Of a stretch of DNA of 35,253 nucleotides, positions 1 through 35,253 are shown one piece after another; the first letter of the stretch is position 1, and every line of letters starts with the position of its first letter. The stretch comes from Magnetococcales bacterium (GTDB lineage Bacteria; Pseudomonadota; Magnetococcia; Magnetococcales; Magnetaquicoccaceae): the NCBI GenBank assembly GCA_015233035.1, contig JADFYM010000010.1, positions 1 to 35,253 on the forward strand. Reading direction: 5' to 3'. The notes beneath the pieces are model-generated. The model worked only from the letters and a program-made list of their open reading frames with translations, did no database searches and was not told where the DNA came from. Position numbers and translations under genes: made by a program.

Positions 1-127
1 TGCTCAATAATGAACTGTTTCATTTTACTCTCCAGGTGAGTTGAAAAACAGTTCAAATTGTATCATATTAATGTGCAAATTCAAATGGTTGACGATCATT
101 TCCCCGCAACGAAGTCACCGATTCAGG

Positions 128-154
128 TATCAGTATAAAGATGTGTGCATAGGG
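128..154 (+). repeat. 27-bp dispersed repeat (family C), copy 1
   Basis: The sequence begins TATCAGTATAAAGATG and ends GTGCATAGGG. It matches the reverse complement of 27214-27240 at 26 of 27 positions, and a shorter relative (17 of 19 positions) lies at 27418-27436. It is directly followed by a module A palindrome, and the copy 27 kb away is also close to module A. The function is unknown; it could be the edge of a larger small mobile element. Confidence 0.6.
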
Positions 155-155
155 T

Positions 156-195
156 AGGGACCCCACCGGGGGAGATAATCTCCCCCGGACCCCCA
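156..195. repeat. Module A GC palindrome, single unit
   Basis: A perfect 11-bp inverted repeat (166-176 with 178-188, CCGGGGGAGAT and its complement around one A) is flanked by GGGACCCC and GGACCCCC. It belongs to the same family as the units at 1888-1967, 18696-18735, 24591-24666, 27271-27343 and 27500-27530. It lies downstream of the nuo operon end. Confidence 0.75.
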
Positions 196-317
196 TGAAT
201 AATAACTACTTTTTGCGATGTGCATAACGGGATGCATCCAACTCCATCGTATATCCAGGAGTTGGGCCATGTCAAATCGCATTTGTTCCGCAAAGTGAAA
301 AATATTGAATTTCCTTC

Positions 318-351
318 GGGGTTTGGAGATGGAAACCATCCCCAACACCCC
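318..351 (-). terminator. Hairpin after nuoN, possible nuo operon terminator
   Basis: On the minus strand, 21 nt after the nuoN stop, an arm of about 16 nt (336-351) pairs with 318-332 over some 15 base pairs, with one bulge, one G-T wobble and a 3-nt loop. The next uridine-rich stretch is about 13 nt further on, so this is not a textbook intrinsic terminator. It may instead protect the 3' end of the long nuo transcript. Confidence 0.5.
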
Positions 352-371
352 GTAGGAACACAAGCCAGCCG

Positions 372-1820
372 TTACAGGAACGACTGTACGGTCGCTTGTG
401 TCCAGGCCAAAAGCCGCGCGGGAAAGATGCCACCCACCAGCACCACAAAGGCACTGATCGCCAGTACAACCTGGTGGGAAAGGCCGACCTGGACGGCAAA
501 AGACTCATCTGTTTGATCGAAGTAGAGGATCTTGACAATACGCAGATAATAAAAGGCCGCAATGGCGGAAAACAGGACACTGATCACCGCCAGGGTGATC
601 ATGCCTGCATTGACCGCCGCCATCAGGATATAAAATTTGGCAATGAAACCACCCAGGGGTGGAATGCCTGCCATGGAAAACATGAACGCTGCCATGAGAA
701 AGGCCAACAAAGGCCGCTTTTTGGCCAACCCGCCATATTCGCGAATCTCATCCCCCACGCCACCCTTGTTCAGCACCAGGACCACACAAAAAGCTCCCAG
801 CGACATGAAGATATAAAAAGCCAGATAGAGCAGGACGCTCTGGTGGCCCAGGGCATTGCCCGTGGTCAGCCCGATGAGCAAAAACCCGACATGGCCGATG
901 GAGGAATAAGCCAGCAACCGCTTGATGTTGGTCTGGGCAATGGCACCCAACGCCCCCACCGCCAACGAGGCCACTGCCAACAGTTGCAGCAGGGGGGCCC
1001 ACTGGACCTGCAAGGTGGCAAACGCCTCCAGCAGCACCCGGAAAAAGACGGCAAAGGCGGCCACCTTGGGCATGACGGCAATGAAGGCGGTCACCGAGGT
1101 GGGGGCCCCTTCATAGACATCCGGTGCCCACATGTGAAACGGCACCGCCGCCACCTTGAAACTGATCCCGATCACCACCAACACCGCCCCCAGGGTGACA
1201 ATCGGGTTGAGGGGACCGGTCCCCTTCAACACACCACCCACCCCACTGAACAGCAAAGAACCGGTGGAGCCATAAATCAGGCTGATCCCATACAACAGGA
1301 TCCCGGAAGCCAGGGAGCCCAGGACAAAATATTTCAAGCCTGCCTCGGAGGAACGCGCATTGTCGCGTTGATAGGCCGCCAGGACATAGATGGAGAGTGA
1401 CATCAACTCCAGTCCCAGATAAAGCATCAGAAAGCTGCCCGCCGAAACCATGGTCATGGCTCCGATCAGGGAAAAGAGTGACAGGACAAAATATTCGCCA
1501 CTGTCCAAACCATGTTGCGTCAGATAATCCCGTGCCATCAACAACGGCAGGGCCGTGGCAGCCAGCAGCAGCATTTTCATGAACCGCGCCAGATGATCGT
1601 CTATGCAATGTCCGCCCAGGGTGACAGAAGGAACGGCATCAGACAGACAGTTGAGCAGCACACCCGCCACCAGAATACCGCCGATGGCCAATGTGCCAAT
1701 CAGGCCACGCGCCTCCTTGCCCAACCAGGCACTCATCAACAACAGTACCATGGCCAGGAGAGCAAGAAAAATCTCCGGTGACAGCAAGATCAAGTTCATA
1801 TCCGGTAGTGGGATTGCCAT
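372..1820 (-). CDS. nuoN: NADH-quinone oxidoreductase subunit N
   Basis: This is one of the three antiporter-like, proton-pumping membrane subunits of complex I. The 482-residue product (family about 480-500) is almost entirely hydrophobic, with some 14 predicted membrane segments. It carries the signature FHMWAPDVYEGAP near the middle, on the proton-channel helix pair, and an IKRLLAYSSIGHVGF block typical of this family. The chosen ATG at 1820 has AAGGA only one base upstream, which is very close; an in-frame ATG at 1802 (protein starting MNLILLSPEIF) is a good alternative and fits family N-termini well. It is the last gene of the operon, separated from nuoM by 156 nt that contain three palindromic repeat units. 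A strong hairpin follows its stop. Confidence 0.97.
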   Translation of the reverse strand: MAIPLPDMNLILLSPEIFLALLAMVLLLMSAWLGKEARGLIGTLAIGGILVAGVLLNCLSDAVPSVTLGGHCIDDHLARFMKMLLLAATALPLLMARDYLTQHGLDSGEYFVLSLFSLIGAMTMVSAGSFLMLYLGLELMSLSIYVLAAYQRDNARSSEAGLKYFVLGSLASGILLYGISLIYGSTGSLLFSGVGGVLKGTGPLNPIVTLGAVLVVIGISFKVAAVPFHMWAPDVYEGAPTSVTAFIAVMPKVAAFAVFFRVLLEAFATLQVQWAPLLQLLAVASLAVGALGAIAQTNIKRLLAYSSIGHVGFLLIGLTTGNALGHQSVLLYLAFYIFMSLGAFCVVLVLNKGGVGDEIREYGGLAKKRPLLAFLMAAFMFSMAGIPPLGGFIAKFYILMAAVNAGMITLAVISVLFSAIAAFYYLRIVKILYFDQTDESFAVQVGLSHQVVLAISAFVVLVGGIFPARLLAWTQATVQSFL

Positions 1821-1887
1821 TTCCTTAAGTGCTCCACTGCGCTTGTGCGTAAAAAACTTTGTCGAGTTGACAATAAAAAACGATCAA

Positions 1888-1967
1888 GGGGGTCCAGGGG
1901 GGATTATCCCCCCCCGGTGGGGTCCAGGGGCAAAGCCCCTGGTGGGGTTGGGGGCAACGCCCCCCAG
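1888..1967. repeat. Module A array, three palindromic units, inside the nuo operon
   Basis: Three consecutive units share the frame GGGGTCC-palindrome-GGTG. The first has an ATTAT centre (GGGGGGATTATCCCCC), the second a CAAAG centre, and the third a CAACG centre. The array fills most of the gap between the nuoM stop and the nuoN start. Each unit could fold as a short GC hairpin in the nuo transcript, but no T-run follows, so read-through to nuoN is expected. Confidence 0.8.
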
Positions 1968-1976
1968 TTTGCGCTC

Positions 1977-3458
1977 TTAAAAGGGTATCGCGGCCGCACC
2001 CGCCTTGACGGTGCCCGCCTGCACCAACAACTGTTCCACCGAAACATGCATCATATTCAAGAAGGGAGCGGGATAAAAGCCAATCCAGAAGACCAAGACC
2101 AACAAGGGAACAAACAGCACAATCTCCCGCATGGTCACGTCCCGCAACGCCGCCACTTCTTCACTGCGCACTTCGCCAAACAATACCTTCTTGAACATCC
2201 ACAGCATGTAAGCGGCACCCAACACCAACCCGGTGGCCGCCACCAAGGCCACGGCCTTGTTGGCCAGGTAGGCCCCCAGCAGGATCAAAAACTCCCCGAT
2301 AAAGCCATTGGTGCCCGGCAAACCGACCGAAGCCATGGTAAAGATCATAAAAATGACCGCATAGATGGGCATCCGATGGGCCAGACCGCCAAAACGGGCA
2401 ATCTCCCGGGTGTGCATCCGGTCATAGACCACCCCCACCAACAGGAAGAGCCCGCCCGCCACGACACCGTGGTTGACCATCTGCAAGATACCGCCTTCCA
2501 ACCCTTGCTGGTTGTAGGCGAACAGGCCGATGGTGACAAAGCCCATATGGGAGACCGAGGAGTAGGCGATCAGCTTTTTCAGATCTTTTTGCATCATGGC
2601 CACCAACGCCGTGTAGACAATGGCCACCAGGGAAAGACCGAAAATCAGCGGGACAAAAAAGCGCGAGGCATCGGGCAGCATGGGCAGCGAGAAGCGCAGG
2701 AAACCATAGGCACCCATCTTCAGCAGAATACCCGCCAGAATCACCGAACCGGCCGTGGGAGCCTCCACATGGGCATCCGGCAACCAGGTATGCACCGGCC
2801 ACATCGGCACCTTGACCGCAAAGGAGGAAAACAGGCCCAGAAACAGCCACACCTGCAAGGTGAACGAAAACGGCACCCGCATCAACTCGGGGATGGAAAA
2901 GGTTCCCCCCTTGAAACCCATGACCAGAATGGCAATCAACATCAACAACGAACCGGCCAGCGTATACAGAAAAAACTTGAACGCCGCATAGACCCGATTT
3001 TTGCCGCCCCAGACGCCGATCAGCAGAAACATGGGGATCAGCATGGCCTCCCAGAGAATATAGAAGAGGACAAAATCCAGGGCGCAAAAGACGCCGGTGA
3101 CAAAGCACTCCAGGGCCAAAAAGGCCACCATATAGCCCTTGACCTGCTTCTGCACACTCTCCCAGGAGGCCAGAATACAGATGGGGGTCAGCAGGGTTGT
3201 CAGCAGCACAAACGGCAGACTGATGCCATCCACGCCGACTTTGTAGGTGATCCCGTAGCCGGGCAACCAGGCGGCCTCTTCCACAAACTGAAAGGCGGCC
3301 GAGCCGACATTAAAACCGTTGAGCAGGCGCAGGCTCAGGAGAAAGGTCACCAGGGTGGTGAACAGGGCCAAATACCGGGCCACCTGGGGATTGTCCTTGA
3401 CGCCAAAGAACAAGACCAGCGCACCGACCAATGGAAGAAATATGACCAAGCTCAGCAT
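1977..3458 (-). CDS. nuoM: NADH-quinone oxidoreductase subunit M
   Basis: This is the second antiporter-like proton-pumping subunit of complex I. The 493-residue polytopic protein has the family motif VHTWLPDAHVEAPT and a DLKKLIAYSSVSHMGF block, plus the conserved glutamate region near LYILWEAMLIPMF. I chose the ATG at 3458 because the protein then begins MLSLVIFLPLVGALV, as in the family; the open frame extends upstream to a TTG, but those 26 residues are polar and unlike NuoM. The ribosome binding site is weak. nuoL ends 112 nt upstream. Module A repeats begin right behind the stop codon. Confidence 0.97.
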   Translation of the reverse strand: MLSLVIFLPLVGALVLFFGVKDNPQVARYLALFTTLVTFLLSLRLLNGFNVGSAAFQFVEEAAWLPGYGITYKVGVDGISLPFVLLTTLLTPICILASWESVQKQVKGYMVAFLALECFVTGVFCALDFVLFYILWEAMLIPMFLLIGVWGGKNRVYAAFKFFLYTLAGSLLMLIAILVMGFKGGTFSIPELMRVPFSFTLQVWLFLGLFSSFAVKVPMWPVHTWLPDAHVEAPTAGSVILAGILLKMGAYGFLRFSLPMLPDASRFFVPLIFGLSLVAIVYTALVAMMQKDLKKLIAYSSVSHMGFVTIGLFAYNQQGLEGGILQMVNHGVVAGGLFLLVGVVYDRMHTREIARFGGLAHRMPIYAVIFMIFTMASVGLPGTNGFIGEFLILLGAYLANKAVALVAATGLVLGAAYMLWMFKKVLFGEVRSEEVAALRDVTMREIVLFVPLLVLVFWIGFYPAPFLNMMHVSVEQLLVQAGTVKAGAAAIPF

Positions 3459-3570
3459 TGCCAAATCGTCCCGCCTGTTAAGAATGAGATAGCCGTTGCC
3501 GGGGAGCGGCGCACCGTCTCGCCAGTTCCTCTGCAACGATTAAAAATTTTTACAAAACCCTGCCATTTTC

Positions 3571-5484
3571 TCAAGCGTACAGCGACACCAATACCAACAC
3601 ACCCACCAACATGGCGAACGCATAGTGATACACATAACCGGTCTGCATCTGCCGCAACTGTTGCGCCAACTGGGCACAAATGGTCGCCACGCCGTTCACA
3701 CACCCATCGACAATACCCTCATCGCCGGTGTGCCACAATCCCTCGCCGATCCGCTTGGCCGTCTGGACAAACAACCGATCATACAGCCGATCAAAGTACC
3801 AGGCATTCAGCAAAAATTGATGGGTACACCGGAACCGCTCGGCGATCAGGCGGGGCAGGTTGGGCGATTTGATATAGAGCACATAAGCCAACCCCAAACC
3901 GATCAGGAACATGGCAAACGGCGACCATTTTACCCAGGCGGCCACATGATGGGCATGTTCCATGGCATCGTGTCCTGGAGCCAGGAAGATGGCCGACTTG
4001 AACCAGCCCAGGTGGGTCATGGGGGAACCCAGATAACCCGCAAAGAGGGCACCTGCCGCCAGCACCAGCAACGGCAGCAGCATCACCCAGGGCGACTCCT
4101 TGGCATGATCATAACTGTGATGATCGGCTGGATGGCCATGGAAGGTCATGAAGATCAAGCGAAACGAATAGAAGGTGGTCAAAACCGCCGCCGCCATGCC
4201 CAGGCCCCAGGCGAAGGTACCGACGGGCGTGTGCGCCGCATAGGCCGCCTCCAGAATGGCATCCTTGGAATAAAAACCGGCCAGAAACGGAAAACCGGTG
4301 AGGGCCAACGTCCCGATCATCATGACCGTATAGGTGATCGGAATCTTTTTCCGCAGCCCGCCCATCTTGCGCATATCCTGTTCATGGTGCATGGAATGGA
4401 TCACCGCACCGGCACTCAGGAAGAGCAAGGCCTTGAAAAAGGCGTGGGTCATCAGGTGAAAAATGGCCGCCGAATAGGCCGAAACCCCCGCCGCAAAAAA
4501 CATGTAACCCAGTTGCGAACAGGTGGAATAGGCGATCACCCGTTTGATATCATTCTGCACCAGGCCCACCGTCGCGGCAAAAAAGGCCGTGGTCGCACCC
4601 ACCAGGGTGACCACCGTCAAGGCGGTCGGCGACAGTTCAAACAGGGGCGAGGCGCGGCAGACCATGAAGACACCGGCGGTCACCATGGTGGCCGCATGGA
4701 TCAAGGCCGACACCGGGGTCGGACCCTCCATGGCATCCGGCAACCAGGTATGCAGAATAAACTGCGCCGACTTGCCCATGGCACCCACAAACAGCAACAG
4801 ACAAATCAGGGTGATGGTTTCCACCGAACCACACAGCGGAAAATCCAGCGTCGGGACATATTGACCGGTGCCCGCCATCCGAAACACGGTGGCATAGTCC
4901 AGGGTGTGGAAGACCTGATAGATGGTAAAAATACCCAGGGCAAAACCGAAATCCCCCACCCGGTTGACCAGAAAGGCCTTGATGGCGGCGTTGCAGGCCG
5001 ACTCTTTCTTGAACCAAAAACCGATCAGCAGATAGGAGGCCAGGCCCACCCCTTCCCAACCAAAGAAGAGTTGCAAAAAGCTGTCTCCGGTGACCAGCAT
5101 CAGCATGGCAAAGGTAAAAAAGGAGAGATAGCTGAAAAAGCGGGGCTGGTCGGGATCCTCCGCCATGTAGCCCACCGAATAGATATGGATCAGGGTGGAA
5201 ATGCCCGAGACCACGATCAGCATCACCGCTGTCAGACGGTCAATGAGCAGGCCAAAGGAGACGTGAAACTCACCGGAGAGGATCCAACTCCACACCTCCT
5301 GCCGGATGGGATCCCCGTTGCCAACCGCAATCTCCAAAAAGGTCTGAATGGCCAAAACCGCCGAAATGGTCATACCGGCAATCGTGACCAGGCGCGCCAG
5401 GGCATTGCCCAGAAAACGGCCAAACAACCCGGCAATCAGCGAACCGAACAGCGGTGCCAGGACAATCAAAAGATGCTTGCTCAT
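3571..5484 (-). CDS. nuoL: NADH-quinone oxidoreductase subunit L
   Basis: This is the distal antiporter-like pumping subunit, whose long C-terminal lateral helix braces the membrane arm. It has 637 residues (family about 610-650). The order seen is an N-terminal Oxidored_q1_N-type segment with GWEGVGLASYLLIGFW, then HTWLPDAMEGPTP and NDIKRVIAYSTCSQLGYMF, then a hydrophilic stretch rich in His (AHHVAAW region) and a final hydrophobic segment (YHYAFAMLVGVLVLVSLYA). It starts at ATG 5484, 26 nt after nuoK, with only a weak Shine-Dalgarno sequence, so translational coupling to nuoK is possible. Confidence 0.98.
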   Translation of the reverse strand: MSKHLLIVLAPLFGSLIAGLFGRFLGNALARLVTIAGMTISAVLAIQTFLEIAVGNGDPIRQEVWSWILSGEFHVSFGLLIDRLTAVMLIVVSGISTLIHIYSVGYMAEDPDQPRFFSYLSFFTFAMLMLVTGDSFLQLFFGWEGVGLASYLLIGFWFKKESACNAAIKAFLVNRVGDFGFALGIFTIYQVFHTLDYATVFRMAGTGQYVPTLDFPLCGSVETITLICLLLFVGAMGKSAQFILHTWLPDAMEGPTPVSALIHAATMVTAGVFMVCRASPLFELSPTALTVVTLVGATTAFFAATVGLVQNDIKRVIAYSTCSQLGYMFFAAGVSAYSAAIFHLMTHAFFKALLFLSAGAVIHSMHHEQDMRKMGGLRKKIPITYTVMMIGTLALTGFPFLAGFYSKDAILEAAYAAHTPVGTFAWGLGMAAAVLTTFYSFRLIFMTFHGHPADHHSYDHAKESPWVMLLPLLVLAAGALFAGYLGSPMTHLGWFKSAIFLAPGHDAMEHAHHVAAWVKWSPFAMFLIGLGLAYVLYIKSPNLPRLIAERFRCTHQFLLNAWYFDRLYDRLFVQTAKRIGEGLWHTGDEGIVDGCVNGVATICAQLAQQLRQMQTGYVYHYAFAMLVGVLVLVSLYA

Positions 5485-5510
5485 AGTTTCAATTCCATGG
5501 CCTTACCGGC

Positions 5511-5813
5511 TCAACCTTTTAGGGAATCAATCTGTTCCACATCAATCGTGGCCCGGTTGCGGAAAAAGGAGACCAAAATGGCCAAACCAATCGCCGCTTC
5601 CGCTGCCGCAACCGCCAAGACGAAAAAGGTGAAAATCTGCCCGGTAATGTCGCCATTATAATGGGAAAAGGCCACAAAGTTCACGTTTACCGACAGCAGG
5701 ATCAGCTCAATGCTCATCAGAATGATGATCACATTGCGCCGGTTCAAAAAGATGCCCATCACGCCCATCGTGAACAACAGGGCACTCAAAATCAGACAAT
5801 GTTGCAGCGACAT
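5511..5813 (-). CDS. nuoK: NADH-quinone oxidoreductase subunit K
   Basis: A small membrane subunit of complex I with three transmembrane helices. The 100-residue length is exactly typical. The intramembrane glutamate in [14 protein letters not shown] is preserved, as is the second acidic position in [15 protein letters not shown]. The start at ATG 5813 gives [14 protein letters not shown], matching the family; the open frame runs further upstream but overlaps nuoJ and lacks similarity. It begins 7 nt after the nuoJ stop, with AAGGGG located inside the end of nuoJ. Confidence 0.97.
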
Positions 5814-5820
5814 GGTTTTA

Positions 5821-6420
5821 TTACGCCCCTTCGCCCGGTTGCCGTTTAACGAGTTCCACCGCTTCCGCCCGTGTCCGGGCAATCTGCTGACTGATATTCT
5901 GCCGTTTCGCCCCTCTCTCCCGTTTCCGCAGGGTGAGCACAATGGCACCGATCAGAGCCACCAACAACACCAGAGAAGCCACTTCAAACGGATAGAGATA
6001 CTGCGTGTACATGACTCGTCCGATGGCCAGCGTGTTGGCCACGGGAGCAGCCGTCGCCGCCGCTGTCGACGGGATGGCCTGACTCTGGGTGGCAATGACC
6101 ACAAACTCGGCCAGAATCACCAGACCAACCGCCAGTCCCACCGGCAAATGACTGAGGGCCTGCTCTTTCAGGGTGGCAAAATCCACATCCAGCATCATGA
6201 TCACAAACAGGAAGAGCACGGCGACCGCCCCCATGTAGACCATGACCAGCAGCGCGGCCAAAAATTCCGCCTCCAGCAGCACAAACACGGCGGCTGTGGA
6301 GAAAAAAGTCAAAATCAAAAACAAGACCGAATGCACCGGACTGCGACTGCGAATCACCCCCGCCGCCGCCAAGGCCGTGATCGTTGCAAAGGCATAAAAA
6401 ATGACATCCACCACCTGCAT
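5821..6420 (-). CDS. nuoJ: NADH-quinone oxidoreductase subunit J
   Basis: A membrane subunit of complex I with five predicted transmembrane helices, one of which carries the family's pi-bulge motif region [18 protein letters not shown]. It has 199 residues. The ATG at 6420 ([11 protein letters not shown]) is preceded by GGGAG at a spacing of 10 nt. The longer open frame reaching into nuoI is an out-of-phase overlap and was discarded. The C-terminal tail after the last helix is basic and hydrophilic ([12 protein letters not shown]), somewhat longer than minimal family members. Confidence 0.96.
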
Positions 6421-6442
6421 CGCCCATTCACTCCCATGCTCG

Positions 6443-6931
6443 TTAGCGGTACTGCGCATCCTGTGCCAAGTTGGCGTCAATCTGCACCTTCCACCGATCA
6501 TAATTGTCCAGCAGTTTTTTCTTGTCGTAGACCAGCGCATCCCGTGTTTCGGCGAAAAACTCAAAATTGGGCCCCAGCACAATGGCATCCACCGGGCAGG
6601 CCTCCTGACAAAAACCGCAATAGATGCACTTGGCACTGTCCACTTCATAGGTCCGGGCCAGCCGCTTCTCCGCCGTACTCTCCGGGTCGATGGTGATAAA
6701 TATGGCCTGGGCCGGACAGACGGCCTCGCACAACTTGCAGGCGACACACCGTTCCGCACCCTGCTCGTTCCGCCGCAAGGCATGTTCACCCCGAAAACGC
6801 GGCGACAGCGGTATCCGTTCCTCGGGATATTGCACCGTGATCGTGGGTTTGAAAAAATAGCGCAACGTGACTGCCAAACCAGCGGCCAACTCGCGCAAGG
6901 CAAACGTATCCGCCAATGACTTAATGCTCAT
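6443..6931 (-). CDS. nuoI: NADH-quinone oxidoreductase subunit I
   Basis: The TYKY-type ferredoxin subunit that carries clusters N6a and N6b on the way to the quinone site. It has 162 residues, the length common in alphaproteobacteria. Two complete 4Fe-4S motifs are visible: [16 protein letters not shown] and [17 protein letters not shown] chose the ATG at 6931 ([15 protein letters not shown]) because GGAAGAG lies about 5 nt upstream; a start six codons further up is open but adds nothing family-like. It follows nuoH after 81 nt. Confidence 0.97.
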
Positions 6932-7012
6932 GGCTCTTCCCCGCAGCAAGGCATCTCCATCGTGACCCCAACATTCCGTCCATCCATTTGTTCACGCTCC
7001 CCAAGCTTGCCG

Positions 7013-8056
7013 TCAGACCTTGCCAAACAGATGCATTCCCAGACCGGTGACAAAGATCCAGATGAGGGAAATCGGCAAAAATATCTTCCACCCCAGACGC
7101 ATCAATTGATCATAGCGATACCGGGGGAATGTGGCGCGAATCCAGAGAAAAACAAACATCAGAAAACCCGCCTTCAGCCCCAGCCAGATAATGCCTGGAA
7201 TAAACGACAGCATCCCGATGGGCGGCAACCAGCCACCCAGAAACATCAGACTGCCCAGGAAACAGACCAGAATCATGTTGGCATATTCACCCAGGAAAAA
7301 CAGGCCAAAACCCATGCCCGAATAATCGGTAAAATAGCCCGCCACCAGTTCCGCCTCGGCCTCCGGCAAGTCAAACGGCGACCGGTTGGTCTCCGCCACC
7401 GCCGAGATGAAATAGAGGAGGAAGGGGGGCAGCAAGGGGATCACATTCCACAAATGTTGCTGTGAGGCCACAATATCCTTGAGGCTCAGGCTGCCGCTCA
7501 GCAAAATGACCGGGATGAGCGAAAAGCCCAACGCCACTTCGTAGGAGATCATTTGACTCGCCGACCGCATGGAGCCCAGAAAGGCATAGCGCGAATTGGA
7601 CGACCAGCCGGAGAGCAACACCCCATACACCCCCAGCGAGGAGATGGCCAGTACATACAGAATGCCGACATTGACATCCGCCAGAATCAGTTCCGGCGAA
7701 AACGGCACCACCGCCCACATCAACAGGGCCGGGATCAACGTCAGGGCCGGTGCCAGAAAAAAGACTGTCTTCTTGGCCCCTTGCGGGATCATGGTCTCTT
7801 TGGTGATCAGCTTGAGGGCATCGGCAAACGGTTGCAGAATACCAAAAAATCCCACCCGGTTTGGCCCAAGGCGCACCTGCATCGCGCCGATCACCTTGCG
7901 TTCCGCCAGGGTATAATAGCTTACGCCAATCATGACCGGGGTGACCAGCAGGATAATCTTGATCAACGTCCAAACCAACGTCCAGACCGGTGGCCACCAT
8001 TGGGGGCCCAACAGTGCCAAGCCTTGATTCTGTATAAATTGATAAAGTTCAGTCAT
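7013..8056 (-). CDS. nuoH: NADH-quinone oxidoreductase subunit H
   Basis: The membrane subunit that joins the peripheral and membrane arms and helps form the quinone chamber. It has 347 residues and about eight transmembrane helices. The conserved loop [17 protein letters not shown] is present near residue 70, and the acidic E-channel stretch [18 protein letters not shown] is intact. The ATG at 8056 gives MTELYQFIQ; a GTG seven codons upstream (8077) is open but has no ribosome binding site. The gaps to nuoG (79 nt) and nuoI (81 nt) are larger than elsewhere in the first part of the operon. Confidence 0.97.
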
Positions 8057-8135
8057 CTGTCTGTTGCCCGGTTCCACATCGTCCGAAAAAATGATCCGAT
8101 TTTATCCCGCTCTTCCATCCGCCCGACGGCTCTGC

Positions 8136-10547
8136 CTACAACCCCACCAGACTCACCTGGGGAAACCCGCCGCCCCAGTCACACATATCCTGCAACAAGA
8201 CGGGCGCGTGTTCCCGATGACCATAGACCACCCCCATCGGTACATTCGCATCCACGCCCACCGTGCATTCCAGCTTGCGCTCGCCGCAGACCAGCCGCAC
8301 CTTCTGCCCCGCCTGGAGCTTGAGCTGGACCGCTTCCTGCGGATGGATCCGCACCATACCCAACCCGGCCGACCGTCCCTGGGTCAGTTTGCCCAGAATG
8401 GCCGACCGCCGCGTGATGGCATCATCCTGATAAAAGGGAGACTCCAACACCAACACCAGTCCCGCCCCTTTGCTCCCTGCCGGGGCCGTCAGTGGCAGAT
8501 CCACCGTCACCGGACCATGGTCACAGGCCTTGGGCAATACCGCCCCGTCGGCCGTCACCGCATAGCGACGATCCGCCTCGGCCATCCGGCCCAGCAGTTC
8601 TTCGCGGCTGTTGTAGGGGAGCTGTTTGGCAAACCGATCACTCAAGGCGCGGAAAATACGCCAATCTTCCTTGGCTTGCAACGGTCCCATGACGGCCAGC
8701 GCGCTCTGTTGTGCCCGACCTTCTGCATTGGTCAGGGTGGCATTCCGTTCCGTGCTGGTCAACCCAGGCAACACCACATCCGCCTGCAAGGCCGCTGGCG
8801 TCTGATAGGCACCGATATAAATCACCCGACACTTGGCCAAAGCCTCCCGGCCCAACCGGGTATCCACCGCCTCCAGACCAGGATCACAGCCCAGCAGGAG
8901 CAACACCTTGATCTCGCCCCGCGCCGCCAGCCGTAAAATATGTTCCGCATGGTGGCCACGGCGATCCAGGGACTGATAACCCGGTCCACGGTGCGGCACC
9001 ACACCCATATCCTGCGCCGCTGCCGCATTGCTCCGTCCCGCCACCCGATTGAAGCCATTCCACTCCGGTCCCAACGCCCCCACCCGCTCCAGCAGGGCGA
9101 CGGACAACCGGCGAATGATCTCGGCCTGGGGATGGTTGACGGCATACTCTCCCAGCAGCAGCACCGGCCGCTTGGCCGCCCGCCACGCCGTCGCCAGAGG
9201 CGACAGCCCGGAGGCCTCGCCTTCCGCCGATACCTCCCGCAACAATCCTTCCAGAAAGGCCACTTCCTCCCCAGGATGCACCACAATCTGCGTCAGGTTG
9301 ACCAGATTGGCCTCCATCCGGCGCGGATGCACGGCAAAAGATTGGGCTCCCGCCCGCGTGGCCTGCCGCAGCCGCACGTTGAGCAACGGTGCTTCATAAC
9401 GGGGGTCGGCCCCCACCAGCAAAATCACATCCGCCCGCGCCAGATCCACCAGCGGCGTATTCATCAACAAGTCGGCCCGACCGAGGGGCTGCTCATCGCC
9501 ACTGAAATCCCGCTGCCGGAGACGGTGATCCAGGTTTGCGCTGCCCACCACCCGGCGCATAAAATCCTGGAAGGCAAACAACTCTTCCGCGCCCTGCGCT
9601 GCATCCGAGGCCAGCCCCGCAATCTCCTCCGCGCGAAATTTTTTCAACAATTCCGCCGCCCGATCCAGGGCCACCGCCCAGGTGACCTCGCGCAACCCGC
9701 CGGTGCTTTCCGAACGCACCAGGGGCGCATCCAACCGTTCCTGCGTCAACCCGTCATAGGCAAAACGACCCTTGTCGCACAGCCACATCTGATTGATGGC
9801 ATCACAACGGCCAGCCATGACCCGCTTGACCTGATTGCCCAGATGATCCACCCGGATTTGACAACCCACCGCACAATGGGCACACACCCCCGCCGCATGT
9901 TTCAGTTCCCAACTCCGGGCCTGAAAATGGAACGGCTTGTTGTTCAAGGCCCCCACCGGGCAGACCTCAGCCAGATTGCCCGACAATTCCGAGGTGAGCG
10001 GTTTTTCGATATACGGTCCCACCTGGGTATGATAGCCGCGATTGACCGCCCCCATCTCCTCCACACCCGCCACCTCGGTGCAAAAACGGACACAACGGGT
10101 GCAGTGAACGCACCGGTTCATCTCGGTTTCCGTCAGCGGGCCCAGATCATAGTTTTGTGCCTGTCGCTTCTTCTCACGAAAACGGGTGTGGTCCAGGCCA
10201 TATTTCATGGCAAAATCTTGCAGGTCACACTCGCCGCCCTGATCACACACCGGGCAGTCCAGAGGATGGTTGACGAGCAGATACTCGATCACCGTCTTGC
10301 AGCCTTTGCGTACCATCTCCGAGTCGGTCTTGACCACCATCCCTTCGCGCACCGGCTGGACGCAGGAGATGACCGGTCGGCGGGTCTCCGCCACCTCCAC
10401 CAGACACATCCGGCAGTTGCCCGCCACGGAAAGCAGGGGATGAAAGCAAAAATGCGGAATAGAAACGCCCGCCTGGCGCGCCGCCCTCATGATGGTGGTC
10501 CCCGCCTGAACAGTTACTTCCTTGCCGTCAATCGTCAGAGTTGGCAT
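8136..10547 (-). CDS. nuoG: NADH-quinone oxidoreductase subunit G, with N7 cluster ligands
   Basis: The large iron-sulfur subunit of the NADH-dehydrogenase arm, 803 residues. The N-terminal ferredoxin part has the N1b cysteines C34, C45, C48 and C62. Next come the N5 ligands (H94, C98, C101, C107) and the N4 ligands (C146, C149, C152, C196). The rest is a molybdopterin-oxidoreductase-like domain without cofactor function in this family. At its start, C222, C225, C229 and C257 form CxxCxxxC-x27-C, the ligand set of the off-pathway cluster N7 known from E. coli and Thermus but usually lost in alphaproteobacterial and mitochondrial enzymes. Start ATG 10547 is 39 nt after nuoF, with GGAG about 12 nt upstream. 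Confidence 0.97.
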   Translation of the reverse strand: MPTLTIDGKEVTVQAGTTIMRAARQAGVSIPHFCFHPLLSVAGNCRMCLVEVAETRRPVISCVQPVREGMVVKTDSEMVRKGCKTVIEYLLVNHPLDCPVCDQGGECDLQDFAMKYGLDHTRFREKKRQAQNYDLGPLTETEMNRCVHCTRCVRFCTEVAGVEEMGAVNRGYHTQVGPYIEKPLTSELSGNLAEVCPVGALNNKPFHFQARSWELKHAAGVCAHCAVGCQIRVDHLGNQVKRVMAGRCDAINQMWLCDKGRFAYDGLTQERLDAPLVRSESTGGLREVTWAVALDRAAELLKKFRAEEIAGLASDAAQGAEELFAFQDFMRRVVGSANLDHRLRQRDFSGDEQPLGRADLLMNTPLVDLARADVILLVGADPRYEAPLLNVRLRQATRAGAQSFAVHPRRMEANLVNLTQIVVHPGEEVAFLEGLLREVSAEGEASGLSPLATAWRAAKRPVLLLGEYAVNHPQAEIIRRLSVALLERVGALGPEWNGFNRVAGRSNAAAAQDMGVVPHRGPGYQSLDRRGHHAEHILRLAARGEIKVLLLLGCDPGLEAVDTRLGREALAKCRVIYIGAYQTPAALQADVVLPGLTSTERNATLTNAEGRAQQSALAVMGPLQAKEDWRIFRALSDRFAKQLPYNSREELLGRMAEADRRYAVTADGAVLPKACDHGPVTVDLPLTAPAGSKGAGLVLVLESPFYQDDAITRRSAILGKLTQGRSAGLGMVRIHPQEAVQLKLQAGQKVRLVCGERKLECTVGVDANVPMGVVYGHREHAPVLLQDMCDWGGGFPQVSLVGL

Positions 10548-10586
10548 CTTCTCGGCTTGCTCCGTATATTTATTTCTTTCCAGTCG

Positions 10587-11855
10587 TCAGGCCACCATGC
10601 AGCGACCATGGGTCACGTGATACTCAAACTCTTCCCGGAACGCCTTGATGGCACCCCGTACCGGATTGACCACACCCTCTCCCAGGGCACAGATGGTCAG
10701 CCCCAGAGGCCCTGCCTCATTGGCCAGATCCATCAGCAGATCCACATCCCCCGGCCTGCCCTGGCCATTTTCCAGACGGTCCACGATCTGGGTAACCCAA
10801 CTGGACCCTTCCCGACAGGGAGAACAGCGACCACAGGACTCATGCCGATAAAAATGGCACAGACGGGCCATGGCCCGCACGATGCACACCGAACGGTCCA
10901 GCACAATCACCGCCCCGGAACCCAGATTGGTGCCCGCCTTCTTCAAGGCGTCATAATCCATCGTGACCGTCTCGCACACCTCTTTGGGCAAAATCGGCAC
11001 CGACGAACCGCCCGGAATCACCCCTTTCAGGTTGTCCCAGCCGCCCCGCACCCCGCCCGCATATTCCTCCAGCAACACCTTGAGGGGAACCCCCAACTCC
11101 ACCTCATAGTTGCCCGGCTTGTTCACATGGCCCGAAACCGAAAACAGCTTGGTCCCGGACGAATTGGGCACTCCCAGGTTGAAATACCACGCCCCGCCAT
11201 GGGTGATGATGCCGGGCACCGCCGCCAACGTCTCCACATTGTTGACCACCGTCGGCTCGCCATACAACCCGACAATACCAGGCCGGGGCGGCTTGAGACG
11301 GGGCTGACCCTTCTTTCCCTCCAGCGACTCGATCAAGGCACTCCGCTCGCCGCAGACATAAGCCCCCGCGCCCCGATGCACCGCCAGATGAAAGCAAAAC
11401 CCCTTGCCCAGCACATTGTCACCGAGATAACCCGCCGCATAGGCCTCATCGATGGCGGCCTGGAGCCGCTCCGCCTCGCGATAAAACTCACCCCGGATAT
11501 AGATATAGCCCTGATGGGCCCGGGCCGCATAACCACAAATGACCATCCCCTCGATCAGCATATGGGGATCCTGGGTCAAAATGACCCGATCCTTGCAGGT
11601 GCCCGGCTCGCCCTCGTCCGCATTGCAGACCACCCGGTTGGACCGCTGATCCTTGGGCATGCTCCCCCATTTTTCACCCGCCGGAAAACCCGCACCCCCA
11701 CGACCGCGAATGTTGGAAATCTTGACCTCTTCAATCACCTCCAGGTCCGTCATCCCCAAGGCCTTCTCCAGGGCGGTATAACCCCCATTGGCCAGATAGA
11801 CCGCCAGGGTATGACTGTTCTCCAGGTGAATATTTTTATAGATAATCTGCGTCAT
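10587..11855 (-). CDS. nuoF: NADH-quinone oxidoreductase subunit F (NADH-binding)
   Basis: The flavoprotein subunit that oxidises NADH with FMN and passes electrons through cluster N3. It has 422 residues. The FMN/NADH segment GRGGAGFPAGEKW and the NADEGEPGTCKDR stretch are near the N-terminus. The third nucleotide-binding motif appears as GAGAYVCGERSALIES, with Arg where Glu-Thr is more usual. The N3 cysteines are in ESCGRCSPCREG plus a later Cys in LTICALGEG. The ATG at 11855 (MTQIIYKNI) is preferred; the open frame's TTG four codons upstream is less likely. The gene starts 18 nt after nuoE. Confidence 0.97.
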   Translation of the reverse strand: MTQIIYKNIHLENSHTLAVYLANGGYTALEKALGMTDLEVIEEVKISNIRGRGGAGFPAGEKWGSMPKDQRSNRVVCNADEGEPGTCKDRVILTQDPHMLIEGMVICGYAARAHQGYIYIRGEFYREAERLQAAIDEAYAAGYLGDNVLGKGFCFHLAVHRGAGAYVCGERSALIESLEGKKGQPRLKPPRPGIVGLYGEPTVVNNVETLAAVPGIITHGGAWYFNLGVPNSSGTKLFSVSGHVNKPGNYEVELGVPLKVLLEEYAGGVRGGWDNLKGVIPGGSSVPILPKEVCETVTMDYDALKKAGTNLGSGAVIVLDRSVCIVRAMARLCHFYRHESCGRCSPCREGSSWVTQIVDRLENGQGRPGDVDLLMDLANEAGPLGLTICALGEGVVNPVRGAIKAFREEFEYHVTHGRCMVA

Positions 11856-11873
11856 GGAGGTTCCCAAAAAAGC

Positions 11874-12371
11874 CTAAGGCAACTGATCTATGATCTCCGA
11901 CACCTTGTCCGGTGTCAGATTTTCGTAATAATCATCACCAATGTGCACGATCGGGGCATTGACACAGGCCCCCAGACACTCGACATGGTCCAGCGTAAAC
12001 CGCCCATCCGCGCTGGTCTCGCCCATTTTCAGGTGCAATTTGTCCTGCAAGGTCTGGACGATGGCATCCGATCCGCACAGCCAGCAGGAAATGTTCGTGC
12101 AGACCCGCACGTGATGTTTCCCCACCGGTTTGAGGTTGTACATGGTGTAAAAGGTCGCCACCTCGTACACCCGGAGGGGGGGCATCCCCATAAAGGCCGC
12201 GACATAGTCCAACGCCTCCTGGGAAAGCCAGCCGCCAAACTCGCGTTGCGCCAGGTGCAACACCGGCAGCAACGCCGATTCACGCCGTTCCGCCGGATAC
12301 CGCTTGAAGATCATCTCGGCCTGGCGTACCGTTGCCTCGGAAAACTGAAGACTATTTTGCAATGCGCTCAT
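11874..12371 (-). CDS. nuoE: NADH-quinone oxidoreductase subunit E
   Basis: The 24-kDa-type thioredoxin-like subunit carrying the 2Fe-2S cluster N1a. It has 165 residues. The ligand pairs are CTNISC and, about 40 residues later, CLGAC. The ATG at 12371 (MSALQNSLQFSEATV) follows the nuoD stop by 34 nt. The frame remains open upstream into nuoD, but those residues are unlike the family. No strong ribosome binding site is visible. Confidence 0.96.
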   Translation of the reverse strand: MSALQNSLQFSEATVRQAEMIFKRYPAERRESALLPVLHLAQREFGGWLSQEALDYVAAFMGMPPLRVYEVATFYTMYNLKPVGKHHVRVCTNISCWLCGSDAIVQTLQDKLHLKMGETSADGRFTLDHVECLGACVNAPIVHIGDDYYENLTPDKVSEIIDQLP

Positions 12372-12405
12372 GGAACGTGCTTGCCTGTCACAGGGTGGAA
12401 AAACA

Positions 12406-13587
12406 TCATCGGTCAATTTCACCAAACACAATATCAACGCTGCCAACCAGCGTGGTCACATCCGCGAGCATGTGTCCCAGGGCCATCCGCTTGACGGCTT
12501 GCAAATGGTTGAAACCGGCCGCCCGAATCTTTACCCGATAGGGCTTGTTGCCCCCATGGGAGATCAGATAAACGCCAAACTCTCCTTTCGGCGATTCCGT
12601 GGCGACATACACCTCGCCCGCCGGAGCCTGAAAACCTTCCGAAAAGAGCTTGAAATGATGGATCAGCGACTCCATGCCGCTTTGCATCTCCTGGCGGCGC
12701 GGCGGCGAAATCTTGCAACTCTCATAGCGCACCGGACCCGGTTTCATCTGTTCCAGACACTGCCGGATAATCCGGTTGCTCTGCCGCAATTCGTCCACCC
12801 GCACCAGATAGCGATCATAGCAATCGCCATTTTTGCCAACCGGAATATCAAAATCCAACCGGTCATAGACATCATAGGGTTCTGACTTGCGCAAATCCCA
12901 GGCCACCCCGGAACCGCGCAGCATGGGTCCGGCAAACCCCATGTCCAGGGCCTCCGCCGCCGTCGCCACGCCAATGTCCACCAGCCGCTGCTTCCAGATG
13001 CGATTGCCGGTCAACAGGGTCTCATATTCATCAATCTTGCTGGGGAACGAATCGGTAAAGGCCAGGATCCGCTCGGCCAACCCCTCCGGCAGATCCACCG
13101 CCACCCCACCCGGACGAAAATAGGCGGCATGGATGCGGGCCCCGCAGACCGCCTCATACATGTCAAAAATTTCTTCCCGTTCGCGGAAGGCATAGATGAA
13201 CATGGTCATGGCCCCCACGTCCAGCCCATGCGCCCCCAGAAACAGCAGATGGTTCAACATGCGCGTCAACTCGGCAAAGATCACCCGAATATATTGCGCC
13301 CGCTCGGGAGCCTGGATGCCCAGCAAACGCTCGACCGCCAAGACCCAACTGTACTCTTCCGCCATCGGCGACATATAGTCCAGACGGTCAAAATAGGGCA
13401 CTCCCTGGAGATAGGTCTTGTGCTCCAGCAGCTTTTCAGTTCCCCGATGCAGGAAACCGATGTGCGGATCAGCCCGCTCCACCACCTCGCCATCCAGGTC
13501 CAACAGCAGGCGCAACACCCCATGCGCCGCTGGATGCTGCGGGCCAAAGTTGACGCTAAAAGTCTGAAATTCCTTCTGTTCAGCCAT
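12406..13587 (-). CDS. nuoD: NADH-quinone oxidoreductase subunit D
   Basis: The 49-kDa-type subunit, homologous to the large subunit of NiFe hydrogenases, which forms the quinone-binding cavity together with NuoB. It has 393 residues. The loop [16 protein letters not shown] near the N-terminus contains the quinone-site histidine, and the C-terminal Asp-Arg end (VFGEIDR) is the conserved terminus. nuoD is separate from nuoC, unlike the fused nuoCD of enterobacteria. The ATG at 13587 ([10 protein letters not shown]) is chosen over a GTG three codons upstream. The gap to nuoC is 12 nt. Confidence 0.98.
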
Positions 13588-13599
13588 CGGAACCACTCT

Positions 13600-14154
13600 C
13601 TACGACGGGTTGGCTTGGTAGGGCTCCCGATTGGGATGCACCATCTGGAGCGACTGGCGTATCACCCGTCTCTGCGCCGGGTCATACCGTACTTCGGTCA
13701 AGCCGCTCAACGGAAAATCCTTGCGCAACGGATATCCTTCAAAATCATAGTCGGTCAGCAGGCGGCGCAAATCGGGGTGACCCGAAAAAAGTATGCCGAA
13801 CATCTCATAGGTTTCCCGCTCGAACCAGTCCGCGCACCACCAGACGTCGATGACGGACGGGACCGGGGTCTGCTCATCCACCGCCAGCTTGACCCGCAAA
13901 CGATGATTTTTGTGGACGGACAGCAGTTGGTAGACCACCTCCAACGGTTTTTCCCGTTGCGGATAATGCACACCCGTCAGATCCACCATCTGCGTAAAAT
14001 TCAGTTCCGGGTCATCCCGCAACCGGGTCATGGTGGCCACCAGGGTCTCCGGGGTGACCCGCACGATCAGGGCATCGGCCAGCCGCTCCCGCGCCAATTC
14101 CGGCAGACGGTCGGTGATCAACTGTTCCAAACGATCCAGCTTTTCCTGGGTCAT
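13600..14154 (-). CDS. nuoC: NADH-quinone oxidoreductase subunit C
   Basis: The 30-kDa-type subunit, which scaffolds the quinone-reduction module. It has 184 residues. The family signature is seen as [17 protein letters not shown] followed by [20 protein letters not shown]. The start at ATG 14154 ([12 protein letters not shown]) has GGGGAG seven nt upstream. The start codon overlaps the nuoB stop as ATGA, the classic arrangement for translational coupling. Confidence 0.97.
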
Positions 14155-14687
14155 GTCCGCACTCCCCTGCTTTCGGTCACGCCGGACGCGCCCCAACCGC
14201 TGTACAGCGTATTGGTGCGATGAACCTTTTTATGCAGTTGCAAAATGCCGTAGAGAAAGGCCTCGGCAGTGGGGGGGCAACCGGGAATAAAAATATCCAC
14301 CGGGATGATGCAATCGCAGCCCCGCACCACGGAATAACCATGATGATAATAACCGCCCCCATTGGCGCAGGATCCCATGGAGATCACCCAGCGGGGTTCG
14401 GGCATTTGGTCGTACAGCTTGCGCAACACCGGGGCCATCTTGTGGGTCAGCGTACCGGCCACAAAAATCACATCCGACTGCCGGGGCGAGGCGCGCGGCA
14501 CCATGCCAAAACGGTCCAGATCATACCGGGCGGCCCCCGCGTGCATGAACTCCACAGCGCAGCAGGCCAAACCAAAGGTCATCGGCCACATGGAACCCGT
14601 GCGGGCCCAGTTGACCAGCTTGTCCGCCGAGGCCAGCAAAATGCCCCGTTCCGAAACTTCCTGTTGTACGGCTTCGATCACTCCCAT
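14151..14687 (-). CDS. nuoB: NADH-quinone oxidoreductase subunit B
   Basis: The PSST-type subunit carrying cluster N2, the last iron-sulfur centre before quinone. It has 178 residues. The adjacent cysteine pair is seen in [18 protein letters not shown], and the other two ligands are in MGSCANGGG and [10 protein letters not shown]. The start at ATG 14687 has AAGGGAG seven nt upstream, placed inside the end of nuoA. It overlaps nuoA by 10 nt and nuoC by 4 nt. Confidence 0.98.
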
Positions 14688-15034
14688 TCCAGTGCTCCCT
14701 TTTTCCAGACATAGGCGTAGCCGACCAGCAGCACCAACAGAAACAGAACCATTTCGACAAAACCGGTCATGCCGATATCCCGGAACGCCACCGCCCAGGG
14801 AAACAGAAATGCGGCTTCAATGTCGAAGACGATGAACAGAATGCTGAACAGATAATAGCGCACATCGAAGGGGAGGCGTACCCGACTCAACGGGGCAAAC
14901 CCGCATTCGTACTGGGAGCATTTCTCCGCATACCGGCGACTCGGACCGACCAGAAAGTTGAGCCCCATCATGCTGGCAGCGGTCGCCACAGCCATGGCCA
15001 GCAGGATTAAAATGGGAAAATAATTTTCAAGCAT
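14678..15034 (-). CDS. nuoA: NADH-quinone oxidoreductase subunit A
   Basis: A small membrane subunit with three transmembrane helices at the quinone-site interface, 118 residues. The conserved acidic loop with [20 protein letters not shown] contains the cysteine known to be exposed in the deactive enzyme of some species. [13 protein letters not shown] follows. The start at ATG 15034 is preceded by GAGGTG about 11 nt upstream. It is the first gene of the nuo operon; trmL ends 179 nt upstream on the same strand. Confidence 0.97.
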
Positions 15035-15091
15035 GATGCGAGAATCACCTCGTCAGAGAAGACCCGGACAACCATCCAACACGGTTAAAAG

Positions 15092-15120
15092 TGTTTAGCA
15101 CCTTGCTCGCTCCACGTCAA
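15092..15120 (-). promoter_or_regulatory. Candidate sigma70-type promoter for the nuo operon
   Basis: On the minus strand, TTGACG (15115-15120) is followed after exactly 17 nt by TAAACA (15092-15097), about 57 nt upstream of nuoA. The -35 box matches 5 of 6 consensus positions, but the -10 box only about 3 of 6, so the call is tentative. A promoter somewhere in 15035-15213 is expected from the gap after trmL. Confidence 0.3.
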
Positions 15121-15213
15121 CCGTGCCGCATAAATTTTTTGTCGATTTCTGTGACAATTTTTTTCCCAGGCCCCAGGGTCGGACAGATGTTTTTCTATCC
15201 AATTGATTTTACG

Positions 15214-15720
15214 TCAATGATTCGACGCGGGGTTCTGGTCGGGGTTCGGCACCAAACCGGGAAAGCCGGTCTGGCGCAGGGCTTCATAGAGCATGATGCT
15301 GACGCTGTTGGCCAGGTTGAGGCTGCGGGCCTGGGCCACCATGGGAATGCGCACCAGGTTCTCCCGGTGGGCCTCCCGCAAGGCGTCGGGCAGCCCCGAA
15401 CCCTCCGCGCCAAAGAGAAAGCGGTCGCCCATTTGATAGCTCCTGGCCGAGTAGGCCTGGGTGCCGTGCGTACTGATCGGAAAAAGCCGGGCGGTGGGTG
15501 GGTGGCTGTGCCAGTAATGTGCCCAGTCGTCCCAGCGACGCACGGCGGCCCATTCCCGATAATCCATCCCGGCGCGCCGTACCGCCGCGCCGTCCAGCCG
15601 AAAGCCCAGCGGTCCCACCAGGTGCAGCGTGGCATGGGTGGCGGCACACAGGCGGACAATATTCCCGGTGTTGGGTGGAATCTCCGGTTGATATAGAATA
15701 ACGTGGAAAGGTGTGTCCAT
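15214..15720 (-). CDS. trmL: tRNA (cytidine/uridine-34-2'-O)-methyltransferase TrmL
   Basis: A SPOUT-class methyltransferase that 2'-O-methylates the wobble nucleotide of leucine tRNAs, using S-adenosylmethionine. It has 168 residues from the chosen ATG at 15720 (MDTPFHVILYQPEIPPNTG), which matches where family members begin; TTG and ATG codons upstream are open but lack ribosome binding sites and similarity. The trefoil-knot motifs are visible: NTGNIVRLCAAT at the N-terminus, FGAEGSGLPDAL in the middle, and IPMVAQARSLNLANSVSI near the end. The gene lies upstream of nuoA on the same strand and diverges from petA. Confidence 0.93.
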   Translation of the reverse strand: MDTPFHVILYQPEIPPNTGNIVRLCAATHATLHLVGPLGFRLDGAAVRRAGMDYREWAAVRRWDDWAHYWHSHPPTARLFPISTHGTQAYSARSYQMGDRFLFGAEGSGLPDALREAHRENLVRIPMVAQARSLNLANSVSIMLYEALRQTGFPGLVPNPDQNPASNH

Positions 15721-15878
15721 CAGGCAGTAACCCATAGAATTGATGTAGATCAAGAGAAGACGGATTGCACCGGCCTGCGGATGGGCCGGATGGTCCGGGG
15801 TTTGTTTTTGTAATGGTTCGTAATGATTCGCAATAGTTTGACAAATATAAAAAAATGGGGGAGAAAGCTCTTGCTGAT

Positions 15879-15906
15879 TTGAAATGTCAGCGCGATTTGG
15901 TATAAT
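15879..15906 (+). promoter_or_regulatory. Strong sigma70-type promoter of petABC
   Basis: TTGAAA (15879-15884), a 16-nt spacer and a perfect TATAAT (15901-15906) that also has the extended -10 element TGG directly before it. The predicted start near 15913 leaves a leader of about 77 nt before petA. The leader contains a 6-bp stem (TACCCG at 15929-15934 with CGGGTA at 15949-15954) around a T-rich loop. The upstream DNA is AT-rich. Confidence 0.75.
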
Positions 15907-15989
15907 GCCGGACGTTCCATTTTTTTGCTACCCGTTTGCAATTTTTTTCGGGTACACCCTTTGGTTTTTCTGGGGAGGTTGAAAGAGGC

Positions 15990-16517
15990 ATGGTTACTGA
16001 ATCGGAGGAAGGTCGCCGGGATTTTTTGCTCCTGGCCACCAGTGCGGTCGGGGCAGCCGGTGTCGCCGGGGCGGCCTGGCCGTTTATCAAATCCTGGAGT
16101 CCGTCCTCTGACGTGCTCTCGCAGGCGACCACGGAGGTGGATATCAGTTCCCTCGCCGAGGGACAGATGATCACGGTGCCCTGGCAGGGCAAGCCGGTCT
16201 TTGTGGTGCATCGCACGGTGACCCAGATTGAACTGGCGCGCAAAGACGACACCAAATCCCTGCCGGATCCCGCCAAAGATGCCGACCGGGTCAAACGCCC
16301 GGAATTTCTGGTGCTGTTGGCTTTGTGTCCGCATCTGGGGTGTGTGCCGCAGCCGATCGGGACGGGCAATTATGGGGGGTTTCTCTGTCCCTGCCACGGT
16401 TCCCACTATGACACCTCGGGCCGTATTCGCCAAGGTCCGTCGCCCAGAAACCTGCAGGTGCCTTATTATGAATTTAAAGACGAAAAAACGCTGGTGATCG
16501 GCAAGGCGACCGTCTGA
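15990..16517 (+). CDS. petA: Ubiquinol-cytochrome c reductase, Rieske iron-sulfur subunit
   Basis: The 2Fe-2S subunit of the bc1 complex, which takes an electron from quinol and hands it to cytochrome c1 by domain movement. It has 175 residues. A twin-arginine-type signal/anchor is seen at residues 9-36 (GRRDFLLLATSAVGAAG then hydrophobic), as expected for Tat export of a folded cluster protein. The cluster-binding boxes are CPHLGC (C113, H115, with C118 for the disulfide) and CPCHGSHYD (C133, H136, with C135). The ATG at 15990 is chosen because GGGGAGG lies about 11 nt upstream and the Tat motif then sits close to the N-terminus. It is the first gene of petABC. Confidence 0.96.
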   Translation: MVTESEEGRRDFLLLATSAVGAAGVAGAAWPFIKSWSPSSDVLSQATTEVDISSLAEGQMITVPWQGKPVFVVHRTVTQIELARKDDTKSLPDPAKDADRVKRPEFLVLLALCPHLGCVPQPIGTGNYGGFLCPCHGSHYDTSGRIRQGPSPRNLQVPYYEFKDEKTLVIGKATV

Positions 16518-16572
16518 GTCTGCTCAGGTCGGCTTGTTGCAATGCCCTGGAGAATTCAAGGAGAACTAGCCC

Positions 16573-17784
16573 GTGTCAAAGATTATGGAGTGGGTGGACG
16601 CCCGTCTGCCCGTCACAGCGTTGTTGAAAAGTCAGGCCACCGAATATCCAACCCCCAAAAATTTGAATTATTGGTGGAATTTTGGTTCGTTGGCCTTGTT
16701 TGTCCTCATCATCATGATTGCCTCTGGTCTGTTTCTGGCCATGCACTACAAGGCGGATGCCAATCAATCCTTTGATGTGGTGGAACACATCATGCGGGAT
16801 GTCCATTTTGGCTGGTTGTTGCGTTACCTCCATGCCAATGGGGCTTCTTTCTTTTTCGTGGTTGTCTACATCCATATTTTGCGTGGGATGTATTATGGCT
16901 CCTACCGCAAGCCCCGGGAAATTTTGTGGTGGTTCGGGGTCACGCTCTTCCTGATCATGATGGGCACCGCCTTTATGGGGTATGTGTTGCCCTGGGGTCA
17001 GATGTCCTACTGGGGAGCGGCGGTGATCACCAACCTGATGAGTGCCATTCCCCTCATTGGCGAGGATCTGGTGGTCTGGATCTGGGGCGGGTTTGCGGTG
17101 GGTGATCCCACGCTGAACCGGTTTTTTGCCCTCCATTTTCTGTTGCCGCTGGTTATTTTCGGTTTGGCGATTCTCCACCTGTGGGCCTTGCATGCGGTCC
17201 ACTCCAACAATCCGGTGGGCATTGATCTGGACGAGGAAAAAGACTGCATCCCCTTTCATCCCTATTATACCATCAAGGATCTGTATGGCATGGGGGTGTT
17301 TTTGATCGTTTTTTGTGCGGTGGTCTTCTTTGTGCCCAACCTTTTTCTGGAACCGGACAATTATATTCCCGCCAATCCCATGCAGACCCCGGCCCATATT
17401 GTGCCGGAGTGGTATTTCCTGCCCTTTTATGCCATTTTGCGGTCCATCGACTTTCTGGGACCGTTCAGCAAACTGGCGGGGGTGGTGGCGATGATCGGGG
17501 CCATTGCCATTTTGTTCATCCTGCCATTTCTGGACCGTTCGCCGGTGCGCTGCTTCCGGTATCGGCCTCTCAGCCGGCAACTGTTCTGGATCTTTGTCGT
17601 CGACTGTTTTCTCCTGGGTTGGGTGGGGTATAACCCGGCGGACGCGGTCACCCTGGATGGTGCCTTGCCCCTGACGGTGGTGGGACGTACCGGCACAGCC
17701 ATCTATTTTGGCTATTTTGTCCTGCTGTGGGTGATTACCGCCTTCGACATCGAAAAACACTCACCCGTACCCAAAAGCATCTAA
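16573..17784 (+). CDS. petB: Cytochrome b subunit of the bc1 complex
   Basis: The integral membrane subunit with two b haems and the Qo and Qi quinone sites, 403 residues and about eight transmembrane helices. The haem-ligand histidines lie in RYLHANGAS and YIHILRG (helix B) and in the ALHFLLPLVIFGLAILHLWA region (helix D). The Qo-site motif PEWYFLPFYAILRSI is intact. A full-length form (both N- and C-terminal halves in one chain) indicates a bc1 rather than a b6f arrangement. It starts with GTG at 16573, with AAGGAG nine nt upstream. petA ends 55 nt before it. Confidence 0.97.
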   Translation: MSKIMEWVDARLPVTALLKSQATEYPTPKNLNYWWNFGSLALFVLIIMIASGLFLAMHYKADANQSFDVVEHIMRDVHFGWLLRYLHANGASFFFVVVYIHILRGMYYGSYRKPREILWWFGVTLFLIMMGTAFMGYVLPWGQMSYWGAAVITNLMSAIPLIGEDLVVWIWGGFAVGDPTLNRFFALHFLLPLVIFGLAILHLWALHAVHSNNPVGIDLDEEKDCIPFHPYYTIKDLYGMGVFLIVFCAVVFFVPNLFLEPDNYIPANPMQTPAHIVPEWYFLPFYAILRSIDFLGPFSKLAGVVAMIGAIAILFILPFLDRSPVRCFRYRPLSRQLFWIFVVDCFLLGWVGYNPADAVTLDGALPLTVVGRTGTAIYFGYFVLLWVITAFDIEKHSPVPKSI

Positions 17785-17797
17785 GGGGAGCGCGAAC

Positions 17798-18691
17798 ATG
17801 AATATTATGACGACAAGAGGCAGAGACGAGCGGGCCGGTCAGACCATGCGCCTCGGTGCGCGGGTCAAACCGGCCGGGGTATGGGTGGTGGTGTTGGGGT
17901 TGTTGGCGGTCCTGTTGCCCAGGGGGGGCGTCGCCTCCGAGGCGATGCATCTGCCCAAACAAAACTGGCCGTTTGTGGGGGTGTTCGGGCAATTTGACAA
18001 CGCCGCGCTCAAGCGGGGGGTGCAGGTGACGGTGCAGGTGTGCATGGCCTGTCACTCTCTCAAATATATCAAGTTTGATCGCCTGCGGCAGTTCGGGTTT
18101 ACCGAACAGGAGGTCAAGGCGTTTGCGGAAAGCCAGGGGCGGACCAAGAAGGATGCCATGCTCTCCGGCATGGATCCGGTGCTCGCCAAGGACTCGTTTG
18201 GCGTGGTGCCGCCCGATCTTTCGCTCATCACCAAGGCGCGCAAGGGGTATGAAGACTATGTCTTTGGCATTCTGACTGGCTATGCCAGCGAGAGTGATGT
18301 GGCCCTGGCCAGGCAGGTCATGGCCGATGGACATGCGGCGGACGGGGAGGTCCGGGAGGTGGCTGCGACATTGCATCTGGATCCCAATCACCCGGAAAAA
18401 ATCGCCGAGACCTTGAAACGTATCGCCGACGGGGGCAATTTCAACAAATATTTCCCCGGCCATTTCCTGGCCATGCCGCAGCCGCTGATGGATGGGGCGG
18501 TGGTGTATGCCGATGGTACGGAAAACAGCAAGGTGCAGATGGCGCGGGATGTGGTGACCTTTCTGGCCTGGGCGGCAGAACCCACCCAGACGGAGCGCAA
18601 GGCACTCGGCTTTAATGTGTTGCTCTATCTGGTCGTCTTCACCCTCATGCTGTACGCGCTCAAGCGGCGCATCTGGGCACGGGTGCATTGA
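17798..18691 (+). CDS. petC: Cytochrome c1 subunit of the bc1 complex
   Basis: The membrane-anchored c-type haem subunit, which accepts the electron from the Rieske protein. It has 297 residues, somewhat longer than the usual 240-280. A Sec-type signal peptide is seen (hydrophobic VWVVVLGLLAVLLP, cleavage probable after GGVAS). The haem motif is CMACH at about residues 82-86, the probable methionine ligand is in HFLAMPQPL, and a single C-terminal membrane helix (LLYLVVFTLMLYAL) is followed by positive charges. The ATG at 17798 has AAGGGGAG seven nt upstream. The N-terminal 25 residues before the signal helix are unusually long and basic. Confidence 0.96.
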   Translation: MNIMTTRGRDERAGQTMRLGARVKPAGVWVVVLGLLAVLLPRGGVASEAMHLPKQNWPFVGVFGQFDNAALKRGVQVTVQVCMACHSLKYIKFDRLRQFGFTEQEVKAFAESQGRTKKDAMLSGMDPVLAKDSFGVVPPDLSLITKARKGYEDYVFGILTGYASESDVALARQVMADGHAADGEVREVAATLHLDPNHPEKIAETLKRIADGGNFNKYFPGHFLAMPQPLMDGAVVYADGTENSKVQMARDVVTFLAWAAEPTQTERKALGFNVLLYLVVFTLMLYALKRRIWARVH

Positions 18692-18695
18692 CAAT

Positions 18696-18735
18696 GGACC
18701 CCACCGGGGGGGGATAATCCCCCCGGACTCCCTGG
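18696..18735. repeat. Module A GC palindrome, single unit
   Basis: GGACCCC, then a palindrome with ATAAT centre and CCGGGGGG/CCCCCCGG arms, then GGACTCCC. It lies 5 nt behind the petC stop and could serve as the 3' end hairpin of petABC, although no T-run follows on the plus strand. Module B follows 9 nt later. Confidence 0.75.
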
Positions 18736-18744
18736 ATAATGATC

Positions 18745-18793
18745 AAAAAAAAAGGGTGGAGGGGTCTGGGGAGGCGGAGAACCGCCTCCCCAG
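18745..18793 (-). terminator. Module B terminator-like hairpin with T9 (minus strand)
   Basis: A perfect 12-bp stem (18766-18777 with 18782-18793, CTGGGGAGGCGG) with a 4-nt loop. On the minus strand it is followed by a C-rich spacer of 12 nt and nine T (18745-18753). Three near-identical cassettes occur at 21073, 24680 and 27551. Its orientation suits transcription coming from smpB, about 330 nt away. Confidence 0.65.
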
Positions 18794-18866
18794 AAAGGGT
18801 GTTCGGCACCTCCCAATCAGCCTTGTCACGCCACCCTGTGCCAGAAAACAACGGTGTCCTTTCAGG

Positions 18867-19019
18867 AGGCCTTGATCATCGTTTCGGCCATTCCAGTCAG
18901 AACCCTGGATTCACGCCTTCGCGGGAATGACGAGCGAATTTCGTGTCATACCCATTCCCGTCATGCCCGCGAAGGCGGGCATCCAGGGGAGTTCATGGAC
19001 GAAACGATGATCAAGGCCT
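18867..19019. repeat. Long imperfect inverted repeat (possible MITE or REP-type element)
   Basis: The outer arms are a perfect 20-bp inverted repeat (18867-18886 with 19000-19019, containing GGCCTTGATCATCGTTTCG). The inner arms are a 29-bp inverted repeat with three mismatches (18904-18932 with 18959-18987) containing the CGCCTTCGCGGG and CCCGCGAAGGCG cores. The whole forms a long hairpin of about 150 nt with no coding capacity. The inner core resembles the short CCCGCGAAGGCGGG palindromes scattered in many proteobacterial genomes. Confidence 0.7.
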
Positions 19020-19090
19020 TTCAGGATAACCGGACCTGAAGAGTCACAATCCAAACAAACGCCGAAAAGGCATCACAAGGGGGGGGATGG

Positions 19091-19114
19091 GGTGGGGCGG
19101 TTGACCGCCCCACC
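19091..19114 (-). terminator. GC hairpin directly after smpB
   Basis: A perfect 10-bp stem (GGTGGGGCGG at 19091-19100 with its complement at 19105-19114) and a 4-nt loop lie 6 nt behind the smpB stop. On the minus strand a C-rich tract follows, as in module B, but the T-run is missing, so it looks like a worn copy of that cassette. Confidence 0.55.
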
Positions 19115-19119
19115 GGTGA

Positions 19120-19575
19120 TCATTCTCTGGAGTCCGACAGGATGCGGGCTTTGTCACGATTCCAGTCGCGTTCCTGGATGGCGTGTCGTTTGTCGTACAA
19201 ATTTTTGCCCCGACCAACGCCCACCTCTATCTTGACCTTGCCATCTTTCCAGTAGGCTTTGAGGGGAATCAGGGTCAGCCCTTTTTCCCGGCTCAGGCCG
19301 ATCAAACGACGGATTTCTGCGCGATGGGCCAAGAGTTTGCGGGTGCGCAGGGGATCGTGGTTGTTCAGATTGCCGTGGGTGTAAACGGCAATATTGGCGT
19401 TGAGCAAGACCAGTTCGTTGGCCTGCACCACGGCATAGGCGTCGTGGATGGTCAGCTTGCCGGCCCGCACAGATTTGACCTCGGTGCCGAGCAGGGCGAT
19501 ACCGACCTCCAATTGTTCCAGAATTTCATAATTAAACCGCGCCTTGCGGTTTTCAGAGATGATCTTGATGCCCAT
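19120..19575 (-). CDS. smpB: SsrA-binding protein SmpB
   Basis: Binds tmRNA and delivers it to stalled ribosomes for trans-translation. It has 151 residues, the normal length. Recognisable blocks are ISENRKARFNYEILE at the N-terminus, GIALLGTEVKSVRAGK, the NLNNHDPLRTRKLLAHRAEI stretch, and the basic tail GRGKNLYDKRHAIQERDW that enters the ribosomal mRNA channel. The ATG at 19575 is 14 nt behind the cytochrome c gene, with only a weak ribosome binding site, so coupling to that gene is likely. No tmRNA gene was recognised in the window. Confidence 0.97.
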   Translation of the reverse strand: MGIKIISENRKARFNYEILEQLEVGIALLGTEVKSVRAGKLTIHDAYAVVQANELVLLNANIAVYTHGNLNNHDPLRTRKLLAHRAEIRRLIGLSREKGLTLIPLKAYWKDGKVKIEVGVGRGKNLYDKRHAIQERDWNRDKARILSDSRE

Positions 19576-19589
19576 GCGGCCCGAAGCAA

Positions 19590-19898
19590 CTATTTACCCA
19601 GGCTGGAGAAATAGGCGGCCAGATTGTCGATATCGGCATCGGTCAGGTTTTTGGTTTGTGGGTTCATCAAGGGATTGACGCGCTTGCCCTCCCGGAAGGC
19701 TTTCAATTGAGCGACGAGGTAGGCTCCTTTTTGGCCAGCGAGGTTGGGTTGGGTTTCCACCTTGCTCAGGCCATCCAGTCCATGGCAGGCGGCGCAGACA
19801 GCGGCTTTGGCTTTGCCAGCGGCGACATCTCCGGCGGCGAAGGCGGGGCTGGCGATGAGAGCAGAGGCCAGCAGAACTCCTGCAACGAGCTTTTTCAC
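19590..19898 (-). CDS. Small periplasmic monohaem cytochrome c (class I)
   Basis: A predicted soluble electron carrier, 102 residues including a signal peptide. The GTG at 19898 is chosen because AAGGAGA lies about 7 nt upstream and the protein then starts with a classic signal peptide ([21 protein letters not shown]), cleaved before AGDVAAG. The mature part has CAACH (haem attachment), the [12 protein letters not shown] stretch typical of c552/c553-like proteins, and a Met in VNPLMNPQ as probable sixth ligand. It ends with [13 protein letters not shown]. An obvious partner would be the bc1 complex 1 kb away, but that link is inference. Confidence 0.92.
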
Positions 19899-19990
19899 AC
19901 GTGTTCTCCTTGAAATTGAACAAAATCTGTCAACGGCACCCATTGCCGCTGACGTGATCCTCAACCCAACACAGTCAAAAGTTGTCCTGT

Positions 19991-20040
19991 TCGGGGCTTT
20001 GGATCCAACCAGGGGGACAATCCTTTCTGGACCCCTGAAT
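19991..20040. repeat. Degenerate module A repeat behind dapA
   Basis: The stretch around CCAACCAGGGGGACAATCC and TTCTGGACCCCTGAAT resembles the intact array at 24591-24666, with several changes in the second arm, and it begins with a GGGGCTTTGG remnant of the second unit type. It sits 9 nt behind the dapA stop. The damaged arms suggest an old copy. Confidence 0.5.
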
Positions 20041-20048
20041 GATTGGAA

Positions 20049-20927
20049 TTATGATACCGCCAGGCCAATCCGCACCATGGCCTGCCGCAACGGTTCCCGA
20101 TGCACCTCTGCCAACGGGGTCAACGGGAGCCGAATTTCCGGGCCACACAAACCCATCATGGCGGCGGCGGCCTTGACCGGGATGGGATTGGTTTCGCAAA
20201 ACAGCAACCGGTTGATCTCCAGCAAGCGGGTATGGGTATGACGGCTGGCGGTCAAATCGCCTTTGCAGAATTGCCGCCACAGGGTCACCATCTGGTCGGG
20301 GGCAATATTGGTGGAGACCGAAATGACACCCGCCCCACCAATGGCCAGGAAGGGCAAAAAGGTGGCATCGTCACCCGACAGCAAGGTAATCTGTCCGTTG
20401 GTCTTTTCCAGGATGATGGAGGCCCGTTCCATGTTGGCGGTGGCCTCTTTGAGGCCGACGATCCGGGGATGCTGGGCCAGACGGGCGACGGTATCGGGCA
20501 GCATATCGACGCCGGTACGACTGGGCACATTATAGAGCACCAGGGGAATATCGACGGCCTCGGCCACGGCCTGATAGTGGCGGACCAGCCCTTCCTGGGT
20601 GGGTTTGTTGTAGTAGGGGGTGATCAGCAGGGCTCCGTTGGCACCGGCCTGTTGAGCGAAGCGGGTCAGTTCGATGGTCTCTGCCGTGGAATTGGAGCCG
20701 GTACCGGCGATGACCGGGACGCGGCCATTGACCTGTTGCAGGCAGACCTCGATGACGTGGCGGTGTTCGGCATGGCTCAGGGTGGCGGATTCGCCGGTGG
20801 TGCCGCAGGGCACCAGACCGCTGATGCCGTTCTGGATCTGAAATTCGATCAAGTGGCGCAGAGCGGCATCGTCCACCTGGCCGTCTTTGAATGGGGTGAT
20901 CAGTGCGGTGAAGACGCCTTTGAACAT
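20049..20927 (-). CDS. dapA: 4-hydroxy-tetrahydrodipicolinate synthase
   Basis: Condenses pyruvate with aspartate semialdehyde, the first committed step to diaminopimelate and lysine. It is a 292-residue TIM-barrel aldolase. The pyruvate-binding motif GTTGESATL (T43, T44), the catalytic triad tyrosine Y106 in TPYYNKPT, Y132 in LYNVPSRTG with R137, and the Schiff-base lysine K160 in GLKEAT are all present. The ATG at 20927 has AGGAG seven nt upstream. dapA close to smpB is a common alphaproteobacterial arrangement; here a cytochrome gene lies between them. Confidence 0.97.
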   Translation of the reverse strand: MFKGVFTALITPFKDGQVDDAALRHLIEFQIQNGISGLVPCGTTGESATLSHAEHRHVIEVCLQQVNGRVPVIAGTGSNSTAETIELTRFAQQAGANGALLITPYYNKPTQEGLVRHYQAVAEAVDIPLVLYNVPSRTGVDMLPDTVARLAQHPRIVGLKEATANMERASIILEKTNGQITLLSGDDATFLPFLAIGGAGVISVSTNIAPDQMVTLWRQFCKGDLTASRHTHTRLLEINRLLFCETNPIPVKAAAAMMGLCGPEIRLPLTPLAEVHREPLRQAMVRIGLAVS

Positions 20928-21072
20928 GGCGCGCTCCTATTCCTGAAAGAGAGGCGGTTTTGCTGGCCGCATCTGTGTTGAACCTGTTTTACCAGCGACC
21001 AAGCTACCGGAATTGGCGACCGATCACAAGGGGTTCTTGCTATCGGTAACCGGATCTGGGGCCAAAACGAGT

Positions 21073-21122
21073 AAAAAAAAAGGGTGGGGGGGTCTGGGGG
21101 GGCGGTTCACCGCCCGCCCCAG
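21073..21122 (-). terminator. Module B terminator overlapping the end of the TPR gene
   Basis: The stem (21094-21105 with 21110-21122, one bulge) has a loop TTCA on the plus strand that holds the stop codon of the TPR gene (21107-21109). On the minus strand a 12-nt C-rich spacer and nine T (21073-21081) follow. The opposite strand carries four closely spaced runs of three or more G, a potential G-quadruplex. Confidence 0.75.
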
Positions 21123-22564
21123 AAGGGGGCATCACTATCCTTTCCCCAGAAGGGGGCATCGCTGTCTTTTCCCCAGAAGGGGGTTTCTTGTGCTTGGCGT
21201 ATGGCAGCGATTTTGTCTTTTGTGACGGTGATGGCAGGCAAGTCGCCGAGTTTCTCGAAGACTGGGAGTTGTTCTTCATGGATACGCAGGGCCAGGTCGA
21301 GTTCTCCCCGTGCTTTGTGGACATCGGCGATTTTGCTCATGATGGTTGTGCGAGAGTGGAGGTCGCCGATTTTTTCGAAAACCGGAAGTTGTTCCTTGTA
21401 GGCACGCAGAGCCTCGTCGAATTCTCCCCGCGATTTAAGTACATCTACGATTCTGGTTATGGTAACGGCGCGGAGGCGGATGTCGCCGATTTTTTCGAAG
21501 ATCGGGATTAATTCCCTGTAGACGCGCAGAGCCTCGTCAAGTTGTCCACGCGCTTGGAGCACATGTGCGATTCCGCCCATAGCGATGGCTCGTTCGCGGG
21601 TGTCGCCGATTTTTTCGAAGATCGGAATCTGTTCCTCGTAGATGCGCAGAGCCTCGTCGAGTTGTCCCTGCCCTTGGAGTACATCTGCGATTCTGCTCAT
21701 GGTGATGGCGCAGAAGCGGAGATCCCCGAGTTTTTCGAAAACTGTAAACACCTCATTCTTTAATAAATTTAAGGCTATCTCCGATTCTCCTCGAAGCAAC
21801 AAGGATTCCACCATGAGTATTCCGACCTCGGATGCGGTGCGTGGGTCATTCTGATCTTCAAACAGGGTGCGCGCCTTGCGCAAATCCGCCAAAGCCTTGT
21901 CCCACTCTCCCAATTGTCTGTGCAATTGTCCCCGTTCTTTCCATAGGCTGGCCACGGCCCATGAGGGTTCAGGATAGGTGGCCAGGTGGTTGTCAATGGT
22001 TGAAATGCGTTGCACGGTATCGTTATGCCGGAGGTTAATCCGCTCGACATCAAGGAGGGGAGGCAGAATCGCCTCTTGTTGCGGTCTGCTGGGTCGGGTA
22101 AAGGTTAACACCGCACTGCGCCAGGACCACAGGTCCGGGGCCTCCAGGGCGAGGGTCCGCAACTCGGAAGGGCTGAGCCAGATGAGTATCGGTCTGGCGG
22201 CTTTTTCGGCCATAATGTCCCGCATGCCGTTGAGCAGCCAACAAAAACGCATCCCCTGTTCCAGCCGCAACCAGGTTCCCAGTTCCAAAATATGCACGGG
22301 CGCGTGATCCGGTGGCAGGGCAGCCAATGCTTCCAATACCGGTCCCGAACTGACCCAGTCGAGAGGCATGACCAGTTGCTTACCGGGATAGCCCATCTCC
22401 GCCAAGCGTTGGATGATGGCATCCCGATAGCGGCGTTCCCCGTATTCCAGGAATACCAATATAAACCGAGGATTGTTCCCCAGTAGGCGATCCAATTGCA
22501 GGAGCGCGCCCGAGTGTTCGCTGGACAGCGATGGAAGTGGGTCCGAATCAGCCGAGGGGGGCAT
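21107..22564 (-). CDS. TPR protein, probable sensor partner of the adjacent ATPase
   Basis: A 485-residue protein. Residues 30-155 form an alpha/beta domain containing NGMRDIMAEKAARPILIW and then APDLWSWRSAVLTF; this pattern resembles a module I associate with bacterial STAND-type proteins, where it links the NTPase to the TPRs. Residues about 200-460 are tetratricopeptide repeats. Residues 281-440 are four units of exactly 40 residues, each ending in FEKIGD or a close variant. The last 25 residues are three copies of a PFWGKDSDA-like unit encoded by 27-bp DNA repeats derived from the downstream terminator. The start ATG 22564 overlaps the ATPase gene by 17 nt, so the two are probably translated together. 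I cannot name a function beyond a likely ligand-sensing or scaffold role. Confidence 0.85.
   Translation of the reverse strand: MPPSADSDPLPSLSSEHSGALLQLDRLLGNNPRFILVFLEYGERRYRDAIIQRLAEMGYPGKQLVMPLDWVSSGPVLEALAALPPDHAPVHILELGTWLRLEQGMRFCWLLNGMRDIMAEKAARPILIWLSPSELRTLALEAPDLWSWRSAVLTFTRPSRPQQEAILPPLLDVERINLRHNDTVQRISTIDNHLATYPEPSWAVASLWKERGQLHRQLGEWDKALADLRKARTLFEDQNDPRTASEVGILMVESLLLRGESEIALNLLKNEVFTVFEKLGDLRFCAITMSRIADVLQGQGQLDEALRIYEEQIPIFEKIGDTRERAIAMGGIAHVLQARGQLDEALRVYRELIPIFEKIGDIRLRAVTITRIVDVLKSRGEFDEALRAYKEQLPVFEKIGDLHSRTTIMSKIADVHKARGELDLALRIHEEQLPVFEKLGDLPAITVTKDKIAAIRQAQETPFWGKDSDAPFWGKDSDAPFWGGR
21117..21183 (-). repeat. 27-bp tandem repeats in the TPR gene end
   Basis: Units begin at 21117, 21144 and 21171 with CCCCAGAAGGGGG on the plus strand. 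The first two are 27 nt long and differ at few positions; the third diverges after its first 13 nt. The repeated core equals the outer arm of the module B hairpin that ends the gene, which suggests the arm was duplicated and became coding. Confidence 0.8.
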
Positions 22565-23864
22565 GGCGTGTGTAGCCTGGCAAAGTCTGTACGATGGGAT
22601 GGGAACGCCACCAGTGGTCGTTGTATTCCAGCAATGCCAGTACCTTGAATAATTTGGTCAGTTCTGGTCTGTCTGGTTGCACATCATCGCCCGTGTCGAT
22701 CATCCGCATCAACTCGTAATCTCTGGCTTCGAGCAGTCGGCGAAAATCCGACGCCATGCTGGCCACAGCCTTGTCAGCGGCGGTGCGATCCAGGCGATTG
22801 TGTCGGCTTTTTTGCCAAGTCAGACTGAGTAGACGTACCAGGTCACGGGGATGTCCACCGCAGTGGTCGATCAGATGATCCACGGTCTCCATGCCGTCGA
22901 ACCATTGGAGCGGAACGCGCCGCAGGACCATTTCCCGCAGAGTTGCTCGGGCGTCGTTGTCGCTGAAAGATCCATCCCGATTGTACAGCTTTATCATGGG
23001 GAGACGGCATACAGCACTGTACTGTTGTTGTAGAGCATTGGTCTCAAACAGGATGTGAATCGGTGCGCCATAGAGAAAATTGGCACGAATTTGTTGCAAT
23101 TGATGGACATCCTCAATGAAGAAACGATGGGTATCTTTCCCGTTGAGCTTGTCCGTTCCGTCAATGATAAACAACAGGCCTCGTCCCAAATGACTCTCCT
23201 GGAGCAGACGATTGGCTTCGTCAATCAGGGCGTTGAAGGCTTCCGCGAATTCTGCAAAGCTGTTACGTACCACTTCGCGCAACTCATCCTTGTAGGAGGC
23301 GTTATATCGAAAGGCATTGGTTACCTTGACCAGAAAATCGCTGATAAAGGGCAGAGAGAGACCAGCCTTGATTTCTGTTGCCAACTCCGTGGACAACGTC
23401 TTGTCCGTCATGCGTGTGATCACATGTTGTGTGAACCAGACGTGCAGACGATCCAAATATACTGCATCCACTATGAGTTGTTTTTCCTGCAAGGCAGAAC
23501 AGAGCCGTTGGGCACAAGTGAGTAACAAGTCCACATACTGGAGATTTTGCGGGTCGAGTTCGTTGCGGGCATCCAACAAGATGACATGGTAGCCATCCGG
23601 GTTGTGTAGAGTGCTCTGAAGCCGACGCATTTCTGTACTCTTGCCGCAACCAATATGACCTGTGAAAAGCAGGTACCGGCGATTCGGCACTTTCACCACC
23701 CGCGACGTGTTCGGATCTACTCCCAACTCTTGGTAGAGATCATGAAAGCTGAACTCACCCCGGGCATGGGCTGTATCCACATATAACGGATCATCCGGCT
23801 CCAGTGCCCGATTGGGCTCGAGATTGTCTCCGAGTTTAAAAAACTCCAATAATTCATCGCTCAT
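22548..23864 (-). CDS. P-loop ATPase (AAA/STAND-like)
   Basis: A 438-residue protein of the AAA/STAND-like ATPase group. The Walker A motif is GHIGCGKST (residues 69-77), preceded by RRYLLFT. Walker B is LLFIIDGTDKL (about 230-240), ending in a single aspartate. A late block CGGHPRDLVRLLSLTW is typical of the winged-helix/sensor region of such ATPases. There is no membrane segment and no recognisable effector domain. The start ATG 23864 has GGAGG eight nt upstream and follows the nitroreductase stop by 22 nt. The 17-nt overlap with the TPR gene suggests the pair works as one split STAND-like signalling unit. What it senses or triggers cannot be seen. Confidence 0.85.
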   Translation of the reverse strand: MSDELLEFFKLGDNLEPNRALEPDDPLYVDTAHARGEFSFHDLYQELGVDPNTSRVVKVPNRRYLLFTGHIGCGKSTEMRRLQSTLHNPDGYHVILLDARNELDPQNLQYVDLLLTCAQRLCSALQEKQLIVDAVYLDRLHVWFTQHVITRMTDKTLSTELATEIKAGLSLPFISDFLVKVTNAFRYNASYKDELREVVRNSFAEFAEAFNALIDEANRLLQESHLGRGLLFIIDGTDKLNGKDTHRFFIEDVHQLQQIRANFLYGAPIHILFETNALQQQYSAVCRLPMIKLYNRDGSFSDNDARATLREMVLRRVPLQWFDGMETVDHLIDHCGGHPRDLVRLLSLTWQKSRHNRLDRTAADKAVASMASDFRRLLEARDYELMRMIDTGDDVQPDRPELTKLFKVLALLEYNDHWWRSHPIVQTLPGYTRHAPLG

Positions 23865-23886
23865 TGGTCCATCCTCCGCTCATCAT

Positions 23887-24495
23887 TCACTCTCCGAAAC
23901 GATCCACAATCCGCACCGTTTCCAGGGCCAGTTGACCAGCCCGAGGCCGGGCGGGCTGGAGGGCCTTGCCGATGGTGACAAACATCGCGATGGCATGATC
24001 CGCCGGCAACTGGATCAACTGCCCCACGGCCGCAAAATCAAACCCGTCCATGGGGCAGGAATCATATCCCATCCCCTGGGCCGCCAGCATCAACGTCTGG
24101 GCGGCAATGCCACAGGAACGCATTGCCTCATCCCGTTGCACCTGCGGGCGTCCGTCGTAGTACTGGTGAATGGCAGGCAGGATAAAATTTTGTGCCTCCG
24201 GCGGGGCGTTGCGCCAGTAACGGAGCGGCTCCTTTTGCCAGGCTCCCAGATCGGCACACAAGACGATCAACAGCGAGGCGTCGGTGACCTGGGCTTGGTT
24301 CCAGGCGACTGTGCGAATCTGCTGGCGCAAGGCCGGATCCCGCACCACCACAAAACGCCAATGCTGAATGTTGAAGGCCGTGGGGGAGAGCATGGCCAGT
24401 TGGATGAGACGCTCCTCTTCCGTCTGGCTCATGGGATGGTTCGGATCGAACAATTTGACAGCCCGACGATTTTCGATGGCAGAAAAAATTTCCAT
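23887..24495 (-). CDS. Nitroreductase family protein (FMN-dependent)
   Basis: A 202-residue oxidoreductase of the NfsB/NADH-oxidase-like fold, normally a homodimer that binds FMN and reduces nitro compounds, quinones or flavins with NAD(P)H. The N-terminal FMN-phosphate box MEIFSAIENRRAVKLF and the stretch LSPTAFNIQHWRFVVV are typical. AAQTLMLAAQGMGYDSCPMDGF matches the second flavin-contacting segment. The ATG at 24495 has GGAG nine nt upstream; the longer open frame upstream is only read-through of module A repeats. It is the first gene of a probable operon with the ATPase and TPR genes. Substrate unknown. Confidence 0.93.
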   Translation of the reverse strand: MEIFSAIENRRAVKLFDPNHPMSQTEEERLIQLAMLSPTAFNIQHWRFVVVRDPALRQQIRTVAWNQAQVTDASLLIVLCADLGAWQKEPLRYWRNAPPEAQNFILPAIHQYYDGRPQVQRDEAMRSCGIAAQTLMLAAQGMGYDSCPMDGFDFAAVGQLIQLPADHAIAMFVTIGKALQPARPRAGQLALETVRIVDRFGE

Positions 24496-24590
24496 GGTGG
24501 GTTGCTCCGGGGGTGTGGGTTGGCAGGTCAATGGGTAAGCGGAAGGGGGGTGGGAATGTGTGTTTATGGTTTTGACTATCGTGTTGCTCG

Positions 24591-24666
24591 CCAGGGGCTT
24601 TGCCCCTGGACCCCACCAGGGGCTTTGCCCCTGGACCCCACCAGGGGGATGATCCCCCTGGACCCG
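24591..24666. repeat. Module A array, three units
   Basis: Two units with a CTTTG centre (CCAGGGGCTTTGCCCCTGG) and one with a GATGATC centre, each separated by ACCCCA. It lies between folB and the nitroreductase gene and is in the same relative orientation to the following module B as at 18696. Both repeated unit types also occur at 27271-27343. Confidence 0.8.
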
Positions 24667-24679
24667 CATTCATATTATT

Positions 24680-24730
24680 AAAAAAAAGGGTGGGGGAGGC
24701 TGGGTGGGGCGGTTCTCCGCCCCACCCAGC
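24680..24730 (-). terminator. Module B terminator of nrnC-folB
   Basis: A perfect 14-bp stem (24699-24712 with 24717-24730, GCTGGGTGGGGCGG) with a 4-nt loop begins 5 nt behind the folB stop. It is followed on the minus strand by a C-rich spacer and eight T (24680-24687). This is the cleanest of the four copies and is placed exactly where a terminator for nrnC-folB is expected. Confidence 0.8.
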
Positions 24731-24735
24731 AAGGG

Positions 24736-25116
24736 TCACAACGACCGCCGCCGTCGCAAGGTGACACCCACCCAACGGGCAAACCGCACCGCACCCGGTT
24801 TTTTGACCGACACCTTGACCCGACAAACTCGCGGATAAGCCAGGCAAAGCCCGGCGATACGCTCGGCCAGAGTCTCGACGAGCAAAAAACAGGACTGTTC
24901 CGCCAAAGCAATGATGGCCTGGCTCACAGCCGCATAATCGATGGTCTCTTCCAACCGATCACTCTGGCCCGCCGAGGCGAGATCTGCTTGCAGGACGACG
25001 TTGACTCTGACCTCCTGCACCGTATGGCGTTCCCACTCCAGCACGCCGATGATACAGCGCAGACGCAGATCGTGAATTCGGATCCGATCCAGCGGGGCCG
25101 CGTCAGGAGTGGGCAA
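24736..25116 (-). CDS. folB: Dihydroneopterin aldolase
   Basis: Cleaves 7,8-dihydroneopterin to 6-hydroxymethyl-dihydropterin and glycolaldehyde in folate synthesis. It has 126 residues. The pterin-binding glutamate in IIGVLEWER (E27), the tyrosine in IDYAAVSQAI (Y61), the LVETLAERIA block and the catalytic lysine in VSVKKPGAVRFA (K106) are present. It starts with TTG at 25116: GGAGG lies exactly six nt upstream and no ATG or GTG is suitably placed. It overlaps nrnC by 14 nt. The related epimerase FolX is a less likely alternative. The last residues are Arg-rich. Confidence 0.9.
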   Translation of the reverse strand: MPTPDAAPLDRIRIHDLRLRCIIGVLEWERHTVQEVRVNVVLQADLASAGQSDRLEETIDYAAVSQAIIALAEQSCFLLVETLAERIAGLCLAYPRVCRVKVSVKKPGAVRFARWVGVTLRRRRSL

Positions 25117-25747
25117 AGATATCCTCCGCCTCCCATCCCGCCAGATCCAGGGTGACCCGGGTGGGCAAAAAGGCCATGCACTCCCGTGCCAGTTCCAGCC
25201 GACCCTCGCGTTGCAGCATCACCTCCAACGCCTCTTTCAGGGTAACCAGATGGATCACGTCGGATTGTACATATTGCAATTGTTTGGCGGACAGGGTGAC
25301 TGCGCCCCAATCGGAAGATTGCTGTTGCTTGTCCATTTCCACGCCCCGCACCTCGCGGACCAGATCCTTGAGGCCGTGAAAACCGCTGTAGGTGCGAATC
25401 AGACGGGAGGCAATCTTGGTGCAAAAGACCGGTTGCACCTGAATGCCGAGCCAATGGCGCAACGTGGCCAGATCATAGCGGGCAAAGTGAAAAATTTTTT
25501 CGACCGCAGACGATTCTAGTACCGCTTGCAGACGGGGGGCCGGTCGCCGTTGGGCGGCCTGTTCCTGTGAGATCTGCACGATGGCCACCGCTCCGTTTTC
25601 GTTGCACATTTGTACCACGCACAGTCGGTCGCGCAAGACATTCAACCCCATGGTTTCGGTATCGACCGAGAGATAACGACTGCTCAGGTACCGTTGCTGA
25701 TATTCCGCATCCAGATCGCCCTGGAAGACTTTTGGCTGGGTTTGCAT
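25103..25747 (-). CDS. nrnC: NanoRNase C (RNase D-like 3'-5' exonuclease)
   Basis: A DEDDy exonuclease that, in alphaproteobacteria, degrades the shortest RNA products (diribonucleotides). It has 214 residues and lacks the HRDC domains of true RNase D. The catalytic residues are in SVDTETMGL (D29, E31), HFARYDLATL (D92) and YVQSDVIHL (Y159, D163). The blocks VFCTKIASRLIRTYSG, KQQQSSDWG and the end GWEAEDIFAHS match NrnC closely. The ATG at 25747 is preferred; upstream codons are open but unlike the family. It is followed by the overlapping folB and then a module B terminator. It diverges from the gene at 25902. Confidence 0.92.
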   Translation of the reverse strand: MQTQPKVFQGDLDAEYQQRYLSSRYLSVDTETMGLNVLRDRLCVVQMCNENGAVAIVQISQEQAAQRRPAPRLQAVLESSAVEKIFHFARYDLATLRHWLGIQVQPVFCTKIASRLIRTYSGFHGLKDLVREVRGVEMDKQQQSSDWGAVTLSAKQLQYVQSDVIHLVTLKEALEVMLQREGRLELARECMAFLPTRVTLDLAGWEAEDIFAHS

Positions 25748-25901
25748 AGTGGTCACGGCTCCACGCCTCGCAAAAAAGTGTAAAAGAACAGTCACACGGT
25801 CGGACAGACGCAAAAAGAGGTGTAGCCCTCGCGCTGGAACTGTGGCATAATTCCATATTCCCGTTATAAAGCGTTCTGGATGGAATGGAAAGGATTTGGC
25901 A

Positions 25902-27194
25902 ATGGCATCGAAAGATAATTATACCGTCGAGCAACTGGACCGCATTCGCACCACGCTGGGAACCGCGTTGGGGGACAAGTCGGCCCAGGCCCTGGAGGCT
26001 CTGGAGACCCGTTTTTCACCCGCCCCGGATATTTCCGAGGAAGATGAAAAACTGATGAAATTGCGCGAAAAAATGGATAATCCAACGATCGATGTGGACT
26101 CTGTGATTGCGACGGGTCGTCTGGATGCCATGATTGGCGTGTTGGAAAAGGCCAAAAACGAACCGGACAAGCAGAAACGCTTGGTGACCTCCATCCTGGG
26201 TCACAAGGATGCCAAGCCGCCCCGTCTGGTGGAGGCCTTGAGCAAGGTCAGCAACCAGAAAGAGTTGGTCGAAGATCTGGTGGCGGGTATTGTGGCCCAG
26301 CGCGGGGTCAATCCGCTGATCGATGCCTTGCGGCACGCCACGATCAGCAAGACGGCCTATGAGGCACTGGCCAATGGTATTGCCGAGCAGGGTACGGTCA
26401 ACCACATGATTCGCACGATTGCCGCCGCGCCAGCGGGCCAACCCGATGCCGAGTTGCTGTGGGCGATGGAGATCATGCGCAAGGGGACGGTGGAGCAGAT
26501 GCTGGAGGCGATGAACCTGCTGAATGACAGTTCGCCCGGTGTGGTTGCCTTGGCCTCGGGGGTGGCCAATCGCAAGGATGTGGGGGTCGAGCAGATGGTG
26601 CGGGGGCTCTCCTTCTGTAAAAACAATGCCAAGGCTTCGGCCATTCTGGCCCTGGAGCTGACCCGGATTGCGGATATCAATGCGGTCGTGGTCATTCTGG
26701 AAAAATATATCAGCGATGCGACGGATGCGGGCGAAATTCTGGTCGTCAAGCTGGTGCATCGGGCCAAGTTTGCCCGCAATCGGGAACCTTTGCTGCTCAA
26801 GGCGACCCGTTTCATGCGGGGCAACTCCATGGCGGGCAAAATTTTGGCCATGGGTATCTATGAGATGGGCGACCCGGAAAAAATTGTGCAGGCTTATGGT
26901 CGCATGGCCGGTCATCCTGCCGCGCAGAAGGTCATGGCCTGGGGGGCATTCAGAAAACTGGGGGCCTTGAAGGCGATGTCCTTGTTGGGCAAGGAATATT
27001 TCCGCATGGGGTCGCAGCAGGCGGAGGTGGAGGCGACGCTCAAGGAGGCCCGGCAGCGGTATGAATGGGTGTTGCAGGAGGTGTTGGGCGAAGATCCCAC
27101 CCTCAAGCCGGATCCCGAACCGCCCAAAACAGAACCGCCCAAAACAGAAGCACCCAAAAAAGAGGCGGCCAAAAAAGAGGCACCGAAAAAATAG
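25902..27194 (+). CDS. Uncharacterised helical-repeat protein with Pro/Lys-rich tail
   Basis: I do not recognise a family. The 430-residue product has no signal peptide and no clear membrane helix. From about residue 70 to 370 it looks all-helical, with units of roughly 35-40 residues of the form (GI)A-x2-G-x-V-x2-MI-x-AL (for example GVNPLIDAL, GTVNHMIRTI, GTVEQMLEAM, GVEQMVRGL), reminiscent of HEAT- or ARM-type solenoids. The C-terminus is a low-complexity tail of PPKTE, PKKEA and AKKEA units, positively charged, as in surface- or nucleic-acid-tethering tails. The ATG at 25902 has GGAAAGGA seven nt upstream. A CATAAT or TATAAA box (25846-25871) may be its -10 element, without a good -35. 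Alone in its transcription unit. Confidence 0.8.
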   Translation: MASKDNYTVEQLDRIRTTLGTALGDKSAQALEALETRFSPAPDISEEDEKLMKLREKMDNPTIDVDSVIATGRLDAMIGVLEKAKNEPDKQKRLVTSILGHKDAKPPRLVEALSKVSNQKELVEDLVAGIVAQRGVNPLIDALRHATISKTAYEALANGIAEQGTVNHMIRTIAAAPAGQPDAELLWAMEIMRKGTVEQMLEAMNLLNDSSPGVVALASGVANRKDVGVEQMVRGLSFCKNNAKASAILALELTRIADINAVVVILEKYISDATDAGEILVVKLVHRAKFARNREPLLLKATRFMRGNSMAGKILAMGIYEMGDPEKIVQAYGRMAGHPAAQKVMAWGAFRKLGALKAMSLLGKEYFRMGSQQAEVEATLKEARQRYEWVLQEVLGEDPTLKPDPEPPKTEPPKTEAPKKEAAKKEAPKK

Positions 27195-27213
27195 CATGTG
27201 CAAGGGGTGCCTG

Positions 27214-27240
27214 CCCTATGCACACATCTTTATGCTGATA
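27214..27240 (-). repeat. 27-bp dispersed repeat (family C), copy 2
   Basis: Reading on the minus strand it starts TATCAGCATAAAGATG and matches 128-154 at 26 of 27 positions. It lies 19 nt behind the stop of the helical-repeat gene. With 27418-27436 it forms an inverted pair around a module A array. Confidence 0.6.
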
Positions 27241-27270
27241 AAAAAATCCGAAGTATATTGTGCAGTCATA

Positions 27271-27343
27271 GGGGTCCAGGGGGATTATCCCCCTGGTGGG
27301 GTCCAGGGGCGAAGCCCCTGGTGGGGTCCGGGGCGAAGCCCCG
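27271..27343. repeat. Module A array, three units
   Basis: The units have ATTAT, CGAAG and CGAAG centres (for example GGGGTCCAGGGGCGAAGCCC), in the orientation opposite to 24591-24666. The near-perfect identity between units suggests recent expansion or gene conversion. Confidence 0.8.
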
Positions 27344-27417
27344 TGAGGAACACACGATCAACACGTGGAGGAATTTGCCCCTCACCGGGGAGCGTGGCGG
27401 TTCCCGGTTTCCTGCAA

Positions 27418-27436
27418 AAGTTGTGTGCATGGGGTA
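27418..27436 (+). repeat. Partial family C repeat, copy 3
   Basis: AAGTTGTGTGCATGGGGTA matches the core of 128-154 at 17 of 19 positions and is inverted relative to 27214-27240. The short length makes the assignment tentative. Confidence 0.4.
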
Positions 27437-27499
27437 TCCCGGAGGGAGATGGGAAAAAAGAGCTGTGAATCAATGGGATAGGGGAAAATCTGCACTTGC

Positions 27500-27530
27500 G
27501 AGGGGATTATCCTCCCCCCGGTGGACCCCG
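27500..27530. repeat. Module A GC palindrome, single unit
   Basis: GAGGGGATTATCCTCCCCCC followed by GGTGGACCCCG, a slightly altered copy with the usual ATTAT centre. It lies 21 nt upstream of the module B stem, whose order relative to module A is reversed compared with 18696 and 24591. Confidence 0.65.
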
Positions 27531-27550
27531 ACGGGTTGGTGAAACCCTTG

Positions 27551-27600
27551 CTGGGGAGGGCGGAGAACCGCCCCCCCAGACCCCCCCACCCTTTTTTTTT
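27551..27600 (+). terminator. Module B terminator-like hairpin with T9 (plus strand)
   Basis: The stem (27551-27563 with 27568-27579, one bulged A) has the loop AGAA, followed by ACCCCCCCACCC and nine T (27592-27600). The T-run is on the plus strand, so it would end transcription from the helical-repeat gene before it runs into the convergent STAND gene, whose stop is 8 nt further on. Confidence 0.7.
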
Positions 27601-27607
27601 AATCATT

Positions 27608-30133
27608 TCAGGACAGGATTACTGCCCCGCGACCACTTGACCCCTTCCAGGTTGGCCCCCTCCAGATTGGCCTTGTCCAGATTGGCCCCGCGCAAATCGG
27701 CCTCCTCTCCTGCAATCGGGCCTGCCCCAGATTGGCCCAAAACAGGTCGGCCCCGCGCAAATCGGTGGCCTGCAAATCGGCCCCATACAGATCACACAAG
27801 CGCAACACCGCCCCCGACAAATCCAGATGACTCAACCAGTTCAACGCCCCCGTGCCTGGCTCGGTCGCACTCCGCTGCCGCCGCAGATGATGCAGCCAGG
27901 TGCCAAAGGCGGTCGCTTCCGTCACCCATTTGGGAGAGCGACGACCCGTGTGGCGGGCACAACCGTTCAAGGCGGCCAGCAAAGCCAGTTCGGCATTCCG
28001 CCCTTCGTCGTCCATCGCCCGGCTGCTGGGCCACTCCCGATGGCTCCTGGGCAGACCGTTTTGCAGGAGGTGGTCCAATAGTGTGGCCAACCGTTTTTGC
28101 CATTCCCATACCGTGCGGGGGGTATATGAAGCCAGTTCGCGCCGCACAAAGGCGAACAGGGTGTCGTCCACCGGGCTGGGACCGCACACCAAGACCCACT
28201 GGCGCAAGGCGCGGGCCTCGTTCCACCCCTTGTCAGGCTGGGTCCGCAACAGTTTGAGTTGCTGGCTCACCTGCTGAATCAGGCGGACAATGCGCCGGGC
28301 GGTCAAAAATTGGGCAAAGCCCGGCTGGAGGAAGGAATAACTCTCTGCGCCATCCGGCCGGGGGGCGGACGGGCGACAACCGAAGGCGGTCAAAATGCGC
28401 AACATGCCCTCGCTGGCCTCGGGTTTGCGGCGGTCCAGGCGGCCCTTTTGCCGGGCGGTCTGCCACACGGCCTCCCATGCGCCCAGCGATGCCGTCCACC
28501 CCCGCCCCTGCCAGGCCGTCACCGCCATCTCTTCCAGCAACAGGATCAAGGCCTCTTCGGTCCACCCCCTGGTGGCCGGATTGCGTCCGCCCTCATAGGT
28601 GCGGTGCACGATTTCTGTCAACAGGTACCGATAGATCCGGTTCAACCCCTCTTCCTCGATGCTGTCGAGCTGACCGGACGCCAGCCCCTGGGCGAGCAGA
28701 TGGTTGGTCAGGGGATGGGCGGTGATCTCGGCCAGGAAAGGGTTGTCGATAGGACACGGTGCAGGCAAGGCGGTCGCCAAACGCCCGGTGGCCTGGGCGT
28801 AACCGGTCCACCACGCGGGCCGCTGGTCGGTTGGGCATGGCAGTTCGGGATGGTCCCGCCAGGGCGGTTCCGTGGCCGGGCAGTAGGAGAGCAGATGGAG
28901 CCATTGGCCGGGCCGGCGCAACAGGTCGCTGTTGGCGGTACACAACGGGTCGCGGGCGGTGATCAAAACCTGCAATCGGGTCTCCCGTTGGTTGAAGCGC
29001 GCCGCCGTGTGCCAGACATCTTCCAGCCATTGCCGGGCGGCGGTGACCATCTGGTCGCTCTGCATCGCCCACTCTTCCAGCCCGTCACAGATGAGCAAAA
29101 GCTGTTCCCGGTCGCCCATTTCCTCCAATGGGCTGTAACTGTGGCAATACGGATCGGCAGCGACCAGTGCCTTGACGGCCAAGACCAGGTCGAGTTGCAC
29201 GGGCAACAGATGCAGGGGGATGAACAGCACGGTCCGTTTGCCTTCGTTGGCGATGGCGGCGGCCAACATTTTGGCCAAGGTGGTCTTGCCGCTGCCCGGT
29301 CCGCCACAGACCAGGCGCACGGCATCGTCGGGATTGGCCGCGTGCAACCACTGCCACAGGGTGTCATGCAGATCGACCACTGGCGGGGCGATGGTCTGTT
29401 CGGCGCATTCGGCATAGGGTGCAGCGGGTTCCGTGTACCAGCCGCGCAGGGGGATATAGAGGGTGCGCAGACTGATGTTGGCCGTCAACAGGGGTTCGTC
29501 CACCTGTTTTTGCAGCCAGGCCCGGTAGTGGTTCCAGCCTTGTTCGCGCGCGGCGGCCTGGGTGAAAGGGGTGGCCACCTCCTGTTGCAGACAGCGATAC
29601 GCTTCGGGATGGTTGCGCCATTGATTGTTGAGGGCAAAGACAAAATAGCTGGGGAGACGTTGGGCAATGGCCTGGGCCTGGGCCGGGTCGGTGCCGCTGG
29701 CCGTCAGCCAGTGCCGCAGGGGACGGTCCATCTGTTCCAGCAGGGGGCAGCGTTCGGGGTGGAGAAAAAACGAGTGGTCCAGACAGAGGGGTTGTTCTTC
29801 CAGGGTCTGCTCCAGGTTGAGGGAGGCCACAAATTGTTCCGGGTCGGCAATGGTCTGTTGCAAATGGGCGGCACTCTCTTTGGCCAGTTGAAAGATGGCC
29901 TCGGTCAGGGCGCGGTGGATCAACAGCCAGGCCTGTGCGCCGCAATCGTTGGGTGCCAACTCGATGCTGGCGAGGGCCTCCAGGGCGTTGCTGGCGGCCT
30001 CCTGCCAGTTGTGGGTGGCCAGATGGAGCGTCCCGACGGCCAGATTCAGGAACAGTTGCCGAAAGTCGGTCCGAATCGCCCGATTCCACAGGGCAATGGG
30101 TTTGGTGGTGCAGAAGCCGTGGGTCGTCGTCAT
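27608..30133 (-). CDS. NACHT/STAND-like NTPase with pentapeptide repeats, C-terminus frameshifted
   Basis: An 841-residue predicted signal-transducing NTPase. The N-terminal 230 residues are helical without a known domain; then comes YRAWLQKQVDEPLL and LRTLYIPLRGWYTEP before the P-loop. Walker A is CGGPGSGKTTLAKM (about residue 276) and Walker B LLLICDGLEEWA (about 345), the NACHT-like layout. A helical region follows, then pentapeptide repeats (LDLSGAVLRLCDLYGADLQ onward). At 27702-27711 the coding strand has AGGAG twice in tandem; removing one copy restores further A(D/N)LxG repeats ending at 27603. As read, the last 36 or so residues are Trp/Arg/Gly/Pro-rich nonsense. The ATG at 30133 has AGGAGG nine nt upstream; open sequence further up is not gene-like. 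The role may be phage defence, by analogy only. Confidence 0.85.
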   Translation of the reverse strand: MTTTHGFCTTKPIALWNRAIRTDFRQLFLNLAVGTLHLATHNWQEAASNALEALASIELAPNDCGAQAWLLIHRALTEAIFQLAKESAAHLQQTIADPEQFVASLNLEQTLEEQPLCLDHSFFLHPERCPLLEQMDRPLRHWLTASGTDPAQAQAIAQRLPSYFVFALNNQWRNHPEAYRCLQQEVATPFTQAAAREQGWNHYRAWLQKQVDEPLLTANISLRTLYIPLRGWYTEPAAPYAECAEQTIAPPVVDLHDTLWQWLHAANPDDAVRLVCGGPGSGKTTLAKMLAAAIANEGKRTVLFIPLHLLPVQLDLVLAVKALVAADPYCHSYSPLEEMGDREQLLLICDGLEEWAMQSDQMVTAARQWLEDVWHTAARFNQRETRLQVLITARDPLCTANSDLLRRPGQWLHLLSYCPATEPPWRDHPELPCPTDQRPAWWTGYAQATGRLATALPAPCPIDNPFLAEITAHPLTNHLLAQGLASGQLDSIEEEGLNRIYRYLLTEIVHRTYEGGRNPATRGWTEEALILLLEEMAVTAWQGRGWTASLGAWEAVWQTARQKGRLDRRKPEASEGMLRILTAFGCRPSAPRPDGAESYSFLQPGFAQFLTARRIVRLIQQVSQQLKLLRTQPDKGWNEARALRQWVLVCGPSPVDDTLFAFVRRELASYTPRTVWEWQKRLATLLDHLLQNGLPRSHREWPSSRAMDDEGRNAELALLAALNGCARHTGRRSPKWVTEATAFGTWLHHLRRQRSATEPGTGALNWLSHLDLSGAVLRLCDLYGADLQATDLRGADLFWANLGQARLQERRPICAGPIWTRPIWRGPTWKGSSGRGAVILS
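27702..27711 (-). other. 5-bp tandem duplication causing a frameshift
   Basis: The coding strand reads CAGGAGAGGAGGCC. With a single AGGAG the reading continues as AxLxx pentapeptides (ARLQE, ADLRG, ANLDK, ANLEG, ANLEG) to a stop at 27603-27605. Slipped-strand duplication, an assembly error, or a ribosomal -1 shift at the AGG AGG codons are the options; the first or second is most likely. Confidence 0.75.
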
Positions 30134-30465
30134 GCCGGGTTGCCTCCTGGGATGGCGTGGTCGGAGAGTGGCCTGGCGGCCAGTGGGGCTGGGACATGAC
30201 CTGTTCATGTCTCTTGTTGCGCAGGGGATGGGCAGGGTCGTCCCCTGCCATCCGTTGTACCGTGCAGGATACAGGGGGAGGCATGAGAAGGGGTTCGGTC
30301 CATGGGAGACGGCCGCGATTCCAGAAGCAAGCGTCCAGAAATTTCCAATGCGCGTGCCGTGATCACGATGGCATTTCTGTTCCGTGCACGCTACAATACC
30401 CGTAACGGTTGCGGTTTTCATCCTGCACCCGCTGCTCTCCTGCCAGCCCACTCGACGGTGCCGCC
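30134..30465. other. Divergent intergenic region between STAND NTPase and Rpn nuclease genes
   Basis: These 332 nt must hold the promoters of both divergent genes. On the plus strand TACAAT (30392-30397) is a possible -10 element for the nuclease gene, without a convincing -35. Mutually exclusive hairpins can form: GCAGGGGA 30221-30228 with 30241-30248, or GGCAGGG 30231-30237 with 30243-30249. The open frames crossing the region have no recognisable content. Confidence 0.45.
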
Positions 30466-31389
30466 ATGAAATTTATCGACCCGCGTATTGACTTTGCCTT
30501 CAAGAAAATTTTTGGCAGTGAACAGGCCAAGGAAGTGCTGATCAGTTTTCTGGAGAGCCTGCTGCAACTGGAAGGCGACCGGCGCATTGCCGAATTGACC
30601 ATTCTCGATCCTTTCCTGGCCCCCCGGATTCGCGAGATGAAAAATTCCATCCTGGATGTCAAATGCCTCGATCAGCGGGGAATCTCTTATATTGTCGAGA
30701 TGCAGGTCCAGAAGGTGGCCGCCTTTTTGAAGCGGATCCAGTACAACGCCGCCAAGGCCTATGTGCAGCAGATTGGCAAAGGGGAAGAATATCCCAAGCT
30801 CAACCAGGTCATTGCCATTACCATCACCGATTTTTTGTTGTTTGATGGCTTTACGCACTGCATTTCCCGGCATGAATCACGGGAAACGCGGACGGGGCAG
30901 ACTTATTTACAGGAAATCGTTCATCTTTTTGTCGAATTGCCCAAATTTACACAACCCTTGGCCGCGTTGTGCACCAACCTGGACAAGTGGATCTATTTTA
31001 TCAAATATGCCGGATCGTTGCAGGAGGTGCCCGAACCACTGCGCGCCGTGCCGTTTTCCCATGCCTTTGAGATGGCCATGCTCGCCAACATGACGGATGA
31101 AGAACTGGAACTGTATGACAAGGCTGGTATTGCCATCGCCGATGCACGGGGTGCGGTTGAACTGGCATGGCAGGAGGGACGGCAGGAGGGACGGCAGGAG
31201 GGACGGCAGGAGGGACGGCAGGAGGGGCAGGCCGATTTTTTCCTGCTGTTGTTGAAAAGTCGGTTTGTCTCCTTGCCGGAGTGGGTGATCCAGCAGGTGC
31301 GCGACGCCGATCCTCCCACTCTGGAACGGTGGGGGGGGCGCGTGTGGCATACCCAGACCTTGGAAGGGGTGTTTGTCGACCAGGCGTGA
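30466..31389 (+). CDS. Rpn/PD-(D/E)XK nuclease family transposase-like protein
   Basis: A 307-residue member of the recombination-promoting nuclease (Rpn, PDDEXK_2) family, proteins first annotated as transposases and shown in E. coli to be DNA endonucleases, some of them phage-defence toxins. The N-terminus FIDPRIDFAFKKIFGSEQ is diagnostic. The catalytic core is ILDVKC (D64) and YIVEMQ (E78, Q80). A hinge (residues 236-255) is a run of QEGR units from a 12-bp VNTR, as in other Rpn proteins, followed by a short C-terminal helical domain. The ATG at 30466 is chosen as the family start, although its ribosome binding site is weak. It diverges from the STAND NTPase gene. Confidence 0.92.
   Translation: MKFIDPRIDFAFKKIFGSEQAKEVLISFLESLLQLEGDRRIAELTILDPFLAPRIREMKNSILDVKCLDQRGISYIVEMQVQKVAAFLKRIQYNAAKAYVQQIGKGEEYPKLNQVIAITITDFLLFDGFTHCISRHESRETRTGQTYLQEIVHLFVELPKFTQPLAALCTNLDKWIYFIKYAGSLQEVPEPLRAVPFSHAFEMAMLANMTDEELELYDKAGIAIADARGAVELAWQEGRQEGRQEGRQEGRQEGQADFFLLLLKSRFVSLPEWVIQQVRDADPPTLERWGGRVWHTQTLEGVFVDQA
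31171..31230 (+). repeat. 12-bp in-frame VNTR in the Rpn gene
   Basis: Four perfect copies of CAGGAGGGACGG (31171-31218) and a partial fifth (31219-31230), coding for Gln-Glu-Gly-Arg. Length change by whole units keeps the reading frame. Each unit also contains AGGAGG, a perfect Shine-Dalgarno sequence. Confidence 0.9.
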
Positions 31390-31445
31390 CGGGGGCGGGT
31401 CGATCCGCCGGGGAAAAAACCGATCGACGCTGACGCCTCGCCTTC

Positions 31446-32402
31446 CTACGCTCGCAGTGATTCCGGGAGGGGAAAGACGAGATTTTCTTTGTTCACCGAG
31501 AGCAGTTCCACCGGTTCGACGGGTGCGGCGTGCAGATTGCCGCCCGGTGCAAGCGCAGCCAACAACTGGTCGATCAAAATTTCCGGTGACGAAGCCCCGG
31601 CGGTAATGCCGAGGCATCGCACCCCCGGCAACCATTCGGGTCGTACATCCTGGGCCGATTCGATCAGGTAGGTCGTCACCCCGGCTTGTGTGGCCACCTC
31701 TTTCAATCGATTGGAATTGCTGCTGTTGGGTGCGCCCAACACCAGAATCAGATCACACGATTGGGCCAACGCCTTGACCGCATTTTGCCGATTCTGGGTG
31801 GCATAACAGATATCCTCGCGTGCTGGTCCCACCATATCCGGGAACCGCTCTTGCAGGGCAGAGACGATGTGGGCCGTTTCGTCCAGCGAGAGGGTGGTCT
31901 GGGTGATATAGGCGATGCGTTGGCCGGTTGACCGGGAGCCAAGCTCCGGCAAACCGGCCACATCCGCCTTCTGGGCGACCAGCAACATGCGACCGGGCGG
32001 CAACTGTCCCAGGGTGCCATCCACCTCGGGATGACCGGGATGACCGATCAGGATCACCTGGTAGCCCGCCCGGTCGAGCCGATCCGCCTGCCGATGCACC
32101 TTGCTCACCAGGGGACAGGTGGCATCCAGAACCCGCAAGGCGCGTCGGTTGCCCTCCGCCGCGACGGCCTTGGACACCCCATGGGCGGAAAAGATGACGG
32201 TGGCCCCGTCGGGAACTTCCGCCAATTCATGGACAAAGACGGCTCCCTGGCGGCGCAACGCCTCCACCACCCAGCGGTTGTGGACAATTTCGTGGCGCAC
32301 ATAAACAGGGGCACCAAACTTTTCCAGTGCCCGCTCCACAATGGCGATGGCCCGTTCCACCCCCGCGCAAAAACCGCGCGGCTCCGCCAGTACCACACGC
32401 AT
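31446..32402 (-). CDS. ispH: 4-hydroxy-3-methylbut-2-enyl diphosphate reductase
   Basis: The last enzyme of the MEP isoprenoid pathway, a 4Fe-4S protein making IPP and DMAPP. It has 318 residues. The three cluster cysteines are C12 (RGFCAGV), C96 (DATCPLVSK) and C199 (DICYATQNRQ). The substrate-binding histidines H41 and H74 (FSAHGVS), H124 and the catalytic E126 (HPGHPEVDGT) are all present, as is the late SSNSNRLKEVA block. The ATG at 32402 has AAGGA eight nt upstream. Its 3' end converges with the Rpn gene, 56 nt away. Confidence 0.97.
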   Translation of the reverse strand: MRVVLAEPRGFCAGVERAIAIVERALEKFGAPVYVRHEIVHNRWVVEALRRQGAVFVHELAEVPDGATVIFSAHGVSKAVAAEGNRRALRVLDATCPLVSKVHRQADRLDRAGYQVILIGHPGHPEVDGTLGQLPPGRMLLVAQKADVAGLPELGSRSTGQRIAYITQTTLSLDETAHIVSALQERFPDMVGPAREDICYATQNRQNAVKALAQSCDLILVLGAPNSSNSNRLKEVATQAGVTTYLIESAQDVRPEWLPGVRCLGITAGASSPEILIDQLLAALAPGGNLHAAPVEPVELLSVNKENLVFPLPESLRA

Positions 32403-32614
32403 TTCGTGATTCCTTTCCCCCGATTACACAGCCAACGGCATCCATGGGCCGCGATTATGGCGCGACGCTGGCGAAAAAGCCAGGTGCTTCCCATTTTGGA
32501 CGTGGATGCGCAACAACCACTCTGGCACAAGAGGTGTCGGGCGACCAGCAGGGACCGGTGCTGGTATTCCTTGCGGGTGCCGTGTAATGTGCGGCCTTGT
32601 TGGTGGTGATGCCA

Positions 32615-35253
32615 TCATCTGTCTTTTCGCCAGTATACGCTTTGGACATCAATGGGCTGTAATTCTTCATGAATCCCACGCTGGGCGCGAAAATCATGGA
32701 TGGCTCTTTTGCAGGGAGGGCACGAGCCATAGTCGTCCACAATAATAAATCCGCCTGGTGACACCTTGTCATAGAGAGGCACCAGGGCATCCATAGTGGA
32801 CTCATACAAGTCGCCATCCAGGCGAAGGACGGCCAACTGCTCAATGGGGGCTATGGGCAGGGTATCCTTGAACCAGCCTTTTAAAAATTTGACGTTGTCG
32901 TCGAGCAGATCATAGCGCGTAAACAGTTCTTTGACTTCCTCCAGAGATACAGCAAGAACAGGAAGCTTGTGCCGGCTGATGTCGAAGCCAGCATCTTCTG
33001 GCAAAGTGGGAACCGGCACACCTTCGAACGAGTCAGCAGCCCAGACGATGCGGTCTGTGACGCCATGTGCCATGAGAATGCCACGCATAAAGATGCAGGA
33101 ACCCCCTCGCCAAATACCCGTTTCAATAAAGTCTCCCTTGATGTTGTCTCTGAGCACAGTTTCAACACAATACTGTATGTTTTCCAGGCGTTTTTTCCCG
33201 ACCATTGTATGAGAAAGCTCTGTAAAATTACGCAAATAATGTGCAGGAATCGGCAATCCTTTTGTGGTATGGTTCATCAAGACAATCGTGTTACCGGTCT
33301 CCTTGCAAGAGAGCAGAGCTTCAAGAATGTGCGGCTGAGTTCGACTGATATTGGGAAATTGCCAATACTCAATCGGCAATTTATTCAATATGCAGTGAAA
33401 AGTGTGCAGTATTCTCAATTCATTTTCTATGTATAACTCGTTCAGCAAGGATTTTTTCAGAAGATTAATATGTTTTTTTGCAAGATCCCCGGTTTCTGCA
33501 GGATGCGATGGACGGGGATTTTCTTGTGTGTGCAAGGAGATTATGTTGGTTGTGACTTCTACCGACAGCGGTTTTATGACTTCTGGTGGGCGGGTTGAGC
33601 GTGTTCGGTCCGCATGACACCAAATCCGCCACATCTCTTGCCAGGCTTTGGTGAGGTTGTTGGCGAACCGTGGGGCATCAAAGAGAGGTGATCGCAGGAC
33701 CTGTTGCCGCAACCCGGCCCGCAAGGTGGCCAGACCGGGCAGGTCATTGGCAAAATCGACGGCTTTGCGTACATAATCGTCCACATCGGTGGCAATCCAA
33801 TCGGGCAGGCCCGCATGGGTCAGTATCGTCTCACCCTGATGGGAGAGAAAGCGGTTGCCTTTTTTGGTCAGGACGGGCACGCCCATCCATAATCCTTCGA
33901 CGCTGGTTGTTCCGCCCGGAAAGGGAAACGGATCCAACGCCAGGTCCACCCGGTTGTAGGCTGCCAGATACTGTTCCCTTGTCTGCGGACCCTCCAGAAT
34001 TAACCTCTCCGAGGCAATTTGAGCTTGCTGGAATTGCTCCATGATCTTGAATCGCATTTTTGCATCGGCAAATGCCACATTCTTGAGAAATAATCGACTG
34101 TCTGGCACGGACAGCAAAATTCTTGCCCAACAGGCGACCACGGCAGCAGTCACTTTGGAAATCTTGTTGAAACAACCAAACGTGACAAAACCATTGGTGC
34201 AGGCAGGCAATGGGGTGACTGTGAGGGGAAAATCCGGTGGAGTGAAACATAGATAACAGTCCGGCAGATGCCAAGGTTTTTCAACAAAATGCCAACGGTC
34301 ACTGCCGGGCAGGTTGATGGGATCGCCCAGGATATAGTCGATGGCGGCCACGCCGGTGGTCGCAAAGTAACCCAGCCAGGTGACTTGGACGGGGGCAGGT
34401 TTCCAGGCAAACATACCCAGTCGGTTGTGTCCAGTGTGACCGGCAAGATCCATCAGAATGTCTATGGCATCCGATTGAATGAATTGGGCCAATTCGGCAT
34501 CGGACAAACTGTCAACCGTGCGCCAATGGGGAATGCTGGTCTTGAATTTTTGGGTGAGATTATCTTCCTGGCAGAATGTGTCATAGGCGAACAGTTCAAT
34601 ATCCGCTGGATTCAAGGCTTCGACCACCCCTTCCAGAAAATAGCCAACGGGATGATTGCGCAAATCCCCGGAAACCAGTCCCACGCGCAGGCGGCGGTTG
34701 CTGTCAGCAGGGGTCACTGGATGGCTGAATGGCTTTGCCTGGGATGCCACCAGTTCTCCATACTTTCTTGCATCTGCTAGGCTTTCCTCCAGATTCTTGT
34801 CTCCTTGATAATTATGAGTAAATAACAGTCCACTGTGGGCGTGGGCGTAATCGGGGGCGATTGTCAGTGCTTGGTGATAACTCCGTTCAGCCTCGTCCAG
34901 GCGGCCAACATCCTTCAGGAGATTGCCCAGATTGGAGTGGGCCTCGGCATAGTCCGGCTTGACGTGCAGAGCCTGCCGGTAAGACGCCTCGGCCTCCTCG
35001 AAGCGTTTCAACTCGTGCAGGAGATTGCCCAGATTGTAGTGGGCCTCGGCAAAGTCCGGCTCGACGCGCAGAGCCTGCCGGTAAGACGCCTCGGCCTCCT
35101 CGAAGCGTTTCAACTCGTGCAGGAGATTGCCCAGATTGTAGTGGGCCTCGGCAAAGTCCGGCTCGACGCGCAGGGCATGTCGGTAAGACACCTCAGCTTC
35201 CTCGAATCGTTTCAGATCTTGCAGGAGATTGCCCAGATTGTAGTGGGCTTCGG
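32615..35253 (-). CDS. TPR / GT41 (SPINDLY-OGT-like) glycosyltransferase fused to TylF-like methyltransferase, partial
   Basis: The frame is open through the right edge, so the N-terminus is missing; about 878 residues are visible. First come 34-residue TPRs (AEAHYNLGNLL repeats). Next is a GT41 catalytic part: RVGLVSGDLRNHPVGYF, LMDLAGHTGHNRLGMFA, PAPVQVTWLGYFATTG and DPFPFPGGTTSVEGLWMGVP, as in O-GlcNAc transferase-type enzymes that glycosylate proteins from a UDP-sugar. A linker of about 120 residues follows, then a TylF/macrocin O-methyltransferase-like domain of about 210 residues: KGDFIETGIWRGGSCIF for S-adenosylmethionine, then LRLDGDLYESTMDAL and GGFIIVDDYGSC. The linker and methyltransferase DNA is poorer in GC than the TPR-GT part. 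The fusion suggests addition and methylation of a sugar on one target, which is inference. Confidence 0.9.
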   Translation of the reverse strand, partial: EAHYNLGNLLQDLKRFEEAEVSYRHALRVEPDFAEAHYNLGNLLHELKRFEEAEASYRQALRVEPDFAEAHYNLGNLLHELKRFEEAEASYRQALHVKPDYAEAHSNLGNLLKDVGRLDEAERSYHQALTIAPDYAHAHSGLLFTHNYQGDKNLEESLADARKYGELVASQAKPFSHPVTPADSNRRLRVGLVSGDLRNHPVGYFLEGVVEALNPADIELFAYDTFCQEDNLTQKFKTSIPHWRTVDSLSDAELAQFIQSDAIDILMDLAGHTGHNRLGMFAWKPAPVQVTWLGYFATTGVAAIDYILGDPINLPGSDRWHFVEKPWHLPDCYLCFTPPDFPLTVTPLPACTNGFVTFGCFNKISKVTAAVVACWARILLSVPDSRLFLKNVAFADAKMRFKIMEQFQQAQIASERLILEGPQTREQYLAAYNRVDLALDPFPFPGGTTSVEGLWMGVPVLTKKGNRFLSHQGETILTHAGLPDWIATDVDDYVRKAVDFANDLPGLATLRAGLRQQVLRSPLFDAPRFANNLTKAWQEMWRIWCHADRTRSTRPPEVIKPLSVEVTTNIISLHTQENPRPSHPAETGDLAKKHINLLKKSLLNELYIENELRILHTFHCILNKLPIEYWQFPNISRTQPHILEALLSCKETGNTIVLMNHTTKGLPIPAHYLRNFTELSHTMVGKKRLENIQYCVETVLRDNIKGDFIETGIWRGGSCIFMRGILMAHGVTDRIVWAADSFEGVPVPTLPEDAGFDISRHKLPVLAVSLEEVKELFTRYDLLDDNVKFLKGWFKDTLPIAPIEQLAVLRLDGDLYESTMDALVPLYDKVSPGGFIIVDDYGSCPPCKRAIHDFRAQRGIHEELQPIDVQSVYWRKDR
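34966..35169 (-). repeat. Two identical 102-bp tandem repeats in the TPR region
   Basis: 34966-35067 and 35068-35169 are identical over all 102 nt, each coding one 34-residue TPR. The next unit towards the edge (from 35170) and the one before it (up to 34965) are clearly diverged. This points to a very recent duplication or conversion; units may vary in number between strains. Confidence 0.9.

Follow-up and report, generated by a model that had tools for sequence, protein, structure and literature searches.

Module B, a patchily distributed intergenic repeat of Magnetococcales with mirrored spacer and hairpin arm and the potential to form an intrastrand triplex

Module B and neighbouring features in the window

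The window analysed here is a stretch of 35,253 nucleotides from a Magnetococcales bacterium. It contains four copies of a GC-rich cassette, module B, among genes whose names were taken from a Pfam search of eight proteins (the protein at 25902-27194 had no Pfam match). An earlier note, made from the sequence of this DNA alone, had described four copies with a GC stem, a 4-nt loop, a C-rich spacer and T8-9, and both their coordinates and their architecture are borne out. The arms are 12-13 nt long, with bulges in the 21073 and 27551 copies, the loop is 4 nt, and a C-rich spacer of about 12 nt with CCACCC at its end is followed by T8-9. The worn fifth copy proposed in the same note is a real hairpin, although it has no T-run. 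The features of the region are as follows.

18696-18733, minus strand: module A, a REP-like repeat (GGGGTCC-stem-GGTGGGGTCC) beyond the T-run of copy 1, in the same orientation
18745-18793, minus strand: module B copy 1, T-run reading on the minus strand; exact mirror, arm CCTCCCC and spacer CCCCTCC
18867-19019, no strand assigned: MITE-like repeat of about 151 bp with 25-bp terminal inverted repeats (GGCCTTGATCATCGTTTCGGCCATT)
19091-19114, minus strand: worn relative of the module B hairpin, some 5 nt past the smpB stop (19120), without a T-run
21073-21122, minus strand: module B copy 2, C7 arm and C7 spacer
24633-24669, minus strand: module A beyond the T-run of copy 3, in the same orientation
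24680-24730, minus strand: module B copy 3, CTGGGTGGGGCGG stem, arm CCCCACCC and spacer CTCCCCC, mirror inexact, about 5 nt past the folB stop (24736)
27268-27304, plus strand: module A unit in the copy 4 intergenic region, on the upstream side of copy 4
27551-27600, plus strand: module B copy 4, C7 arm and C7 spacer, T-run 7 nt from the stop (27608) of a convergent minus-strand NACHT gene

On the G-rich plus strand, copy 1 is composed of these parts:

18745-18753: A9
18754-18764: candidate third-strand tract, GGGTGGAGGGG
18765-18767: loop, TCT
18768-18777: purine arm, GGGGAGGCGG
18778-18781: loop
18782-18793: pyrimidine arm

Copy 1 has the cytochrome c1 stop (18691, plus strand) at a distance of about 53 nt and the smpB stop at about 326 nt, and copy 4, so close to the NACHT stop, is about 356 nt from the plus-strand gene. 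The TGA stop of the TPR-protein ORF upstream of copy 2 (21107-22459, minus strand) sits inside the hairpin loop of that copy. No known RNA family was matched in an Rfam search of the window. An end sequence similar to that of the MITE-like repeat at 18867-19019 adjoins module B in part of the copies from other species.

The repeat family, its distribution and its partners

The exact spacer-plus-T pattern matched three times in the window and never in 100 shuffles; the fourth copy (GGCTGGG) lies outside the pattern. Allowing up to two mismatches, the spacer-plus-T-run pattern found 106 matches in the 4,525,783-base genome (55 on one strand, 51 on the other), compared with 1 for a backwards control. 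The proposal that the sequence itself is conserved, unlike that of ordinary terminators, is confirmed, and so is the weight given to the spacer, which is the informative part of the element and the mirror of the 3' stem arm. The consensus on the T-run strand is, in order, CTGGGGAGGCGG, AGAA or TGAA, CCGCCTCCCCAG, A, CCCCTCC, ACCC, T8-9 and AATMAT.

The parsed set comprised 141 copies, from the window's genome (G000, 94), G035 (22), G005 (21), G006 (2), G004 (1) and one contig of a metagenome-assembled genome (MAG). The spacer between stem and T-run was 11-15 nt long in all 141 copies, and the T-run was 8 or 9 nt long in 120 of them, under search patterns that demanded at least six T. Conservation of CCACCC and the T-run is overstated, as the patterns fix or favour these letters; arm length and sequence are constrained through CTGGG or CAG alone. 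Two large subfamilies, T/T (45 copies) and C/C (41 copies), were distinguished among 93 copies, and copies within one subfamily are not independent. Alignment of 83 of the 93 copies in this genome revealed only weak conservation ahead of the hairpin.

A length-tolerant pattern was applied to 48 genomes of the order, which also make up its class in this collection; 7 had matches and 41 had none. The counts were 95 in G000, 24 in G035, 21 in G005, 2 in G006 and 1 in G004; G044 and G045 had one match each, without a comparable hairpin. A third pattern gave one match in G029, located in a G-rich run, and the control also matched once in that genome. Module B was thus found in five genomes of one family and on one MAG contig. 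The contig, the only one in a scan of a genome collection that may omit records near the window's genome, belongs to a MAG labelled Bacteroidia and perhaps misbinned. The viral collection contained no exact module B match. Copy number is patchy and strongly lineage-specific, which fits a mobile or recombining repeat.

At the TPR-dapA junction, module B is present both in this genome (copy 2) and in G004, a congener; the proteins on either side share 51% and 88% identity between the two. The G004 copy has CCTCCCCC with CCCCCTCC and that of this genome has C7 with C7, so that 3' arm and spacer have changed alike and the length of the 5' arm has been kept; replacement by another module B copy is a possible cause of this difference. 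Locus L047 of G000 may likewise be a junction shared with G035, where the flanks are on different contigs. At two further genes, a copy sits at the same gene end in both species in opposite orientation (L063 with L179 and L077 with L094). After smpB, no module B was seen in the three of 6 congeners examined (G002, G003 and G004; in G004, 420 of 594 nt were covered, and the length-tolerant pattern had no other match in that genome). After folB, none was seen in the four of 6 examined (G002, G003, G004 and G005).

Other repeats accompany module B. Module A had 232 matches, and it lies 9-24 nt beyond the T-run in the same orientation in 36 of the 82 module B copies with enough sequence; 10 more copies were near an end. 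None of the 82 copies with room had a reversed module A beyond the T-run, and in 8 of 82 a module A unit was present on the other side of module B. A MITE-like end (at most nine mismatches) was located just before the hairpin in G005 (12 of 21), G035 (7 of 18), G000 (10 of 102) and the MAG (1 of 1), and in neither G004 (0 of 1) nor G006 (0 of 1). The lowest value in one shuffle per flank was 11 mismatches, and 17 of the 161 copies were without a usable flank.

The five Y1 transposases of G000 consist of four identical IS200-like copies and one fragment. The ends of the IS200-like element were considered as a source of module B and rejected, being unlike module B by eye. A link to RAYT transposases found no support, since Y1 counts do not follow module B counts across genomes (Y1 and module B matches, respectively: G000, 5 and 95; G005, 1 and 21; G002, 4 and 0; G006, 0 and 2).

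Mirror relation between spacer and 3' arm

The 3' arm (CCG to AG) was compared with the spacer (linker base to ACCC) on the T-run, or C-rich, strand. The spacer is the 3' arm read backwards, exactly so in 95 of the 141 parsed copies and with equal length in 120. Shuffling the pairing of arms and spacers gave a mean of 31.8 exact mirrors (maximum 48) and 73.1 equal lengths (maximum 92), calculated on 142 rows of which one was spurious. All 95 exact copies are accounted for by six variants (T4, T5, T in a 10-nt arm, C6, C7 and C8), which differ in length or in the position of T. Arm, spacer and copies per genome are listed below.

CCTCCCC with CCCCTCC: G000 31, G035 17, G005 1
CCTCCCCC with CCCCCTCC: G005 14, G004 1, G006 1
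CCCCTCCCCC with CCCCCTCCCC: G000 2
C7 with C7: G000 20, G005 1
C8 with C8: G000 5
C6 with C6: G000 1, MAG 1

The mirror is inexact in the remaining 46 of 141 copies, and most of the non-matching variants occur in a single copy. The variant CCCCACCC with C7 has 10 copies, and its extra base is readable as one bulge; CCTCCCC with CCCCACC (G035 5, G000 1) gives T over A-T. Where the arm holds T and lengths are equal, T occupies the mirror position of the spacer in 77 of 85 copies (otherwise A in 6, C in 1 and G in 1), compared with 1 of 85 for the direct-repeat position. The mirror is a feature common to the subfamilies with and without T in the arm, and third-strand tract and arm vary jointly. 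When each distinct arm/spacer type is counted once, 6 of the 35 types are exact mirrors (shuffling gave a mean of 2.6 and a maximum of 9), which is weak by itself, and 24 have equal lengths (mean 11.9 and maximum 21 on shuffling). Few independent changes underlie the joint variation, and part of it could be inheritance within subfamilies.

Of the 134 copies whose 5' arm is complete, 81 have arms that are exactly Watson-Crick complementary. An exact mirror without exact arm pairing is seen in 26 copies, and exact pairing without an exact mirror in 17. Because of these counts, a mirror repeat, possibly forming H-DNA in the duplex, fits at least as well as an intrastrand fold. Watson-Crick pairing of the spacer with the 5' arm was rejected: in the G005 and G004 sequences, read by eye, the extra C is on the side predicted by the mirror and not on the antiparallel one.

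Orientation to genes, termination and triplex formation

Genes were called by a codon-usage script trained on 162 long ORFs. Among 110 copies in G000, the gene on the hairpin side is directed towards the element in 45 and points away in 44, with 7 copies inside called ORFs and 14 unassigned (binomial P 1.0). A first set of 92 copies gave 36 inward and 37 outward, 7 inside ORFs and 12 without a called gene on that side. Over all genomes (161 copies), the numbers were 65 inward and 62 outward, 8 inside ORFs and 26 unassigned (binomial P 0.86). The 36 sense copies of G000 include 23 that begin within 41 nt of the stop of the gene, one of them overlapping the stop, and 12 of the 26 copies between two opposite-strand genes sit about 59-81 nt upstream of a start codon. 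Such clustering near stops and spacing from starts fits intergenic insertion that spares promoters.

According to the earlier note, the T-run always lies on the strand of the gene that ends close by. This is not borne out: for two of the four window copies the closest stop codon belongs to an opposite-strand gene, and orientation is random in the genome (45:44). The note had proposed a search of the whole genome against stop codons and strands, holding that random placement would speak against its reading; the copies proved mostly intergenic (only 7 of 110 within called ORFs), and their strand proved random. Its suggestion of a mobile or gene-converted termination element is supported in part: the lineage-specific copy number fits a mobile or recombining repeat, but a general termination role is unsupported. 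Apart from the strand bias, the observation is sound.

On the G-rich strand, module B has the order A8-9, third-strand tract of 10-11 nt, 3-nt loop (TCT), purine arm, 4-nt loop and pyrimidine arm. Triplets counted by position in the 113 equal-length copies with a parsed 5' arm were G.GC (690), A.AT (65) and T.AT (5); third-strand misfits include A.GC (8) and T.GC (3), and Watson-Crick failures include G.GT (23) and G.GG (9). The purine arm has one C:G interruption, opposite which the third strand has T. The T.C:G triad is described as natural but weak, possible in both motifs through a single hydrogen bond (PMC10609763).

Published criteria for class I triplex motifs are stems of 6-15 nt, loops of 1-6 nt and at most one mismatch if the stem is at least 7 nt (PMC4666352). 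The T4-type consensus falls within these limits, and many single copies with bulges fall outside them. A strict class I/II scan (stem at least 8 nt, at most one misfit) of 285,883 bases of G000 loci found 44 motifs, of which 39 were module B, a proportion that is not genome-wide as the loci were chosen for holding module B; one block shuffle gave 0. These 39 class I matches came from 60 loci with 50 parsed copies. There were 15 matches in 17 G035 loci and 3 in 9 G005 loci (61,919 bases), and copy 1, with a 10-nt stem and one misfit, was the only one of the four window copies to qualify. Four further class I matches in G000 loci resemble module A units, so that module B may pair with module A as two inverted triplex motifs, an arrangement known from some BoxC units. 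When the G-rich strand of copy 1 was folded as single-stranded DNA, the hairpin had a z-score of -6.8 and the spacer remained free, in programs that cannot predict triplexes.

An unusual intrinsic terminator, with a hairpin, a pyrimidine-rich spacer and U8-9, could also be envisaged, in which the spacer closes onto the hairpin in an RNA triplex of the pyrimidine motif, dragging the transcript out of RNA polymerase. The nearly constant length of the T-run and the closeness of most sense copies to stops are in keeping with it, and few classic hairpin-plus-T terminators occur at the 3' ends sampled from the module B-selected loci (11 of 220, compared with 6 in one shuffle). However, an intrinsic terminator carries its U-tract directly after the stem and is oriented with the upstream gene, whereas every parsed copy of module B has the spacer in between and same and opposite orientations are about equally frequent. 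An orientation-specific terminator was rejected as the general role on account of this random orientation. The predicted sense RNA of three consensus forms is a hairpin with an unpaired spacer, again from programs that cannot predict triplexes, and related PIT elements were reported to be without terminator activity in E. coli (PMC4666352). A terminator of this kind is therefore unlikely, although individual sense copies may terminate some genes, given the few classic terminators at the sampled ends. A G-quadruplex element is less probable still. In 50 of the 54 copies whose 3' arm contains no T, the G-rich strand has four G-runs of at least three, with loops of 1-7 nt; the note had correctly assigned such runs to three of the four window copies (all except 18745-18793). 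Only 5 of 87 T-arm copies qualify, yet the T-arm subfamilies have expanded too; with 55 of 141 copies in total, mostly confined to the no-T-arm subfamilies, the four-run quadruplex was rejected as a conserved feature.

A stronger competitor, though still less credible than the triplex reading, is a REP/MITE-like mobile repeat whose mirror symmetry was merely inherited from a few master copies and is without meaning. Mobility itself is compatible with a triplex, so the two readings part over the mirror. The patchy copy number, the constant orientation of module A after module B, the MITE-end-like flank in part of the copies from other species and the two large subfamilies all agree with inheritance from few masters. 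On the other hand, the six exact variants require repeated matched changes in arm and spacer, and no transposase for module B was found among the five Y1 matches of this genome, of which the four IS200-like ones were examined.

Module B is an intergenic repeat without preferred orientation, and its design is probably that of a potential intrastrand triplex of the purine motif, class I. The T-tail, which is without a clear role in this model, is a point against it. Replication, repair or supercoil-driven opening, which the adjacent A/T tract might assist, would leave the G-rich strand single; the hairpin would then arise, and the G-rich tract would lie back antiparallel in the major groove of that hairpin. 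Alternatively, H-DNA could arise from this mirror repeat in the duplex. We infer that such a triplex would pause polymerases or promote local rearrangement, as proposed for BoxC/TM-ECO, and that module B would spread with help from other mobile repeats.

The known bacterial intrastrand-triplex repeats, BoxC, PIT and TM-ECO, are described as intergenic, strand-neutral and patchy (PMC4666352). According to the same source, BoxC folds stably in vitro and gave no protection in an in vivo footprint, and earlier work cited there reported the absence of promoter or terminator activity. Module B resembles these repeats, as described there, in being a G/C-rich purine-motif repeat (stems of 9-10 nt and a 3-nt loop between purine tracts), in its intergenic location without strand bias, in copy numbers that differ greatly between close relatives and perhaps in being paired at times in inverted orientation (PMC4666352). 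TM-ECO is a class II motif, with the pyrimidine arm first, the third strand last and GGGNGAGGG stems; its published consensus, CCCTCNCCCN3-6GGGNGAGGGN3GGGNGAGGG (PMC4666352), does not describe module B, which has class I order (third strand first) and a different sequence. Module B also differs in its C:G interruption met by T, its A8-9/T8-9 tail and its REP-like partner, module A. The best reading, as far as the published description of BoxC/TM-ECO extends, is that module B represents a new family, of class I, within the known BoxC/PIT kind, set apart by sequence and strand order.

Three other kinds of element share parts of this design. Intrinsic (Rho-independent) terminators have a GC hairpin and a T-run on one strand, but module B has the 11-15 nt spacer between them, a conserved sequence and random orientation to genes. 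REP/BIME elements are likewise short intergenic palindromes in about 100 copies, forming a fixed-order mosaic with a second module; in contrast, module B has a mirror repeat beside its palindrome, and none of the five Y1 matches in its genome is of RAYT length (the division of RAYT from IS200 by length is our own criterion). H-DNA-forming mirror repeats are similar in their homopurine mirror of about 10+3+10 bp with one interruption, whereas module B adds an adjacent inverted repeat, so that one strand can supply all three. The family is judged here against papers on intrastrand triplexes, mirror repeats and BoxC, and a search for Magnetococcales with REP found no paper.

For annotators, module B is a warning that a hairpin of conserved sequence with a T-run need not be a terminator. 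Module B bears on whether intrastrand triplexes play any part in cells. As a second family, distinct in sequence and strand order and varying in line with the triplet rules, it is a natural mutational series, and the presence of matched and mismatched copies in one genome allows asking whether the third strand matters. Tentatively, arm and third-strand tract might co-evolve across species by purine-motif triplet rules, with the triplex, whether intrastrand or H-DNA, under selection and competent variants multiplying. If true, this co-evolution would be comparative evidence for selection on a DNA triplex itself in bacterial genomes.

Repeats accompanying module B in the window

Module B, the intergenic repeat of a GC hairpin, C-rich spacer and T8-9 run, shares the window with other repeats, a repetitive gene end and a tRNA call.

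18867-19019, MITE-like repeat of about 151 bp with inverted ends of 25 bp
21107-21190, 3' end of the TPR-protein ORF, with PFWGKDSDA repeats encoded by 27-bp repeats
27204-27436, further repeat, about 230 bp long, present elsewhere in the genome in copies of about 81-90% identity
30160-30257, tRNA-Val call by ARAGORN, spanning 98 bases

Among the matches listed, the MITE-like repeat has at least about 30 copies with 90-98% identity, and a 19-nt pattern from its end has 208 matches in the window's genome. The sequence TTTCAGGA is present at either side of the copy in the window and, judged by eye, looks like an 8-bp target duplication. Several units of module A, a REP-like repeat, occur without module B and are preceded by modules such as AAAAATCCGAAGCATATTGTGCAG.

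Gene ends and the tRNA call

In copy 2 of module B (21073-21122, minus strand), the hairpin loop supplies the stop codon of the TPR-protein ORF. The tRNA-Val call, possibly a false positive, lies just upstream of where the NACHT gene, on the minus strand, was called to begin.

Module B on other contigs and assemblies

In the window's genome, four loci (L142, L147, L149 and L151) each contain a copy of an IS200-like element that spans about 667 bp and carries a gene for a Y1 transposase. The four copies are pairwise 100% identical across this span; a module B hairpin lies about 20 nt from one of them. Another contig (L153), from a MAG labelled Bacteroidia in which it is perhaps misbinned, carries module B with the exact C6/C6 mirror between hairpin arm and spacer, together with the MITE-like end. 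Of the 17 exact matches to module B listed for G035, another genome of the order that carries it, 14 are located no more than about 100 bp from where a contig ends; module B or its partner repeats therefore seem to break this assembly.

What the first reader, a model, noticed from the sequence alone, without database searches (positions are those of the whole stretch)
27603..30133. STAND-like NTPase with its pentapeptide-repeat end switched by a 5-bp duplication
Tandem AGGAG at 27702-27711 throws the frame; deleting one copy restores five further pentapeptide-type units and a stop at 27603, only 5 nt from the present stop. Both ends fit just before the convergent terminator. A slippage-prone site in the sensor end of a defence-like NTPase could be a phase-variation switch. 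The AGG AGG codons and strong Shine-Dalgarno-like sequence might alternatively support -1 frameshifting, though no slippery heptamer is seen.
Basis: partly seen in the sequence, partly recalled or inferred. Interest (0 to 1): 0.65.

Follow-up and report, generated by a model that had tools for sequence, protein, structure and literature searches.

The report
Frameshifted tail of a bacterial NACHT protein
A bacterial immune-type NTPase (NACHT with a pentapeptide-repeat end) from an uncultured Magnetococcales bacterium carries a small tandem duplication, absent from its relatives, that swaps its last repeats for junk; this looks like an ordinary recent frameshift mutation rather than a built-in genetic switch.

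Summary
The gene at 27608-30133 (-) encodes an NNH3-NACHT-pentapeptide protein. A perfect AGGAG pair at 27702-27711 moves the frame, and the pentapeptide coding sequence continues in the -1 frame to a stop at 27603-27605. A six-frame Pfam search finds the repeat family above its cut-off in both frames, on either side of the site. Both same-genus orthologues (60% and 49% identical) lack the 5 bp and stay in the repeat frame to their stops. Homology to most cyanobacterial relatives also stops at the site (residue 807-808). An AlphaFold model loses confidence there.

The switch interpretation is not supported. Two-copy 5-mers occur at chance level in the window, the repeat is absent from orthologues, and two copies fall below published cut-offs for phase variation. 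Frameshifting would have to be -1, with no slippery heptamer and no stable RNA fold. Best reading: a recent, private frameshift allele (or, less likely, an assembly error) that cuts the sensor end short in an otherwise conserved gene. Three other homologues are also broken, so inactivation recurs in this family. In a Microcystis pair the same end varies by whole in-frame units and diverges about tenfold faster than the core.

The parts
27608..30133 (-). ORF of 841 aa as it stands: NNH3 (aa 28-220), NACHT (aa 274-372), helical linker, truncated pentapeptide repeats (about aa 767-808), out-of-frame tail (about aa 810-841)
29471..30052 (-). NNH3 domain (NACHT N-terminal helical domain 3)
   Evidence: 131 bits, cut-off 27
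29279..29305 (-). Walker A GGPGSGKTT (aa 277-285) of the NACHT NTPase; Walker B-like LLICDGLEE lies at aa 346-354
   Evidence: invariant in the alignment: G277 G280 G282 K283 D350 G351
27743..27835 (-). pentapeptide repeats in the annotated frame
   Evidence: 33.6 bits
27702..27711 (-). tandem AGGAG AGGAG, the 5-bp duplication; absent from both same-genus orthologues
27639..27704 (-). pentapeptide repeats continuing in the -1 frame
   Evidence: (30.0 bits, open frame of 62 aa)
27608..27700 (-). present out-of-frame tail PICAGPIWTRPIWRGPTWKGSSGRGAVILS and stop TGA 27610-27608
   Evidence: low model confidence from residue 811
27603..27605 (-). TGA stop of the -1 (pentapeptide) frame

Best explanation
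The gene encodes a bacterial NLR-like protein: an N-terminal helical NNH3 module, a NACHT NTPase, a helical linker and a C-terminal pentapeptide beta-helix, probably used as sensor or scaffold. In this genome a slippage-type tandem duplication of 5 bp in the repeat array shifted the frame, so the last four to five repeat units and the native C-terminus are replaced by about 30 unrelated residues. The event is recent and private to this lineage; its simplest consequence is a weakened or dead sensor end, i.e. an ordinary loss-of-function or hypomorphic allele. Shown: the duplication, the frame change, its absence in orthologues, the conserved core. Inferred: sensor role, loss of function, slippage as the cause, and that the base-calls are right.
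For: Domains NNH3 1.9e-36, NACHT 2.1e-08 and Pentapeptide 4.6e-07. The window-specific 5 nt is absent in both same-genus orthologues. Most relatives' protein homology ends at residue 807-808. The pentapeptide family matches both frames. Against L002, the six differences in the first 45 nt after the site fall 1, 0, 5 by codon position of the -1 frame, so that frame was the selected one until recently. The core shows dN/dS about 0.3 and no excess of substitutions on the window branch (62 versus 64), so decay has not spread. Model confidence falls from about 80 to 29-52 past residue 810, while in orthologue L002 regular strands continue past the site at pLDDT about 53-68. Three other homologues are also broken: L019 (TAA), L020 (TAA) and L024/L004 (truncated).
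Against: There are no reads, so an assembly or base-call error is not excluded. The tail still carries a repetitive five-residue pattern from the 15-bp units and could be tolerated; nothing here shows loss of activity. The intact core is also what a reversible switch would show.
Confidence: 0.74

Rival explanations
1. Assembly or consensus error in this draft genome: the true sequence has a single AGGAG.
For: The genome is a 434-contig draft and the change is private to it; the array consists of similar 15-bp units that can confuse assembly.
Against: The assembly holds one allele only; a clean 5-bp tandem duplication is not a typical Illumina or homopolymer error (own knowledge); the 25 bases around the site occur once in the window even with three mismatches allowed.
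Confidence: 0.14
2. Phase variation: slippage between one and two AGGAG copies reversibly switches the sensor end on and off.
For: The duplication alone toggles two complete tails with stops 5 nt apart. Two- versus three-copy pentanucleotides are reported to change the reading of an H. influenzae gene (PMC2651432).
Against: Two-copy 5-mers occur at chance level (36 versus 33.3 +/- 4.9), and H. influenzae Rd has 1676 of them with a cut-off of three (PMC2651432); PhasomeIt used five or more (PMC6321876). The repeat is absent from both orthologues. No second allele was found in the own genome or in viral contigs.
Confidence: 0.05
3. Programmed -1 ribosomal frameshifting (or re-initiation at the TTG 5 nt after AGGAGG, which is in the pentapeptide frame) makes the full repeat end from the present sequence.
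For: AGGAGAGGAGG is strongly Shine-Dalgarno-like; AGG AGG are codons that can provoke shifting in E. coli when over-expressed (PMC5009743); a -1 shift restores the repeats.
Against: No X XXY YYZ heptamer by inspection. The 101-nt RNA around and after the site folds worse than all 200 shuffles (z +2.06). A +1 shift leads to a third frame with its own stop. Orthologues read straight through without the motif.
Confidence: 0.03
4. The new tail is functional and kept: a neofunctionalised C-terminus.
For: Core under purifying selection; the tail keeps a five-residue periodicity.
Against: No orthologue shares it; low model confidence; the differences from L002 still fit the old frame.
Confidence: 0.04

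Closest known systems
bNACHT / bacterial NLR-related antiphage proteins (PMC12169576)
   Same: Central NACHT NTPase, N-terminal module and C-terminal putative sensor; the fold search ranks NLRC4 and NAIP5 first among solved structures
   Different: N-terminus is NNH3, with no PD-(D/E)XK or other recognised effector; C-terminus is a pentapeptide helix rather than SNaCT or NCH1; no defence shown; PADLOC gives only weak P-loop matches
Simple-sequence-repeat phase-variable genes, e.g. the GACGA repeat in H. influenzae hsdM (PMC2651432)
   Same: Pentanucleotide tandem repeat inside an ORF, each copy shifting the frame
   Different: Only two copies, at chance level, not conserved, no length polymorphism seen
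DGR-diversified NACHT sensors (PMC10907252)
   Same: Variation concentrated in the C-terminal sensor of a NACHT protein
   Different: Here a single frameshift; no diversity-generating retroelement was looked for

Membership tests
NACHT-clade STAND NTPase | NACHT domain over curated cut-off with Walker A and Walker B | tested here: met
   PF05729 34.6 bits versus 26.7; GGPGSGKTT and LLICDGLEE; invariant G277, G280, G282, K283, D350
NACHT-clade STAND NTPase | Tripartite layout: N-terminal module, NTPase, C-terminal repeat sensor | tested here: met
   NNH3, NACHT, helical linker and pentapeptide; the sensor end is truncated in this allele
bNACHT antiphage protein | Protects against phage | not testable with these tools
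   No assay possible
Simple-sequence-repeat phase-variable gene | Repeat number above the threshold used for hypermutability (at least 3 to 5 pentanucleotide units) | tested here: not met
   Two units; thresholds from PMC2651432 and PMC6321876
Simple-sequence-repeat phase-variable gene | Repeat enriched over chance or conserved at the locus in relatives | tested here: not met
   36 versus 33.3 +/- 4.9; absent in L002 and L003
Simple-sequence-repeat phase-variable gene | Length variants within the population | not testable with these tools
   No reads; one genome per species; one copy in the own genome
Programmed -1 frameshift gene | Slippery heptamer X XXY YYZ | tested here: not met
   Inspection of 27690-27725
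Programmed -1 frameshift gene | Stimulatory downstream RNA structure | tested here: not met
   z +2.06; all 200 shuffles fold at least as well
Programmed -1 frameshift gene | Conserved frame junction in orthologues | tested here: not met
   Orthologues read through in one frame

The most novel reading that the evidence does not exclude
A bacterial NLR-like protein whose sensor end is toggled by gain and loss of a pentanucleotide copy, so that a population holds a mixture of armed and disarmed immune receptors.
Probability: 0.04. Interest if true: 0.6.

Novelty: new member of a known kind. Interest (0 to 1): 0.22.

Why it matters
As a single frameshift it matters little. It adds an NNH3-NACHT-pentapeptide family in Magnetococcales, Cyanobacteria and Acidobacteriota with several broken members, consistent with immune-type NTPases that are repeatedly lost. 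If the sensor really toggled, it would be a phase-variable bacterial NLR, of which I found no report in the literature searched here.

Tried and rejected
Looked for a second allele in the own genome and in viral contigs: none. A genome-contig scan with the single protein found no relative; an alignment query found ten loci. Tested whether the neighbouring STAND/TPR pair (22548-23864 and 21107-22564) is also frame-split: relatives keep the NTPase as a separate ORF of similar length, so probably not. Attempted a Microcystis genus-wide survey of the repeat end; the tool does not accept a locus as centre. PADLOC gave only weak P-loop matches. The terminator scan found no clear terminator at the 3' end. 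A profile search of solved structures by sequence listed only pentapeptide-type matches at the repeat end, no NACHT protein.

Full report
Check of the observation. The minus-strand ORF 27608-30133 starts at ATG 30133 behind an AGGAGG and reads 841 codons. AGGAG stands twice in tandem at 27702-27711. Three frames were read after AGG AGG: the present frame gives PICAGPIWTRPIWRGPTWKGSSGRGAVILS*, the -1 frame gives ADLRGANLDKANLEGANLEGVKWSRGSNPVLK*, and the +1 frame ends at its own stop. The stops of the first two lie at 27608-27610 and 27603-27605. A six-frame search of the genome with Pfam PF00805 independently finds two matches over the cut-off, one on each side of the site and in different frames (27743-27835, 33.6 bits; 27639-27704, 30.0 bits).

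What the protein is. Pfam finds NNH3 (1.9e-36), NACHT (2.1e-08) and pentapeptide repeats (4.6e-07). Walker A GGPGSGKTT and Walker B-like LLICDGLEE are intact, with key residues invariant in the alignment. An AlphaFold model (mean pLDDT 74.8, nine sequences) resembles NLRC4 and NAIP5 most among solved structures; the alignments run over most of the length, but the global TM-scores are low (0.2-0.3), so this supports an NLR-like layout only. The two nearest relatives with names are Magnetococcales MAGs.

Comparison with relatives. Only 3 of the 7 genomes of the genus carry the gene, and G022, of another family of the order, carries a truncated one. Orthologues G005 (L002, 60%) and G003 (L003, 49%) lack the 5 nt exactly at this site and keep the pentapeptide frame to the stop. 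In blastp against cyanobacterial and acidobacterial relatives, most alignments stop at residue 807-808, the point of the duplication; the two close alignments that run further (L022, L026) have long repeat ends of their own, and this extra stretch was not examined further. Over the first 45 nt after the site, window and L002 differ at 1, 0 and 5 places by codon position of the -1 frame, the pattern of a recently selected reading frame; L003 is less clear (5, 1, 7). The core has dN/dS near 0.3 and equal change on both branches (62 versus 64). The duplication is therefore private and probably recent, and the rest of the gene shows no sign of decay.

Effect. Model confidence is about 80 through the repeats and drops to 29-52 after residue 810; in L002 the regular strands continue past the equivalent point, at moderate confidence. 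The four to five lost units amount to roughly one turn of a pentapeptide helix (four units per turn; own knowledge). Loss of the native cap could destabilise the helix; that is inference.

Is it a switch? A two-copy 5-mer is unremarkable: 36 in the window against 33.3 +/- 4.9 in sequences simulated from its dinucleotide content, four of them in this gene. In H. influenzae Rd there are 1676 two-copy pentanucleotides and the authors required three (PMC2651432); PhasomeIt required five (PMC6321876). In H. influenzae two- versus three-copy alleles can differ in expression, so two copies do not exclude variation but give no positive sign of it. The repeat is not conserved, and no second allele was found.

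Is it recoded? The needed shift is -1. No slippery heptamer is present, the RNA around and after the site folds worse than all shuffles, and the AGG_AGG effect described for E. coli depends on over-expression (PMC5009743); that this effect goes in the +1 direction is own knowledge, and +1 would not restore the repeats. A TTG in the pentapeptide frame lies 5 nt after AGGAGG, so re-initiation of a small peptide is conceivable but has no support.

Wider pattern. Of about eleven close family members read here, L019 (TAA at codon 224 of its frame), L020 (TAA) and L024/L004 (truncated, with an out-of-frame remnant downstream) are also broken. Between two Microcystis aeruginosa genomes (L019, L021) the core is 98.4% identical but the repeat end is 84.7% identical, with two gaps of 45 nt, i.e. 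three pentapeptide units each. So natural variation of this sensor end, where seen, proceeds by whole in-frame units, unlike the out-of-frame event in the window.

Verdict. Observation confirmed; an ordinary frameshift allele is most likely; switch and recoding are unsupported but not excluded without reads.

Noticed in passing
window 21107-23864 (-): A second STAND/NACHT-like NTPase gene (22548-23864, weak NACHT match below the cut-off) overlaps by 17 nt a TPR-repeat gene (21107-22564): a two-gene arrangement in which NTPase and repeat part are separate proteins. Relatives G001 and G002 keep the NTPase as a separate ORF at 72-73% identity.
   Followed up: partly
L019 and L021 (Microcystis aeruginosa), repeat end: NACHT-pentapeptide homologues are 98.4% identical in the core but 84.7% in the repeat end, with two 45-nt in-frame gaps: fast, unit-wise diversification of the sensor end. 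L019 also has a premature TAA.
   Followed up: partly
L020 4007-4009; L024 about 6554 (same gene as L004): Further broken members of the family: an in-frame TAA, and a truncated gene with a remnant in another frame downstream.
   Followed up: partly
window 25103-27194: A 3'-5' exonuclease gene and a 432-aa gene of unknown family form a conserved divergent pair in the genus. What lies downstream of the 432-aa gene varies: the NACHT gene in the window and in G005, other genes in G001 and G002.
   Followed up: partly
window 30409-31389 (+): PD-(D/E)XK family transposase (PF12784) upstream of the NACHT gene, with a tandem QEGR repeat near its C-terminus.
   Followed up: no
window 32615-35191 (-): One ORF joins TPR repeats, a glycosyltransferase 41 stretch and a TylF methyltransferase domain.
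   Followed up: no
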